Shown piece by piece: positions 1 through 64,000 of a stretch of DNA of 64,000 nucleotides. Within the stretch, counting starts at the first letter, position 1. Each line of letters starts with the position of its first letter. The stretch comes from Bacillota bacterium (lineage in GTDB: Bacteria > Bacillota > SHA-98 > Ch115), in NCBI GenBank assembly GCA_013178415.1, contig JABLXA010000004.1:186001-250000 (forward strand), given 5' to 3'. Below the pieces are notes generated by a model. It was not told where the DNA came from and did not search any database. It was given only the letters and a program-made list of their open reading frames with translations. The translations under genes were made by a program, and so were the position numbers.

Positions 1-2
1 TC

Positions 3-671
3 GCCTTCGGAGCGGAAATCGGGCCTGACCGGATTTATACGGAGGGCATTCGTGAGATCACTCCTCTAGATTTGAATTACGCCAGGGAACTAGGTTTCGT
101 GGTGAAACTCCTGGCCATCGCCAAGGAGGTAAATGGCAATGTAGAAGTGCGGGTTCATCCTTCATTCATCCCCTGCACCCATCCATTGGCTTCCGTTGTC
201 GGCGTATATAATGCCATTTTCATAAAAGGAAATGCGGTGGGGCAGTTGATGTTCTATGGAAGGGGCGCGGGCAGTCTCCCAACGGCAAGCGCCGTGGTGG
301 GTGATCTGATGGAGACCGCAGAGGATGTGGTGAAGGGGAGGGCCGCTACTCGGCTGGTCCCCATGTTTAGAAGATGGAATGGGAATTTTCACCTCACATC
401 GATTGAGGACGTCATGACTAGATACTATATCCACATCCTTGTTGTAGATCGTCCTGGTGTGCTTGCCTCGATTGCCCGGTGCTTTGGTGAGGCCGGGGTA
501 AGCCTCGAATCCGTGATCCAAAAAGGCCGCGGCAAAGAGCCTGTGGGGCTCGTGTTTGTGACCCACAAGGTGCGAGAGAGAAATGTGAGGCAGGCGTTAA
601 AGGAAATCAAACAGCTGCCAACGGTTGTAAACCTGGCGAATGTCATCAGGGTAGAGGGCGAGGAGGCATAA
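3..671 (+). CDS. hom: Homoserine dehydrogenase, C-terminal part (5' end outside window)
   Basis: The frame is already open at the left edge and begins with a sequence containing YTEGIREI and DLNYARELG, the conserved catalytic-domain end of homoserine dehydrogenase, followed by a C-terminal ACT-like domain (from about [14 protein letters not shown]) that in this family binds threonine for feedback control. The enzyme reduces aspartate semialdehyde to homoserine with NAD(P)H. The nucleotide-binding N-terminus lies outside the window. thrC starts 2 bases after the stop, so hom-thrC-thrB form one threonine operon. The family assignment is secure; the true start cannot be seen. Confidence 0.93.
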
Positions 672-673
672 GA

Positions 674-1735
674 ATGCATAAGGCAGGTATCATAGTTCGT
701 TACATGAAATATCTTCCCGTGACAGATAAGACACCAGTCGTCACTCTAAATGAAGGCAGCACCCCGCTCATTTACGCGCGCTACATCTCGGAAATGACGG
801 GGCTGGAAGTATATCTGAAATATGAAGGGCTCAATCCCACCGGTTCCTTTAAGGATCGAGGGATGACCATGGCGATAAGCAAGGCATGTGAAGAGGGCGC
901 TAAGGCGGTCATGTGCGCGTCAACCGGCAACACTTCGGCATCTGCCGCAGCCTATGCTGCGAGGTCGGGCCTCAAATGTATCGTGATCATTCCTGAAGGG
1001 GCCATCGCCCTTGGCAAACTCTCGCAGGCTTTGATGCACGGGGCAATCGTAATAGCTATCAAAGGGAATTTCGATGATGCCCTGAAGATCGTCCGGGCCA
1101 TGACGCAACAATATCCTATCACCTTGGTGAATTCCATAAACCCATACCGTATCGAGGGGCAAAAGACAGCTGCGTTTGAGATATGTGATGCCCTTGAAGG
1201 GGCGCCGGATTACCTTGCAATTCCCGTAGGTAACGCAGGGAATATCACGGCTTACTGGAAGGGATTCAAGGAATATCATTCAGCTGGTCTGGTATCCAGG
1301 CTCCCAAAGATGCTGGGGTTCCAGGCAGCCGGAGCAGCGCCCATAGTAGAAGGGCGACCGATACCTGACCCGAAGACCATCGCAACGGCAATAAAGATAG
1401 GAAACCCGGCTAGCTGGCAACGGGCAGTGGAGGCACGTGACGAATCCGGCGGGGTGATCGATAAGGTGAGTGATGATGAGATCCTCGACGCTTACAGGCT
1501 GCTCGCGGGGAGGGAGGGCGTCTTTTGTGAACCTGCATCGGCCGCCTCAGTGGCAGGGCTTCTCAAACTATGGAAGCAGAGTTACTTCCCAGCGCATGCA
1601 AAGGTTGTTGCGGTTTTGACCGGCCACGGTTTGAAAGATCCTGATCGCGCCATCGCAACGGGGGGGAAGCCCCAAATAGTTGAGAATAGTGTAAAATTGG
1701 TTAAGGAGATCCTGCAGCGAGAGGGGATTATTTGA
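674..1735 (+). CDS. thrC: Threonine synthase
   Basis: PLP enzyme of fold type II that converts O-phosphohomoserine to threonine, 353 residues, the usual length of the short bacterial form. The PLP lysine is in GSFKDRG (Lys60); the phosphate-binding and substrate loop [13 protein letters not shown] follows, and a glycine-rich [11 protein letters not shown] segment is in the middle. The ATG at 674 is preceded by GAGGAGG in the end of hom. It overlaps the possible TTG start of thrB by 4 bases, which suggests translational coupling within hom-thrC-thrB. Confidence 0.96.
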
Positions 1736-1737
1736 CA

Positions 1738-3099
1738 ATGATGGTGAGGGTGAGTGCCCCTGCTACTGTAGCCAATTTGGGCCCCGGGTTTGATGCTATG
1801 GGGATGGCTGTTGGGGTACATTGTATTTTCGAAGCCAGGTCATCGGGTAACGGTGACGGTATAACCATATGCGCTCATGGCGTAGATGGGGAGAAGATCC
1901 TGGATGGTCAGGACAATCTTGTAGTAAAGGCTATGAGAGCGGTGGAATCTGGATCAGGACATTCCTTGCCGCCGATTACTATTGATATTCTGAATCAGAT
2001 TCCACTGGCTCGCGGTATGGGAAGCAGCGCGGCGGCTATAGTCGGTGGAGCAGTCCTGGCCAACGAGATTTTGGGAAGGCCACTATCCGCAGATCAGCTC
2101 TTGGATATTGCCGCAGCCATCGAGGGGCACCCAGACAATGTAGCCCCGGCTCTAATGGGTGGTCTGGTTGCAAGTTCTAAGGTCGATGGCCGTGTGATCT
2201 CGATAAAGGCCCCGATATCCGTGGGGAGACGAATAAAAGTCGTAATTGCGGTGCCAGCGTTTGAAATTCGCACGGAAGATGCGCGCAGGATCCTGCCGGC
2301 TCAGGTGCCATTGGGTGACGCAGTATTCAATGTAAGCCGGACTGCCATCTTGATATCTGCCCTTTCATCTGGGAAACTGGATTTACTGAAGCCGGCCATG
2401 GAGGATCGCCTCCACCAGCCATACAGGAGCAAACTGGTTCCGGGACTCGAGGATGTCTTTGCCAGCGCCATCGCAGCGGGCGCCTTGGGGGTTGCCCTGG
2501 CCGGATCCGGTCCGTCCGTCGTGGCGCTGGCTACTCAGGCCGAAGAGAAAATCGCGTTCAATATGGTGCAGGCCTTTCAACGACACGGAATTTCGGCTAT
2601 ATCATTCATAACTACTATAGAGACTAGAGGAGCCCGGGTCCTAAATGTGGCCGACCTTGAGCTGGCGAAGAGTCTCCTCTCTGAACGCCAGCTTGGCCTG
2701 ATCTTCGTAAAAGATGGCTCAGTGATATTTGAGTCGCGTGGATCTGGAGTAAAACCCGTGCTGGATGCCTTTATGCAGATCGGTACGGACCTGGAAGGCT
2801 CCAGCTGCGCGGACAAGGTGCTGGGCAGGGCGTCCGGCGCGGTGCTCAGGTCGGCCGGGGTAGATCAGGTCTTTGCCAGGGTCGCCAGGGAAAAAGCCTT
2901 GCATGAGCTTCAGGTATCTGGTATTTACGCGGAAGCTGGTGAAATTGTGGACATCGTCCTTAACCGGGATCGGAGTGGCCCATGTCCATTTGAGCTCATG
3001 GTGGGAGATGAAACCGACCCTGATAGAATCTTGGAAATGCTGAAGGAACGGCTGGGGTATAGCGCAAAGAGGGATGATGATGTCGAAGGTAAAGAGTAG
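1738..3099 (+). CDS. thrB: Homoserine kinase fused to a DUF1893 domain
   Basis: The N-terminal ~300 residues are a GHMP kinase that phosphorylates homoserine: N-terminal APATVANLGPGFDA, ATP loop PLARGMGSSAAA (about residues 89-100) and the C-terminal GSGPS motif. Ordinary ThrB ends near residue 300, but this frame continues without break to 453. The added part (about residue 304 on; DVA-free linker then DLELAKSLL, VKDGSVIFES, ADKVLGRA, NRDRSGPCPFE) matches what I know of DUF1893, a small family typified by Thermotoga TM1506. I take ATG 1738 as the start (a TTG at 1732 and an ATG at 1741 are alternatives). The kinase call is secure; the role of the extension is unknown. Confidence 0.9.
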   Translation: MMVRVSAPATVANLGPGFDAMGMAVGVHCIFEARSSGNGDGITICAHGVDGEKILDGQDNLVVKAMRAVESGSGHSLPPITIDILNQIPLARGMGSSAAAIVGGAVLANEILGRPLSADQLLDIAAAIEGHPDNVAPALMGGLVASSKVDGRVISIKAPISVGRRIKVVIAVPAFEIRTEDARRILPAQVPLGDAVFNVSRTAILISALSSGKLDLLKPAMEDRLHQPYRSKLVPGLEDVFASAIAAGALGVALAGSGPSVVALATQAEEKIAFNMVQAFQRHGISAISFITTIETRGARVLNVADLELAKSLLSERQLGLIFVKDGSVIFESRGSGVKPVLDAFMQIGTDLEGSSCADKVLGRASGAVLRSAGVDQVFARVAREKALHELQVSGIYAEAGEIVDIVLNRDRSGPCPFELMVGDETDPDRILEMLKERLGYSAKRDDDVEGKE

Positions 3100-4462
3100 G
3101 TTCGTCTGCCAGAAGTGCGGCTATGAGACTTTAAAATGGCTTGGCAGGTGCCCTGATTGTGGTTCCTGGAATACCTTGGTGGAAGAAAGGGTACAGGAAT
3201 CAGCCCCTGGTAAGGGACAAGCTCTCCCTAAGGAGGCACCTCTGTCAATTCTCTCGGCTGACGCCAGGCCTGACGAACGTTTCTCCTCGGGATTCAGCGA
3301 GCTTGACAGAGTGCTTGGAGGCGGGATCGTTCCCGGCTCAGTGGTTCTGGTAGCCGGTGACCCAGGGATCGGCAAATCTACATTGCTGCTTCAACTGGCT
3401 GACAGAGTAGCTTCGCAAGGGTTTACTGTTCTATACGTTTCAGGTGAGGAGTCCTCGAGGCAGGTGTCACTTCGCGCCCGGCGGCTTGGCCTCGGATCAG
3501 AGAAGTTGATGGTGGTATCCGAAACAAATATGGAAGCCATTGAGCAGCATGTGACACAGGTACAGCCGAATCTCATGGTGATTGACTCGATTCAGACCAT
3601 GTGGGTGCCGCAGCTTGAATCGTCTCCCGGGAGCGTGTCCCAAATCCGCGAATCTGCCGCTCAGCTTGTGAGAATGGCCAAGTTGTCTGGATGCGCCATA
3701 TTCGTCGTGGGGCACGTCACAAAGTCCGGTGTGATCGCTGGTCCACGCGTGCTGGAGCACATGGTGGATACTGTCCTATATTTCGAAGGCGAAAGAAATC
3801 ATTCGTTTCGCATTTTGAGAGGCGTCAAGAACCGGTTTGGGTCAACAAATGAGATAGGGATCTTCGAGATGGGGGATTCCGGCCTGGCCCAAGTTATGAA
3901 CCCCTCAGCATTTTTCCTGTCCGACAGGGCATCGGCTGTCCAGGGTGTTGCTGTAGCTGCCAGCATGGAGGGGACCCGGCCCATCCTTGTGGAAATCGAG
4001 GCGCTGGTGACCAGATCCACCTATGGCAATCCTCGTCGAGTGGCGATCGGGGTCGATTACAACAGGGTCGCGATCATCCTAGCTGTGCTCGAAAAACGTG
4101 TAGGATTGTTCGTGAGCGGGGAAGATGTATATGTAAGCGTTGCTGGCGGATTGAAACTCGACGACCCGGCGTCCGACCTAGCTGTGGCTTCGGCGATCGC
4201 ATCGAGCTTTAGAGGTCATCCCATCAGTGCATCTTCGGTATTGATCGGGGAAATAGGACTCACCGGCGAGCTACGGTCTGTGAGCCGGATTGAACCGCGG
4301 ATCATGGAGGCCGCACGCCTGGGATTCAAGAGATGCATCATACCGTGTCGCAATCTGAGAACCGCGAAGGCTTTGAGCGCGCAGCTGGAGATCCTGGGCG
4401 CCGAAACCGTCAGCCAGGCGCTTGAATATACCGAGGGAGGTGCACCGGGTGCAGGTCGATGA
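3074..4462 (+). CDS. radA: DNA repair protein RadA
   Basis: RecA-like ATPase that processes recombination intermediates, 462 residues. It has the four domains of the family in order: N-terminal C4 zinc finger (Cys12, 15, 26, 29), Walker A GDPGIGKST (Lys101), the RadA-specific KNRFG motif near residue 255, and a C-terminal Lon-protease-like domain without the protease residues. The start region overlaps the end of thrB and offers three consecutive ATG codons (3074, 3077, 3080). The neighbour disA overlaps its 3' end, the same radA-disA pairing as in Bacillus subtilis. Confidence 0.96.
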   Translation: MMMSKVKSRFVCQKCGYETLKWLGRCPDCGSWNTLVEERVQESAPGKGQALPKEAPLSILSADARPDERFSSGFSELDRVLGGGIVPGSVVLVAGDPGIGKSTLLLQLADRVASQGFTVLYVSGEESSRQVSLRARRLGLGSEKLMVVSETNMEAIEQHVTQVQPNLMVIDSIQTMWVPQLESSPGSVSQIRESAAQLVRMAKLSGCAIFVVGHVTKSGVIAGPRVLEHMVDTVLYFEGERNHSFRILRGVKNRFGSTNEIGIFEMGDSGLAQVMNPSAFFLSDRASAVQGVAVAASMEGTRPILVEIEALVTRSTYGNPRRVAIGVDYNRVAIILAVLEKRVGLFVSGEDVYVSVAGGLKLDDPASDLAVASAIASSFRGHPISASSVLIGEIGLTGELRSVSRIEPRIMEAARLGFKRCIIPCRNLRTAKALSAQLEILGAETVSQALEYTEGGAPGAGR

Positions 4463-5546
4463 GGGGTTCAACAGCGGTGACGACTCTGAGGCGTTATTTC
4501 TGAATACACTGAGGATGGTTGCTCCGGGGACTCTCTTGAATGAGAGCCTTGAGAACATCATAAGAGCCAGGACCGGGGCCCTCATTGTCATTGGAGATGG
4601 GCCGGATGTCATAAAGATCACGAGCGGGGGTTTCCGCCTGGATTGTGAGCTCACTGCTGCCCGCCTATATGAACTTGCAAAGATGGATGGGGCCATCATT
4701 CTCGATGATGAGGCCAAGAGAATCGTCCTCGCCAATGTTCAGTTGCTTCCTGATCCTACGATACCTTCAGATGAAACTGGCAGTCGCCATAGAACAGCAG
4801 AGCGAGTCGCGAAGCAGACCCATTCCACTGTGTTGGCCGTGTCTCAGAGACGGAATGTAGTGACTCTCTACAGAAACGCCATCAAATATGTTCTCAGAGA
4901 TGTGGGGCTGACACTTGCAAAGGCCAATCAAGCTATACAGACGCTGCAGGAATTCAGGACCATTCTGGACAAATCCCTTGCCAGGCTTACCATTTTGGAG
5001 TTCGAAAACGCAGTCACCTTGGGTGACCCCATTTGGGCCGTCCAGAGAAGGGAAATGCTAAGGCGGGTTGAGGCGGAGATCGAGCATTATGTGGCCGAGC
5101 TTGGCGTGGAGGGACGCCTCATAGAGATGCAGCTGCAGGAACTCGTCTTTGACGTGGAAAATGAGGGCACAAATCTTGTGCGTGATTATATGCTCCCTTC
5201 CGACAATAGGACGATCGACTCGGTAAAGAAGCAGCTAAAAAGGCTATCATTTGATGAATTGGTGGACCAGGTCCTTATTGCCAGGGCATTAGGGTTTTCG
5301 ACTCATATGAACCTGTTGGAGCAACCTGTATGTCCTAGAGGCTACCGGATCCTGTCCAAGATCCCCAAGATCCCTTCATTTGTGGTAGACAATATCGTGG
5401 AAACCTTCGGGAATCTACCTGCCATTCTCAACTCATCAGTTGAAGAGCTAGATAAGGTCGAAGGGGTAGGCGAATCCCGCGCAAGGACCATCAAGGAAGG
5501 TCTCAAGCGTCTCAGGGAGAGCGCCATGATAGAGAGAAGACCTTAA
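4449..5546 (+). CDS. disA: DNA integrity scanning diadenylate cyclase DisA
   Basis: Makes cyclic di-AMP from two ATP and scans DNA for branched structures before sporulation. The N-terminal DAC domain carries MDGAIILD (DGA about residues 80-82) and GSRHRTAE (RHR about 113-115), both needed for catalysis; a helical linker and a C-terminal helix-hairpin-helix DNA-binding domain (KVEGVGESRARTI) follow. The frame is open from a TTG at 4422, but the GTG at 4449 is better placed behind GGGAGG (4435-4440) and gives 365 residues, close to the family length. It overlaps radA and meets the next, oppositely oriented gene by a 4-base tail-to-tail overlap. Confidence 0.95.
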   Translation: MQVDEGFNSGDDSEALFLNTLRMVAPGTLLNESLENIIRARTGALIVIGDGPDVIKITSGGFRLDCELTAARLYELAKMDGAIILDDEAKRIVLANVQLLPDPTIPSDETGSRHRTAERVAKQTHSTVLAVSQRRNVVTLYRNAIKYVLRDVGLTLAKANQAIQTLQEFRTILDKSLARLTILEFENAVTLGDPIWAVQRREMLRRVEAEIEHYVAELGVEGRLIEMQLQELVFDVENEGTNLVRDYMLPSDNRTIDSVKKQLKRLSFDELVDQVLIARALGFSTHMNLLEQPVCPRGYRILSKIPKIPSFVVDNIVETFGNLPAILNSSVEELDKVEGVGESRARTIKEGLKRLRESAMIERRP

Positions 5547-5938
5547 AGCAGGTTGTACACCCCCAATGTAGATAGGTATTTCTGCTCTTTTTCCAATATA
5601 TCCCCAACGTCAAGGCCGAGAATCGTGCATACCGCTACAAGATAGAAAAGCAATCCCCCGAGCTCTGTTTCAACGACTTCGCGGCATTCAGGGCAGAGAG
5701 ACCCTATGATGTGCGTGGACATATATTTTGCTGCCTCCGCAAGAGGCGTATTCTCTGGGACACACTGGCGTTTGGCGTTTATCTGCAGGCACCCGCAGCA
5801 TGTCACCGACTTGGTCACCGCCCTATTTACTCTTGCGCTTGATTCTTGAAGCTTCGAAAGACAATCTAGTATACTTCTATGGCGTATCAGACAGGCTGAG
5901 ACAGTTTCTTGAAAATCATGCTGGTCAAGGTCCCTCAT
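5543..5938 (-). CDS. Conserved small protein, MazG-like C-terminal motif, next to disA
   Basis: 131 residues, reading opposite to its neighbours, with a good ribosome-binding site (GAGGTGGG) before its ATG. I recognise it as a protein seen in many clostridial genomes but not with a known function. It has an N-terminal RHRSILDCLSKLQES helix, a CCGC pair, a second CPEC pair and the segment ELGGLLFYLVAVCTILGLD, which resembles the helical C-terminal half of MazG-type nucleotide pyrophosphohydrolases, although the usual metal-binding Asp in that motif is replaced by Gly. Enzymatic activity is therefore doubtful. The cysteines could bind a metal. Function not assigned. Confidence 0.72.
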   Translation of the reverse strand: MRDLDQHDFQETVSACLIRHRSILDCLSKLQESSARVNRAVTKSVTCCGCLQINAKRQCVPENTPLAEAAKYMSTHIIGSLCPECREVVETELGGLLFYLVAVCTILGLDVGDILEKEQKYLSTLGVYNLL

Positions 5939-6269
5939 GCAATTCCCACCTCTCGTCCGGCATCTATGATGAAGAAGACTTTCTTGACCACCCCACCTAT
6001 TTGGCGGGATACCAGCTTATCTGGAAGGCAATGTTTTGCGGGCCATCTCAATTATAGTTTTGACTTCGGGCTTTTGTCAACGAATCTGGCGCTCTTTTGG
6101 CTTCATATTTGCACCTTGGCATCTGCCGTGGGGCAAATGGGCCTTGATGTTCTATCTGAATTTCCTGTAATCACCCATATATGGCTGATAGTGGCTATTC
6201 CTTGACACTGTTACCTGCGGATGTTAAAATTAAAAATGGGGATTTTGGTAGGGTAATCAGGAGGCGTCT
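5939..6269. other. Intergenic region upstream of carD, no gene seen
   Basis: This 331-base gap separates the divergent 131-residue gene (minus) and carD (plus). Short open frames cross it but have no ribosome-binding site and no recognisable protein character, so I regard them as chance frames. Its right end carries a strong sigma-A promoter for carD (listed separately). Confidence 0.6.
6202..6230 (+). promoter_or_regulatory. Sigma-A type promoter of carD
   Basis: TTGACA at 6202-6207 and TAAAAT at 6225-6230 with a 17-base spacer, about 40 bases before the GTG start of carD. The match to the vegetative consensus is near perfect. Confidence 0.72.
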
Positions 6270-6749
6270 GTGTTGTTCAATGTAGGCGATAAAGTTGTAT
6301 ATCCCATGCATGGAGCAGGGGTCATCGAGGCAATAGAAGAGAGAGAGGTACTCGGTGAGCGCCAAAAATACTTCATAATGCGAATACCTTTAGGTGAGAT
6401 GAAGGTGATGGTCCCTACCAAGACTGCCGAGAATGTAGGCTTAAGGGGCGTAATCTCCAGCCAGGAGGTTAAGCGGGTGTTTGATGTCCTTCGTGGAGAA
6501 AAGACTGCCATGTCTCAGAATTGGAATAAGCGATATCGAGCCAACCTGGAGAAGATAAAAAGTGGAGATGTGTACGCTGTAGCGGAGGTCGTCAGGAATC
6601 TTTCCAAAAGGAATAAGGAGAAAGGTCTTTCCACCGGGGAACGCAGGATGTTGGAAAGTGCAAGACATATTTTGACCAGCGAGATCGTCCTTGCTACCGG
6701 CAAGGACGAAGAGGAAGTCACCCGCACCATTGACGCTATCCTTGGTTGA
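6270..6749 (+). CDS. carD: CarD/CdnL-type transcription factor
   Basis: 159 residues. The N-terminal ~60 residues are the CarD/TRCF RNA-polymerase interacting domain (VGDKVVYPMHGAGVIEAIE, with EMKVMVP at its end), which in characterised members binds the RNAP beta subunit and stabilises open complexes; the rest is the helical DNA-contacting domain (KRYRANLEKIKSGD, LARHIL-type ending). Start GTG 6270 follows AGGAGG (6259-6264). It has its own promoter and sits in the usual clostridial position between disA and the yacL homologue. Confidence 0.93.
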   Translation: MLFNVGDKVVYPMHGAGVIEAIEEREVLGERQKYFIMRIPLGEMKVMVPTKTAENVGLRGVISSQEVKRVFDVLRGEKTAMSQNWNKRYRANLEKIKSGDVYAVAEVVRNLSKRNKEKGLSTGERRMLESARHILTSEIVLATGKDEEEVTRTIDAILG

Positions 6750-6900
6750 GTCCGGTTGGGCCCGTTTTTGCGGATCACCTCACCACTGAGCATATATCCG
6801 ACAGGTTTCGAGGTATATTTCCTTGAATCAATGGATAAGACTGGTGTATCATGAAGATACTAAAATATGATCAGGCTTCTCGTGGGAGGTGGTAATATCC

Positions 6901-8034
6901 GTGTCCCTGGTTAACAAGTTAATCCGGGCATTTTTTTTGGCTGCCGGTGCAGGAATAGGCCTCTGGATTCATAGCGTGATAACTCATGTGCCCGTAACTC
7001 AAGGTTTTTCAGGCGCCGGTGCCGTTTCTTCCTCGGTTGCGGCAGGCGCGGGGGCAATTACCGGTCTCATAATAGTTCCATTTTTCATCAGGGCTGTCCG
7101 CCGCGCGTCTCAATTATTGGAGATCTTTCTTCGCAGAACTCCTACCCACGATATGATCGTCGGAGTCTTTGGCGCAATAATCGGTCTTTTGATAGCGGTG
7201 CTTTTATCTCTCCCGCTGACGCAACTGCCCATTATAGGTAGATACCTTCCAGTCCTTGTGACGGTTGTCCTGGGGTATACCGGGACAATGGTGGCTGTGA
7301 GGAAGAAGGATGAGCTGCTCGGTCTTTTCTCTATAGGCGCGAGACCTCAAGAAAGGCATGCAGCCGTGGTGGAGAAAACCCCGAGCCTGGCGAAGGAACA
7401 CGGGGTGAAACCCGGGTCAAGGAATTCATGGAAGATCCTTGACACCAGTGTGATCATCGATGGCAGGATCGCTGACATATGCAAGAGCGGCTTTCTTGAA
7501 GGTACATTGGTCATACCAAGTTTTGTTCTGGAGGAACTTCAGAAGATCGCCGATTCATCCGATGTACTCAAGAGGAATCGTGGCAGACGTGGTCTAGACA
7601 TACTGAATAAAATGCAGAAGGAGCCGGGGATCAATGTCCAGATCTACGAGACCAGCGTCGATGAATCGCAGGATGTGGATTCCAGGCTGATCAAATTGGC
7701 GCGCGCCGTCGGCGGCAAAATCGTGACAAACGACTATAATCTTAATAAAGTCTGTGAGTTGCGCGGGGTCAAGGTCCTCAATATCAACGAACTCGCCAAT
7801 GCCCTCAAACCCGTGGTGTTGCCCGGGGAAGAGTTGACGGTGAAGGTGATAAAAGATGGTAAGGAACTTGGGCAGGGCGTTGGATATTTGGATGATGGTA
7901 CCATGATAGTCATTGATGGAGGCAGGCGGTACATAGGCGAGGATGTTGATGTCCTTGTTACGAGTGTCCTCCAGACCGCCGCCGGCAGGATGATATTTGC
8001 GAGGCCCCGGGCAGTATCTGAACGCGGCATGTAA
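6901..8034 (+). CDS. yacL: PIN/TRAM domain membrane protein (YacL family)
   Basis: About 378 residues. The N-terminal ~130 residues hold four hydrophobic segments with the family's glycine-rich connections, then a cytoplasmic PIN nuclease-like domain starting at [15 protein letters not shown] (acidic Asp residues preserved, including DSRLIKLA and TNDYNL), and a C-terminal TRAM domain ([25 protein letters not shown] region). TRAM and PIN imply RNA binding or cleavage at the membrane, but the substrate is not known for this family. A GTG at 6889 is possible; GTG 6901 is better spaced from GGGAGGT (6884-6890). The position between carD and ispD matches B. subtilis yacL. Confidence 0.9.
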
Positions 8035-8058
8035 TGCCTATCGAGGGGTCCTGGAGGT

Positions 8059-8751
8059 ATGGGAGACACTGCCTGTATTATTGTAGCCGCAGGCGCCAGC
8101 AGTAGGATGGGGCAAGGGATTGACAAGATGAGGCTGTGCCTGGCAGGACGGCCTCTTCTTGCGTACGCTATATCTGCATTCGAGGATTCTCCAGATGTGG
8201 ATGAGATCATCTTGGTGGTCCGTGAAGATAGTAGAGAGTGGGTTTCTCTCGATCTTCTCCCTCAAATCCCGCATGATAAGGTCTCATCCATTGTCTCCGG
8301 CGGCAGCACCAGACAGAAATCCGTTTTTAACGGTTTGCTTTGTCTTCGTGATGAAACCGAGATAGTGGTGGTTCACGATGGCGCCAGGCCTCTCGTAAGA
8401 GGGGAAACCATCCATGAGGTTGTCGGGTGCGCCCGCGAGTTCGGGGCCGCAGTATGTGGAGTCCGGGTCAAGGATACTATCAAAGAAGTCGGGGCAGACG
8501 GCTTGGTTTCACGCACTCTAGAGCGAGATCTCCTATGGTCCGTCCAAACGCCCCAGGCTTTCGATAAATCTATATTGATCACCTCTCATAAACTTGCAGA
8601 GGAGGAAGGTTTTCTGGGAACGGATGACGCGAGTCTCGTCGAGCGTTATGGGTTTAAGGTGAAGATGGTTCCTGGCTCATATGATAATATAAAGATCACC
8701 ACCAGTTCGGACGTGATGCTTTTTGAGGCTTTTTGGAGGGAGAGAAATTGA
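8059..8751 (+). CDS. ispD: 2-C-methyl-D-erythritol 4-phosphate cytidylyltransferase
   Basis: Third step of the non-mevalonate isoprenoid pathway: transfers CMP from CTP to methylerythritol phosphate. 230 residues, standard length. The nucleotide-binding loop is AAGASSRMG followed by the conserved Lys of DKMRL; the catalytic core has VVHDGARPLV and the QTPQAF motif. The ATG 8059 follows GGAGG. The stop codon overlaps the TTG start of ispF (TTGA), so the two enzymes are probably translationally coupled. Confidence 0.96.
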   Translation: MGDTACIIVAAGASSRMGQGIDKMRLCLAGRPLLAYAISAFEDSPDVDEIILVVREDSREWVSLDLLPQIPHDKVSSIVSGGSTRQKSVFNGLLCLRDETEIVVVHDGARPLVRGETIHEVVGCAREFGAAVCGVRVKDTIKEVGADGLVSRTLERDLLWSVQTPQAFDKSILITSHKLAEEEGFLGTDDASLVERYGFKVKMVPGSYDNIKITTSSDVMLFEAFWRERN

Positions 8752-9224
8752 TAAGGGCCGGGATAGGATTTGATGTTCACAGGCTGGAGGAAGGTCGGGA
8801 ACTGTGGCTCGGAGGCATAAAGATCCCATATCATAAGGGGCTTATGGGGCATTCTGATGCTGATGTCCTTCTGCACGCTCTCGCCGATTCTCTTCTTGGC
8901 GCTGCGGCCATGCCAGATCTCGGTCAGCTATTTCCGGATACTGATCCCAAATACGAAGGGATATCAAGTCTGGAACTGCTCTCAAATGTCTGGGCTCGAA
9001 TAAGATCTTCGGGGTACAGGGTCCTCAACGTTGATATGGTCATCATAGCTGAGGAGCCTCGGATCGCGCCGTACATAGGTGACATGAAAAAAAAGATAGC
9101 CGAGGTTTTGCAGGTGAGCCAGGACCAGGTGGGCATCAAAGCCAAGACGGCTGAAAAATTGGGAGCTATAGGGGATCTTCGCGGGATAGAGGCATATGCT
9201 GTATGTGTATTGGAAAGCGCATAA
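8748..9224 (+). CDS. ispF: 2-C-methyl-D-erythritol 2,4-cyclodiphosphate synthase
   Basis: Fifth step of the same pathway, forming the cyclic diphosphate as a zinc-dependent trimer. 158 residues from TTG 8748, which sits 6 bases after GGAGGGAG; the frame is also open to a TTG at 8733. Zinc and substrate motifs are present: GIGFDVHR at the start, GHSDADVLLHALADSLLGAAA, LFPDTDP, and the C-terminal AKTAEKLG plus GIEAYAV. Confidence 0.96.
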   Translation: MIRAGIGFDVHRLEEGRELWLGGIKIPYHKGLMGHSDADVLLHALADSLLGAAAMPDLGQLFPDTDPKYEGISSLELLSNVWARIRSSGYRVLNVDMVIIAEEPRIAPYIGDMKKKIAEVLQVSQDQVGIKAKTAEKLGAIGDLRGIEAYAVCVLESA

Positions 9225-9238
9225 AGGGGGAGCGGGCT

Positions 9239-10009
9239 GTGTATGTAAGACAGGTCATGTCAGGCAATCCCGTTGTAATAGAGCCAGAAGCCAACCTGGA
9301 AGAGGCAAGAAAGCTTATTCTAAATAGCGGCACTCATATTCTGGTAGTTGCAGAGAATGGTGATGTCAGGGGGGTCGTATCACATTTAGACCTTCTAAGG
9401 GACATAGATGGCCGGACTCATGTCAGTGATGTCATGGATCGTGATTTTCTAAGAGTTCATGAAGAATTCGATGTTCGTGAAGCATCCAATATTATGGTTG
9501 AGAGAGCCAAGCCAGCCATTGTGGTTCTGAGCCATGATGACAAGCTCGCGGGGATCGTCACGCCGCGTGATATAATGCGGGCGCTCATGGCTGATGAGGT
9601 GCCTATGCGATTGTCTGTAGAAAGTGCAGCCATTTACCTGTCTATGACTCGCAGCCGGGAATATGAACAATATTGGCTGGATAAGGTGGAGGGATATGGT
9701 TACCGCGCCGCAGCCACTCAGGTGGGAGCGGGACCCGATAAACTTGCATTGAAACTGCGTGAGAGCATGATCGCTGCCGCAGTGGCAAGGGGGGTCATAG
9801 GCGAGAGCTCTCGAGAAAAGATAGCTATATCAAACGCCGTGCGAGATGCATATGCCCAGCTTGCCATGATAAATCCCGGCCTCGGAGGTGGGTTTAAATT
9901 GGCGGTTGTCCGCGGCGACGGTCGCGTGTCTGTATCTATTTTCGGGAGGTTCGGTCACGCCCTTGCTGATGGTCCTGAACAGCTTGCGGTTGGATATAGT
10001 ATCATTTGA
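9239..10009 (+). CDS. CBS-pair protein with HutP-like C-terminal domain
   Basis: 256 residues from GTG 9239 (after GGGGGAG; the frame is open from 9203). Residues 1-120 are a pair of CBS domains (VRQVMSGNPVVIEPEANLEEA; VSDVMDRDFLRVHEEFDVREA; AGIVTPRDIMRAL), which usually bind adenosine nucleotides. Residues ~122-256 resemble HutP, the RNA-binding antiterminator of histidine utilisation: aligned blocks include GYR-A---VG, GVIGESSREK, GGGFKLAVVRGD, VSVSIFG and E-LAVGYSI. The histidines that bind metal and effector in B. subtilis HutP are not retained at the aligned places (REKIAISN, GPEQLAVG). The HutP relation is my own alignment by eye; RNA binding is inference. Confidence 0.7.
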   Translation: MYVRQVMSGNPVVIEPEANLEEARKLILNSGTHILVVAENGDVRGVVSHLDLLRDIDGRTHVSDVMDRDFLRVHEEFDVREASNIMVERAKPAIVVLSHDDKLAGIVTPRDIMRALMADEVPMRLSVESAAIYLSMTRSREYEQYWLDKVEGYGYRAAATQVGAGPDKLALKLRESMIAAAVARGVIGESSREKIAISNAVRDAYAQLAMINPGLGGGFKLAVVRGDGRVSVSIFGRFGHALADGPEQLAVGYSII

Positions 10010-10049
10010 CGGGGATGCTGGATCATCTGTACGAAATGGAGGGATCTCC

Positions 10050-10430
10050 ATGCGGTCTGTTGGAGAGAGGATCTCTGTGAAGGTTTTCCGGCGGTCTTTA
10101 TTGGCTGCAACGCTCTCCTGTTTGATCCCGGGTCTCGGCCAGGTCTACACGGGGCATCCCCGGCGAGGTATATACCTTGCTTTCGGCTGCATCATTCCGG
10201 GCATTGCCTGGTGGCTTTTGTTTCGGGCCAATGTCCTGAATGCGTCCATAGTGGCCTTTGGCCCTGTGACAGCGCATATGGGCCATCTAAGATCCCTCTT
10301 ATATCGGTATATCGCTCTGGGCCTGCCTATACTCGGCCTATGGCTCGGTAACATATTTGACGCTTATTTTTTGATGAGCAAGAGAAGAATGGAAGGCATG
10401 AGATATTCAAATACAGAATCGGGCTCTTAG
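10050..10430 (+). CDS. Small multi-pass membrane protein with PGLGQVYTG motif
   Basis: 126 residues from ATG 10050, which follows GGAGGG (10038-10043); the frame is open further upstream but overlaps the preceding gene. It has about three hydrophobic segments and the motif CLIPGLGQVYTGHPRRGI, typical of the small TM2/DUF5683-like membrane proteins found in many Firmicutes. No function is known for these; I assign none. It sits between the CBS protein and the MurA paralogue with short gaps and is probably in the same transcript. Confidence 0.72.
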   Translation: MRSVGERISVKVFRRSLLAATLSCLIPGLGQVYTGHPRRGIYLAFGCIIPGIAWWLLFRANVLNASIVAFGPVTAHMGHLRSLLYRYIALGLPILGLWLGNIFDAYFLMSKRRMEGMRYSNTESGS

Positions 10431-10461
10431 ATCTTGTCTTTGGCTGTAAGGGGGGCCGGGC

Positions 10462-11721
10462 GTGGGTACACTCCTGATAGAAGGTGGATACAGGCTTAAT
10501 GGGACTATCAAACTTACTGGAGGAAAGAATAGCGCTCTAGGGATAATTGCCGGAGCCGCCTTGGGATATGGGAAGACCATCCTTGAAAATGTCCCGAATT
10601 ATACAGACACTCATATATTGTGTGATATCCTAAAGGAGCTTGGGGCTGAGATTGAGTGGCCTGCGCCAGGAGTCCTGGCTATTGATGGGACTAATATAGG
10701 GAATGACACCCCTTCTTATGAGCTGGTAAGAAAGCTCAGGGCGTCATTTTACACCGCCGGCTTACTGCTGAGCAGACTCGGCAGGGCTTCTGTCCCGTTT
10801 CCCGGAGGTGACATGATTGGAGCACGGGGAATCGACTTTCATCTCAATGGCTTTAGGGCATTGGGCGCGGATGTATCTATAGAGCATGGCTATGTAAAGC
10901 TGAGAGCGGGCAGGTTGAGGGGTGCGGATTTCTATGTGGGAAAGGCGAGCCATGGCACGACGGTGAATATGATGCTGGCCGCGGTATGCGCCGAGGGAAC
11001 CACTATCTTGGAGAATGCCGCCCGTGATCCCGAGATTGTAGACCTCAGCGTGCTCTTGAACAGTATGGGGGCCAAGATCAGGGGAGCCGGAACGGGCACG
11101 ATACGGATCGATGGAGTGGAACGTCTTGGAGCGACCCGGCATGAGATCATCCCTGACAGGCTTGAGGCCGGCACCTTCATGATAGCCGCTGCCGCGACAG
11201 GTGGGGATATCGTAGTAGAGGATGCCGTGGCCGAGCATCTAACCACCGTCATCATCAAACTAAGAGAGGCTGGCGTTGAGATCATCGAAGTGCCTGAGGG
11301 CCTGCGTGTTATTGGCCCCGAGCACCCCGTAGCCGTAAATATCGAAACCCAACCTTATCCAGGATTTCCTACAGATTTACAACCCCAGTTCACCGCCTTG
11401 ATGACAAGATGTAATGGGATCGCAGCCATTACAGAGACCCGGTTCGAAAGCCGTTTTGGGTATGCTGACGAACTCAGGAGGATGGGGGCCAATTTACAGG
11501 TGGACCGGGATACCATAATAGTGAGAGGAGTGGATAAGCTAACCGGCGCTCCTCTTGAATCTCCTAGGGACATAAGGGGCGGTGCTGCCCTGATAATCGC
11601 AGGGCTAATGGCGGAAGGGATTACAGAGGTCCATGGCATGGAGCATATAGACCGCGGTTATGACCGCATCGAAGAAAAGCTGTCTAGTCTCGGCGCCAAA
11701 GTAAGACGCCTGGAGAAATAG
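10462..11721 (+). CDS. murA: UDP-N-acetylglucosamine 1-carboxyvinyltransferase (MurA-type, Asp at catalytic Cys position)
   Basis: First committed step of peptidoglycan synthesis: adds enolpyruvate from PEP to UDP-GlcNAc. 419 residues, full length. Active-site pieces are seen: GGKNSAL (Lys near 22), the mobile loop with GARGIDFHL, PGFPTDLQPQ, and RGGAALI. In the mobile loop the usual PGGC is PGGD: residue 117 is Asp (codon GAC at 10810-10812). In characterised MurA enzymes Cys at this place is alkylated by fosfomycin, and Asp variants are active but resistant. The GTG start 10462 follows a G-rich site. Firmicutes often have two MurA copies; which one this is cannot be told from the window. 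Confidence 0.92.
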   Translation: MGTLLIEGGYRLNGTIKLTGGKNSALGIIAGAALGYGKTILENVPNYTDTHILCDILKELGAEIEWPAPGVLAIDGTNIGNDTPSYELVRKLRASFYTAGLLLSRLGRASVPFPGGDMIGARGIDFHLNGFRALGADVSIEHGYVKLRAGRLRGADFYVGKASHGTTVNMMLAAVCAEGTTILENAARDPEIVDLSVLLNSMGAKIRGAGTGTIRIDGVERLGATRHEIIPDRLEAGTFMIAAAATGGDIVVEDAVAEHLTTVIIKLREAGVEIIEVPEGLRVIGPEHPVAVNIETQPYPGFPTDLQPQFTALMTRCNGIAAITETRFESRFGYADELRRMGANLQVDRDTIIVRGVDKLTGAPLESPRDIRGGAALIIAGLMAEGITEVHGMEHIDRGYDRIEEKLSSLGAKVRRLEK

Positions 11722-11736
11722 TCGGGGGGGAAAGCG

Positions 11737-13260
11737 ATGGGTATAAGGATATACAATACGCTTACGAAAAGAAAAGAAGATTTCATTCCGAGACAGCCAG
11801 GAAGGGTCGATATCTATCAATGTGGCGTTACCCCTTATGATTACACTCATATGGGACATGCCCGGCAATATGTCTTGTGGGATATCATAAGGAAATACCT
11901 TAGATATAGGGGGTTTCAGACATTCTGTGTCCAAAACGTCACAGACATAGAGGATAAGATCATTGCCAGGGCGGCAGCTAAGGGAATATCTCCTTCGGAG
12001 CTCGCAAGGCAGTTTGATCAGGAATTTCTGGAAACGATGGAGGCATTGGGGGTAGAACCTCCAGACGTTTATCCGAGGGTCACGGATCATATCGATGACA
12101 TCATAGCCGTGATCGATGGCTTGGTTAGAAACGGTCATGCCTATGAGACAGAAAATGGCGTTTACTTCGATGTTGCTTCATTTCCGGGGTACGGTAAGCT
12201 CTCGGGGCGGACTCGAGATGAGATGTTGGCGGGCGCAAGGGTGGAAGTTGATGAAAAAAAGAAAGATCCAGCGGATTTTGCATTGTGGAAAAAGGCCAAG
12301 CCAGGGGAGCCTGCGTGGAATAGCCCCTGGGGCCCCGGGAGGCCGGGGTGGCATATAGAATGCTCGACCCTGGCGTTGAAATATCTTGGGAGCGGATTCG
12401 ACATGCATGGGGGAGGGACAGACCTCATCTTCCCTCACCATGAGAACGAGATCGCACAAGCCGAGGCGTACACGGGTAAGGAGCCTTTCGTAAGATATTG
12501 GGTCCATCATGAGATGCTCAATGTCGATCGGGAAAAGATGTCGAAATCTCTTGGCAACCTTTTCACCGTCCGTGATGTCTTGAGAGATTTCAGACCTGAA
12601 GAGGTCAGATATTTCCTTGTATCTACCCATTACCGTAGCCCGGCCAATTTCGGCGTCGCTGAATTAGAATCCGCAAGGAGCGCCCTGGACCGTCTCCTAA
12701 ATGCACTGGATGCCATTGACCATGCCCTGAAATCTTTTGCCAGCAGCAGTTCACCCGCTGGCCAAGGTACACCCGCCGAAGTCATCCCCGACAGTGATTC
12801 AAAGACGGGAGAAGGTCCGGAGGGTTCATCGATTCTAGCGCAAGAACTGATTCAACAGATAGAAAAGGCGCGCAGGGATTTCATCGAGGCTATGGATGAT
12901 GATTTCAACACGGCCGGCGCCCTTGGGGCGCTGCACTCTCTGGCTCGTGCGGCAAATACCTTCCTGAGACGAAAGCCCATGCCCACATCGGCGGAGGAAG
13001 TTGCAGGCTTGAAAGCCGCCAGGGAGACCCTTTTAGAGCTCGGAGATCTATTGGGGATTTACCCGCGGGGTATTCAAACGGCAGGGACAGATCATGACCT
13101 CTTTGAGCGGTTGATTGAATTCATTGTGGAGGTCCGGGACAGCGCGAGGCGGCGTAAGGATTGGCAGGTTGCCGATGAGATTCGCGATGGGCTTGGCAGA
13201 CTGGGCATAATCCTGGAGGACACCCCGCAAGGCACCAGGTGGAAGAAGGAGAGAATTTGA
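11737..13260 (+). CDS. cysS: Cysteinyl-tRNA synthetase
   Basis: Class I aminoacyl-tRNA synthetase, 507 residues. The zinc-ligand Cys29 and the HIGH-type motif HMGH (38-41) lie at the N-terminus, GWHIECS and GGGTDLIFPHHENE carry the remaining zinc and substrate residues, and KMSKS is at 267-271. The C-terminal helical anticodon domain contains a low-complexity insertion (about 12735-12840; Ser, Gly, Pro, Asp rich) that most CysS lack. ATG 11737 is preceded by GGGGGG. The stop overlaps the start of Mini-RNase III, as in the B. subtilis cysS-mrnC-rlmB order. Confidence 0.96.
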   Translation: MGIRIYNTLTKRKEDFIPRQPGRVDIYQCGVTPYDYTHMGHARQYVLWDIIRKYLRYRGFQTFCVQNVTDIEDKIIARAAAKGISPSELARQFDQEFLETMEALGVEPPDVYPRVTDHIDDIIAVIDGLVRNGHAYETENGVYFDVASFPGYGKLSGRTRDEMLAGARVEVDEKKKDPADFALWKKAKPGEPAWNSPWGPGRPGWHIECSTLALKYLGSGFDMHGGGTDLIFPHHENEIAQAEAYTGKEPFVRYWVHHEMLNVDREKMSKSLGNLFTVRDVLRDFRPEEVRYFLVSTHYRSPANFGVAELESARSALDRLLNALDAIDHALKSFASSSSPAGQGTPAEVIPDSDSKTGEGPEGSSILAQELIQQIEKARRDFIEAMDDDFNTAGALGALHSLARAANTFLRRKPMPTSAEEVAGLKAARETLLELGDLLGIYPRGIQTAGTDHDLFERLIEFIVEVRDSARRRKDWQVADEIRDGLGRLGIILEDTPQGTRWKKERI

Positions 13261-13802
13261 AGGTCCTTGAGAAGGCTGTTTGCTTCCTGATGGAGGTCAT
13301 AGGTCGGGCACATCATCATAGCCCCGATCCTTCAAGGACTGCAAGCCATGTTCAGGGAGCTCGGGGTGTTCATGGCGCTCAGGAGATCGTGCCTACCCCT
13401 GACCCACATGATCTGGATATCTTTCCGGAGATCTCTCCTCTGGTCCTGGCTTATCTTGGTGATGCAGTATATGAACTTTGCGCCCGCACCTGGGCGGTTG
13501 CCCAGCGGAAGGACCATAGTGTTGAGGATCTTCACAAGACGGTATCAAGACTGGTCAAGGCGGATGCGCAGGCGAAGGCATTTCTACGTCTGGAGCCCTG
13601 CCTTACAGACGAGGAACTGTGGATACTACATCGGGGAAGAAATGCCAAAGGCCGCCGGCATCCCAAATCCGCTGGTGTCACTGCCTATCGGAAGAGCACT
13701 GGATTCGAGGCTCTGATTGGCTATTTGTATCTTACCGGTCGGCATGAACGTCTGATGCAGTTGGTGGATTGGAGCCTGGAAGAGCTTACGGAACGGGATT
13801 AG
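13257..13802 (+). CDS. mrnC: Mini-ribonuclease III
   Basis: RNase III-like nuclease without the double-stranded-RNA-binding domain, which trims 23S rRNA precursors. The catalytic core is ISPLVLAYLGDAVYE with later KADAQAK, RGRNAKGRRHPKSAG and STGFEALIGYLYLTGR, all typical. The core is about 130 residues; here it is preceded by ~50 poorly conserved residues, so the start is uncertain: TTG 13257 (behind AAGGAG) or GTG 13239 are both possible and overlap the end of cysS. Position between cysS and rlmB agrees with the assignment. Confidence 0.9.
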   Translation: MKVLEKAVCFLMEVIGRAHHHSPDPSRTASHVQGARGVHGAQEIVPTPDPHDLDIFPEISPLVLAYLGDAVYELCARTWAVAQRKDHSVEDLHKTVSRLVKADAQAKAFLRLEPCLTDEELWILHRGRNAKGRRHPKSAGVTAYRKSTGFEALIGYLYLTGRHERLMQLVDWSLEELTERD

Positions 13803-13825
13803 CAGAATGGGAGAGGAATTAAATT

Positions 13826-14518
13826 ATGGCTGGAATGAGTGTCAAGCTGATCTCTTACACCCCTGATCCAGAACGAGTTGTCGCCGCGGCTGCGCGGCTT
13901 TGTTATTCAAAGATCGGAGCAGCCAAGCTGTTTGAAGATCTGACTGACGAAAGAGTGGGGGAACTAATTGAGACCCTTCTATCTTCTGGACATCTATCCC
14001 CGACTGAACATGCCTCATTTACCTTTGCGATAGAAGGAGTGAGCCGGAGCCTTTCTCATCAGTGCGTGCGCCACCGCATAGCATCATATTCGCAGCAGTC
14101 TCAGAGATGGGTTGATGAGAAGGAGTTCGATTACGTTATTCCTCCTTCGATAAGAGACAACCATGAAGCATTGGGGATTTATACAGAGGCCATTGCAGTC
14201 ATTCAAGATGCTTACCAAAAGCTGCAGGGCATGGTCCCTAGAGAAGATGCCCGATTTATTCTTCCGAATGCATGTGAGACCAAATTCGTCATGACGATGA
14301 ATTGCCGGAGTCTTTACAACTTCTTCGAGAAGAGGCTGTGCCAGCGCGCCCAATGGGAAATCCGGGAGATGGCACAGCTCATGCTAATCGAAGTCAGGCG
14401 CGTCGCCCCAAGGTTGTTTGCCAAAGTGGGGCCTTCTTGTGAGACCCATGGGATCTGCACCGAGGGGAAATTCTCCTGCGGGCGAATCACCCAGCTCAAT
14501 ATGGCCAAGAATACTTGA
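13826..14518 (+). CDS. thyX: Flavin-dependent thymidylate synthase
   Basis: Makes dTMP from dUMP using FAD, NADPH and methylene-tetrahydrofolate. 230 residues. The signature RHRIASYSQQSQR (RHR at 82-84) is complete, and the dUMP/FAD residues around LPNACETKF and MNCRSLYNFFEKRLCQRAQWEIR are present. It replaces ThyA-type synthases in many anaerobes. ATG 13826 follows GAGAGG. The 3' end overlaps the open frame of rlmB. Confidence 0.96.
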   Translation: MAGMSVKLISYTPDPERVVAAAARLCYSKIGAAKLFEDLTDERVGELIETLLSSGHLSPTEHASFTFAIEGVSRSLSHQCVRHRIASYSQQSQRWVDEKEFDYVIPPSIRDNHEALGIYTEAIAVIQDAYQKLQGMVPREDARFILPNACETKFVMTMNCRSLYNFFEKRLCQRAQWEIREMAQLMLIEVRRVAPRLFAKVGPSCETHGICTEGKFSCGRITQLNMAKNT

Positions 14519-14541
14519 GGGGACAGGGAGGTGCCGGTGTC

Positions 14542-15309
14542 TTGGCGGATTCCCCAGACCATGACGAACTGCAATTGATCATCGGGCGAAATGCGGTAAT
14601 TGAGGCGATAAAAGCTGGTCGCCCTATAAACAGGATTTTGATAGCCAAGGGAACTGGTGGATCTATCAAGCAAAAAATCCTGGTTCTTGCCAAGGATCGG
14701 AGGATCCCCGTGGTGGAGGTTGATAGGAGGAGACTTGACGTCACGACCGGTGATGGGTTGCATCAGGGTGTTATTGCTTTTGGTTCGCCTATAGCATACA
14801 AAGACCCGGAGGAGATCCTGGCTCTTGCCAGGTCTCGGGGTGAGGCTCCTTTAGTGGCCGTATTGAATGGAATTCTCGACCCCCAAAATCTAGGCGCCAT
14901 TCTGAGGACCTCCAGCGCCGCCGGTGTCCATGGAGTCATAATCCGGGAAAGACGCCAGGTCGGCCTCACTCCGGCCGTAGCTCGTGCGTCAGCAGGAGCT
15001 ATAGAATATGTGCATGTAGCTCGGGTTCCAAATATCATAAATGCGGTAAGATGGCTTAAGGATAATGGATTATGGGTGGTTGCCTCGCATGCGGAGGCTG
15101 ATGAGACACTCTGGAATGTGGACCTTTCCGGTCCGCTGGCTGTGGTGGTTGGGGGAGAGGATGCCGGAGTCGGTCCGGCTCTGCTAAAAGAGTGCGACCT
15201 TGCCGTCAGGATACCGATGCAACCGGGGAGAGTCACGTCCCTCAACGCTTCAGTAGCTTATGCCATACTGATTTACGAAGTGATGCGTCAGAGGATGGCA
15301 TCATCATAG
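14542..15309 (+). CDS. rlmB: 23S rRNA (guanosine-2'-O)-methyltransferase RlmB (TrmH family)
   Basis: SPOUT-family methyltransferase. An N-terminal substrate-binding domain starts with IIGRNAVIEAI; the C-terminal knot domain has the three SPOUT motifs DPQNLGAILRTSSAAG, VVVGGEDAGVG and IPMQPGRVTSLNASVA. TTG 14542 follows AGGGAGG by 9 bases and gives 255 residues; the frame is open from 14515. B. subtilis has the orthologue (yacO) in the same place after mrnC. The target G2251 is the family inference. Confidence 0.93.
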   Translation: MADSPDHDELQLIIGRNAVIEAIKAGRPINRILIAKGTGGSIKQKILVLAKDRRIPVVEVDRRRLDVTTGDGLHQGVIAFGSPIAYKDPEEILALARSRGEAPLVAVLNGILDPQNLGAILRTSSAAGVHGVIIRERRQVGLTPAVARASAGAIEYVHVARVPNIINAVRWLKDNGLWVVASHAEADETLWNVDLSGPLAVVVGGEDAGVGPALLKECDLAVRIPMQPGRVTSLNASVAYAILIYEVMRQRMASS

Positions 15310-15335
15310 CATGGCATAGATTTGGGGTGGGCTGT

Positions 15336-16682
15336 ATGAGGCGAAGGGACCATTTTCTCCTTGTCGCGTCGGTCACCGCGATTTTCCTCGGGGCTTCATT
15401 GGGAATCGGCGCCTACTATTTCCTCGGAGATCATGTCATGGCGGGAGTTTCGCTGGCCGGTTTCAAGGTAGGCGGATGCGATGCTGGATCTTTAACCGGG
15501 ATAGTCGCCGAATTAAAGAAATATCTTGCGCATGAGCCGATAACCCTGGTTTATGGTGGATATCGACGTGCCATTCACCCGGAGGAATTGGGGGTTTCCA
15601 TCGATGCTGGGGCCACCGTTGAAGATTTGCTTCATGCAGGTAGACAGGGCCCGCTAAGAGACCGGGTCGCCATGATAGTCGGCGCCCATGGTTCCGGTAT
15701 CGATTTGCCGGTCCGGGTTTCAGTCGACCCCCAGAAATTAGGAGAGATGCTGTTAAGAATAGCTAATGATATAAACATCGAACCCCGCAACGCCTCGTTC
15801 GAGGATGAAACTGGCGCCGAAATCGCGGAGAGGCCTGGTAGGCGCCTCAAAGTGGATGAGTTCCGCAATATGATACTCGATGCATTAGGAAGGTTCCCCA
15901 GGGAGGATATCTCACTTCCCGTGGAGATCATCCGGCCCGCGACCACACTGGAGGAGTTGCGGTCGGCGGGGGCACGGATCATGATCAGCTCATACAGGTC
16001 ATTCTTTGACCCTTCTAATAGGGACCGTTCCTACAATATAAGGCTTACGGCATCAAGGCTGAATGGCATCATCGTAGGACCAGGCGAAGAGTTTTCCTTT
16101 AATGAAGCGGTCGGTCCCCGTGGGCCAGAATATGGTTTTCGTGAGGCCTTTGAGATCGTGTCGCGGGAATTCGTGCCTGGCTTCGGCGGAGGAGTATGCC
16201 AGATGTCCTCCACTTTGTATAATGCCGCCCTGCTCGCTGGCCAACACATAACCGAGCGGCATTGTCATTCATTGCCGCTGAACTATGTACCTCTTGGCCG
16301 AGACGCGACAGTCCATTATGGTTCTCTCGACCTCAAGTTCAGGAATCCTCTGCCCTGGCCGGTGATGATACAGGCAAAGGTTACCGGCAATCAGGTGATT
16401 GCCAGCATCTATGGCCGTCGCAATCTAGGGTATGAGGTCCAGGTCAAGACCGAGGAGATTGAACGCATCGAGCCATCTGTGGTTGAAAGGCTCGATCCCA
16501 CTCTGCCCGAAGGCAAGGAGATTCATGAACAGGACGGGCAACCAGGGTATAAGGTGAAGACGATCAGGGTGATGCTGAAAGACGGAAAGGAAATCCGTAG
16601 AGAGGACATATCCTTCGATACTTACTCCCCAATTGCCTCTATTGTACGGGTTGGGAGCGGACCGCTATCTGTCAAGCGCTGA
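15336..16682 (+). CDS. VanW family membrane-anchored protein
   Basis: 448 residues from ATG 15336. An N-terminal hydrophobic helix (LLVASVTAIFLGASLGIGAYYF without a lipobox) anchors it; next comes a region like the putative peptidoglycan-binding domain found before VanW, then the VanW domain with SYRSFFDPSNRDRSYNI, GPGEEFSFNEAVGPR, GFGGGVCQMSSTLYNAAL and VHYGSLDLKFRN. The last ~75 residues look like a G5-type beta domain. VanW proteins are common in spore-forming Firmicutes, where the function is not settled; a role at the cell wall is inferred. The frame runs on upstream into rlmB but has no better start. Confidence 0.86.
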   Translation: MRRRDHFLLVASVTAIFLGASLGIGAYYFLGDHVMAGVSLAGFKVGGCDAGSLTGIVAELKKYLAHEPITLVYGGYRRAIHPEELGVSIDAGATVEDLLHAGRQGPLRDRVAMIVGAHGSGIDLPVRVSVDPQKLGEMLLRIANDINIEPRNASFEDETGAEIAERPGRRLKVDEFRNMILDALGRFPREDISLPVEIIRPATTLEELRSAGARIMISSYRSFFDPSNRDRSYNIRLTASRLNGIIVGPGEEFSFNEAVGPRGPEYGFREAFEIVSREFVPGFGGGVCQMSSTLYNAALLAGQHITERHCHSLPLNYVPLGRDATVHYGSLDLKFRNPLPWPVMIQAKVTGNQVIASIYGRRNLGYEVQVKTEEIERIEPSVVERLDPTLPEGKEIHEQDGQPGYKVKTIRVMLKDGKEIRREDISFDTYSPIASIVRVGSGPLSVKR

Positions 16683-16745
16683 CGTTGAAAGATGGCAGGG
16701 CTTGGGCAATCCTAGATGGATGCGTTTGAATGTCTGACGAGTCCC

Positions 16746-16775
16746 TTGACTTGTCCTTTTCTGGTCGTATATAAT
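16746..16775 (+). promoter_or_regulatory. Sigma-A type promoter upstream of sigH
   Basis: TTGACT (16746-16751) and TATAAT (16770-16775), spacer 18. It lies ~190 bases before the preferred sigH start, leaving a long leader that holds a 7-base inverted repeat (GAAGACA 16817-16823, TGTCTTC 16843-16849). Confidence 0.65.
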
Positions 16776-16966
16776 TACATTAGTAGCTCGCATGGGGGAG
16801 AAATCGGGGTAGTCTAGAAGACAAGCTATCCCTCTATATTCCTGTCTTCGCTTATCCCATTTATAGAAGTCTTACAAGATAATTTTGACAATAACATATG
16901 AGGAACCCGTCTGGTAGTTTTGGGCTGGTCGGGCGCTTTTCAGCAATGGCACTGGAGGCGATAGGG

Positions 16967-17611
16967 TTGGGCGCGAACGCCGGAGAATTGGCCTTTGATG
17001 GCTACCAGTCAATGGTGGATGAAGAGGTCGTTGAGAATGCGAGAAAAGGTGATCGTTCGGCCGAAGAATACCTTATTAACAAATACAAGAATTTCGTCCG
17101 TGCTAAGGCGCGTTCCTACTTTCTCATTGGAGCCGACCGCGAAGATATAGTTCAGGAGGGAATGATCGGACTCTTCAAAGCGATTCGTGATTTTCGAAGT
17201 GACAAGCTCGCTTCATTCAGGGCATTTGCTGAGTTATGTATCACCAGGCAGATCATAACCGCCATCAAGACCGCGACTCGCCAGAAGCACATCCCACTCA
17301 ATTCGTATGTGTCCTTGAACAAACCTATCTATGATGAGGAATCCGATCGTACCTTGCTGGATGTCCTCTCCGGGACACGCGTCACAGATCCCGAGGAAGT
17401 AGTGATAAGCAGGGAGGAATTCGTGGATATAGAGGCGAAGATGGGCGAGTTTCTCTCTGATCTCGAATGGCAGGTTTTGATGTCATATCTTGATGGCAAG
17501 TCCTATCAAGAGATAGCCTGTGATCTTCACAGGCACGTTAAGTCGATTGATAACGCGCTGCAGCGCGTCAAGCGAAAGCTGGAACGGTACATAGAAAAGC
17601 GCGATGCCTGA
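16967..17611 (+). CDS. sigH: RNA polymerase sigma factor SigH (sporulation)
   Basis: Sigma-70 family factor that starts the sporulation programme in Bacillus. Region 2 is almost identical to known SigH: NFVRAKARSYFLIGADREDI, VQEGMIGLFKAIRDF, FAELCITRQIITAIKTATRQ; region 4 ends with SYQEIACDLHRHVKSIDNALQRVKRKLE. The longest frame begins at ATG 16898 but that codon has no ribosome-binding site. TTG 16967 lies 8 bases after GGAGG (16954-16958) and gives 214 residues, the normal length, so I use it. The upstream order rlmB-sigH is that of B. subtilis. Confidence 0.95.
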   Translation: MGANAGELAFDGYQSMVDEEVVENARKGDRSAEEYLINKYKNFVRAKARSYFLIGADREDIVQEGMIGLFKAIRDFRSDKLASFRAFAELCITRQIITAIKTATRQKHIPLNSYVSLNKPIYDEESDRTLLDVLSGTRVTDPEEVVISREEFVDIEAKMGEFLSDLEWQVLMSYLDGKSYQEIACDLHRHVKSIDNALQRVKRKLERYIEKRDA

Positions 17612-17673
17612 ATATTTCAGTCTTATATGCCCGTTAATCAGGATTTTGGAGCGCAAATAGGATAAGATATCCA

Positions 17674-17703
17674 TTGACAAAGACGTTAGTTTCAGGCAAT
17701 ATA
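17674..17703 (+). promoter_or_regulatory. Promoter of the tRNA cluster
   Basis: Perfect TTGACA at 17674-17679, with AATATA at 17698-17703 (spacer 18) as the likely -10. It lies about 30 bases before tRNA-Thr, and a terminator follows the fourth tRNA. Confidence 0.55.
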
Positions 17704-17733
17704 GTAGTGCTGTATATATGATGACGCGCAGAT

Positions 17734-17809
17734 GCCGACGTAGCTCAATTGGCAGAGCAGCTGATTTGTAATCAGCAGGTTGCGGGTTCGAGTCCCATCG
17801 TCGGCTCCA
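17734..17809 (+). tRNA. tRNA-Thr(TGT)
   Basis: Acceptor GCCGACG pairs with CGTCGGC, anticodon loop TTTGTAA with anticodon TGT, T-loop GGTTCGAGTCC, encoded CCA. First of four tRNAs in the order Thr-Tyr-Gly-Thr, the same order and anticodons as E. coli thrU-tyrU-glyT-thrT. Confidence 0.96.
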
Positions 17810-17817
17810 GATGCAGT

Positions 17818-17904
17818 GGAGAGGTACCCGAGCTGGCCAAAGGGGGCAGACTGTAAATCTGCTGGCGCACGCCTTCAGTGGTTCGAATCCACTCCTCTCC
17901 ACCA
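17818..17904 (+). tRNA. tRNA-Tyr(GTA)
   Basis: Acceptor GGAGAGG/CCTCTCC, anticodon GTA in ACTGTAAAT, a long variable arm as expected for bacterial tRNA-Tyr, TTCGAATCC T-loop and encoded CCA. Eight bases after tRNA-Thr, so processed from one transcript. Confidence 0.96.
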
Positions 17905-18006
17905 TACAAATTCAACATGCTGTATAGCGCCGGATTCCAGCGATTCCGGGTGCCAAAATACTCAAATTAACCATGACGGCCTTACATCGGGCCGCATCAT
18001 AAGGTT

Positions 18007-18083
18007 GCGGGAATAGCTCAGTTGGCTAGAGCGTCAGCCTTCCAAGCTGAATGTCGCGGGTTCGAATCCCGTTTCCCGCTCCA
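18007..18083 (+). tRNA. tRNA-Gly(TCC)
   Basis: Acceptor GCGGGAA/TTCCCGC, anticodon TCC in CCTTCCAAG, T-loop GGTTCGAATCC, encoded CCA. About 100 bases after tRNA-Tyr; the spacer shows no gene. Confidence 0.95.
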
Positions 18084-18090
18084 ATTTCGA

Positions 18091-18166
18091 GCCCACGTAG
18101 CTCAGCAGGCAGAGCACATCCATGGTAAGGATGGGGTCACCGGTTCAATTCCGGTCGTGGGCTCCA
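18091..18166 (+). tRNA. tRNA-Thr(GGT)
   Basis: Acceptor GCCCACG/CGTGGGC, anticodon stem CATCC/GGATG with loop ATGGTAA (anticodon GGT), T-loop GGTTCAATTCC, encoded CCA. Last tRNA before the terminator and tuf. Confidence 0.94.
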
Positions 18167-18173
18167 AAATCGG

Positions 18174-18196
18174 CCGGAGTGATCTCCGGTTTTTTA
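18174..18196 (+). terminator. Rho-independent terminator after the tRNA cluster
   Basis: Stem CCGGAG (18174-18179) and CTCCGG (18184-18189) with loop TGAT, directly followed by a run of seven T. It ends the tRNA transcript before tuf. Confidence 0.85.
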
Positions 18197-18317
18197 TTGA
18201 ATACCTCTGCGATATCCGGATATGATCTAGTGAGCGCTGGGCATTCTACTCTTGGGCATAAGACTTTTTAATTCATAGATATTGGACTTGCTTATCTATT
18301 GGGAGGTAAACAGAGAG

Positions 18318-19523
<1,206 letters not shown>

Positions 19524-19674
19524 ATTTTCGCGCAACTCTCTGACACGCATTTGGGTTGATGGGCGTTGATATGGATAACGCGATGAAGCGAGAGGTTGCC
19601 GGGTGAGTGATTTCCCGGGGAATTCTCGCGGAGCATGTCCGCAAAGAGCAATCGGACGAAAAGAGGGGAATGGT

Positions 19675-19983
19675 ATGGCAGGTCACAAGATCAGGATACG
19701 GCTGAAGGCATTTGATCACAGACTTTTGGATCAGTCGGCGGAAAAGATCGTCGAGACTGCAAAACGCAGTGGCGCCTTTGTGTCCGGCCCTATCCCGCTC
19801 CCAACCGAGAGAAGCGTATATACGGTGCTCAGGTCACCGCATATCGACAAGGACTCAAGGGAGCAGTTCGAGATGAGGACACATAAGAGGCTGATTGACA
19901 TCCTCGAACCAACTCAAAAAACTGTCGAGGATCTTATGCGCCTCGATCTCCCGGCCGGTGTAGATATCGAGATTAAACTCTAG
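19675..19983 (+). CDS. rpsJ: 30S ribosomal protein S10
   Basis: 102 residues, standard length: starts [15 protein letters not shown] and contains the conserved loop [22 protein letters not shown] 19675 follows GAGGGG; the open frame extends to 19603 but that part is not S10-like. First gene of the S10 operon, 150 bases after tuf; the spacer shows no clear terminator, so tuf and S10 may be co-transcribed. S10 also serves as NusE in antitermination. Confidence 0.97.
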
Positions 19984-20013
19984 ACCGTCCGTGGGATGCT
20001 GGAATAGGGGGGT

Positions 20014-20655
20014 GTGAAGCTGTTGGCCAAGGGAATTTTGGGCAAAAAGGTGGGCATGACCCGCATATTCGATGAGAATGGTGTCATTACTCCGGTGACG
20101 GCGATTGAAGCCGGCCCCTGTCAGATAGTGCAGAAGAAAACTAGAGATAGGGACGGCTATGATGCCATACAACTGGGATTTGGAACCAGGTCACAGGCCG
20201 CTATCACGAAGCCTGTCAGGGGACATCTGAAGAAGGCGGGCATAGAGCAGCCTGTAAGGTACCTTAAGGAAATACGGGTCGATAACCCAGACCAGTATAA
20301 TGTGGGCCAGACTATCAAGGCTGACATTTTCCAGGAGGGTGAGATGGTCGATGTGACCGGGACCACGATAGGGAAAGGATTCACCGGGGTGGTCAAGAGG
20401 TGGAACTTCAATAGGGGTCCCATGTCACATGGATCTATGTATCACCGACGTGTCGGTTCACTCGGAGCTACAGACCCTCAGCGTGTATTCAAGGGACGGC
20501 GAATGCCGGGCAGGATGGGCGCTGAGAGGGTGACGATCCAGAAACTTCGCATCGTCAAGGTAGATCCTGAGAAGAACCTCATCCTCGTGAAAGGGTCAGT
20601 TCCTGGCACCCGAGGAAGCCTCCTGACCATAAGGGAGAGCGTTAAGAAGGGGTGA
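20014..20655 (+). CDS. rplC: 50S ribosomal protein L3
   Basis: 213 residues with the family start GILGKKVGMTRIF, the extended-loop region SHGSMYHRRVGSLGATDPQRVFKGRRMPGRMG and the C-terminal VKGSVPGTRGSL. GTG 20014 or TTG 20023 could start it; the latter is better spaced from GGGGGG (20007-20012). L3 organises the 3' end of 23S rRNA near the peptidyl-transferase centre. Confidence 0.96.
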   Translation: MKLLAKGILGKKVGMTRIFDENGVITPVTAIEAGPCQIVQKKTRDRDGYDAIQLGFGTRSQAAITKPVRGHLKKAGIEQPVRYLKEIRVDNPDQYNVGQTIKADIFQEGEMVDVTGTTIGKGFTGVVKRWNFNRGPMSHGSMYHRRVGSLGATDPQRVFKGRRMPGRMGAERVTIQKLRIVKVDPEKNLILVKGSVPGTRGSLLTIRESVKKG

Positions 20656-20658
20656 GGA

Positions 20659-21303
20659 ATGGCGATTATGGCTAAAGGTGTGGTTTACAACGTCAAAGGT
20701 GAGCAGGTCGGCCAGGTGGAGCTGAATGAGGCCATTTTTGACGCGCCTGTGAATACTGCGGTGCTTCATGAGGCAGTCGTGATGCAGCAGGCCAGCGAAA
20801 GGCTTGGAACGGCCAAGACGAAGACCATTGGCGAAGTCAGCGGGGGAGGAATCAAACCCTGGCGACAGAAGGGAACAGGCCGGGCCAGGCACGGGAGCCG
20901 CCGGTCGCCGCTCTGGCCTGGTGGCGCGACGCTTTTCGGTCCTATGCCGCGCGACTACGGATATGAGCTGCCCAAGAAGGTGAGGAGGCTTGCCCTGAAG
21001 TCCGCGATTTCGTCGAAATTTAAGTCCGGCGAATTGATCATCGTTGATGACCTAAGGCTGAGTGAGCCCAAGACGCGAGAGATGTCGAACATTCTTGCGA
21101 ATTTGAACGCGCAGGGCAATGTCCTCATAGTGACAGACAAACCCGATAGGTTGGTTCAGCTTTCCAGTGGCAACATACCGGGCGTGAAGACTCTTGAGGT
21201 GCGACGGCTGAACGTGCGCGATATTTTGGCGAGCGACAAGATACTGATGACTCGCGACGCCGTCAACGGCCTGGAGGAGGTGCTTGGAAACAATGGAGCC
21301 TAG
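20659..21303 (+). CDS. rplD: 50S ribosomal protein L4
   Basis: 214 residues; the tunnel loop [24 protein letters not shown] is the hallmark. Three bases separate it from rplC. ATG 20659 or 20668 may be used. In gamma-proteobacteria L4 regulates the S10 operon; no such leader is recognisable here. The end overlaps the start of rplW by 11 bases. Confidence 0.96.
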
Positions 21304-21577
21304 GGATGTAATCATTCGTCCTCTCGTTACAGAGAAGAGCACCGGCCAGCTGGAAGACAGGAAGTATTCATTTGTGGTTGACAAAAGGGCCCATAAGCTC
21401 GAGATAAAAAAGGCCGTAGAAGAGATATTCAAGGTAAAGGTCAAGGATGTAAACACTGTAGCCGTCAAGGGGAAGAAAAAGCGCATGGGGCGTTTCGTTG
21501 GGACTACCCCTGATTGGAAGAAGGCCGTTGTGACCCTTGAGGAAGGACAGAGTATCCCTCTATTTGAAGGGGTATAG
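21293..21577 (+). CDS. rplW: 50S ribosomal protein L23
   Basis: 94 residues from ATG 21293, which lies behind GGAGGAGG inside the end of rplD; the frame is open from TTG 21284. Family features are [14 protein letters not shown] at the start and the loop [16 protein letters not shown]23 sits at the tunnel exit and docks SRP and trigger factor. Confidence 0.95.
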
Positions 21578-21624
21578 GGTTTAATCGAAGGGCTGAATAG
21601 ACATGAGCAAGTCGGAGTCTCCGT

Positions 21625-21651
21625 GTCATCCGGGTCCCATATCCGGATGAC
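21625..21651 (+). promoter_or_regulatory. Hairpin in the rplW-rplB spacer
   Basis: Perfect 9-base stem GTCATCCGG (21625-21633) and CCGGATGAC (21643-21651) with a 9-base loop, 30 bases before the rplB start. No T-run follows, so it is not a simple terminator; it could be an mRNA processing or stability element, or a ribosomal protein binding site. Confidence 0.45.
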
Positions 21652-21680
21652 GGTTGTCAGAAGAAAGGAGGGACTTGAGA

Positions 21681-22508
21681 TTGGGGATAAAGAACTACAG
21701 GCCTGTTACTCCGGGACGGAGGCAGATGACTGTATCTGACTTTGAGGAGATTACTAAAGTAGAGCCGGAAGAATCGCTTCTCGCCCCACTGCGCAAGAAG
21801 GGCGGGCGAAATGCCTATGGCCGGATCACCGTTCGGCAAAGAGGCGGCGGGCATAAGAGGATGTACAGGATTATTGATTTCAAGCGCGATAAGGATGGCA
21901 TACCGGCCAAGGTGGCGTCCATAGAATATGATCCCAATCGTTCCGCGCGAATAGCGCTCTTAAACTATGTAGATGGTGAGAAGAGATATATTCTGGCGCC
22001 CTTGGGGCTGAATGTTGGAGACACGGTCATGTCAGGACCGGGCGCTGATATCAAGCCCGGAAATGCTCTGCCTCTTGCCCAGATCCCTACAGGCACCATG
22101 ATCCACAATATCGAGCTGGTCCCTGGCAAGGGAGGCCAGCTTGTGCGGGCGGCAGGAATGGGTGCCCAGTTGCTGGCCAAGGAGGGCGAATATGCCCATG
22201 TGAGGTTGCCTTCCACTGAGGTGAGACTCATAAGTCTAAATTGCAAGGCAACCATAGGCCAAGTGGGGAATGTGGAGCATGAGAACGTGACTCTAGGCAA
22301 GGCTGGAAGAAAAAGATGGTTGGGGCGCAGGCCCGAAGTCCGTGGTGTGGTCATGAACCCTGTTGATCATCCACATGGCGGCGGCGAAGGGAAGGCGCCT
22401 GTTGGTCGCAAGAGCCCGGTCTCCCCATGGGGATGGCCGACCCTTGGATATAAGACTCGTAAGCCTAAGGCCTCAGATAAGTTCATTGTGAGAAGACGCA
22501 ACCAGTAG
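21681..22508 (+). CDS. rplB: 50S ribosomal protein L2
   Basis: 275 residues from TTG 21681 (8 bases after AAAGGAGGG), giving the usual [21 protein letters not shown] start and the usual length; the frame is open from 21654 but that part is not conserved. The C-terminal [18 protein letters not shown] and [13 protein letters not shown] carry the invariant histidine region important at the peptidyl-transferase centre. Confidence 0.96.
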
Positions 22509-22559
22509 GAAGCCTCGTTTGATTATAACCTTGAGACCCTTGTGAAAGGGGGAGGATGG

Positions 22560-22844
22560 ATGTCGAGGTCACTTAAGAAGGGACCATATGTTGATCCAAA
22601 GCTTCTTGCCAAGATCAACAAGATGAACGAGACGGGCGAGAAGACCGTAATCAAGACATGGTCGAGGGATTCGACGATTTTTCCTGAAATGGTCGGGCAT
22701 ACGATAGCTGTACATGACGGACGAAGACATGTACCGGTGTATATTACTGAGGACATGGTTGGACATAAACTCGGAGAGTTTGCGCCCACCAGGACGTTTA
22801 GAGGTCACGGAGCTCATACCGAGAGATCCACGGCCTTGAAATAA
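22560..22844 (+). CDS. rpsS: 30S ribosomal protein S19
   Basis: 94 residues from ATG 22560, close behind GGGGGAGG (22548-22555), giving the canonical [12 protein letters not shown] start; the frame extends 6 codons upstream to 22542. [16 protein letters not shown] is the conserved C-terminal block contacting the 16S head. Confidence 0.96.
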
Positions 22845-22885
22845 TTCCTCGGCGATGGGTACGTTACTATCAGGGGGGATAAAGG

Positions 22886-23224
22886 GTGGAAGCAAAGGCC
22901 CATGCCAAGTATGTACGGATTTCGCCACGCAAGGTAAGGCGGGTGGTAGACCTTATACGGGGCAAAGACGCTACAGAGGCGCTGGTCCTGCTGAGACACT
23001 TGCCGGAGATTTCCGCATCCGTCGTTGAAAAGGTGCTGAAATCGGCCGTGGCGAATGCTGAGCACAATTTAGAATTGAACCGCAGGGATCTCTACGTCGC
23101 CGAGGCTTATGTGAATCAAGGCCCGACCATGAAGAGATGGCGGGCGCGAATGAGAGGGATGCCTGCGCCTATCAGAAAAAGAAGCAGTCACATTACTGTG
23201 ATCGTCAGAGAGAAGGAGGGGTGA
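22886..23224 (+). CDS. rplV: 50S ribosomal protein L22
   Basis: 112 residues from GTG 22886 after GGGGGGAT. It has AKYVRISPRKVRRVVDLIRG at the start and the tunnel beta-hairpin GPTMKRWRARMRGMPAPIRKRSSHITV. Three bases before rpsC. Confidence 0.96.
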   Translation: MEAKAHAKYVRISPRKVRRVVDLIRGKDATEALVLLRHLPEISASVVEKVLKSAVANAEHNLELNRRDLYVAEAYVNQGPTMKRWRARMRGMPAPIRKRSSHITVIVREKEG

Positions 23225-23227
23225 TGA

Positions 23228-23905
23228 GTGGGTCATAAAGTGCACCCGTTTGGGCTCAGATTGGGAATAATCAAAGACTGGCCCAGCAAATGGTTTGCGC
23301 GTAAAGGTTTTTCCGAGCTCTTGCATGAAGATTACAATATTCGGCGATACCTAAAAAATAGGCTTTATGCTGCCGGGGTCTCCAAAATAGAGATTGAAAG
23401 GGCAGCAAACCGTGTCAAGGTCACAGTTCACACCGCAAGGCCCGGAATGGTCATCGGAAGAGGTGGCCAGGAGGTTGAAAGCCTGAGGAAGGACCTTGAG
23501 ATTCTTACCGGCAAGCAGGTTGGCCTATATATTTCCGAAATCAAGTATCCGGAACTCGATGCGCAGCTGGTCGCAGAGAATATCGCCCAGCAGATAGAGA
23601 AACGTGTATCATTCCGAAGGGCGATGAAACAGGCAATGAGCAGAGCGGCAAAGCTTGGGGCCCTAGGCTTCCGCGTCAAATGCAGCGGTCGCCTGGCAGG
23701 TGCGGAAATCGCAAGGACTGAGGGCTATAATGAGGGCAAGGTGCCTCTTCATACTCTTCGTGCCGATGTGGATTATGGTTTTGCCGAGGCTCATACGACC
23801 TACGGGCGGATAGGCGTAAAGGTATGGATCTATAAGGGTGAAGTACTGCCTGAGAAGCCCAAACGTCCTGTTGAGAATACGGCAGCTGCCGGGGGAGGCG
23901 AGTAG
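23228..23905 (+). CDS. rpsC: 30S ribosomal protein S3
   Basis: 225 residues from GTG 23228. The start [13 protein letters not shown], the KH domain [14 protein letters not shown] and the C-terminal [13 protein letters not shown] are typical. S3 forms the mRNA entry site with S4 and S5. The last ~20 residues (Ala/Gly rich) are a variable tail. Confidence 0.96.
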
Positions 23906-23907
23906 GC

Positions 23908-24342
23908 ATGCTTCAACCGAAGCGAGTAAAACATCGCAAAGTGCAACGCGGTAGAATGAAGGGCGAGGCGACAAGAGGATCGGAGCTATATCTGGGCGAA
24001 TATGGGTTGAAGGCCATGGAGCCGGGCTGGATTACTGACCGCCAGATCGAGGCTGCTCGAATTGCCATGACCCGGTATATCAAACGTGGCGGGAAAGTCT
24101 GGATAAAGATCTTTCCCGACAAACCAGTGACCGCCAAACCCGCCGAAACCCGAATGGGAAGTGGCAAGGGAAACCCTGAATATTGGGTAGCCGTTGTCAA
24201 GCCCGGGCGCATACTCTTCGAGATAGCTGGAGTGCCCGAAGACGTGGCAAGGGAGGCCATGAGACTCGCGGGTTTCAAGTTGCCCATTAAGAGCAGGTTT
24301 GTGAAGCGTGAGGAAATGGTGGGTGAGGTCCATGAAGGTTAG
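23908..24342 (+). CDS. rplP: 50S ribosomal protein L16
   Basis: 144 residues, full length: [19 protein letters not shown], then [17 protein letters not shown] and [20 protein letters not shown]16 contacts the tRNA elbow in the A site. The stop overlaps rpmC by 11 bases. Confidence 0.97.
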
Positions 24343-24535
24343 AGAGATCCGAGACCTGACGAATGAAGAATTGGAAAGCCGGCTTAGGGACCTCAAGGAA
24401 GAACTTTTCAACCTCCGGTTTCAGATTGCTACCGGCCAGCTTGACAACCCTATGAGAGTGCGCGACGTCCGAAAGACCATCGCGAGGGTCAAGACTGTGC
24501 TGCGCGAGCGACAACTTGGGATAACAGGTGCGTGA
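24332..24535 (+). CDS. rpmC: 50S ribosomal protein L29
   Basis: 67 residues from ATG 24332 behind GGTGAGG, inside the end of rplP; the frame is open from 24308. [15 protein letters not shown] and [18 protein letters not shown] are the family pattern. Confidence 0.95.
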
Positions 24536-24551
24536 AGGGAGGCTGGTGGAA

Positions 24552-24815
24552 TTGGCTGAAGCCGATCGAGGCACGAGGAAGGAACGTGTCGGCGTGGTAG
24601 TCTCCAATGCCATGGATAAGACGGTGGTTGTCGCCGTTGAACGACGCGTGCGTCACCGCCGATATGGCAAGATCCTGACCAGGACTACTAAGGTCAAGGC
24701 ACATGATGAGGGAAATGAATGCAATATCGGGGATAAAGTGAGGGTAATGGAGACTCGCCCGCTTAGCAAAGAGAAAAGATGGCGAGTCGTGGAGATTCTC
24801 GAGAAAGCTAAGTAG
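24552..24815 (+). CDS. rpsQ: 30S ribosomal protein S17
   Basis: 87 residues from TTG 24552, 9 bases after GGGAGG; GTG 24546 and 24528 are upstream alternatives. The OB-fold pattern is clear: [41 protein letters not shown] and [13 protein letters not shown]. Confidence 0.95.
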
Positions 24816-24881
24816 CCTTTGATCTTCCATGCTACGGGCATTTCGATGCCCTGGGCAGGCTGGGAATAGGGGGTGATTCAA

Positions 24882-25250
24882 ATGATTCAACCACAAACCA
24901 TGTTGAACGTAGCGGATAATACCGGTGGCAGGAAGATCATGTGCATCAGGGTCATGGGTGGCTCTAACCGACGTTATGCGACTGTTGGGGATGTAATCAT
25001 GGCAACAGTCAAGGACGCTGTGCCAGGTGGTATGGTGAAAAAGGGAGAAGTGGTGAGAGCCGTGGTCGTCAGGACCACCAAACAGATCCCAAGGCCCGAT
25101 GGCTCCTATATAAAGTTTGACGAAAATGCAGCAGTGATCATAAATGATCAGAATAATCCGAGGGGCACGAGAATCTTCGGACCAGTGGCAAGGGAACTTA
25201 GAGATAGGGATTTTACCAAGATCCTATCCCTCGCTCCTGAAGTGCTGTAG
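24882..25250 (+). CDS. rplN: 50S ribosomal protein L14
   Basis: 122 residues from ATG 24882, exactly the family length (a GTG at 24873 is in frame). It starts [16 protein letters not shown] and includes [15 protein letters not shown] and [13 protein letters not shown]. First gene after a 66-base gap from rpsQ. Confidence 0.97.
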
Positions 25251-25266
25251 TGATGAGGTGAGGAAA

Positions 25267-25599
25267 GTGGCGCTTTTAAGGCCCAAGATCAAAAAGGGAG
25301 ATACAGTGGTAGTGATCTCCGGGGAGCATAAAGATCGCCGCGGAAAAGTGCTCAAGGTCTTCCCGCGAGAAGGGCGGGCTACTGTAGAAGGGGTCAATAT
25401 CCTGAAACGGCATACGAGGCCGACTCGAACCGCTCCCCAAGGAGGCATTGTGGAGAGGCCTGGGCCCCTTCCCATATCAGCGCTTATGCTGGTATGTCCC
25501 AGGTGCAGTAAGCCGGCCAGGATAGGGAGAGAGAGGCTGGCCGATGGTTCATATGTACGGATTTGCCGCCGATGTGGCCAGGATATCGATAGTAAGTAA
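25267..25599 (+). CDS. rplX: 50S ribosomal protein L24 (with C4 zinc-ribbon)
   Basis: 110 residues from GTG 25267. The KOW core is KKGDTVVVISGEHKDRRGKVLKVFP; the C-terminal part has CPRC and CRRC pairs, a potential zinc ribbon found in some bacterial L24. The longer open frame upstream overlaps rplN and is not L24-like. L24 starts 50S assembly at the 5' end of 23S rRNA. Confidence 0.94.
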   Translation: MALLRPKIKKGDTVVVISGEHKDRRGKVLKVFPREGRATVEGVNILKRHTRPTRTAPQGGIVERPGPLPISALMLVCPRCSKPARIGRERLADGSYVRICRRCGQDIDSK

Positions 25600-25631
25600 A
25601 GTGATGCTGTTTCTGGGTAGGGGGTGAGAAT

Positions 25632-26174
25632 ATGCCGTCGCGCTTGAAGGAGAAATATCTGAAGGAAGTAGCCCCTCTTCTTGCCCAAAAGTTTGGGTAT
25701 AAGAGCCCCATGCAGGTGCCCAAGATCGAGAAGGTGGTCATCAACATGGGAGTAAGTGACGCCGTAGGTGACCCCAAGATGCTTGATGCGGCTGTAAACG
25801 ACCTCACGGCGATTTCCGGGCAGAAGCCCTTGATCACTCGTGCGAAGAAATCAATTGCCGCCTTCAGGATCAGGGCTGGCATGCCCATCGGGTGCAAGGT
25901 CACATTAAGGGGCGACCGGATGTATTATTTCCTGGATAAGCTTTTCAATGCGGCGCTACCTCGCATTAGAGATTTCCGCGGGGTGCCGCGAGATAGTTTC
26001 GATGGAAGAGGCAATTATACACTCGGGATCAAAGAACAATTGATATTCCCAGAAATTTCTTATGATAAGGTCGATAAAATCCGTGGCATGGATATAACCA
26101 TTGTAAGCACTGCCAAGACGGATGAAGAGGCCTATGAGCTACTGAAAGCCATGGGACTGCCATTCAGGGCGTAG
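25632..26174 (+). CDS. rplE: 50S ribosomal protein L5
   Basis: 180 residues. [45 protein letters not shown] and [21 protein letters not shown] are diagnostic. L5 binds 5S rRNA and contacts the P-site tRNA. ATG 25632 follows GGGGGTGAG. Confidence 0.97.
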
Positions 26175-26189
26175 TAAGGAGGGAGCTGT

Positions 26190-26375
26190 TTGGCTAAGAA
26201 ATCTCTTATTGCAAAACAGAGACGGCCGCAGAAATATCGCGTGAGGGAATATCACAGGTGCCGTATCTGCGGTAGGCCAAGGGCTTATATGCGCAAATTC
26301 GACCTGTGCCGTATCTGCTTCCGTGAGCTTGCTCACCGGGGAGAGATCCCGGGTGTGACGAAAGCCAGCTGGTAA
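26190..26375 (+). CDS. rpsN: 30S ribosomal protein S14 type Z
   Basis: 61 residues, the short zinc form: [20 protein letters not shown] supplies the four cysteines. TTG 26190 follows GGAGGG. The zinc form is the usual one in Gram-positive anaerobes. Confidence 0.97.
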
Positions 26376-26420
26376 GAGGCGATTATTGAGTCAAAGGAGT
26401 CAGAAAGGAGGTAGGTATGG

Positions 26421-26825
26421 ATGCAATCTACCGATCCTATTGCTGATATGCTTACACGGATAAGGAATGTAAACATTGCCGCCGGCGATGTTGTAGAAGT
26501 GCCCGCATCTAAGGTTAAGCGCGAACTAGCGAGGATACTCAGGGAAGAGGGTTTTATTCGGGATTTCGAGATTGTAAAGTCAAAGGACGGCAAGAAGGGG
26601 ACCCTCAAGCTCTATCTGAGATACGGGCCTAATAAAACGCGAGTAATTGCGGGGCTAAAGAGGATAAGTAAGCCCGGCCGCCGCATATACACTAGGAAGA
26701 ATGAGGTGCCCAAAGTGCTCGGTGGCCTGGGAGTGGCCATCATCTCCACTCCAAAAGGGATCATGAGCGATAAAGAGGCGCGCAAGAATGGTCTCGGCGG
26801 GGAAGTCATTTGTTATGTGTGGTAA
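26421..26825 (+). CDS. rpsH: 30S ribosomal protein S8
   Basis: 134 residues from ATG 26421 behind [23 protein letters not shown] opens it and the C-terminal [27 protein letters not shown] is invariant in the family. S8 binds the central domain of 16S rRNA. Confidence 0.97.
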
Positions 26826-26862
26826 TATATGATGGTATGCGGCATGATCGGGAGGTGATGGT

Positions 26863-27417
26863 ATGTCCAGAATAGGGAGAATGCCGATCGAGATACCCCA
26901 AGGTATCGAGGTCAAGGTCGATGGGGATTCGGTGACGGTCAAGGGGCCCAAAGGGACACTCACGCAAAAGCTCAGCAATAGGGTGAAGGTCTCTTTGCAA
27001 GATTCAAAGATCATTGTGACGCGTGAGGCAGAGGATAAAGAGGCAAGGTCTCTTCATGGGCTCTCGAGAACCCTCATCGCAAATATGATCAAGGGTGTAA
27101 TACAGGGTTACGAAAAGGGGCTTGAAATCTCCGGAGTCGGTTACAGGGCTGCCAAGCAAGGGAATAAGCTTGTGCTCACCGTTGGATATTCTCAGCCTGT
27201 TGAGGTGACTCCGAGACCCGGTATAGACATCGAGGTGCCTGCTCCCACGAAGATTGTGGTGAAAGGCATCGATAAGCAACTGGTTGGCCAGACTGCCGCC
27301 GAGATACGGGCGATAAGAAAGCCCGAACCTTATAAGGGTAAAGGGATTAGGTATGCAGGAGAGCATATCCGCCAGAAGGCAGGAAAGGCTGGCAAGGCCG
27401 CTGGCGGGAAGAAGTAA
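26863..27417 (+). CDS. rplF: 50S ribosomal protein L6
   Basis: 184 residues. It starts [21 protein letters not shown] and shows the duplicated fold, with [21 protein letters not shown] and the C-terminal [24 protein letters not shown]. Located near the factor-binding site of the 50S subunit. Confidence 0.97.
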
Positions 27418-27454
27418 GATTTCCGTTCAGCCGTGAAAAAGGGGGCAGTCGCAT

Positions 27455-27823
27455 ATGATCAAAGGTACTGATAGACGTGCTGCCAGGCTCAGGAGACATG
27501 CGAGGATCAGGAGGGACATCAAAGGTACGGCAGAACGCCCACGTCTGAGCGTTTTCAGGAGTCTCTCCCATATCTATGCGCAGGTTATCGATGATGAGGC
27601 GGGCCATACCTTAGTTTCATGTTCATCTGTTGAGCCTGAGGTTAGGCAGCAAATTCCATATGGAGGCAATACAGAGGCCGCCAAGCTGGTGGGCAAACTC
27701 ATAGCCAGCAGGGCGCTCGCCAAGGGGATCAGGCAAGTCGTATTTGATAGAGGCGGAAATCTCTATCATGGTAGGGTCAAGGCCCTCGCCGATGGCGCAA
27801 GGGAGGCCGGCTTGGAGTTTTAG
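27455..27823 (+). CDS. rplR: 50S ribosomal protein L18
   Basis: 122 residues: [35 protein letters not shown] and [25 protein letters not shown]18 binds 5S rRNA together with L5. Confidence 0.96.
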
Positions 27824-27854
27824 ACCTTCACATTATGAAAGGCGAGGAGGGAAG

Positions 27855-28364
27855 ATGATGCAAAGGAAACGGATCGACCCAGAGGGATTGGACCTTAAAG
27901 AGAAGGTCGTCGCTATCGATCCAGTGGCCAAGACCACTAAGGGAGGAAGGACTAGGAACTTTCGTGCCTTGGTGGTTGTAGGCGATGGGAATGGCCATGT
28001 AGGCGTCGGTCTTGGCAAGGCGGCTGAGGTTTCAGAGGCCATCAGAAAAGGTACAGAGAAGGCCAAGAAAAACCTGTTTGAGGTTCCCATCGCTGGCACT
28101 ACAATTCCCCATGAAGTAGTGGGGCATTTCGGTGCGGGGACGGTCTTGCTCAAGCCCGCTATGGAAGGCACCGGAGTCATCGCAGGAGGACCCGTCAGGG
28201 CGTTGCTGGAATGCGCGGGGATCAAGGATATTTTGACAAAATCTCTTGGGTCTTCTAACCCGATCAATGTGGTCAGCGCGGCGGTCCAAGGCCTTCGTTC
28301 CTTGAGGACGGCTGAAGAGGTAGCCAGACTTCGTTCCAAATCTGTGGAGGAACTGCTGGCTTGA
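27855..28364 (+). CDS. rpsE: 30S ribosomal protein S5
   Basis: 169 residues from ATG 27855 behind GAGGAGG (a second ATG follows at once); the frame is open from 27744 inside rpl[33 protein letters not shown] and the C-terminal [16 protein letters not shown] are typical. Confidence 0.96.
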
Positions 28365-28422
28365 GCCGTCGCGTGTTGTGAAGGAATGAAAGGGCAACAA
28401 TGCTGTCAGGAAGGTGGAAACG

Positions 28423-28623
28423 ATGGAAACTGGCAAGACCAAGAGACTCAAGGTCACATTGATCAAGAGCCCCATAGGTTTCCCCAGGGATCAGAGGGAT
28501 ACCGTCAGGGCTCTAGGGTTGCGTAAACTGAATGGAGTCAATATATTGGATGACAACCAGGCCATCCGAGGGATGATCGCCAAGGTGAGGCATTTGGTTA
28601 CCGTAGATGAACTTGCGGAGTGA
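28423..28623 (+). CDS. rpmD: 50S ribosomal protein L30
   Basis: 66 residues from ATG 28423 behind AGGAAGG; GTG 28414 is in frame. [26 protein letters not shown] is the family pattern. Confidence 0.94.
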
Positions 28624-28651
28624 AAAGAGGAAAAGAGGGGGAAAACTGATC

Positions 28652-29092
28652 ATGAAACTTCATGAGCTCAGACCCCCAGCCGGGGCAAAACACGATCCTA
28701 AGAGAAGGGGGCGTGGCATAGGGTCGGGGCTCGGCAAGACAGCTGGCAGAGGGCATAAAGGCCAGCTGGCTCGATCCGGCGGGGGTAAGGGCCCTGGTTT
28801 CGAGGGAGGACAGACGCCGCTGCAGCGTCGACTTCCTACGAGGGGCTTTAATAATCCGTTCAAGAAGGAATTTGTCGAGGTAAATGTATCCAAGTTGAAC
28901 CGTTTTGAGGATGGAACCCAGGTAACCCCCGAGCTCCTGGTTCAGGAGGGCGTCATAAAGCAAATCAAAGACGGGATCAGGATCCTGGGTAATGGGGAAG
29001 TCAACAAAGCTCTTACAGTAAGAGCCAATGGATTCTCAAAGTCTGCGATTGCCAAGATAGAGGCAGCTGGTGGGAAAGTTGAGGTGATATAG
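28652..29092 (+). CDS. rplO: 50S ribosomal protein L15
   Basis: 146 residues from ATG 28652 behind GAGGGGG; the frame is open from 28607. [13 protein letters not shown], the glycine/arginine-rich [21 protein letters not shown] and the C-terminal KVLGNGEV-like segment mark L15. The stop codon abuts the GTG of secY. Confidence 0.96.
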
Positions 29093-30999
<1,907 letters not shown>

Positions 31000-31003
31000 G
31001 TCC

Positions 31004-31750
31004 ATGGTAACTCTGAAATCCCAGGAAGAACTAGAGATAATGCGTCTTGCCGGGAGAGTGGTGGCCCTCACGCTTGGACTGCTTCAGCAGGAAGTGCGTC
31101 CTGGGGTGACTACGGGATATCTGGACAAAATCGCTGAAGATTTCATACGGAGCCATGGCGCGGTGCCATCTTTCAAGGGGCTTTATGGTTTTCCTGCAAG
31201 TATCTGCGCCTCCGTGAATGAAGAGGTTGTGCATGGCATTCCCGGGCCACGCAGGCTCATGGAAGGCGACATCATAAGCATAGATGTGGGAGCCATGGTC
31301 GGTGGATTTCATGGGGATGGTGCCGCCACATTCGCAGTGGGTGATGTTTCGCCGGAAGCCCGGACTCTGATAGATGTTACTAGTGAATCTCTTTACCGGG
31401 GCATCTCACAGGCGCGGGTTGGTAACACTGTGCACGACATCTCGAGGGCGATCCAGGAATACGTGGAGGCTCATGGTTTTTCCGTCGTGCGATCCTATGC
31501 CGGTCATGGGATAGGCCGCAGGATGCATGAAGAACCGCAGATCCCAAATTTCGTGGCCCCAGGGGAAGAGGTAAGACTCATGCCAGGGATGACATTGGCC
31601 ATTGAGCCTATGGTCAATGCAGGCACCTGGGAGGTACGCGTGAAGCCAGACCGATGGACGGTAGTGACGGCGGATTCGTCGCTGTCAGGGCACTTTGAGC
31701 ATACAGTAGCCGTAACATCTGATGGTCCGGAGATCCTGACACGGTCCTGA
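31004..31750 (+). CDS. map: Methionine aminopeptidase, type I
   Basis: 248 residues from ATG 31004; the longer frame overlapping adk is not conserved. Removes N-terminal Met from new proteins. The five metal ligands are present in DVGAMVGGFHGDGAATF, AGHGIGRRMHEEP, LAIEPMV and GHFEHTVAVT. Confidence 0.96.
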   Translation: MVTLKSQEELEIMRLAGRVVALTLGLLQQEVRPGVTTGYLDKIAEDFIRSHGAVPSFKGLYGFPASICASVNEEVVHGIPGPRRLMEGDIISIDVGAMVGGFHGDGAATFAVGDVSPEARTLIDVTSESLYRGISQARVGNTVHDISRAIQEYVEAHGFSVVRSYAGHGIGRRMHEEPQIPNFVAPGEEVRLMPGMTLAIEPMVNAGTWEVRVKPDRWTVVTADSSLSGHFEHTVAVTSDGPEILTRS

Positions 31751-31769
31751 CGTGAGGTGAGCCAGCTTT

Positions 31770-32054
31770 ATGGAATTTTCGCCGGGAAGACTAGCCCGGT
31801 CTCGCGCAGGGAGAGATCGGGGAAAGGTCTATGTGGTGGTCGGGACTATCAGCGACAGGTATGTCATGGTGGCCGATGGAGATACCCGTAAGATGTCAAA
31901 TCCTAAGAAGAAGAATATATATCATCTTGTTCCAATGGATTATGTAGCTTACAATATACGAGATAAGCTATTAAGGTCCGAGGTGCCTACAGATGAGGAG
32001 GTCCGATGTGCGGTGAGGATGTATACTCGTGAATATGGTAAGGAGGAGCAGTAG
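31770..32054 (+). CDS. KOW-domain RNA-binding protein (L14e/L6e/L27e-like)
   Basis: 94 residues with an N-terminal KOW motif ([33 protein letters not shown]) and a basic [14 protein letters not shown] segment. The same small protein is found between map and infA in many clostridial genomes and resembles archaeal/eukaryotic L14e-type ribosomal proteins. An RNA- or ribosome-binding role is inferred; I know of no assigned function. Confidence 0.85.
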
Positions 32055-32058
32055 CCCT

Positions 32059-32277
32059 ATGACAAAGCAAGATGTCATCGAGGTTGAAGGCACTGTCATA
32101 GAGGCCCTGCCAAATGCCATGTTCCGTGTGGAGCTCGAGAATGGGCATAGGGTGCTTGCCCATATTTCCGGAAAGATGAGGGTCAATTTCATACGTATTC
32201 TGCCGGGTGACAGGGTCAATGTGGAATTGTCCCCCTATGATCTTACCAGGGGCAGGATAACGTATAGGTTCAAATAG
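32059..32277 (+). CDS. infA: Translation initiation factor IF-1
   Basis: 72 residues, the exact family length, from ATG 32059 behind AAGGAGGAG (the end of the preceding gene). [29 protein letters not shown] and [21 protein letters not shown] form the S1-like OB fold. Confidence 0.97.
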
Positions 32278-32319
32278 AGAGCCTACAGCCCATCTTATGG
32301 CCTGAGAGGGGGATTTTCA

Positions 32320-32433
32320 ATGAAAGTTAGGCCGTCAGTCAAGAAGATTTGTGAGAAATGCAAGATTATAAGACGTAAAGGGAAGGTCAGAGTGATATGC
32401 GAGAATCCCAAGCACAAGCAGGTGCAAGGATAG
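32320..32433 (+). CDS. rpmJ: 50S ribosomal protein L36
   Basis: 37 residues: starts [19 protein letters not shown] and ends HKQVQG. Three cysteines and one histidine form the zinc ribbon. ATG 32320 follows GAGGGGG. Standard place between infA and rpsM. Confidence 0.95.
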
Positions 32434-32479
32434 CTCGACGAAGGGCGTCATGGCGCTATTCAAGGGGGTGAGTTGGTAA

Positions 32480-32851
32480 GTGGCAAGGATTGCAGGTGTT
32501 GATCTCCCCAGGGATAAAAGGGTAGAGGTGGGGCTCACGTATATCTATGGGATCGGCCTTACTGCGTCAAGGAAAATCTTGGCCCAGGTGGGTGTGAGTC
32601 CTGATACCAGGGTGCGTGATCTGACTGAAGAGGAAGTTACGAGGCTCAGAGAGGTCATTGATAGGGATTATAAAGTAGAGGGCGATCTCCGGGCCGAGGA
32701 ATCCGCTAATATCAAGCGGTTGATCGACATTGGCACATACAGGGGCCTTCGGCATAGACGCGGGCTTCCGGTCAGGGGACAAAGGACCAGGACCAATGCC
32801 CGGACTAGAAAGGGCCCCAGGAAGACTGTTGGAGTAAGAAGGGCAAAATAA
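32480..32851 (+). CDS. rpsM: 30S ribosomal protein S13
   Basis: 123 residues from GTG 32480 behind [58 protein letters not shown] are diagnostic. Bridges 30S head to 50S and to tRNA. Confidence 0.97.
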
Positions 32852-32960
32852 CCAGGTGGGTTGTCGAGTTTGACTGCTCCCGCCAGCATAGGAAGGGCAA
32901 GCATGGATCGACCTTAATATAGTCTGACTGGTTTATTCGATTCAAAGGGGGGAAGAGTTG

Positions 32961-33350
32961 GTGCCCAAAAGAGCCACCAAAGCCAAAAGGCGTGAGAGGA
33001 AGCATGTAGAGAGCGGTGTAGCCCACATCCGTTCCACGTTTAATAACACGATCGTATCGATAACTGATCCCCAGGGCAATATTGTTGCCTGGTCAAGCGC
33101 TGGGGCGCAGGGGTTTAAAGGATCCCGAAAGGGAACTCCTTTTGCTGCGCAAATGGCGGCTGAGGCCGCAGCGAAAGCTGCCATGGAGTTGGGTATGAGA
33201 CAGATCGAGGTAATGGTCAAAGGGCCGGGATCCGGCCGGGAGGCGGCGATCCGTTCTCTTCAGGCCGCGGGTCTCGAAGTGAACATGATCAAGGACGTGA
33301 CACCGGTTCCCCACAATGGGTGCCGGCCACCAAAGCGTCGGAGAGTTTGA
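32961..33350 (+). CDS. rpsK: 30S ribosomal protein S11
   Basis: 129 residues from GTG 32961 (TTG 32958 also possible) behind [46 protein letters not shown] and [15 protein letters not shown] are conserved. A 106-base gap from rpsM shows nothing notable. Confidence 0.97.
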
Positions 33351-33396
33351 TGGTGGAGGGGTATCCGTTTGATTCTAAGGAGGTGTATGTGGAGAT

Positions 33397-34023
33397 ATGG
33401 CACGATATTCAGGACCTGCCTGTAGGCTGTGCCGTCGGGAAGGCGTGAAGCTTTACCTCAAGGGCGAACGCTGCTACACCGAGAAATGCGCCATTGATCG
33501 GAGAGGCTATGCGCCGGGGGAGCATGGACAGGTCAGGAAGAAGACTTCGGAATATAGCTTGCAGTTACGCGAAAAGCAGAAACTGCGCCGGATCTACGGC
33601 ATTTTGGAACGGCAATTTGCGAGATATTTTGGACTCGCTTCCAAGAAGAAGGGAATCACAGGCGAGGCCTTGCTCCAACTGCTGGAGCGGCGACTAGATA
33701 ATGTTGTATATCGCCTTGGATTTGCTTCTTCCAGGCGCGAGGCGAGGCAAATGGTCCGGCATGGACATATTACTGTGAATGGCAAGAAGGTGAGCATTCC
33801 TTCTTACTCAACCATGCCAAACGATGTAATCTCCATACGTGAAGGAAGTCGGGATCTCCCTTTGTTCAAGCAGCTCGCTGAGACCCTTAAGGGACGAAGT
33901 GTTCCTGCTTGGCTGGAGCTTATGCCGGAACAGCTATCCGGACGTGTTGTCAGTATTCCGACTCGGGAAGAGATCGATGTGCCGGTCCAGGAGCACATGA
34001 TCGTCGAGTTGTATTCTAGATAA
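33397..34023 (+). CDS. rpsD: 30S ribosomal protein S4
   Basis: 208 residues with an N-terminal zinc motif (CRLC and CYTEKC), the S4 RNA-binding domain [27 protein letters not shown] and C-terminal [11 protein letters not shown]4 starts 30S assembly and in Firmicutes regulates its own gene from a leader; here it lies inside the alpha operon. Confidence 0.97.
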
Positions 34024-34108
34024 AAGAGCATGACGGAGAGGTTACATTGCATGGATGATGTGCTCAAGGGTGCCTCACGCGCTGGTGCAAAGGAGGGCTA
34101 TGTTTCCC

Positions 34109-35080
34109 ATGATGGATATTGAGAAACCCAGGATCGAGTGCGCCGAGATCACCCAGAAGGAAGACGGACTCAATGGCTGTGGTAAGGTGCTTTATGGCAG
34201 GTTTATCATTGAGCCTCTGGAGAGAGGTTATGGAATAACCTTGGGAAATTCCATGCGTCGGGTGCTCCTATCGTCACTTCCTGGGGCTGCTGTCACTTCG
34301 GTCAAGATCGAATCGGTCCTACATGAATTCTCGACGATTCCGGGAGTCGCAGAAGATACGACTGAGATAATACTGAATCTCAAGAGACTCCTTATAAGAA
34401 TGCACACGGATGAGCCGAGGACGCTCAGGATAGAGGCTGAGGGTGAGGGGGAGGTCACCGGAGCTGATATCATAGCCGGATCTGACGTGGAAATACTCAA
34501 CCCCGAACTTCATATAGCAACCCTCGACAAGGGGGGACGGCTTTTCATGGAGATCCAGGTGGAAAAGGGGCAAGGTTATGTGCCTTCCGAAAGAAGGCGG
34601 TTGGAGCCTATCATTGGCGTTATTCCGGTAGATTCAGTATTCTCTCCCATAATCAGCGCCAACTATACTGTTGAAAGCACTAGGGTTGGCCAGGTCACGA
34701 ATTATGATAAATTGATCTTTGAGGTAACAACAAACGGAAGCATAGATCCTAAGGAAGCAATAAGCCGCGCGGCACGCATCCTCATGGATAAATTGAGCGT
34801 GTTTACAGAGCTTACGGCAAAACCTATGACTTCTATTTCCGGAGAAGGAGAGAAGTCAGAGTCCAAAGATCATTCCTTGAACATGACCATCGAGGAATTG
34901 GATCTGTCTGTGAGGTCATACAATTGTCTCAAACGGGCAGGGATCAACACTGTTGAGGACCTTACCCGTAAGACAGAAGAAGATATGATGAAGGTTCGAA
35001 ATCTCGGGAGGAAATCTCTTGAAGAAGTCAAACAAAAAATGGCGGCTCTAGGCTTGTCCTTTAGGCCGTCCGATGAATAG
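34109..35080 (+). CDS. rpoA: DNA-directed RNA polymerase alpha subunit
   Basis: About 323 residues from ATG 34109 (aligns with the MIEIEKP start of other Firmicutes); ATG 34100 is 2 bases after the AGGAGGG site and less likely. NTD dimerisation motif is [32 protein letters not shown] contains the helices [26 protein letters not shown] and [12 protein letters not shown] that contact UP elements and activators. Confidence 0.97.
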
Positions 35081-35094
35081 GCGGAGGGATCCAA

Positions 35095-35436
35095 GTGAGA
35101 AAGGGAAAACTCGGTCGCACTTCCGGGCATAGAAGGTCCCTCTTCAGGAACCTGATGACCGTATTGTTCTTGAATGGGAGAATCCGTACTACCGAAGCAA
35201 AAGCGAAGAATATACGTCCCTTGGCAGAGGAGGTCATCACACTTGCCAAGAGAGGAGACCTTCACTCCAGGAGGCTTGCGGCTGCGTCTGTTATTGGCAA
35301 AGACGCTCTGAAGAAGCTGTTCGATGAAATTGCGCCCAGGTATAAGGATCGCCCGGGAGGGTATACCAGGATCACGAAATTGGAACAGCGGCGCGGCGAT
35401 GCTGCTTCAATGGTGATTCTTGAGTTGGTCCAGTAG
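35095..35436 (+). CDS. rplQ: 50S ribosomal protein L17
   Basis: 113 residues, last gene of the ribosomal cluster: [45 protein letters not shown], and the C-terminal [17 protein letters not shown] 35095. Confidence 0.96.
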
Positions 35437-35442
35437 AAGAGG

Positions 35443-36306
35443 GTGGACGGTGTGGGGGAGGAGATGTTCCGGGTTGATCACCTTTGCTACACCTATGGGG
35501 CTGGGGAAAAGGGCGAAATAGATGCCCTCGTGGATATATGCCTCACTGTGAAGAAGGGTGAATTTGTCGTCATCATCGGCCATAATGGCTCGGGCAAGTC
35601 GACCCTGGCAAAACACCTCAACGCCCTTCTTCTACCGGATTCGGGTCGGGTTTTGGTGGATGGCCTTGATACACGGGACCCGGCGAATCTCTGGAAGATA
35701 CGACAGACCGTGGGCATGGTCTTTCAGAATCCTGATAATCAGATCGTGGCCACTACTGTCGAAGAGGACGTTGCCTTTGGCCCGGAGAACCTTGGTGTGC
35801 CCTCGGACGAGATTCGCGCCAGAATTGACCAGGCCCTGGAGATCGTGGATATGACGAGGTTCAAGAAGCATGCTCCCCACCTTCTCTCAGGAGGTCAAAA
35901 GCAAAGGGTGGCCATCGCAGGGGTGATCGCCATGCGCCCTGCATGTGTGGTGTTGGATGAACCAACTGCCATGCTTGATCCTTCAGGGCGCGCGGAGGTA
36001 ATGTCCACCGTTAAGAAGCTGAACAAAGAAGAGGGAATGACTGTCGTCCATATTACTCATTTTATGGACGAGGCTGTTATGGGCGATCGGGTCATCGTGA
36101 TGGAACAGGGAAAGATCGTCATGGATGGAACGCCCCGTTCTGTTTTTAGTAATGTATCTATCTTGAGGGATTTGCACCTGGATGTTCCCCAGGTGACGGA
36201 GCTTGCGAGTGAGCTTCGTAAAGAAGGTTTTCCGGTGCCCAAAGGGATTCTCACCGTAGACGAGATGGTCAGGTTTATTATGGAAAACAGTTCTCCTGCA
36301 GTCTAG
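35443..36306 (+). CDS. ecfA1: ECF transporter ATPase EcfA1
   Basis: One of two ABC ATPases of the energy-coupling factor module for vitamins and other micronutrients. Walker [17 protein letters not shown]-loop [27 protein letters not shown], signature [14 protein letters not shown], Walker [14 protein letters not shown]. The start is uncertain (GTG 35443, GTG 35452 or ATG 35464). The order rplQ-ecfA1-ecfA2-ecfT-truA-rplM-rpsI is standard in Firmicutes. No substrate-binding S protein is in the window, as expected for a shared module. Confidence 0.95.
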
Positions 36307-36335
36307 GCAGCAGGGCCGGGGAAGGACTTTACACA

Positions 36336-37199
36336 GTGGCGATAAAAGTTGAGCATCTTACTCATGTATATATGGCGGGCACACCCTTTGAGGTCAGAGC
36401 GCTGGAGGATGTAAACCTCCTGATAGAGGATGGTGAATTCATCGGTCTCATAGGAAAGACTGGATCGGGGAAGTCCACCTTGATACAGCATCTTAATGGT
36501 CTCCTGAGGCCGACCAGCGGAACCGTCTATGTTGATGGTGTAGATATTTTCGCAAGGGGAGTGAAGCTCACAACGACTCGCCAGAAAGTTGGACTTCTCT
36601 TTCAATACCCTGAACATCAGTTATTTGAGGAGACTGTGTACCAGGATGTGGCCTTCGGCCCCAGAAACCTTAAACTGCCCGAGGAAGAAGTTTCAAGACG
36701 CGTGAAAGAAGCCCTCGAGATGGTAGGGCTTGATTTTGAGTCCGTAAAAGATCGTTCGCCTTTTGAGTTGAGTGGGGGACAGATGAGGAGGGTTGCAATG
36801 GCAGGGGTTCTTGCCATGAACCCTCGAGTGCTCATACTTGATGAGCCGGCTGCGGGGCTTGACCCTCGGGGGCGCGACGAGATCTTGGGTAAGATCGAGG
36901 AGCTCCATAGAAAACACAGCCTTACGGTGATTCTTGTGTCGCACAGTATGGAGGATGTGGCGCGCCTTGTCAAGCGTTTGGTAGTAATGCACGATGGTCA
37001 TATCGTCATGGACGGGCCTACGCGTGAGGTCTTCCTCAAGGCTGCAGAATTGCAGCAGATTGGTCTTGGCGTCCCGGAGGTCACTAGGCTCATGGGCGAG
37101 CTGCGCAAAAGGGGTAAAGACGTGCGTCCGGTCGTGCTTACAGTTGATGAGGCCAGGCGGGAAATTGCGTCTCTTCTCAGGAGGGAAGGACGTGCTTGA
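36336..37199 (+). CDS. ecfA2: ECF transporter ATPase EcfA2
   Basis: Second ATPase, 287 residues from GTG 36336. Walker A GKTGSGKSTLIQHLNGL, Q-loop LLFQYPEHQLFEETVYQDVAFGP, signature LSGGQMRRVAMAG, Walker B LILDEPAAGLDP. The C-terminal helical domain of EcfA is present. Its last codons overlap the start of ecfT by 8 bases. Confidence 0.95.
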   Translation: MAIKVEHLTHVYMAGTPFEVRALEDVNLLIEDGEFIGLIGKTGSGKSTLIQHLNGLLRPTSGTVYVDGVDIFARGVKLTTTRQKVGLLFQYPEHQLFEETVYQDVAFGPRNLKLPEEEVSRRVKEALEMVGLDFESVKDRSPFELSGGQMRRVAMAGVLAMNPRVLILDEPAAGLDPRGRDEILGKIEELHRKHSLTVILVSHSMEDVARLVKRLVVMHDGHIVMDGPTREVFLKAAELQQIGLGVPEVTRLMGELRKRGKDVRPVVLTVDEARREIASLLRREGRA

Positions 37200-37983
37200 T
37201 GGAATAACAATTGGGCAATATATCCCGGGAGAGTCTATTGTACACAGGCTCGATCCTCGTACAAAAATAATCCTCTCGCTGGTGATCATAGTGGCCCTAT
37301 TCGTAATCACCTCGATATCAGGTTATGCCATTCTGCTTGGATTCCTTGTGGCTGCCACTCTTTTATCTGGCATCGGGGTGAGGATCGTATTGAAGGGGTT
37401 GCGGCCGCTTGTTGCAATTCTGGTTATCACATTCCTCCTCCATCTCTTTATGAACCCGGGGAGGATGATATTCACCATCGGGCCCTTGACTGCCACATAT
37501 GAGGGAGTCTACAGGGGCGTCTTCATGGTGGGCAGGCTGGTGCTGCTAGTCATTGTCACTTCGCTCTTGACTTTGGCAACATCGCCGATACAGCTCACTG
37601 ATGGAACGGAATATCTACTACGTCCCCTCACTAGGTTGGGGGTACCGAGCCATGAACTGGCCATGATGATGACCATAGCCCTGAGGTTTATTCCGACCCT
37701 GCTGGAAGAAGCCGATAAGATCATGAAAGCCCAGATGGCGCGAGGGGCGGACTTCGAGTCAGGGAATATGGTCCAGAGGGCGAAGGGGCTCATCCCACTT
37801 CTGGTCCCTCTCTTCGTGAGCGCTTTTAGAAGGGCGGATGAACTGGCGATGGCCATGGAGTCCCGCTGCTATCGGGGGGGCAAAGGCAGGACCCGGCTGA
37901 GACAGCTGCGACTCAGCTCCATTGATTATGCGGCGTCCATCATCACTGTAGCCACAATGGTATTGCTGGTGGTGTATTTCTGA
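37192..37983 (+). CDS. ecfT: ECF transporter transmembrane subunit EcfT
   Basis: 263 residues from GTG 37192, behind GGAGGGAAGGA; the frame is open far upstream in the ecfA2 shadow, but that part is not EcfT. About five membrane segments, and both coupling-helix motifs: AQMARGADFESG and ESRCYRGGKGRT, the Ala/Ser-Arg-Gly signatures that contact the two ATPases. Confidence 0.94.
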   Translation: MLDGITIGQYIPGESIVHRLDPRTKIILSLVIIVALFVITSISGYAILLGFLVAATLLSGIGVRIVLKGLRPLVAILVITFLLHLFMNPGRMIFTIGPLTATYEGVYRGVFMVGRLVLLVIVTSLLTLATSPIQLTDGTEYLLRPLTRLGVPSHELAMMMTIALRFIPTLLEEADKIMKAQMARGADFESGNMVQRAKGLIPLLVPLFVSAFRRADELAMAMESRCYRGGKGRTRLRQLRLSSIDYAASIITVATMVLLVVYF

Positions 37984-38006
37984 GTCTGTAGGGGGCTTGG
38001 AGAGCG

Positions 38007-38747
38007 GTGACACGTCGCAATATCAAGCTCGTACTGCAATACGACGGGACCAGGTATGGCGGTTTTCAAAGACAGCGAGGCGTGCCAACCATCCAGGAGT
38101 CCCTCGAGGAGAGCATAAAGATCCTGACAGGGGAAATGCCTGTAGTCATCGCGGCGGGAAGGACCGATGCAGGGGTTCACGCCCTCGGGCAGGTAGTGAA
38201 TTTCAAGACATTTAGCAGGATTCCGGAGGACAGATGGGTGCCCGCGCTAAATAGCGTTTTGCCGGAAGATATTCGTGTGCTGACGGCCTGCGAGGTGGCG
38301 CCGGAATTCCATTCAAGATTCTGTGCCCGGTCCAAGGTCTACAGGTATACCATAGATACTTCACCTGTCGAATCGGTTTTCTGGAGGCTTTATTCATATC
38401 ATGTGCCAAGACCTTTGGATGAGGACTTGATCAAGGCTGCCTCACGATTGCTCATAGGACGCAGGAATTTTCGGGCGTTTTGCGCATCAGGCGCTGGAGT
38501 CAAGACATATGAGCGGGAGATAAAAAGACTTGAATGGAGGCGCAAAGGCAGTCTCCTGCAGATGGAAATAGAGGCGGATGGCTTTCTTTACAATATGGTG
38601 AGGATAATCGTGGGAACACTCATCTGGATGTCTGACAACAAGATGGCCCCAGAGACCATCTCCAGGATACTGGAGTCGCAGGACAGGCGATGCGGGGGAC
38701 CCACCGCGCCACCAAAGGGTCTTGTGCTAGTCTGCGTCAATTATTGA
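38007..38747 (+). CDS. truA: tRNA pseudouridine synthase A (38-40)
   Basis: 246 residues from GTG 38007. The catalytic Asp is in AAGRTDAGVHALGQVVNF; YDGTRYGGFQRQ and FHSRFCARSKVYRY are conserved. It modifies U38-U40 in anticodon stems. Conserved position after ecfT. Confidence 0.95.
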   Translation: MTRRNIKLVLQYDGTRYGGFQRQRGVPTIQESLEESIKILTGEMPVVIAAGRTDAGVHALGQVVNFKTFSRIPEDRWVPALNSVLPEDIRVLTACEVAPEFHSRFCARSKVYRYTIDTSPVESVFWRLYSYHVPRPLDEDLIKAASRLLIGRRNFRAFCASGAGVKTYEREIKRLEWRRKGSLLQMEIEADGFLYNMVRIIVGTLIWMSDNKMAPETISRILESQDRRCGGPTAPPKGLVLVCVNY

Positions 38748-38797
38748 GGGAATCTGCATATTAAGGGAATCTGCAAGAGCGCCATGGCAGGAGTGCC

Positions 38798-38826
38798 TTG
38801 ACAGCATAGGGGGGCTATATTAGAAT
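38798..38826 (+). promoter_or_regulatory. Sigma-A type promoter of rplM-rpsI
   Basis: TTGACA (38798-38803), 17-base spacer, TAGAAT (38821-38826), about 70 bases before the rplM start. An 11-base direct repeat GGGAATCTGCA precedes it (about 38752 and 38766). Confidence 0.7.
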
Positions 38827-38894
38827 ACCCATGTGGGTTTTGCGACTATGCTACGGCTTCGCTCTTGGTGAGGTATAGCTGGGAGGATAACGAT

Positions 38895-39344
38895 ATGAAT
38901 AATACCACGTATATGCCCAAAGGAAATGAAAAGGAAGAGAAATGGTACGTGGTCGATGCGGAGAATAAGGTGTTGGGGAGGCTTGCAAGCCAAATAGCGG
39001 CCGTGCTGAGAGGCAAGCATAGGCCGACCTATACTCCCTTCATAGACTCTGGAGACCACGTTATCGTTGTCAACGCTGATAAAGTGATTCTAACTGGCAA
39101 GAAACGGCAGCAAAAGATCTACTATCGGCATTCGGGTTATCCGGGCGGTCTCAAAGCAGTCAAATATGATGAGTTACTCAATACCAGGCCTGAGCTTGCA
39201 ATCCGTCTGGCTGTATGGGGTATGCTACCCCATAATCGGTTGGGACGGAAACTCATTAAGAAACTCCGCGTATACAAAGGGCCGGAGCATCCTCATGTTG
39301 CTCAGAAACCGGAACCACTGGAAGTTGACGACAAGCAAAGGTAA
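38895..39344 (+). CDS. rplM: 50S ribosomal protein L13
   Basis: 149 residues from ATG 38895, 8 bases after GGGAGG; the frame is open from 38865. The core [36 protein letters not shown], and [10 protein letters not shown] match L13. The N-terminal extension of ~15 polar residues before the core is longer than usual. Confidence 0.96.
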
Positions 39345-39362
39345 TTTCGAGGAGGGGTTGGA

Positions 39363-39755
39363 TTGGCTCTTGCTGAATCACCTGTGACTGGCAGGAGGAA
39401 ATGTGCAATTGCCCGAGTGCGAGTGAAGCCCGGACAGGGCAGTATAACAGTAAATGGCGTTCCGATGACGGAGTATTTTGGCAGGAAGGTCTTGCAGCTG
39501 GTCGTCACCGAGCCTCTCCGTCTCACAGAGACGGTGGACAAATTTGATGTGGAAGCCAGGGTGCAAGGAGGGGGGCCTACAGGCCAGGCAGGCGCCATTC
39601 GTCATGGGATAGCTAGGGCCCTGGTGGAATTTGACGAGACTTACAGGCAGGCTCTCAAAAAGGCAGGGCTCCTGACCCGGGATCCCCGCATGAAGGAACG
39701 AAGGAAGTATGGCCTTAAGAAGGCTCGTAAGGCTCCTCAGTTCTCCAAGCGTTAG
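39363..39755 (+). CDS. rpsI: 30S ribosomal protein S9
   Basis: 130 residues from TTG 39363 after [30 protein letters not shown] and the C-terminal [17 protein letters not shown] tail, which reaches the P-site tRNA, are standard. Confidence 0.97.
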
Positions 39756-39785
39756 AATATGCCATCATGGAATCGGGCTTAAAGG

Positions 39786-39825
39786 AACGGGCGATTCTCT
39801 CACAAGAAGGGATACGTCCGTTTTT
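39786..39825 (+). terminator. Probable terminator after rpsI
   Basis: Stem AACGGGCG (39786-39793) pairs with CGTCCGTT (39815-39822) with one G-U pair, followed by TTTTT. It could end the rplM-rpsI transcript or attenuate the next gene, whose start is 30 bases on. Confidence 0.6.
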
Positions 39826-39854
39826 CTTCCTCTAGGATTCTTCTGAAAGGGGGA

Positions 39855-40643
39855 TTGGCACATCTCTCCTACTTGGAGGCGATAGCGCCGAAGAACATGA
39901 AAGGTCTATTCACCCTGACACCATTCGAATCCAAGCGTCTCATCGCAAAAGCAATTCCTCATCTTCCATCGGTAAGGAATGCCCTGTCTAGGGGCACCAT
40001 AATTGTAGCGAATGGTACCACAAATGCATTTGTTGCCGAAGAACTTGGAAAGATCACGGTGGCTTCTAAGGCTCTTTATTCTGTTGGCATCATCACCGGG
40101 GGAAAACTCACAGCCAATCCGCCCGAAAAGGTAATGCCCCCACTTGTCATCAAGCATGGGACGCGGGTGGAGATTCCATGGCGAGATGTCTTGCCTGAAT
40201 TTGGGCCTCACGATGTATTCATAAAGGGTGGAAATGCTTTGGACCTCGATGGTTTTGTCGGGATTCTGACAGGCGACGGTTATGGCGGCACGATAGGTCG
40301 TGCATTACCTGTAATTTCGTCCAGAGGGTCTACCCTTGTAGTGCCCATCGGACTAGAAAAGCTGGTGCCCTCTGTGGTGGAGGCTGCTGGTCTTATGGGA
40401 TCCCAGACATTTGATTGGGCCATCGGCGGAACTGCCGGGATGATGGTTGTGACAAACGCCGAGGTCGTGACGGAAATAGAGGCAATTAATCTTCTCTCAG
40501 GCGCTCAAGCTACATGTGTCGCGTCCGGCGGCGTGGCCGGTTCCGAAGGCGCCGTGACTTTGGTCGTTCAAGGTGATAATGAACAGGTGACTGAAATCAA
40601 GAGGATCGTTGAATCTATAAAGGGGGAGCCTCAAGTAGTTTGA
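39855..40643 (+). CDS. Conserved protein of unknown function, 262 residues
   Basis: TTG 39855 follows AAAGGGGGAT. I do not recognise a family. Conserved-looking glycine-rich blocks are RGTIIVANGTTNAFVAEELG, DVFIKGGNALDLDGFVGIL, GGTIGRALPVI, AIGGTAGMM and SGGVAGSEGAVTLVVQGD. There are no membrane helices or signal peptide, so it is probably a cytosolic globular protein with an alpha/beta nucleotide-binding-like pattern. Its stop overlaps the TTG start of the methyltransferase that follows, suggesting the two work together. Function unknown. Confidence 0.82.
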   Translation: MAHLSYLEAIAPKNMKGLFTLTPFESKRLIAKAIPHLPSVRNALSRGTIIVANGTTNAFVAEELGKITVASKALYSVGIITGGKLTANPPEKVMPPLVIKHGTRVEIPWRDVLPEFGPHDVFIKGGNALDLDGFVGILTGDGYGGTIGRALPVISSRGSTLVVPIGLEKLVPSVVEAAGLMGSQTFDWAIGGTAGMMVVTNAEVVTEIEAINLLSGAQATCVASGGVAGSEGAVTLVVQGDNEQVTEIKRIVESIKGEPQVV

Positions 40644-41239
40644 AAGATCATTATTTCTCTGAGAGACCCGAAGCCCCGCATAGGGAAAAACTCATATTCG
40701 CCCGACTCAGAGGCAGTGATTACCGCTTTTGGACAGATTCATCTGTCTTTTCGAGGGAAAGGGTTGATCGCGGCACGAGATTATTGATAGATGCCATGGA
40801 GATCCCACCAGATGCCACGATCCTGGATCTCGGATGTGGCTATGGTCCCGTAGGGATAGTCGCGGCCAGGCTCGCCCCTCAGGGAGTCGTCTATATGGTG
40901 GACATTAATGAACGGGCCATATGGCTCTCACGGCGAAATGCGCAGGAGAATAATGTGAGAAATGTGGTAGTCCTTCAGGGCGAAGGTTTCGTGCCTGTCA
41001 AGGACTTGGAGTTTGACGTAATTCTCACGAATCCGCCGATTCGCGCGGGAAGAAAGGTCCTCATCAAGCTATTCGAGGGGGCTCGGGATCATCTAGGGCA
41101 GGGCGGGACATTTTGGATGGTAGCCAGGACAAAGCAGGGCGTCCTGACTTTGGCTTCTGAAATGGAGCGGATTTTCGGGAATGCCGACGAGGTAGAACGC
41201 GGGGGTGGATATAGGGTCATAAGGTCTTACATGATGTAA
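40640..41239 (+). CDS. Class I SAM-dependent methyltransferase, RsmC/RlmG-like
   Basis: 199 residues, TTG 40640 overlapping the stop of the previous gene. SAM motif ATILDLGCGYGPVGIVAA, acidic VDINERAIWLSRRNA, and the catalytic DVILTNPPIRAG (NPPI in the NPPF/NPPY place), which mark N2-guanine rRNA methyltransferases of the RsmC/RlmG group. Single-domain members of this family occur across Firmicutes; the exact target is not known from sequence. Confidence 0.88.
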   Translation: MKDHYFSERPEAPHREKLIFARLRGSDYRFWTDSSVFSRERVDRGTRLLIDAMEIPPDATILDLGCGYGPVGIVAARLAPQGVVYMVDINERAIWLSRRNAQENNVRNVVVLQGEGFVPVKDLEFDVILTNPPIRAGRKVLIKLFEGARDHLGQGGTFWMVARTKQGVLTLASEMERIFGNADEVERGGGYRVIRSYMM

Positions 41240-41363
41240 CTTGGCATAGGCTGTAGAGAGGCAGGCGCTGAGGCGCATATGGCAGTCGGTGCCACCGGAG
41301 GCGCTAAGGCGTCGACTGCGCCGCCTGCACGCCGGTCTACTCTCTGTGTGCGAGGGATTCCTG

Positions 41364-42671
41364 ATGGCCAATATCATTATTGTCAAATGGGACCGCAGGA
41401 ATTTCATTCTAATATTGATCAGCCTTGCGAGCATATTCATTCTGGCATTCGTCCTTGCAAGGACTTCTACCCTCGTGATATCCCCGTTCTACGGAGCCGT
41501 TTGCGGCAAAATGGTGGTCATCGACGCGGGCCATGGGGGCCCTGATCCGGGCGCTGTTGGCAAATCTGGCGTCGCGGAAAAAGACATTGTCCTGGATATC
41601 GCCCGCCGCCTCGAGCGTATGCTGAACCGTGTCGCTGTATATACCATAATGACCAGGCGGAGCGACGAGGTTTTGGTAGGGTCAGGAGCAGATGAAACCC
41701 TATACTGGCGACGCGCCGAACTGGAAAAGAGAATGGAGCTCGCCAATGGCAGCGGAGCTGATCTGTTTATCAGCCTGCATGCTAATAGCTTTCCTGAACC
41801 AGTTTGGTCCGGGGCGCAGACATTCTATCATCCTTCTTCCGAGGAATCGCGTCTCATGGCTATAGCTGTGCAGAATGAGCTTTCCAGGCGTCTCGGTCCG
41901 AACCTCAGGCGGGCTAAACCTGGAGATGCGTATTTCGTCCTACGGAATGCCAGGATGCCTGCAATTCTCATCGAAGTCGGCTTTCTGTCGAACCCGCGCG
42001 AGGAAGGGCTGCTTGGAAGCCCGGAATACCGGGAGAAGGTGGCTGAGGCCATCTTTCACGGGATTATATGCTATCTAGCGGATAGACATAAGAGGGAGAC
42101 CGAGGGTGCAAGGAACAATGGCACAGGTGTTCCAAGGAAAGATAGAGGAAAACCAGAGCAAAATGTGGAAAGGAAAAATACTCGGAGTTCTGGAGAGAAT
42201 ACAGCCAGGCAGGCGCTATCAATATCCCAGAATCAGGTGATCCTTTACTTTGCCGGACCAACGAACTTTGATGATTCACTTCTACCTGAGATAAGGGATA
42301 TGGGTAGTAGTTTCATAGAGGCCCCTACTGAAGCTAAAGCATCCATGGTGGCGCGCGAGCTGATAAGCGGGCCTGCCGGAGAAAGCATGCTCTGCCGTAC
42401 AATTCCGCCGGGTACTGCTACGGAGTGGATCAGCTTCAGCCATGACGGCACTCTCAGTCTCAGCTTTGGACCAGAGCTGTCCAGGCATCACTGGGGTGGC
42501 AGCAGGTGCGAAGAGCTTACCGTTTACTCGATTGTCAATACCCTATGCGGAATTCCTGGGGTCAAGAGAGTGAGATTGCTCATTGCAGATAAGAGAGTCG
42601 CCACCATCGCTGGCCATATTATGTTGGACGAGCCTTTTGAGATGAATTCGGCTATTGTTGAATCAAAATAA
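41364..42671 (+). CDS. cwlD: N-acetylmuramoyl-L-alanine amidase CwlD with C-terminal GerMN domain
   Basis: 435 residues from ATG 41364. An N-terminal hydrophobic helix (about residues 14-33) is followed by an Amidase_3 domain: VVIDAGHGGPDPGA (His57), Glu in AEKDIVL (72), SLHANSF and ILIEVGFLSN, the zinc and catalytic residues. After a polar linker, residues ~291-430 match the GerMN domain (LYFAGPTNFDD, GTATEWISFSHDGTLSLSF, VYSIVNTL). CwlD makes the muramic lactam of spore cortex in B. subtilis, and GerM is a separate spore-germination protein there. The two are one protein here. Confidence 0.9.
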   Translation: MANIIIVKWDRRNFILILISLASIFILAFVLARTSTLVISPFYGAVCGKMVVIDAGHGGPDPGAVGKSGVAEKDIVLDIARRLERMLNRVAVYTIMTRRSDEVLVGSGADETLYWRRAELEKRMELANGSGADLFISLHANSFPEPVWSGAQTFYHPSSEESRLMAIAVQNELSRRLGPNLRRAKPGDAYFVLRNARMPAILIEVGFLSNPREEGLLGSPEYREKVAEAIFHGIICYLADRHKRETEGARNNGTGVPRKDRGKPEQNVERKNTRSSGENTARQALSISQNQVILYFAGPTNFDDSLLPEIRDMGSSFIEAPTEAKASMVARELISGPAGESMLCRTIPPGTATEWISFSHDGTLSLSFGPELSRHHWGGSRCEELTVYSIVNTLCGIPGVKRVRLLIADKRVATIAGHIMLDEPFEMNSAIVESK

Positions 42672-42721
42672 GAGACGAGGGGAAATCATGCCATGGTCGA
42701 CGGGGAGCGAGATTGCTTTGT

Positions 42722-42740
42722 GATTCTCGAATTCAGAATC
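42722..42740. promoter_or_regulatory. Palindrome upstream of the AmmeMemo operon
   Basis: GATTCT-CGAATTC-AGAATC: perfect 6-base arms with a 7-base centre that itself contains GAATTC. It is about 90 bases before the next start; an operator or small hairpin is possible. No convincing -35/-10 pair could be placed around it. Confidence 0.35.
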
Positions 42741-42828
42741 CGACAAGACTAAACGGAGATCGTCTTCGATTTGACGCATAGTGCTCTTCTTCAGCCCGTG
42801 ACCTCCCCATATGTAGAAAAGGAGGTGC

Positions 42829-44256
42829 TTGATTGAAATGGATAATGGCAGATCCGGTATCGTATTTGCCGCGGTATCGCCTCACCCGCCGCTTCTTATC
42901 CCCCAAGTGGGGCGAGATCAGATCGAAATTGTCAGGATGACCCAGGATGCTATGAGAACTCTCGGAAGCGATATAAAGAAACTTTCGCCAGATGTCCTTG
43001 TTTTTGTGAGCCCTCATTCAGTGGTGCTGGGTGATTCTGTGGCTATCATGGGTGGCGATTCGTTACGCGGCAATTTCGGTGATTTTGGCGCGCGTGATGT
43101 CTCATTTGATGTGAAGTGTGACCAGGAAATGATCCAGAAGACCCAGGAAATGGCCCAGGATTTGGGAATCTTAACCGTAGTCATCGATGGTAAGGACAGA
43201 TCCCGCCTTTCCTTGTATCGGAAGCTAGATCACGGGATAATGGTTCCTCTGTACTATATTGAAGAAGCTGGTGTGGATGTCCCAATAATGCTGGCCGGCG
43301 CATCATTTTTGCCTCTCGAGGAGATATATGCTTTCGGAATGGCTGTAAGCCAAGCCGCCCGGCACCTCGGGAGGAGGGCGGCATTCATTGCCAGCGGGGA
43401 TCTCTCACACAGACTTACTTATGATGCCCCGGCTGGATATAGCGAGAGGGGTATAGAATTCGATAGACTCATCCTGAGGCTTCTGGAAGAAACAAATGTG
43501 GAAGACATAATACATATGGATCCTGACCTCGTGGAAAGCGCAGGAGAGTGTGGCTACAGGCCCATTATAGCCATGCTTGGCGCCCTCGACGGATTTGATT
43601 TGTCCGCCAAGGTGCTCTCCTATGAGGGGCCATTCGGAGTCGGATATGGCGTTGTGGAGGTTTGGCCGGGAGAGGAGAATCCAAGACGTGAATTTCTGAC
43701 AAAGCTTATGGACTTCCGAAGACGTTTCGTCCTTGAACGGCGGAGATCCGAGAGTCCTTTGGTGACGCTGGCAAGGCAGGCTGTCGAGGAGTATGTCATA
43801 CATAGGAGGGTCATAGATCCCCCAGAAAACCTTACCCCGGAGATGAGAAAGAGAGCTGGTGTCTTTTGCTCCATAAAGAAGCACGGGCAGCTCAGAGGGT
43901 GCATTGGGACCATATCCCCAGTTTCCAGGAATGTAGCGACTGAGGTGATAAGGAATGCTATTGCGGCGGCTACCGAGGATCCCCGTTTCATGCCAGTAAG
44001 GAGTGAGGAACTGGATGACCTGGTGTATTCGGTAGATGTCCTCTCCGAGCCGGAACCAATCAGGGGCCTAGAACAGCTTGACCCCAAGAGATATGGCGTG
44101 ATTGTCAGAAAGGGCGGGAGGAGCGGTTTACTTCTGCCTGACTTGGAGGGCATATCGGACCCTGCGGAGCAGGTGGCTATTGCGAAACGCAAGGCAGGAA
44201 TAAGGCCTGAGGAGGAGGTCTCGCTGGAGAGATTTGAGGTCGTGAGGTATTTATGA
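42829..44256 (+). CDS. AmmeMemoRadiSam system protein B fused to protein A (MEMO-like/AMMECR1)
   Basis: 475 residues in one frame. Residues 1-~285 are a MEMO/LigB-type domain ([46 protein letters not shown]); residues ~305-475 are an AMMECR1 domain ([46 protein letters not shown]). Both occur with a radical SAM protein in the named AmmeMemoRadiSam system, function unknown when last I knew. The start is TTG 42829 or ATG 42838; the AAAAGGAGGTG site is at 42817-42827. The stop overlaps the next ATG (ATGA). Confidence 0.93.
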
Positions 44257-45251
44257 AGGAAGCTGCATATTATACTAAGATTGATCAAGAGGATGCTGTA
44301 AAATGCCTCCTGTGCCCAAGGGAATGCTCCATTCGTCCAGGCGCTTCAGGGGTTTGCCGCGCGCGGAAGAATATAGAGGGAAAGCTGTATTCTACTGTTT
44401 ATGGCGAATACACCAGCATCGCTATCGACCCTGTCGAAAAGAAGCCGCTCTATCATTTCTATCCAGGTAGGACGATCCTATCCCTTGGAACGCGAGGATG
44501 CAATCTTCTTTGTAAGTTCTGCCAAAACTGGGAGATAAGCCAGGGCGATGTAGAGACCGAACATATCGAGCCGGATGAGGTTGTAGCACTTGCCAAGAAA
44601 TATCGAGATAGAGCCGATTGCATAGGGATCGCGTATACATATTCAGAGCCGGTGGTATGGTATGAGTTCGTCCTGGATACTGCGAAGATTGCGCAAGAGG
44701 AAGGATTGAAGAATGTGCTTGTAACTAACGGCGAAATAAGGCCCGAACCTCTGGAGGCGATCCTTCCGTATATAGATGCAATGAACATAGATGTAAAGGC
44801 ATTCACAGAGGGCTTCTATAAGAAGATATGCGGTGGCAGTCTCGCCCCGGTAAAGGAGACAGTGGAACTGGCCAGTCAGAAATGTCATGTGGAGCTTACG
44901 AATCTCGTGATCCCGGGGCTCAACGATTCGCCAGAGGAAATCTCCCAACTGATAGACTGGGTCGCAGGCATAAATGACGCTATTCCCCTGCATTTTTCCC
45001 GCTATTTCCCCAACTACCAGATGGACCTGCCGCCTACGCCTGTGGACACTCTCGAAATGGCATGGAAAGCTGCAAAAGAGAGGTTAAAGTATGTCTATGT
45101 GGGCAATATCCCTCATTCAGAGTGGGACGATACCATATGCTATCAGTGCGGAAAGACGGTAATACAGAGAAGGGGGTTTTCTGTCACTGATATCAACCTT
45201 GTCAATGGACATTGCGCATTCTGCGGCGCCAAGATACACGTAATAGGCTAA
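44253..45251 (+). CDS. AmmeMemoRadiSam system radical SAM enzyme
   Basis: 332 residues. The radical SAM cluster motif is C-N-L-L-C-K-F-C (Cys83, 87, 90). N-terminal cysteines ([13 protein letters not shown] and CRARKN) and C-terminal CYQCG and CAFCGAK pairs suggest extra metal sites; this is the layout of the PflA-like AmmeMemoRadiSam subgroup. It overlaps the fused B-A protein by 4 bases and ends tail-to-tail with the next gene. It probably modifies a substrate together with that protein. Confidence 0.93.
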
Positions 45252-46318
45252 TTGCTGCCAGCCCCATTTGACTTATCTCTTTTTGTTCTTCTCTTAAAGA
45301 AACTTGTGGCCATAAGGGCTCCGCCCACTATCAGTGTAAGATGGTAAGTCACGAAGCGCCATATTATCACGAAGACCCCCAGCAGATGAAATGGAACGAT
45401 TTGACCAAAAAGAATGGCAAAAGAAGCCTCAGCTGCTCCACTGGCGCCCGGAGTGGGAGCATATGCCGCCGCCAGATAGAATATGCTGATTATTCCCATT
45501 GCCCCCGCATAGGGTGGGCTTACCCCCATACCCACCAAAATGAGAATGGGGATGAGAAATAAGAAAATCCATCCCAGGAATCCAAGCAGGGCAACGAGGA
45601 TCAGAACAGGCCGGTGTTCGATCATGAATTTCTTGAGCGCCGAACGGAACGCAATCACTTCATCGCTGATTCGGGTGATCATAGTCTGAGCTAGCTTATC
45701 TGAGATGACTCTCTTAACGAGACGATTGCCGAGGATCGTCCTTGTGATTCCGATAGCCGTATGGGGGCGGACCATGAAGAAGACGCCTAGAAACATCGCG
45801 ATGAAGTATAGTGCCAGGCCGATGGAGATGGCGATATTCATGCCCCTTGGAATATCCCATGTCCTCTTGCTCATTATGAGCCATACCGGGAAGGCGGATC
45901 CGAGGACAAATCGGGCCAGGGCGGAAAGGATGGTCTTGACGGCGATCACGGCTGTTGATTCACCGATGGTGATGCCAGCTTGCTGCAGCATGTAGACTTG
46001 GACTGGTTCGCCTCCGGTATCAAACGGAGTGACGGCCGAGACAAAGGCGCCGATCAAGGAGATCCGCAGTGATTGCATGAAACTCAGTTTGCCCTTTAAA
46101 GCTCGCACCAAAAGTCCGATGCGTATGGCATCAGTTATCCAACCGAGGATCATTATGGCTCCTGCGATTGCCAGGTAAGCAGGGCGAATCCGGAAAAGAC
46201 TTGGCATGAAATCTGGACCTGCGGTGAGTCGCAGTATGATAAGGGCAGCCGCCATGCTGAGCAATATCGCGGCTAGAGTTCCTTTTCCAATATTGTTGCG
46301 AGTATTCTTGATTTCCAA
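45248..46318 (-). CDS. Flippase-like membrane protein (LPG synthase TM / UPF0104 family)
   Basis: About 356 residues from a TTG at 46318, which follows GGAGGTGAT on the minus strand; a longer frame to 46360 lacks a better start. About eight membrane segments with the family motifs TPFDTGGEPVQVYML and PTPGASGAAEASFA, as in MprF N-terminal domains and archaeal/bacterial UPF0104 proteins. It lacks the MprF lysyl-transferase domain, so it is a flippase-only form; lipid substrate unknown. It points away from argC and meets the radical SAM gene by overlapping stops. Confidence 0.88.
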   Translation of the reverse strand: MEIKNTRNNIGKGTLAAILLSMAAALIILRLTAGPDFMPSLFRIRPAYLAIAGAIMILGWITDAIRIGLLVRALKGKLSFMQSLRISLIGAFVSAVTPFDTGGEPVQVYMLQQAGITIGESTAVIAVKTILSALARFVLGSAFPVWLIMSKRTWDIPRGMNIAISIGLALYFIAMFLGVFFMVRPHTAIGITRTILGNRLVKRVISDKLAQTMITRISDEVIAFRSALKKFMIEHRPVLILVALLGFLGWIFLFLIPILILVGMGVSPPYAGAMGIISIFYLAAAYAPTPGASGAAEASFAILFGQIVPFHLLGVFVIIWRFVTYHLTLIVGGALMATSFFKRRTKRDKSNGAGSN

Positions 46319-46413
46319 ACCATCACCTCCTAGAAGTACTTTGATGGATTGAGCCTTCAATGAAATATATTCGCATCTTACAGGTCATAGCCAAGAAAAT
46401 CTCTCCTTGGGTA

Positions 46414-46443
46414 TTGCATAGATATACAGGTCGATAGTATAAT
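46414..46443 (+). promoter_or_regulatory. Candidate promoter of the arginine operon
   Basis: TTGCAT (46414-46419) and TATAAT (46438-46443), spacer 18, about 40 bases before the argC start. Confidence 0.55.
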
Positions 46444-46484
46444 TATTGCAATCGACAGGTGACGAACAGGTGGAGGGATTCAAA

Positions 46485-47546
46485 TTGATAAAGGCGACCA
46501 TAGTGGGCGGATCAGGCTACACAGGTGGAGAAGTCATCCGGATACTCCTGTCTCATCCTGAGGTCAGGATTGCTCATGTGATATCGCGGACACACGCCGG
46601 AAAGCAAGTAAGCGATGTGTTCCCCAACCTGCGTGGCTTAGTGGATCTAGAGTTTTGCCCACTAGAAATATCTGAATACATAAATGATACCGATGTGGTA
46701 TTCTGCTGCGCGCCTCATGGAACTGCAATGGATCTCGCCTCAGGCCTCGGTGACGCAAAGATGATAGATCTTGGACCTGACTTTCGGTTCAGAGATCCCG
46801 CAACCTTTGAGGCATGGTACAAGATACCCCACGCCGCGCCTGAGTTGCTCAAGAACTCTGCCTATGGGCTTGTAGAACTCCACAAAGAAGTCATCTCTAG
46901 GGCAAAGATCATAGGCAATCCCGGGTGCTACCCAACCTGTTCGATCTTGGCTCTTGCACCGCTATTATCTCATGGCCTCATCGATCCGGCAAGTATAGTG
47001 ATCGACGCCAAATCCGGGGTCTCCGGCGCGGGCAGGACTCCTGGCCCGGGATATCATTTCCCTGAGATAAACGATGGGATGAGACCCTACGGGGTGCCGG
47101 GCCATAGGCACACGCCGGAGATCGAGCAGGAGCTCTCGTCGATCGCTGGCGTGAACATTGTATGTTCATTTACGCCGCATCTTGTGCCAATGACCCGTGG
47201 CATACTCGTTACCTGCTATGCAAAGTTGAATGAATACGATGCAGCGGGGTATTCGCGGCAAGCGATGGACAGTGATGACATGATCGCCCTCTACCAGGAT
47301 TTCTATCATGGCAAACCCTTTGTCAGAGTCCTGGGGAAGGATATGTTGCCAAATACGAAGGCTGTGTATGGGTCCAATTTCTGTGACGTGACCGTGAGAG
47401 TCGATACAAGGACCAAGCGAGTAATCGCCATGGCCGCGATAGACAACCTTGTCAAAGGCGCCGCTGGACAGGCGGTTCAGAATATGAACGTCATGTTCGG
47501 CCTTGATGAAAGAGTCGGTCTTCTCTCGCCGCCTATCTTTCCATGA
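46485..47546 (+). CDS. argC: N-acetyl-gamma-glutamyl-phosphate reductase
   Basis: 353 residues from TTG 46485 behind GGTGGAGGG; the frame is open from 46446. NADPH-binding VGGSGYTGGEVIRIL, catalytic Cys in GNPGCYPT, and PHLVPMTRG. First gene of argCJBDFGH, all in the same direction with short gaps; the operon covers ornithine synthesis from acetylglutamate and arginine from ornithine. Confidence 0.96.
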   Translation: MIKATIVGGSGYTGGEVIRILLSHPEVRIAHVISRTHAGKQVSDVFPNLRGLVDLEFCPLEISEYINDTDVVFCCAPHGTAMDLASGLGDAKMIDLGPDFRFRDPATFEAWYKIPHAAPELLKNSAYGLVELHKEVISRAKIIGNPGCYPTCSILALAPLLSHGLIDPASIVIDAKSGVSGAGRTPGPGYHFPEINDGMRPYGVPGHRHTPEIEQELSSIAGVNIVCSFTPHLVPMTRGILVTCYAKLNEYDAAGYSRQAMDSDDMIALYQDFYHGKPFVRVLGKDMLPNTKAVYGSNFCDVTVRVDTRTKRVIAMAAIDNLVKGAAGQAVQNMNVMFGLDERVGLLSPPIFP

Positions 47547-47581
47547 CACTCTTATCACGAAACCGGGGGGATATTTAAAAT

Positions 47582-48856
47582 ATGAAAATCGATACGACCA
47601 AGGAGAAGTTCTTACATAGATATAAAATGCACCCCATAGACGGGGGTGTCACTGCCCCGACCGGGTTTCTGGCATCAGGTGTCTGCTGCGGCATCAAGTC
47701 GCAGGCGTTAGATCTTGCCTTAATTTTCTCAGAGAATGATTGTGTAGCTTCAGGATTGTTTACCTCTAATATCGTAAAGGCCGCCCCGGTGTTGGTGAGT
47801 CAGAAGCATCTATCCGGTGGCAGCGCAAGAGCGATCATCGCAAATAGCGGTAATGCAAATGCCTGCACAGGGGCTGATGGCATGAGTGACGCAATGGAAG
47901 TCGTGAAGGCCGTCGCCAGGGTTCTCAAGATCGAAGAAGAACAGGTCCTCATCGCCTCAACCGGGGTTATCGGGGTGAGGCTGCCCGTGGATAAAGTGAT
48001 GGCAGGTATACCAGAGGCTGCAAGGCTTCTTTCACGCCAAGGTGAAAAAGAAGCGTCTATGGCTATCCTGACCACAGATTCATTTGCAAAGAAGTACGCG
48101 GTGGAGATAGATATCGATGGCGTGCCAGTGAGGATAGGCGGCATGGCCAAGGGGTCGGGCATGATTCACCCGAATCTGGCCACCATGCTGGCATTTATCA
48201 CAACTGATGTAAATATCTCAAAAACTGCCCTTGATTTGGCCCTTCAACTGGCATGCCGTGATAGCTTCAATATGATAACTGTAGATGGCGATACAAGCAC
48301 CAATGACAGCGTCTTTGTCATGGCGTCGGGCGCGGCTGGCAATGAGAAAATAGATCTCAAAAATCCTGATCTTGGAAATCCGGGTGCAGGCCTGGGCCCG
48401 TTTGATGCTTTCGTCCAGGGACTCACCCTTGTGGCACGTGAGCTTTCTCATATGATAGTCAGAGATGGCGAAGGAGCTACCAAGTTTGTGGAGATCAGAG
48501 TGAAATCTGCCCCCAGTGAGTCTGATGCCAGGAAAATCGCCAGGACAGTTGCAACTTCCAATCTGGTCAAAACCGCCATTTTCGGAGCCGACGCCAATTG
48601 GGGAAGGATTTTGGCCGCAGCGGGTCGTTCCGGGGTCACCTTTGACCCAGATAAGGTCGATATTTATCTTGGAGCAATCAAAGTAGCCCAAGGAGGCTGC
48701 GGGTTTCCGTTTTCAGATGGAGAGGCCAGGGAAGTCCTGGAGAAGAAGGATATAACCATTACCATCGATCTTAATTCAGGATGCGCTGGGGCTGCGGCGT
48801 GGACTTGTGATCTCAGTTATGATTACGTGCGGATCAATGCTAGCTATAGATCTTAG
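47582..48856 (+). CDS. argJ: Glutamate N-acetyltransferase / amino-acid acetyltransferase ArgJ
   Basis: 424 residues. ArgJ moves acetyl from acetylornithine to glutamate, recycling it; some forms also start the cycle with acetyl-CoA. Self-cleavage site is A200/T201 in [13 protein letters not shown]; the catalytic Thr is therefore Thr201. GNANACTG and SANWG-like [12 protein letters not shown] are also present. ATG 47582. Bifunctionality cannot be judged from sequence. Confidence 0.95.
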
Positions 48857-48868
48857 GGGGCATGAAGA

Positions 48869-49735
48869 ATGCACGATGTGCTGGAGAAGGCAGAGGTGCT
48901 CACCGAGGCACTTCCTTACATGCGGCTGTTTTTTGGGAAGACCGTGGTCATAAAATTAGGCGGCAATGCTATGAGTGATGCGAATAGGCGGAATACCATC
49001 GCTCAAGATATAGTCCTGCTGAGATATATCGGCCTCAATCCCGTTGTCATTCATGGGGGAGGCCCGGAAATCAGCGATGTTATGGAGAAGCTCGGGCTGA
49101 AACCCCAATTTGTAAATGGTCGCAGGGTAACCGACCAGGCAACTATGGATGTCGTTGAGATGGTGCTCTGCGGAAGGCTGAATAAAGAGCTGGTGTCACT
49201 CCTGAGCAAGCATGGGGCCAAGGCGGTGGGGCTTTCCGGAAAGGATGGAAATCTGATCCTTGCGAGGAGAGAAGGGAATGGAGAACTCGGTCAGGTTGGC
49301 GAGATACAAGAGGTGCACCCTGAGATAGTCCAGGTGCTTTGTGGAAATGGTTTCATTCCGGTCATAGCGCCGGTTGCGCAGGATGCGGAAGGGGTGGCAT
49401 ACAACATAAATGCTGACATTGTGGCAGGATATCTCGCGCCTGCGCTTGGAGCCAGCAAGCTGATCATCCTCACTGATGTTGAGGGCGTCCTCGAGACAGA
49501 GGGTGACGTGAACACATTGATTTCCTCTCTCTCTTTGGAGGAAGCACGTCATATGCTGCAAACGAAAAAAGCCAGCCGGGGAATGATTCCAAAACTAGAA
49601 GGGTGCATCGCGGCGCTAAATGGTGGGGTTCCGAGGGCACATATCATCGATGGTAGGGTCCCGCACGCTTTGTTATTGGAGATCTTCACGGATAAAGGGA
49701 TAGGAACCATGGTGATCGGAGGACGAGGATGGTAA
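48869..49735 (+). CDS. argB: Acetylglutamate kinase
   Basis: 288 residues. KLGGNAM phosphate loop, GGGPEIS substrate loop, NINADIVAGYLA and LTDVEGVL. The N-terminal extension (before about residue 25) is the helix that in arginine-sensitive forms makes hexamers, so feedback by arginine is possible. ATG 48869 after GGGGG. Confidence 0.96.
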   Translation: MHDVLEKAEVLTEALPYMRLFFGKTVVIKLGGNAMSDANRRNTIAQDIVLLRYIGLNPVVIHGGGPEISDVMEKLGLKPQFVNGRRVTDQATMDVVEMVLCGRLNKELVSLLSKHGAKAVGLSGKDGNLILARREGNGELGQVGEIQEVHPEIVQVLCGNGFIPVIAPVAQDAEGVAYNINADIVAGYLAPALGASKLIILTDVEGVLETEGDVNTLISSLSLEEARHMLQTKKASRGMIPKLEGCIAALNGGVPRAHIIDGRVPHALLLEIFTDKGIGTMVIGGRGW

Positions 49736-49747
49736 GGGGGGTCTCCC

Positions 49748-50950
49748 GTGCTAGATGCAGAGAGTAAGATAAGAAATTATGTTATGAACACCTATGCAAG
49801 GTTGCCGGTGACTATAGTCCGGGGCCGTGGGACGAGGGTATGGGATGATAAGGGTAAGGAATATCTTGATTTCGTATCTGGAATCGCCGTTAACGCCCTG
49901 GGACACTGCCACCCGGCGGTAGTCGGGGCTGTCACCTCGCAGGTCCAGAAATTGTTTCATTGTTCCAATTTGTATTTTAGTGAACCTCAGGCGGAGTTGG
50001 CCAGTCTTCTTGTTGAGAATTCGCCATTCGACAAGGTCTTTTTCTGTAACAGCGGCGCCGAGGCCAATGAGGCCGCTATCAAGCTGGCGCGCAAATATGG
50101 TAAGGAAGTCCTCGGCGAGGGGCATTATGAGATCATAACTGCCTTGAATTCATTCCATGGAAGGACATTGGCCACCATCACAGCGACAGGGCAACCGAAA
50201 TATCAAAAGGGGTTCGAGCCTCTTCCGGCGGGGTTCAAATATATCCCCTTCAATGATCCCAGTAGTCTCAGGCAGGCGGTGAATGACGCTACCTGCGCCA
50301 TCATGCTGGAACCTATTCAAGGGGAAAGCGGGATCTACCCCGCGAAAAGGGAATTTCTTGTGGAGGCCAGGCGTCTATGCGACGCTACTGGCGCGCTGCT
50401 GATTCTGGATGAGGTCCAGACCGGACTCGGCCGGACTGGCAAATTCTTTGCCTTTGAGCATTACGGGATAGTGCCGGATATAGTGTCTCTGGCTAAGGCC
50501 CTGGCAGGCGGGCTCCCCATGGGAGCCATTTTGGCCAAGGAGCATGTCGCACAGCATTTCGTGCCTGGATCTCACGCATCCACCTTCGGGGGAAATCCTG
50601 TCAGCGCAGCCGCAGCGAATGCCGTGCTTAAGACAATATTTGAAGAGGATCTCATTTCCAATGCCGTCAAGATGGGGAGGTACTTCATGGCAGGCCTTTC
50701 TCATCTCGGGCTCAGGCACGACCTTATCACAGACGTCCGGGGCTTGGGGCTCATGATCGGACTTGGACTTGCAAAAGGTGCAAGGGAGATAGCGTCGCAT
50801 TGCCTGGAATTGGGGCTGCTAGTCAATGCAATAGGGGACTCAACCCTCAGATTCCTGCCTCCGCTTACTGTGACAGAAGAGGAAGTAGACAAAGCCTTGG
50901 CCATACTAGAACAGGCCGTAGTCTCCTACTACGCTGAGATAAAAGGATGA
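49748..50950 (+). CDS. argD: Acetylornithine aminotransferase
   Basis: 400 residues, class III PLP aminotransferase. NSGAEANEAAIKLAR, LILDEVQTGLGRTGKFFAFE and the PLP-lysine region SLAKALAGGLPMGA. GTG 49748 after AAGGGGG. Same enzyme may serve lysine synthesis, but nothing here shows it. Confidence 0.96.
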   Translation: MLDAESKIRNYVMNTYARLPVTIVRGRGTRVWDDKGKEYLDFVSGIAVNALGHCHPAVVGAVTSQVQKLFHCSNLYFSEPQAELASLLVENSPFDKVFFCNSGAEANEAAIKLARKYGKEVLGEGHYEIITALNSFHGRTLATITATGQPKYQKGFEPLPAGFKYIPFNDPSSLRQAVNDATCAIMLEPIQGESGIYPAKREFLVEARRLCDATGALLILDEVQTGLGRTGKFFAFEHYGIVPDIVSLAKALAGGLPMGAILAKEHVAQHFVPGSHASTFGGNPVSAAAANAVLKTIFEEDLISNAVKMGRYFMAGLSHLGLRHDLITDVRGLGLMIGLGLAKGAREIASHCLELGLLVNAIGDSTLRFLPPLTVTEEEVDKALAILEQAVVSYYAEIKG

Positions 50951-51037
50951 GCATGACTACCAACCGGAACGCGCGGCAGGAGAGAGCGTGGCAGGCCAGG
51001 ATATCTCAATAATCAGGATAAGGGGGACATATGACAA

Positions 51038-52036
51038 ATGGCCAAGGATTCCATCGTGGTTTCCGCCGAGGATCTGGAGGCAATGAATAACGATGTGGCC
51101 TATGGGCTGAGAGGCCGGGACCTACTTTCGATACATGACCTTACAACCAGAGAGGTTTTTACCATCTTTGATGTAGCTGCGGAGTTGAAAAGGCTTTCTA
51201 AAGAGGGGAAGAAGACCCATATTCTGCCGGGAAAGATCCTTGGGATGATCTTTCAAAAACCTTCGACGAGGACAAGGGTGTCCTTTGAGGTGGGGATATT
51301 CCAATTGGGTGGATATGGCCTCTTCCTCAATGCTCAGGACATGCAGCTTCGCAGAGGGGAAACTATAGCCGACACAGCCCGGGTCCTGTCAAGGTACCTG
51401 GATGGAATCATGATCCGGACTTTTGACCACAAGGATGTGGAAGAACTGGCGCAATATGCGTCCATACCAGTGATAAACGGGCTTACGGATCTTTTACACC
51501 CTTGCCAGGCACTTGCGGACTATTTCACCATCCTGGAGAAGTTCGATAGGATAGAAGGTCTCAAAATCGCCTATGTAGGCGATGGAAATAACATGGCCCA
51601 TTCATTGCTCTTCGGCGCGGCCAAGGTCGGGATGGATATATCCATTGCCACACCCGCTGGATACGAACCTTCTGAAGAGATAGTCAGGCTCGCAAAAGAA
51701 GATGCGATGAAGAGCGGGAGCCAGATAGAGATCATGCGAAGTCCATTTGAGGCAGTAGCCAATGCCCATGTGATCTATACTGACGTCTGGACCAGCATGG
51801 GGCAGGAGAAGGAGCATGATGAGCGAGTCGAGGCTCTAAAGCCATATCAGGTGAATCAGAGACTTGTGGAGGAGGCGAAGCCCGATGTCCTCGTCATGCA
51901 CTGTCTTCCCGCTCACAGGGGCGAGGAAATAACGGATGAAGTGATCGACGGCCCGCATTCTATCGTCTTTGATCAGGCCGAGAATAGGCTGCACGTGCAG
52001 AAGGCGATCATGGCTCTCTTAATGAGAGATCTATAA
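51038..52036 (+). CDS. argF: Ornithine carbamoyltransferase
   Basis: 332 residues. Carbamoyl-phosphate motif FQKPSTRTR, LLHPCQALAD, ornithine loop TDVWTSMGQE and MHCLPAHRGEEI. ATG 51038. The N-terminal ~18 residues before the domain are unusual but in frame. The gap before argG holds tandem repeats. Confidence 0.96.
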   Translation: MAKDSIVVSAEDLEAMNNDVAYGLRGRDLLSIHDLTTREVFTIFDVAAELKRLSKEGKKTHILPGKILGMIFQKPSTRTRVSFEVGIFQLGGYGLFLNAQDMQLRRGETIADTARVLSRYLDGIMIRTFDHKDVEELAQYASIPVINGLTDLLHPCQALADYFTILEKFDRIEGLKIAYVGDGNNMAHSLLFGAAKVGMDISIATPAGYEPSEEIVRLAKEDAMKSGSQIEIMRSPFEAVANAHVIYTDVWTSMGQEKEHDERVEALKPYQVNQRLVEEAKPDVLVMHCLPAHRGEEITDEVIDGPHSIVFDQAENRLHVQKAIMALLMRDL

Positions 52037-52114
52037 GACAAATATGTCTATGAGAGGAGATCCCTCGCTTGAGCCTGGAAGGGATCCGTGCGATGGCCGC
52101 CTGCGTCGGGTGGC

Positions 52115-52210
52115 CGCGATGGCAGGGTGCCGGGATGTCGTGATGCCAGGATGCCGCGATGTTGCGGTGATAGGGTGCCAGGATATCGCAATGATAGGGG
52201 GCCAGGGCAC
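52115..52210. repeat. Four 24-base imperfect tandem repeats in the argF-argG spacer
   Basis: Units 52115-52138, 52139-52162, 52163-52186 and 52187-52210 share the pattern CGxGATGxCAGGGTGCCxGGATxT. A weaker unit may precede them (52091-52114). The period of 24 is a multiple of 3, which leaves frames open on both strands here; I see no gene. Confidence 0.8.
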
Positions 52211-52266
52211 CAAGACGCCAGTATGCACCTTTCGGGCCATTTGGAGGGGAAAAGGAGGTTTTTGAT

Positions 52267-53481
52267 GTGAAGAAGATCATACTTGCTTATTCGGGGGGAC
52301 TTGATACATCTGTTGCTATTAAATGGCTTGCTGAGAAATATGAGGCTGAGATTGTGGCAGTTGCACTGGATGTCGGTGGAGTTAAGGATCTAGGTTTTAT
52401 AAAACAAAAGGCTCTTGACATCGGCGCCTCTAAATGCTACGTAATCGACGGCAAAGAGGAATTCCTCAGAGATTATGCTTTTCCAAGCCTCCAGGCCAAT
52501 GCGTTATATGAAGGGAAATATCCTCTAAATTCGGCGCTTTCGCGGCCCCTTATATCGAAGTGGCTTGTGGAAATAGCGAGGAAGGAGGGGGCTTTTGCCA
52601 TAGCCCATGGTTGCACTGGCAAGGGCAACGACCAGGTGAGATTCGAGGTTTCCTGTGCCGCTCTTGCGCCGGATCTCGAGATACTGGCTCCTGTGAGGGA
52701 TTGGCATATGTCCCGCGAGGAAGAGATCGAATACGCGAGGCAGCGCGGGATTCCTGTGCCGGTCACGGTCAAGAGCCCTTACAGCATCGATGAGAATCTC
52801 TGGGGCAGGAGCATAGAGTGTGGTGCCCTGGAGGATCCCTGGGCTGAGCCTCCGGCCGACGCTTTCCTTTGGACTGAGGACCCTGAATCTGCGCCAAATG
52901 AGCCGACTTATGTAGAGATCTCTTTTGAAGCAGGAGTCCCAGTCGCGCTCAATGGCCATGCTTTAGATCCATGTGAACTGGTCACAAGACTCAATACAAT
53001 CGCCGGGTCCAATGGGGTAGGGCGGATAGATCAGGTAGAAAATCGCCTGGTCGGCATTAAATCGAGAGAGATTTATGAGGCGCCTGCTGCGGTGGTACTC
53101 CATACAGCGCACAAAGATCTAGAAAGCCTGACTCTTCCGAGAGAAACCTATCATTTTAAGCAGCTCATAGACCAGAAATATGCTGAACTTACCTATTTTG
53201 GACTTTGGTTCTCGCCTCTCAAGGAAGCCCTCGATGCCTTTGTGGCGAAGACTCAGGAGATGGTGACGGGATCAGTTCGCATGAAGCTTTTCAAGGGTGT
53301 CGCTGCTGTGGTCGGGAGGAAGTCACCATATTCCCTCTACGATCATTCCCTTGCAACTTACGACAAAGGTGACGCCTTTAACCATTCAGCTGCCAAGGGA
53401 TTCATCGATATTTGGGGCCTTCCTACCAAGGTGGCGTCTCAGGTGGCTCAAGCGACCAAGGCGGGCGTAGTTTCAGCGTAG
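52267..53481 (+). CDS. argG: Argininosuccinate synthase
   Basis: 404 residues. ATP loop [39 protein letters not shown] and the C-terminal [24 protein letters not shown] 52267 after AAAAGGAGG. Joins citrulline and aspartate. Confidence 0.97.
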
Positions 53482-53496
53482 AGAGGATTGAAAGCC

Positions 53497-54915
53497 TTGA
53501 AATACTGGTCTGGCAGATTTACAAAGGAGACTGAGGGGATTGTGGACCGTTTTGGGGCCTCGATCCCCTTCGATTACAGGTTGGCCGAAGAGGATATAGA
53601 AGGAAGCATTGCGCAGGCATATGGTTTGTCGGAGGCTGGTATCCTTTCTCAAGAGGAATGTGAGACTATCAAATCAGCGCTTCTTTCAATCCTCGATGAA
53701 GTGAAGAGGGGAAATGTCGAATTTCAAATAGAATTGGAGGATATTCATACCAATATAGAGGGCTTGCTGGAGAAGAAAATCGGGTCTCTGGCACGGAAAC
53801 TACATACCGGACGGAGCCGCAATGACCAGGTAGCCCTTGATATGAGGCTGTTTGTTAAGAAGCAGATAAGGGCTATAATTGAAGCGATCCGTGGACTTCA
53901 AGAGGTTCTTGTGGACAGGGCAGATGGGGAGAAGTCTACCATAATGCCTGCTTATACCCATCTTCAGCGGGCCCAACCTGTGCTTTTCAGCCATCATCTC
54001 ATGGCATATTTTGAAATGCTCCAGAGAGATGCGGGGAGATTTTCAGACTGCCTCGCCAGGATGGATGAAATGCCGCTGGGATCAGGCGCAGCTGCAGGGA
54101 CATCTTTCAGCATTCCCAGAGAAAAGGTGGCAGAGGCTCTGGGCTTTTCGACGGTTACTCGAAATAGCCTGGACGCCGTGTCAGACAGAGACTTTGTCCT
54201 TGAGTTCCTGGCGGCGGCTTCCATTTTGATGATTCATCTTAGCAGATTATGTGAGGAAATAGTTCTTTGGTCCAGCGAAGAATTCGGCTTTATTGAGTTG
54301 GACGATGCGCATGCCACCGGGAGCAGCATGATGCCCCAGAAAAAGAATCCTGATGTGGCTGAGCTTATTAGAGGAAAATCAGGCCGGGTTGTGGGTGATC
54401 TAATGGGCCTTTTGATGGTGATGAAAGGTTTGCCTCTCGCCTACAACAAAGACATGCAGGAGGACAAAGAGGCTCTTTTCGACGCTGCAGATACCATAAT
54501 CCCATGCCTTGAGGTTCTAACGCTAATCGTAAAGGGCATGAAAATAAAGAGAGACAGGATGAGGGCAGCTGCAAGTCAAAGCTACATCACGGCAACAGAC
54601 ATTGCTGACTACCTAGTGAAAAGAGGCGTGCCATTCAGGGATGCGCACAGAGTCGCGGGCAGGATAGTTCTTTATTGTGTTGAGCAGGGAATCTTGTTTG
54701 AAGATTTGACATTGGACCAGTGGAAAAGTTTCAGTGACCTCTTTGATGAAGATATAAGGGATTCTGTCTCTCTCGAAAGCTCTATCAAGGCTCGCGCCTG
54801 CATCGGGGGCACCGCGCCGGAACAGGTATCGAATGCTATTGCAAAAGCCAAGGAGATCTTGTATATAGAAAGAAATAAGAACTCTATCCGCTCCCGGCCC
54901 GAGGCTGGAGGATGA
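53497..54915 (+). CDS. argH: Argininosuccinate lyase
   Basis: About 472 residues from TTG 53497 (TTG 53488 in frame is too close to GAGAGG). Starts MKYWSGRF. The catalytic signature GSSMMPQKKNPD and HTGRSRNDQVALDMRL are intact, and RAQPVLFSHHL is in place. Last gene of the operon. Confidence 0.96.
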   Translation: MKYWSGRFTKETEGIVDRFGASIPFDYRLAEEDIEGSIAQAYGLSEAGILSQEECETIKSALLSILDEVKRGNVEFQIELEDIHTNIEGLLEKKIGSLARKLHTGRSRNDQVALDMRLFVKKQIRAIIEAIRGLQEVLVDRADGEKSTIMPAYTHLQRAQPVLFSHHLMAYFEMLQRDAGRFSDCLARMDEMPLGSGAAAGTSFSIPREKVAEALGFSTVTRNSLDAVSDRDFVLEFLAAASILMIHLSRLCEEIVLWSSEEFGFIELDDAHATGSSMMPQKKNPDVAELIRGKSGRVVGDLMGLLMVMKGLPLAYNKDMQEDKEALFDAADTIIPCLEVLTLIVKGMKIKRDRMRAAASQSYITATDIADYLVKRGVPFRDAHRVAGRIVLYCVEQGILFEDLTLDQWKSFSDLFDEDIRDSVSLESSIKARACIGGTAPEQVSNAIAKAKEILYIERNKNSIRSRPEAGG

Positions 54916-55062
54916 GCGACTGATCGATTCCTCTATCAGATCAGACCGGGCGTCACAGGCGGGCCAAACCCCACAGGACATGGCCGGGAATCTGGAGGAG
55001 AGATAGAGGGAGGGGACATGGCGCTGGCCTAGATAATCGCCATGAGCCGGTGCCGGTAAATA

Positions 55063-56304
55063 GTGGTCGTCTTAGAAGCATCTTCTAGGCAAAGTCAAGC
55101 TAATCGTATAATAATCCAGAAATTTGGCGGTACATCCGTTGCCACGGCAGAAGCGCGGAAACTAGTTGCGTCTAAAGTGTTAGAAGCGCAGAAGCAGGGA
55201 TTTCAGCCCGTAGTTGTGGTGTCCGCCATGGGAAGGCGTCCGGACCCTTATGCGACGGATACGTTGCTTGACATGGTGAATAGCACGGGAATCGAGGTCG
55301 CGCCGAGGGAGCGGGACCTTCTCATATCTTGTGGTGAGATCATCTCAGCGGTCATACTCGTGCAGGCATTGAAAGCCGTTGGCATTCAGGCCCAGGCCTT
55401 TACCGGATCACAGTCAGGCATAATCACGGATGATAGGTTTGGAGAAGCCCGAATCATCGGGATAGGGCCAGAAAGAATCCTTGCTTCCATAAGGGACGGC
55501 CATGTTCCCGTTGTCGCTGGTTTCCAGGGATGCAGCATAGCAGGAGATATTACCACCTTGGGACGGGGTGGAAGCGATACTACTGCTTCAGCTCTTGGAG
55601 TCGCTCTCAAGGCTGAGCTTGTGGAGATTTATACGGATGTTGATGGGGTGATGAGCGCAGATCCTCGTGTATCAGGTGGGTCGCAGATACTTGAGAGCAT
55701 GACCTATGAAGAGATATTGGAGCTTGCCAATAATGGCGCCAAGGTTGTGCATCCCCGGGCCGTGGAGATAGTCCGTCAAGCCGGGATTCCCATGAAGGTT
55801 AAGAACACCTTCAGCGATGCTCCCGGGACTCTTATCACCTCTGGCAAGACAAGCAGGATAATAACTGGGGTTACCCATTTAGCTGGACTTTCAAGGATCG
55901 AGGTTGATCTCACTGGCCATCCTGATCAGCATCAGGCCCGGGTGTTAGTATTCAAGGCCATCAGTGAAGAGGGAATCAACATCGATTTCGTCAACATGAC
56001 CCCTCAGAGTGTCTTATTCACCATCAAGAGCGATCTGCAGGAGAAGGCCCAATGTGCCCTCACGAAACAAGGATTTGCGGCAAGTGTTGTGCCCCATTGC
56101 GCCAAGGTGTCGGTTGTGGGTGCAGGAATGCAGCATGTGCCAGGCATCATGGCAAGAGTTGTGGATGCGCTTTACCGGGAAGATATAAGTATCATGCAGA
56201 CCGTAGACTCTGAGATCACCATCTCCTGCTTGATAGCGGAGAAGGATGCGGAACGCGCGGTCAGGGCGCTGTTCCAGGAGTTTGGCCTTTCGCGCGTGGT
56301 GTAG
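55063..56304 (+). CDS. lysC: Aspartate kinase
   Basis: 413 residues. IIQKFGGTSVA kinase loop, GRGGSDTTASALGVALKA, YTDVDGVMSADPR, then two ACT domains (FKAISEEGINIDFVN and GIMARVVDALYREDISIMQTVDSE). First enzyme for lysine, methionine and threonine. The GTG start has no ribosome-binding site; a strong GGAGGGG lies 45 bases upstream before an ATG (55018) that is in frame but closed by stops at 55030 and 55057. No lysine riboswitch is recognisable in the 147-base gap from argH. Confidence 0.93.
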   Translation: MVVLEASSRQSQANRIIIQKFGGTSVATAEARKLVASKVLEAQKQGFQPVVVVSAMGRRPDPYATDTLLDMVNSTGIEVAPRERDLLISCGEIISAVILVQALKAVGIQAQAFTGSQSGIITDDRFGEARIIGIGPERILASIRDGHVPVVAGFQGCSIAGDITTLGRGGSDTTASALGVALKAELVEIYTDVDGVMSADPRVSGGSQILESMTYEEILELANNGAKVVHPRAVEIVRQAGIPMKVKNTFSDAPGTLITSGKTSRIITGVTHLAGLSRIEVDLTGHPDQHQARVLVFKAISEEGINIDFVNMTPQSVLFTIKSDLQEKAQCALTKQGFAASVVPHCAKVSVVGAGMQHVPGIMARVVDALYREDISIMQTVDSEITISCLIAEKDAERAVRALFQEFGLSRVV

Positions 56305-56662
56305 GGCGGCATAATAGGCGCTATTCTTGGCAAACGCAGCACTGTCGGGGAATGGGTGCTCCTCGCCATCGGACGCGGCGTGACCAAGCGATAGTGGTAT
56401 CGTCCCATCGGACGCGACCTTGCTGCAGGTCGCTCTGTGATCCGAGGCCCTCGGGCAATAAGGCCTCGGATCAAAGCCGATGGTCCGATACCACCTACGC
56501 TTGCGTGGCATCTCTCGGATCAATGCCGCCGGGAAAGGGACAGGCGGCTCCTCCTTGAATAGGTCAACCTTGGATCGGAGCGATCCTGGAAGATCGGCAC
56601 CGGAATAGAGAGACGTCCTTTTTGGCGATGATAAAGATAGTAATAGTCTTGGGGGGCTTCTA
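56305..56662. other. Gene-free, strongly structured region
   Basis: 358 bases after lysC without a credible gene. It holds the three-way-junction element (listed separately), a 12-base direct repeat CCATCGGACGCG (56366-56377 and 56405-56416), hairpin GCCGCC/GGCGGC (56525-56530, 56543-56548) and hairpin GGATCG/CGATCC (56572-56577, 56581-56586). The antisense open frame across it also covers the end of lysC and is a chance frame. Confidence 0.7.
56394..56494. ncRNA. Predicted three-way-junction RNA-like element
   Basis: An outer 18-base stem (56394-56411 with 56477-56494; two mismatches) encloses hairpin 1 (GCGACCT 56414-56420, AGGTCGC 56427-56433, loop of 6) and hairpin 2 (GATCCGAGGCC 56439-56449, GGCCTCGGATC 56462-56472, loop of 12). 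All three helices are long and two are perfect. Structure is read by eye; no known RNA family was recognised. Strand and expression unknown. A MITE-like remnant is an alternative. Confidence 0.45.
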
Positions 56663-56866
56663 ATGACCAAAGGAGACAGGAGGCTACGCACTCTCGGGCC
56701 CGCGCGCGACGTTGATAATGCGAGTGAGGCTATAGCTGAGGAAATGAGCAAGCCCCGGGGCACGCCCCGCGGACGTGAGGTGAGATCTCAGAAGAGTCAG
56801 CTGAAGAGCGGTCATTCCCATGGGACAAATAAGGCGATAAAGGTGCCAATCCAGGATAAGAGGTAG
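56663..56866 (+). CDS. Possible small hydrophilic protein, 67 residues
   Basis: ATG 56663 with GGGGGG a few bases upstream. The product is highly charged (Lys, Arg, Ser, Gly, Glu), has no hydrophobic core and matches nothing I recognise. In a spore former a small spore-type protein could be imagined, but no SASP motif is visible. It may be a chance frame. Confidence 0.35.
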   Translation: MTKGDRRLRTLGPARDVDNASEAIAEEMSKPRGTPRGREVRSQKSQLKSGHSHGTNKAIKVPIQDKR

Positions 56867-56947
56867 CATTGATGCGAAACGTCAGCCTGGCGATGTTAGC
56901 GAACATTCATATTGGGTTCGGTAACCTGGGAGATTAAGGTGTTCTGC

Positions 56948-57229
56948 TTACTTCGGTCCTTTTCTGGCTCCGTGGCGGGAATTTGCCAGCCGATCTCGCA
57001 GAGTCTTTAGATCTGCCTCGAACTCAGCCACATCATAATGGATCGGGATCTGGCGACTAGCCAGCAAATGTTGAAACTGCAATTGATTCATCCCTGCCAG
57101 GCGGCTAGCCTGCCCCAGGGTTAGTTTCTCTTTCTGGAAGAGCAAGACCGCAATCTCCTGCATCAATTCGGCGGCAGACATTCGAGCTGCCCGCAAGACA
57201 TCATCTGGTATTATCACGCTCGTTCTCAT
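56948..57229 (-). CDS. UPF0175 family protein
   Basis: 93 residues from an ATG at 57229 with AGAGGAGC before it on the minus strand. VIIPDDVLRAARMSAAELMQEIAVLLFQKEKLTLGQASRLAGMN and FQHLLASRQIPIHYDVAEFEADL are the UPF0175 pattern, a ribbon-helix-helix/HTH-like small protein often paired with a PIN or DUF3368 toxin. No such partner lies next to it. The surrounding gap is more AT-rich than the rest of the window, which fits an accessory gene. Confidence 0.8.
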   Translation of the reverse strand: MRTSVIIPDDVLRAARMSAAELMQEIAVLLFQKEKLTLGQASRLAGMNQLQFQHLLASRQIPIHYDVAEFEADLKTLRDRLANSRHGARKGPK

Positions 57230-57601
57230 GCTCCTCTTTGTTTTGGCCCAGAATGGTGAGCCATTCATCGTAACAATTCCGTAGCTCTTGAATTCATGCT
57301 ACTGACAGCCAGAGATCATATGGAAAAATTTTGTTATTCCTGTATAGATCTATTGAAATAGCCACAATATTTGCTACTAGCTGCTATAGGTCGATATAGC
57401 CTTGATGAGCGGCCACGAATGCCTGTCGAATTCCGATTTCTGAGGGATATCCTGGCAATAATTATTATACCATAGTTTCGTAAGCCTATCTATGATATTG
57501 ACCGCAATGCTCTGGCTCTGGCGCTCTGGCGCCTGGTGTTGCAAAATACGGCATAGTGAGTTATCCTAGATGTAACCGCCGGAAAACTGAATAGCACAAG
57601 G
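57230..57601. other. AT-rich intergenic region
   Basis: 372 bases between the UPF0175 gene and the TPP riboswitch; no coding frame of merit. A possible promoter for thiC is TTGCAA (57539-57544) and TATCCT (57562-57567), spacer 17, about 35 bases before the riboswitch. Confidence 0.45.
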
Positions 57602-57786
57602 ATCACTGGGGGAGCTTCTACCGCGAGGCTGAGAATGCAGGGGCAACCTGCTCACCCCTTGAACCTGATTTGCGCCGGGTGATGCGCCGCAAGTGCCCTG
57701 CGAGAAATCCCGCAAGGGACGCGGAGGGCGGCAGGTGAGGCGACGCAGCATCCGGTATCTGGGTAATACCAGCGTAGGGAAGTGAT
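57602..57786 (+). promoter_or_regulatory. TPP (THI-element) riboswitch
   Basis: P1 ATCACT (57602-57607) pairs with AGTGAT (57781-57786). Conserved TPP parts: GGGGAGC near 57608, GCTGAGA (about 57628), CACCCCTTGAACCTGAT and GGTAATACCAGCGTAGGGA. The arm between CCTGAT and GGTAATACC is about 100 bases, far longer than usual. Followed at 57812-57843 by hairpin GAAACCGCG/CGCGGTTTC and ATTTT, a possible intrinsic terminator, before the thiC start. Confidence 0.93.
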
Positions 57787-57811
57787 TTCGTTGGAATGGA
57801 AAGAGAAATGC

Positions 57812-57848
57812 GAAACCGCGAACCGCAGCTGGTCCGCGGTTTCATTTT
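57812..57848 (+). terminator. Terminator-like hairpin of the TPP riboswitch expression platform
   Basis: Nine-base perfect stem (57812-57820 with 57835-57843), then ATTTT. The T-run is short, so function as a terminator is uncertain; it also lies just before the thiC ribosome-binding site (GGAGGTGG, 57852-57859), so translational control is possible. Confidence 0.5.
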
Positions 57849-57864
57849 GCTGGAGGTGGAAACA

Positions 57865-59157
57865 TTGACGCAACTTGAAATGGCGAGAGACGGCACCATA
57901 ACACGGGAGATGCGGACGGTTGCCGCGAAGGAACATACGACACCGGAGGAGATACTTAAAGGGGTGGCCGGAGGGACGATCGTGATCCCCGCGAACCCGA
58001 ATCACCCCGGGCTTGACCCTTGCGGCATAGGATCGGGGCTCCGTACAAAGGTTAATGCCAACATCGGTACGTCTGAGCGTTACCCGGCCATGGAATCGGA
58101 GGTAACCAAACTCCAGGCGGCCCTCGCGGCAGGGGCGGATACTATCATGGACCTTAGTACCGGTGGCGATATCGATGCCGTGAGGCGAGGCTTGCTCGAG
58201 AGATGCCGGGCTCCCTTTGGCACGGTGCCGATCTACCAGGCTGCTGTGGAGGCAAGGGCCCGGGACGGCGCGATCGTGGCCATGAAGGCAGACAGCCTTT
58301 TTGAGGTCATCGAGAGGCAGGCCAGGGACGGGGTGGATTTCATGACGGTACACTGCGGCCTTACGATGGAGAGTCTGGAGAGGATGCGCAGGCAGGGGAG
58401 GGTGACCGACATCGTGAGTAGAGGTGGCTCGTTTATCGTTGGATGGATGCTGCATCACGAGAGGGAAAATCCCCTCTATGAGCAGTTCGATCGCCTCCTG
58501 GATATATCCCTGCGATATGATATCACCCTGAGCCTCGGGGACGGATTGCGGCCGGGCGCTATAGCGGATGCCACCGATAGGGCGCAGGTTCAGGAGTTAG
58601 TCATCCTGGGGGAGCTCGCCCAGAGGGCGCGGGATGCGGGGGTCCAGGTGATGATCGAGGGCCCCGGTCACATGCCGCTTGACCAGATCGAGGCGAATAT
58701 ACGCCTTGAGAAGCAACTCTGCCAGGGAACACCATTTTATGTCCTGGGGCCGCTGGTTACGGATGTGGCGCCGGGATTTGATCACATCACCTCAGCTATT
58801 GGAGGGGCCATAGCTGCAAGCGCCGGGGCGGATTTCCTCTGCTATGTGACCCCCGCCGAGCACCTGCGACTGCCGACCCTGGAGGAGGTGCGAGAAGGTG
58901 TCATAGCCGCCCGGATCGCAGCCCATGCGGGCGACCTCGTGAAGGGGGTCAGAGGGGCGGCGGATTGGGACAGGGAGATGTCAAGCGCCCGCAAGGCACT
59001 TGACTGGAGGCGCCAGATCGAGTTAGCCATAGACCCTCAAAGGGTTAAGAGCTGCCTCGCAGGCGATGCACTGCCGGAGACTGGAGAGGGCTGCACGATG
59101 TGCGGTCCCTACTGCGCGATGAAATTGGTGGAGGGTTTCCTCGCCCCGCCGAAGTGA
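57865..59157 (+). CDS. thiC: Phosphomethylpyrimidine synthase ThiC
   Basis: 430 residues from TTG 57865, behind GGAGGTGG; the frame is open from 57796 but that part is not conserved. The radical SAM cluster motif is C-terminal, CTMCGPYC (CX2CX4C), as in Thi[34 protein letters not shown] and [17 protein letters not shown] are diagnostic. It makes the thiamin pyrimidine from AIR. The riboswitch upstream ties it to TPP. Confidence 0.96.
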
Positions 59158-59240
59158 GAGGCTGGATATAACGAAGCCGGGGCAAGGCACTATAATGGAT
59201 GGGTTTCCCGGTGCCCTACCCCAGTTTCTGCAGGCAATTA

Positions 59241-60428
59241 TCATTCAGCGCTGATGTGCCTCCGGGCCTCATCATAGATGACCTTGAGAGGAACTCCGTG
59301 CGTTTTAGCCAGCCTTCTACAGTCCTCGTATTCAGGGGCTATATTTGTGACCATATCCTTAAATCTGGCCACCTTTACCCTGACTTCCCCAAACCTGGTT
59401 TTGACAGATATCAATTCGCGATTTGCTTTTTCCCTCTTGACCTGATGAATTCTTACGCCCAGGGTGGTAGTTTCCATAAAGACGATCTTTATAATCTCAT
59501 CCAAGATCTCATTTTGGGTGATAACAGTGAGAATAGTCCCCGGACGCTGTTTTTTCATGATGACCGGGGTGAGAAAGACATCAAGGGCTCCTTTTTCAAA
59601 GAGGAGGTCCATCACATGACCATAGATCTCGGGATTCATATCATCAATATTGCACTCGACAACTACTTCGTTCCCAGGGGATTCGTTCCTGTCCACCGAC
59701 TCTTGGGCGCTTCCCCCAATACACACTCGTAGGAGATTCGGGATCTCAAGTTCTCGCTTTCCAGCGCCATAACCCGTCCGTTCCACAGTCATGGGAGGAA
59801 ATTCGCCGAAAGCCCGGGCTAATGTCGTAATGATTGCGGCACCTGTGGGTGTTACAAGCTCTCCTTGAATTCCCGTAGAATAGATTGGGACCCCCTTGAG
59901 GAGTTCCAGCGTGGCGGGGGCAGGGACAGGAAGCACACCATGGGCACATTTCACAGTCCCGGTTCCCACATGAAGCTTAGAGGCATAGATCTCTTCTATG
60001 CCCATAGCATTGATTCCCAATACACTTCCAACTACATCGACAATTGTGTCGACAGCCCCGATTTCGTGAAAATGAACATGTTCCACTGGAATCCCGTGCA
60101 CTTTAGCCTCAGCATAAGCAAGTCGCTGGAGAATCTTGAGACTTTTTTCTTTGATCCCTTCGTTAAGGTCGCTTTCTCTGAGTATGGCTTCCATATCTGA
60201 AAGATGGCGAAATTCCTGTGGAGTTGCCGGGTCCAAGACCACTTCGACACTTGTTCCGCTGATTCCATGCCGGGTCACTCGTTCGGCCTTGAGATCAAAC
60301 CCGCCGATTCTTAGCCTACTCAAGCCCTCATTTAGTTCGGTAATATCGAACCCTGCATCTAGCAAAGCGCCGAGCACCATATCTCCGCTTATGCCGCTCT
60401 GGCAATCAAAGTAGCCTATCCTTTTCAT
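59241..60428 (-). CDS. larC: Nickel-pincer cofactor cyclometallase LarC
   Basis: 395 residues in a single frame: YFDCQSGISGDM start, HVHFHEIGAVDTIVDVVG, ELVTPTGAA, and the C-terminal CNIDDMNPEIYGHVMDLL and GAGKRE-type motifs of the LarC/DUF111 family. It inserts nickel into the pincer cofactor in characterised members. In Lactiplantibacillus plantarum larC is split by a programmed frameshift; here it is one gene. LarB, LarE follow upstream on the same strand. Confidence 0.93.
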   Translation of the reverse strand: MKRIGYFDCQSGISGDMVLGALLDAGFDITELNEGLSRLRIGGFDLKAERVTRHGISGTSVEVVLDPATPQEFRHLSDMEAILRESDLNEGIKEKSLKILQRLAYAEAKVHGIPVEHVHFHEIGAVDTIVDVVGSVLGINAMGIEEIYASKLHVGTGTVKCAHGVLPVPAPATLELLKGVPIYSTGIQGELVTPTGAAIITTLARAFGEFPPMTVERTGYGAGKRELEIPNLLRVCIGGSAQESVDRNESPGNEVVVECNIDDMNPEIYGHVMDLLFEKGALDVFLTPVIMKKQRPGTILTVITQNEILDEIIKIVFMETTTLGVRIHQVKREKANRELISVKTRFGEVRVKVARFKDMVTNIAPEYEDCRRLAKTHGVPLKVIYDEARRHISAE

Positions 60429-60439
60429 GTCTCTCTCTC

Positions 60440-61216
60440 CTATTCATCATCAACGCGGGTGGCCGGTTCCCCTATCTTGTTGATGAGCGCTGCAAGGTAC
60501 CCCGCGCCGAAACCGTTATCAATATTCACCACACCTACGCCGGAGGCACAGCTATTTAGCATGGAAAGGAGCGCCGCAAGCCCATGAAAGCTGGCGCCAT
60601 ACCCTGTGCTTGTAGGAACAGCTATTATAGGCTTGTCCACCATTCCTCCTATGACGCTTGCAAGTGCTCCCTCCATTCCTGCTACCACGATAATCACCCG
60701 TGCGGACAGCAATTCTTCTCTATGGCTGAGGAGGCGGTGAAGTCCGGCCACCCCCACATCGTAAAGCCTCTTGACTGTATTGCCCATTACCTCAGCAGTC
60801 ACAGCCGCCTCTTCTGCTACGGGAAGGTCTGCTGTACCAGCGGCGACCACAAGGATGATGCCGTTGGTTGTAGCCCGGGCCACAGGCCTGACCACCACTA
60901 TCCTTGCGAGTTCGTAATAGACTACGTCGTCGGATATTTCCCTTATGGCGTCAAATATATTCCGGTCGGCCCGTGTCGCCATGATATTGTCAGATCTGGC
61001 AGTAAGCGCCTTCACAATCTGCTTTATCTGTTCGATGCTCTTGCCCTTGCAATATATAACCTCGGGGAACCCTTTTCGCAAGGCGCGGTGATGGTCCACC
61101 TTTGCAAAGCCAAGATCTTCAAAAGGGAGATCGCGCAATTCAACGAGCGCTTTATCGATGGATATGCGCCCTTCCTTTACTGATTCAAGCAATCCCCTGA
61201 GATATTCTGCATCCAT
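60440..61216 (-). CDS. larB: Pyridinium-3,5-biscarboxylic acid mononucleotide synthase LarB
   Basis: 258 residues. PurE-like carboxylase/hydrolase of nicotinate adenine dinucleotide: VVAAGTADLPVAEEAAVTAE, VVAGMEGALASVIGG, VPTSTGYGASFHGLAALLSML are the conserved blocks. First step of the nickel-pincer cofactor. Confidence 0.94.
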   Translation of the reverse strand: MDAEYLRGLLESVKEGRISIDKALVELRDLPFEDLGFAKVDHHRALRKGFPEVIYCKGKSIEQIKQIVKALTARSDNIMATRADRNIFDAIREISDDVVYYELARIVVVRPVARATTNGIILVVAAGTADLPVAEEAAVTAEVMGNTVKRLYDVGVAGLHRLLSHREELLSARVIIVVAGMEGALASVIGGMVDKPIIAVPTSTGYGASFHGLAALLSMLNSCASGVGVVNIDNGFGAGYLAALINKIGEPATRVDDE

Positions 61217-61235
61217 AAGTACTTCCCTTTCCTAT

Positions 61236-62096
61236 TCATCCATCCGATGGTGTCGCCTCAGCAGCATGGACGTCTTGCAAAGAATGAGATAATCCTACAT
61301 TCATGCTGCCACTGCGATATCCTTGCAGGTCTAAGGCTATATAGACATACCCCAGACCTTTGAGTTTCGTCACTATGGCATCTGCATTCTCGATGCATCT
61401 CATCATCTCATTCCTTCCCGTCTCGATCCTTGCCATATCACCATGATGTCGAACACGCACATCATATAAGCCCATAGTTCGCAGAAATCTCTCAGCCTCT
61501 TCTACCCGGCCAAGATCTGCCTCCGTGAATTCAATTCCATAAGGAAATCGCGTGGCAAGACATGCCATCGTTGGTTTGTTCCATGTGGGAAGGCCCCTTT
61601 CTTTTGAAAGGAGCCTGATCTCTTCCTTGGTAAGTCCTGCTTCCATAAGAGGGCTGCGGATGCCAAGCTCAGTAAGGGCGGCCATGCCAGGCCGGTAATC
61701 GCCCAGGTCGTCAGCGTTAGATCCATCTACAACGTAGGCAAGGTCCCTCTGAGAGGCCATCTCTTTCAATTTAGAGAAAAGATGTCGCTTACATAGATAA
61801 CAGCGAGAGGGCGGATTCTCTTTTAATCCCGGCAGATCCAGGATCTTCGCGTACACTACCTCATGGGGCGAGCCAAGCATGGCCGCTATCTTCCTGGCTT
61901 CTTGTATTTCATTTGGAGAATGTAATTCTGACGCGATGGTGATAGCCACAGCACGAGATTCGAGCACTTCGTGGGCCGCACTCAAAAGAAAGGTGCTGTC
62001 CACGCCGCCCGAAAACGCCACAAGGACGCTTTTCATCCCGGCAAGATTCTCTTGTAGATTCCTGAGCTTATCCTCTAGCAAAGTCAACTCTACCAC
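61236..62096 (-). CDS. larE: Pyridinium-3,5-bisthiocarboxylic acid mononucleotide synthase LarE
   Basis: 286 residues, PP-loop sulfurtransferase: SGGVDSTF near residue 29. Cys179 in NKPTMACLATR is in the place of the sacrificial cysteine of L. plantarum LarE; an additional CYLC pair (99 and 102) is visible. In other species LarE uses an iron-sulfur cluster; I cannot tell which type this is. The 3' end of the ATPase gene overlaps its start. Confidence 0.93.
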   Translation of the reverse strand: MVELTLLEDKLRNLQENLAGMKSVLVAFSGGVDSTFLLSAAHEVLESRAVAITIASELHSPNEIQEARKIAAMLGSPHEVVYAKILDLPGLKENPPSRCYLCKRHLFSKLKEMASQRDLAYVVDGSNADDLGDYRPGMAALTELGIRSPLMEAGLTKEEIRLLSKERGLPTWNKPTMACLATRFPYGIEFTEADLGRVEEAERFLRTMGLYDVRVRHHGDMARIETGRNEMMRCIENADAIVTKLKGLGYVYIALDLQGYRSGSMNVGLSHSLQDVHAAEATPSDG

Positions 62097-62871
62097 ACAC
62101 CCTTCCGCGCATGTCGTAACCCATTATCTGCCTGTGTTCTATTCCATGGGCTTCCAAAAGATCCGGAGATTTTAGGATCTCTGACGTTCTCCCGCTTGCG
62201 ACGAGCCTCCCCCCATCCAGAATGAATATTCGGTGACAAAGGTCACAGACTATGTCCAGATCATGAGTCACTATTATCTTTGGAATGCATAGTGAACGCA
62301 GGACTCCCAAAAGTCCTCTCTTGCCCCTGAGGTCAAGTCCACTAAAAGGCTCATCCAAGAAGATAATTGAAGGATTCATCGAGAGAACACAGGCCAGGGC
62401 GATGCGCTTTTTCTCGCCGTGACTCAGGTGATGGGAAAGTCTTTTCTCATAACCCGTCATACCCACGAGGGAGAGAGCAGTCCTCACTCTGGCTTCGACC
62501 TCAGTATCTGACAATCCCTGATTTAGGGGGCCAAAGGCCACATCATCAAAGACCCTGGGACAGAAGAGCTGGTCGTCAGGGTTTTGAAATACCTGGCCTA
62601 CTTTGGACCTGATCTGCCGGAGATTTTTAGGTTCGACTGGGAGGCCCAAAACCTTAATGTCCCCCTCGGCTTGTAGGATCCCGGTAAGGGTCAGGAGTAA
62701 AGTGGATTTTCCCGCGCCATTCGGGCCAACAATAGCTACAGACTCCCCCTCATATATGTCGAGGCTGATATCCTCCAATGCCCTCGTCCCATCCGGGTAT
62801 GTATAGTTCAGGTTCTTGATCTCGACTATTTTCGCTGTTGAGGCATATACAGCCTCACTATTTTCGCACAA
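62068..62871 (-). CDS. Nickel/cobalt ECF transporter ATPase (CbiO/NikO/LarO)
   Basis: About 267 residues from a TTG at 62871, with GGAGGG upstream on the minus strand; the frame extends to 62928 without a better start. Walker A GPNGAGKSTLLLTLTG, Q-loop VFQNPDDQLFCPRVFDDVAFGPLN, signature HLSHGEKKRIALA, Walker B IIFLDEPFSGLDL. Context with lar genes argues for nickel. The stop region overlaps the larE start. Confidence 0.9.
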   Translation of the reverse strand: MCENSEAVYASTAKIVEIKNLNYTYPDGTRALEDISLDIYEGESVAIVGPNGAGKSTLLLTLTGILQAEGDIKVLGLPVEPKNLRQIRSKVGQVFQNPDDQLFCPRVFDDVAFGPLNQGLSDTEVEARVRTALSLVGMTGYEKRLSHHLSHGEKKRIALACVLSMNPSIIFLDEPFSGLDLRGKRGLLGVLRSLCIPKIIVTHDLDIVCDLCHRIFILDGGRLVASGRTSEILKSPDLLEAHGIEHRQIMGYDMRGRVCGRVDFARG

Positions 62872-62902
62872 CCTTCTATGGAGCCCTCCCCATGTTCTAG
62901 CA

Positions 62903-63637
62903 TTATCTTGACACAATGCCGGGGGCAACTAACCTGATTGCTAAAATGCATATGAGAGATAGTATCAGGAAGCCCCAATCCCCAAGAGTCATGGTTAGAC
63001 CATCTTTGCCCGGCATCTCTCCAGTAAATCCACGGGCAAGCATGGCCTGAGAGATCCTCTCCGAGCGTTCCCAGGCCTTGATAAAAAGATCTCCAATGAG
63101 ATACCCCATAGTTTTGAGATTAAAAGATCCCTTGCCGCTGCCGGCTCTTAGATCATATGCGGTCTTCATCCGCTGGATCTCCAGCCCAAGCACAGACATA
63201 TATCGATAAAGAAACAAAAGCGTAAGGGTCATGATTCTTGGCACGCCAAGGCGTCTCATCCCCTTTACGAGGTCATCGAAATCCGCCGCAAGACCGAGTA
63301 ATATCGCTATAATAGAGGAAAGCCACGCCTTGATGCCTGCATTCCATGTGACCAGGAACCCATCTGATCCCCAACCTCCGCGGTATCCCCAGTGATCTAG
63401 CAGCGTCGATACAAAGATAGAGCAGGACACAGTCAGTATGAAGGGGATCACCACAAGTGACTTTCTCAGAACTCTGCCTGGAGGGACCTTGAAAAGGAAT
63501 AGGGCCGATCCGACGGGAACCAGAAAGAGTCCGAATCTCCATGGCGCAACCTGTGGCATTGTTGCCACAGCCACAATGAAGCCTACGGCGCTCAAGAGCT
63601 TCACTCGCGGGTCAAGTTGAAGACCTGGTCCCCTCAT
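62903..63637 (-). CDS. Nickel/cobalt ECF transporter transmembrane protein (CbiQ/NikQ)
   Basis: 244 residues with about five membrane segments. QLDPRVKLLSAVGFIVAVAT start, FLYRYMSVLGLEIQRMKTAYDLR, and the coupling motif AMLARGFTG typical of EcfT/CbiQ. Upstream gene ends overlap by about 26 bases. Confidence 0.9.
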   Translation of the reverse strand: MRGPGLQLDPRVKLLSAVGFIVAVATMPQVAPWRFGLFLVPVGSALFLFKVPPGRVLRKSLVVIPFILTVSCSIFVSTLLDHWGYRGGWGSDGFLVTWNAGIKAWLSSIIAILLGLAADFDDLVKGMRRLGVPRIMTLTLLFLYRYMSVLGLEIQRMKTAYDLRAGSGKGSFNLKTMGYLIGDLFIKAWERSERISQAMLARGFTGEMPGKDGLTMTLGDWGFLILSLICILAIRLVAPGIVSR

Positions 63638-63926
63638 TATGTTTACCTCTCATATCTGTAAGCCGCCCAACAAGATGAACAAGAAGATAAACCACAATGG
63701 TGCCCAAGAGTCCCGCCATGGAAGTAGCAAGCGCACTGCTTCCCACTCCAGGGAAAGAATAATCGGGGATCGGAGAAGGAAATGTTGCTGCTCCCTCGGT
63801 TTTTGCAAGGAATCCATGGTCTTCCGCTACCCGCTCGAGTCCGTCTGGGAAAGATGATGCCAGGGGCGAAAGGACGCAGGCCAAGAATATCGCAACAAGC
63901 AAGCCTATCAAATAGTCACGCTTCAT
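63612..63926 (-). CDS. PDGLE-domain protein (CbiN-like accessory)
   Basis: 104 residues with two hydrophobic segments. It has the name-giving SFPDGLERVAEDHGF motif and later SPIPDYSFPGVGSSALATSMAGLLGT. These occur with CbiM/NikM in nickel and cobalt ECF systems as a CbiN-like part or separate protein. Its ATG overlaps the end of the upstream CbiM-type gene. Confidence 0.85.
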   Translation of the reverse strand: MKRDYLIGLLVAIFLACVLSPLASSFPDGLERVAEDHGFLAKTEGAATFPSPIPDYSFPGVGSSALATSMAGLLGTIVVYLLVHLVGRLTDMRGKHNEGTRSST

Positions 63927-64000
63927 AGCTTCTCATCCTCTCAAAGAGAAATCCCCGCAGGAGGTCGGGCCTCACTGCGGCCACATAAGAAACCACGGCA
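63916..64000 (-). CDS. CbiM/NikM substrate-binding membrane protein, C-terminal end (cut by window edge)
   Basis: 28 codons remain, ending SYVAAVRPDLLRGF then a short tail. The VRPDLL ending is typical of CbiM/NikM proteins, and it is where such a gene would be in the cluster. Stop overlaps the start of the PDGLE gene. The rest lies outside the window. Confidence 0.72.
   Translation of the reverse strand, partial: AVVSYVAAVRPDLLRGFLFERMRSYEA

Follow-up and report, generated by a model that had tools for sequence, protein, structure and literature searches.

The window analysed here, a 64,000-nt stretch of a 3.57-Mb genome (G000), carries lysC with its stop at position 56304, and the next short open reading frame starts at 56663, leaving the gene-free gap of 358 nt that an initial annotation of this DNA had pointed out. 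Within the gap, an outer helix at 56394-56411/56477-56494, built of 9 bp, a 2x2 mismatch and 7 bp (18 positions, two of them mismatched), encloses two hairpins that meet it in a three-way junction (Table 1). This agrees with the earlier description in all but one detail: hairpin 1 has the 7 bp assigned to it, and hairpin 2, spanning 56438-56473, has 12 bp rather than 11 and is joined through a G.A mismatch to a further helix of 2 bp. The suspicion that such a fold is unlikely to arise by chance was borne out, as the minimum free energy of the 101-nt span on the + strand is -60.4 kcal/mol, compared with a mean of -32.8 for dinucleotide shuffles (27.7 kcal/mol more stable; z = -8.33), and the - strand folds more strongly still (-68.8 kcal/mol, z = -10.72); none of 200 shuffles reached the native energy on either strand. 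We found no T-run 3' of a GC-rich hairpin that would indicate an intrinsic terminator (the sequence past 56494 reads CTACGCTTGCG), and Rfam covariance models gave no match at gathering and chance-level matches alone at relaxed E-values, consistent with the initial view that the element is neither a simple terminator nor a member of a known RNA family. Elsewhere in the window, a TPP riboswitch lies upstream of thiC at 57598-57790 (29.4 bits, against a gathering cut-off of 54.3; relaxed E-value 0.00045), with an apparent long insertion before its final conserved segment, GGTATCTGGGTAATACCAGCGTAGGGAAGTG.

Table 1. Features of the element downstream of lysC, in window coordinates.
Feature	Position	Strand	Evidence
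lysC, upstream neighbour (context)	55063..56304	+	gene call
Whole stretch common to at least 2 other genome copies	56334..56533	+	copy comparison
Left-arm unit of outer decayed copy enclosing the core, GGGTGCTCCTCGCCATCGGACGC	56354..56376	+	direct repeat; left-arm units elsewhere in the genome
Outer-helix left arm, 27 nt	56385..56411	+	inverted repeat
Inner element core: outer helix and two hairpins forming a three-way junction	56394..56494	+	fold, covariation, covariance-model copies, junction comparison
Junction strand AC, unpaired, conserved	56412..56413	+	identical in 5 of 6 stem classes folded
Hairpin 1, 7 bp	56414..56433	+	fold and covariation
2-bp helix, G.A mismatch and hairpin 2 (12 bp), loop with TA	56435..56476	+	fold, covariation, junction comparison
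Outer-helix right arm, 27 nt	56477..56503	+	inverted repeat
Right-arm unit of outer copy; includes the initially annotated 12-base direct repeat	56514..56542	+	direct repeat

The composite is larger than the span first annotated, which covers just its inner core. At their full length the outer arms (81% complementary) extend beyond it on both sides, and repeat-derived sequence occupies approximately 56334-56533 of the window. The 12-base direct repeat noticed earlier is real and extends to 15 nt (CTCGGATCAAWGCCG, spacing 49), and a second direct repeat, CCATCGGACGCG, occurs at a spacing of 39. Nested copies at other places in the genome show left-arm units repeated upstream with a pitch of about 38 nt and right-arm units repeated downstream with one of about 49 nt, and the window holds one such outer left/right pair. 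Because the spacings of its two direct repeats match the pitches of the right and left arms, respectively, the annotated direct repeat is a remnant of an outer copy, now decayed, inside which the copy in the window is nested.

A search for further copies in the same genome, proposed as a check in the initial annotation, found them in numbers. A DNA search matched about 25 places in G000, and a covariance model built from 14 copies recovered 19 full-length cores (E-values 4.7e-24 to 4.5e-7). The copies are short, non-coding and interspersed, as in a miniature inverted-repeat transposable element (MITE), and the stretches common between them measure 76-327 nt, mostly 120-295. Strong hairpins directly 3' of lysC might suggest a cis-acting element confined to this locus, serving lysC or the next gene as leader, terminator or attenuator. 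The copies, however, follow unrelated genes, among them atpA and those for EF-P, GAPDH, an OMP-decarboxylase-family protein, a TldD-family protein and a flavodoxin-domain protein; the helix is not followed by a T-run; and no element was found downstream of the lysC orthologues in G001 (same family as G000), G002 (DUMQ01, Bacillota bacterium AS04akNAM_80; same order, other family) or G003 (same genus as G002). A regulator unique to lysC is ruled out by the 19 copies, and this explanation as a whole is exceedingly improbable.

Two other observations were made among the repeats of G000. One copy, L035:1005-1252, is a head-to-head chimera that joins the left halves of two stem classes into an inverted repeat and still forms a long hairpin. 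A different repeat of about 344 bp (L030:1609-1952, L035:1422-1765, L042:1192-1535) consists of units resembling GGTGGCGAAAATCTNGCCA arranged about a centre similar to GGCTATGATTATCCATAA, and in the atpA-atpG gap of L042 it occurs together with the three-way-junction element.

The paired positions of the fold vary in a concerted manner. Among the 14 copies from G000, 18 of 40 pairs change on both sides (55 cells in all), a level reached in none of 500 shuffles, and sliding the pairing partners gave at most 5 such cells; across stem classes, including those of G002, both-sided changes occur in 15/28 pairs. Around these changing stems the junction itself is shared by five of the six stem classes folded, in the order closing G-C, unpaired AC, hairpin 1, T, 2-bp helix, mismatch, hairpin 2, with the 2-bp helix present as CT:AG, CA:TG or CC:GG. 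The sixth class (L049) has AGC instead of GAC and an alternative minimum-energy fold. The stems of the class-4 core of G002 are unrelated to the others, and covariance model R2 gives it no score; it is probably kin to the element, judging from the letters of its junction and loops alone. Class 4 was left out of alignment A4, as MAFFT misaligned it when all classes were aligned together.

The ends of the element are sharpest in G002. Of its eight cores, seven lie within 232-bp elements or contig-end parts thereof, mostly 91-98% identical (one is more diverged), and these elements have sharp ends with terminal inverted repeats (TIRs), bounded by C-TA-AGTTAGTGCGCAAAAAT and its inverse. The 15-mer of this TIR occurs 197 times in G002 at up to 2 mismatches, as compared with once for a reversed control pattern. 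Its first base varies far more than the others, as expected if the target is C-TA..TA-G and the TIR is AGTTAGTGCGCA. Class-4 elements at independent sites in G002 are likewise flanked by TA, with C-TA..TA-G in 3/4. TA flanks, mostly within C-TA..TA-G, are the signature of IS630/Tc1-mariner elements. In G000 the TIRs are decayed. The repeat CTAAGTTAGTGCGCA occurs there at control level (4 vs 4), which indicates that the element ends of G000 differ, and the class-2 end carries TA in 7/11 cases chosen by eye from a script list (TG or CA in the remainder). The TA pair flanking the window copy is ambiguous, as the TA on the left may have arisen by a point change in GATGG, the consensus of the family.

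Insertion of elements into one another was observed in both genomes. In L036, L037 and L040 a class-2 core lies inside hairpin 2 of a class-1 core, and in G002 a class-4 element lies at CTAG inside hairpin 1 of a class-5 core, so that the nested junctions read GCGGC-TA-[..]-TA-GTCGAGC as compared with the uninterrupted GCGGCTAGTCGAGC. Other rearranged forms also occur in G002. The junction core is found in either orientation within the same outer shell (L068, L090 and L101 vs L062 and L064), as if the palindrome centre inverts, and many TIR ends are solitary (L143, L150 and others), the element being truncated at various positions, as though long hairpins were trimmed by deletion.

Two of the sites occupied by an element in G002 have orthologous sites in G003 that do not carry it, where, at about 20% divergence, the exact target duplication cannot be read. 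An IS630 transposase gene (NF033545), split into two open reading frames, lies in G003 between C-TA-AGTTAGTGTCC and C-TA-AGTTAATGCACAAAAG, with the same TIR as the G002 element. No IS630 gene was found in G002, perhaps because it was lost in assembly, and the sole one found in G000 (L171) has no convincing TIRs or end repeats matching the element. We found no syntenic gap in G001-G003 corresponding to the element site of the window.

The distribution of the family is patchy, with many copies in G000, many in G002 and one or two partial copies in G003. None was found in G001 or in 13 other genomes of the class, and a sample of 300 genomes from the phylum gave matches in G000 and G002 only. Searches of viral contigs (exact pattern) and of phages and plasmids (blastn) returned no match. 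One further genome gave a pattern match (L154, JAUIJJ01); its sequence does not adopt the fold of the element, and we attribute it to chance. Within the genomes searched, the family is restricted to the bacterial order of the window's genome.

Two further repeats were encountered in G002 and G003. A separate MITE of 109 bp with the TIR GAGACTGTTGA (L099 and L112-L130 in G002; L113 and L116 in G003) has 6-bp target duplications, e.g., CATATT, CTGTAA and TCGAAC, and often sits inside IS630-type elements at GCGCAA; its G003 copies are 69-81% identical, and matches in G000 about 70%. A short repeat of G003, beginning GACCCCCATGCCATGATGCGGCG, has about 20 matches (e.g., C54:117617, C8:17637 and C17:22435) and starts exactly at the flank of a 69-bp G002 element in L138.

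Taken together, these observations indicate that the window element is very probably a copy of a non-autonomous MITE family of the IS630/Tc1-mariner type, with TIRs, insertion at TA/CTAG, mobilization in trans by IS630, mutual nesting and a conserved three-way junction. The miniature transposon, one of the two readings offered initially, is supported by the 19 full cores, the TIR-bearing 232-bp relative in G002, the TA/CTAG signatures, the two G003 sites free of the element and the IS630 with the same TIR in that genus. In this reading, copies end in inverted repeats and insert at TA, preferably within CTAG, leaving a TA on either side; an IS630 transposase most plausibly moves them in trans; insertion often takes place at TA sites within the hairpins of other copies, producing nested composites; and each element folds by itself into the conserved junction. 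An IS630 transposase probably acted in trans, and we infer that an IS630-type mechanism also made the older copies of G000 and that the junction is maintained by selection. The family is old and decayed in G000 and was more recently active in G002.

The other initial reading, an unrecognised structured RNA, fits the very strong compensatory change and the lack of an Rfam match, yet correction of palindromes at the DNA level could give the same covariation. When the sequences compared are copies of a repeat, covariation this strong may reflect a role of the fold as RNA, a role as single-stranded DNA in which the hairpin is recognised, or palindrome correction. The junction could be a functional RNA made from host transcripts (e.g., an element in the 3' UTR that a protein or ligand binds and that acts in stability or processing), for which the MITE serves as the spreading vehicle. 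In addition to the compensatory changes, within G000 and across stem classes, that shuffling did not reproduce, this would account for the conservation of the unpaired AC and T and of the G.A mismatch even though the stems differ between classes. Of the 18 copies for which both neighbours were scored, every one follows the 3' end of a gene on one side or both, and none is flanked by a divergent gene pair; among 13 copies between same-direction genes, a count that leaves out the uninformative convergent sites and two copies with a single scored neighbour, 10 are sense and 3 antisense. The bias towards the sense orientation is nevertheless weak (binomial p about 0.09), the numbers of G.U pairs (8, one constant pair excluded) and A.C pairs (5) do not clearly favour the + strand, and the - strand folds better, so that we regard a functional RNA as rather unlikely.

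It is possible, though doubtful, that the fold has no function and that the element is a long palindrome in which template switching or correction of replication hairpins keeps the arms complementary, the compensatory changes being mutational. The near-palindromic nature of the elements and the lack of strand asymmetry between G.U and A.C agree with this, as do two signs of hairpin-mediated rearrangement, the cores in both orientations inside one shell (L068 vs L064) and the head-to-head chimera in L035. Such correction would not, however, preserve the same unpaired letters at the junction (AC, T, G.A) in copies with altered stems, nor would it maintain hairpins 1 and 2 as distinct arms, and the conserved unpaired letters speak against it as the whole answer. 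A more specific proposal, unlikely as it stands, is that the junction motif (closing G-C, AC, hairpin, T, 2 bp with one covarying, G.A, hairpin) is an RNA that selection keeps as the cargo of IS630-type MITEs whose end repeats differ.

Several families of bacterial repeats resemble the one described here. REP/BIME palindromes are intergenic, lie mostly 3' of genes, form hairpins and are multicopy, with REP units tied to RAYT transposases. The element shares the first four properties and differs in its IS630-type TIRs and TA target sites, the REP units being much shorter; its size and TA ends argue against membership in the REP/RAYT group. RUP of Streptococcus pneumoniae, an AT-rich MITE of 107 bp with TA termini that is related to IS630-Spn1, is likewise small, non-coding and multicopy, has TIRs like those of a resident IS630 that pair when folded, and inserts into other elements; no conserved three-way junction is reported for it in the parts of these papers considered here, whereas our elements are GC-rich around a covarying junction (PMC2229807, PMC3049150). 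Pneumococcal BOX elements are also modular interspersed repeats of variable size, with outer modules that pair around an inner one and a predicted RNA fold, but they repeat the inner boxB between boxA and boxC, while here whole arms nest concentrically (left about 38 nt and right about 49 nt apart); mutual insertion is known for the pneumococcal repeats (PMC3049150). Correia/NEMIS elements of Neisseria are short MITEs as well and also end in TA; long stem-loops form in their transcripts, for which RNase III processing was proposed; the host is a different one, and the relevant part of the source does not describe a three-way junction (PMC2229807). In its way of working the present family resembles RUP and other TA-flanked MITEs, from which concentric nesting and the conserved covarying junction set it apart. 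TA-flanked MITEs are a known kind, but we did not find this family described in the limited literature searched, and both the family and its conserved fold appear undescribed.

Reading the locus as nested MITEs accounts for the element and for the additional hairpins and direct repeats clustered with it, and provides a well-resolved case of mobile elements nesting concentrically in each other's hairpins. It also raises the question of why, in a transposon that carries no gene, one three-way junction persists through the turnover of the stem sequences. If the fold is a functional RNA, covariation screens for new RNAs would overlap MITE annotation more than assumed; if it is upheld by palindrome correction, strong covariation in an alignment of repeat copies would not by itself prove that an RNA is functional. 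Should the junction be a selected cargo, transposition would spread a structured regulatory RNA behind many genes.
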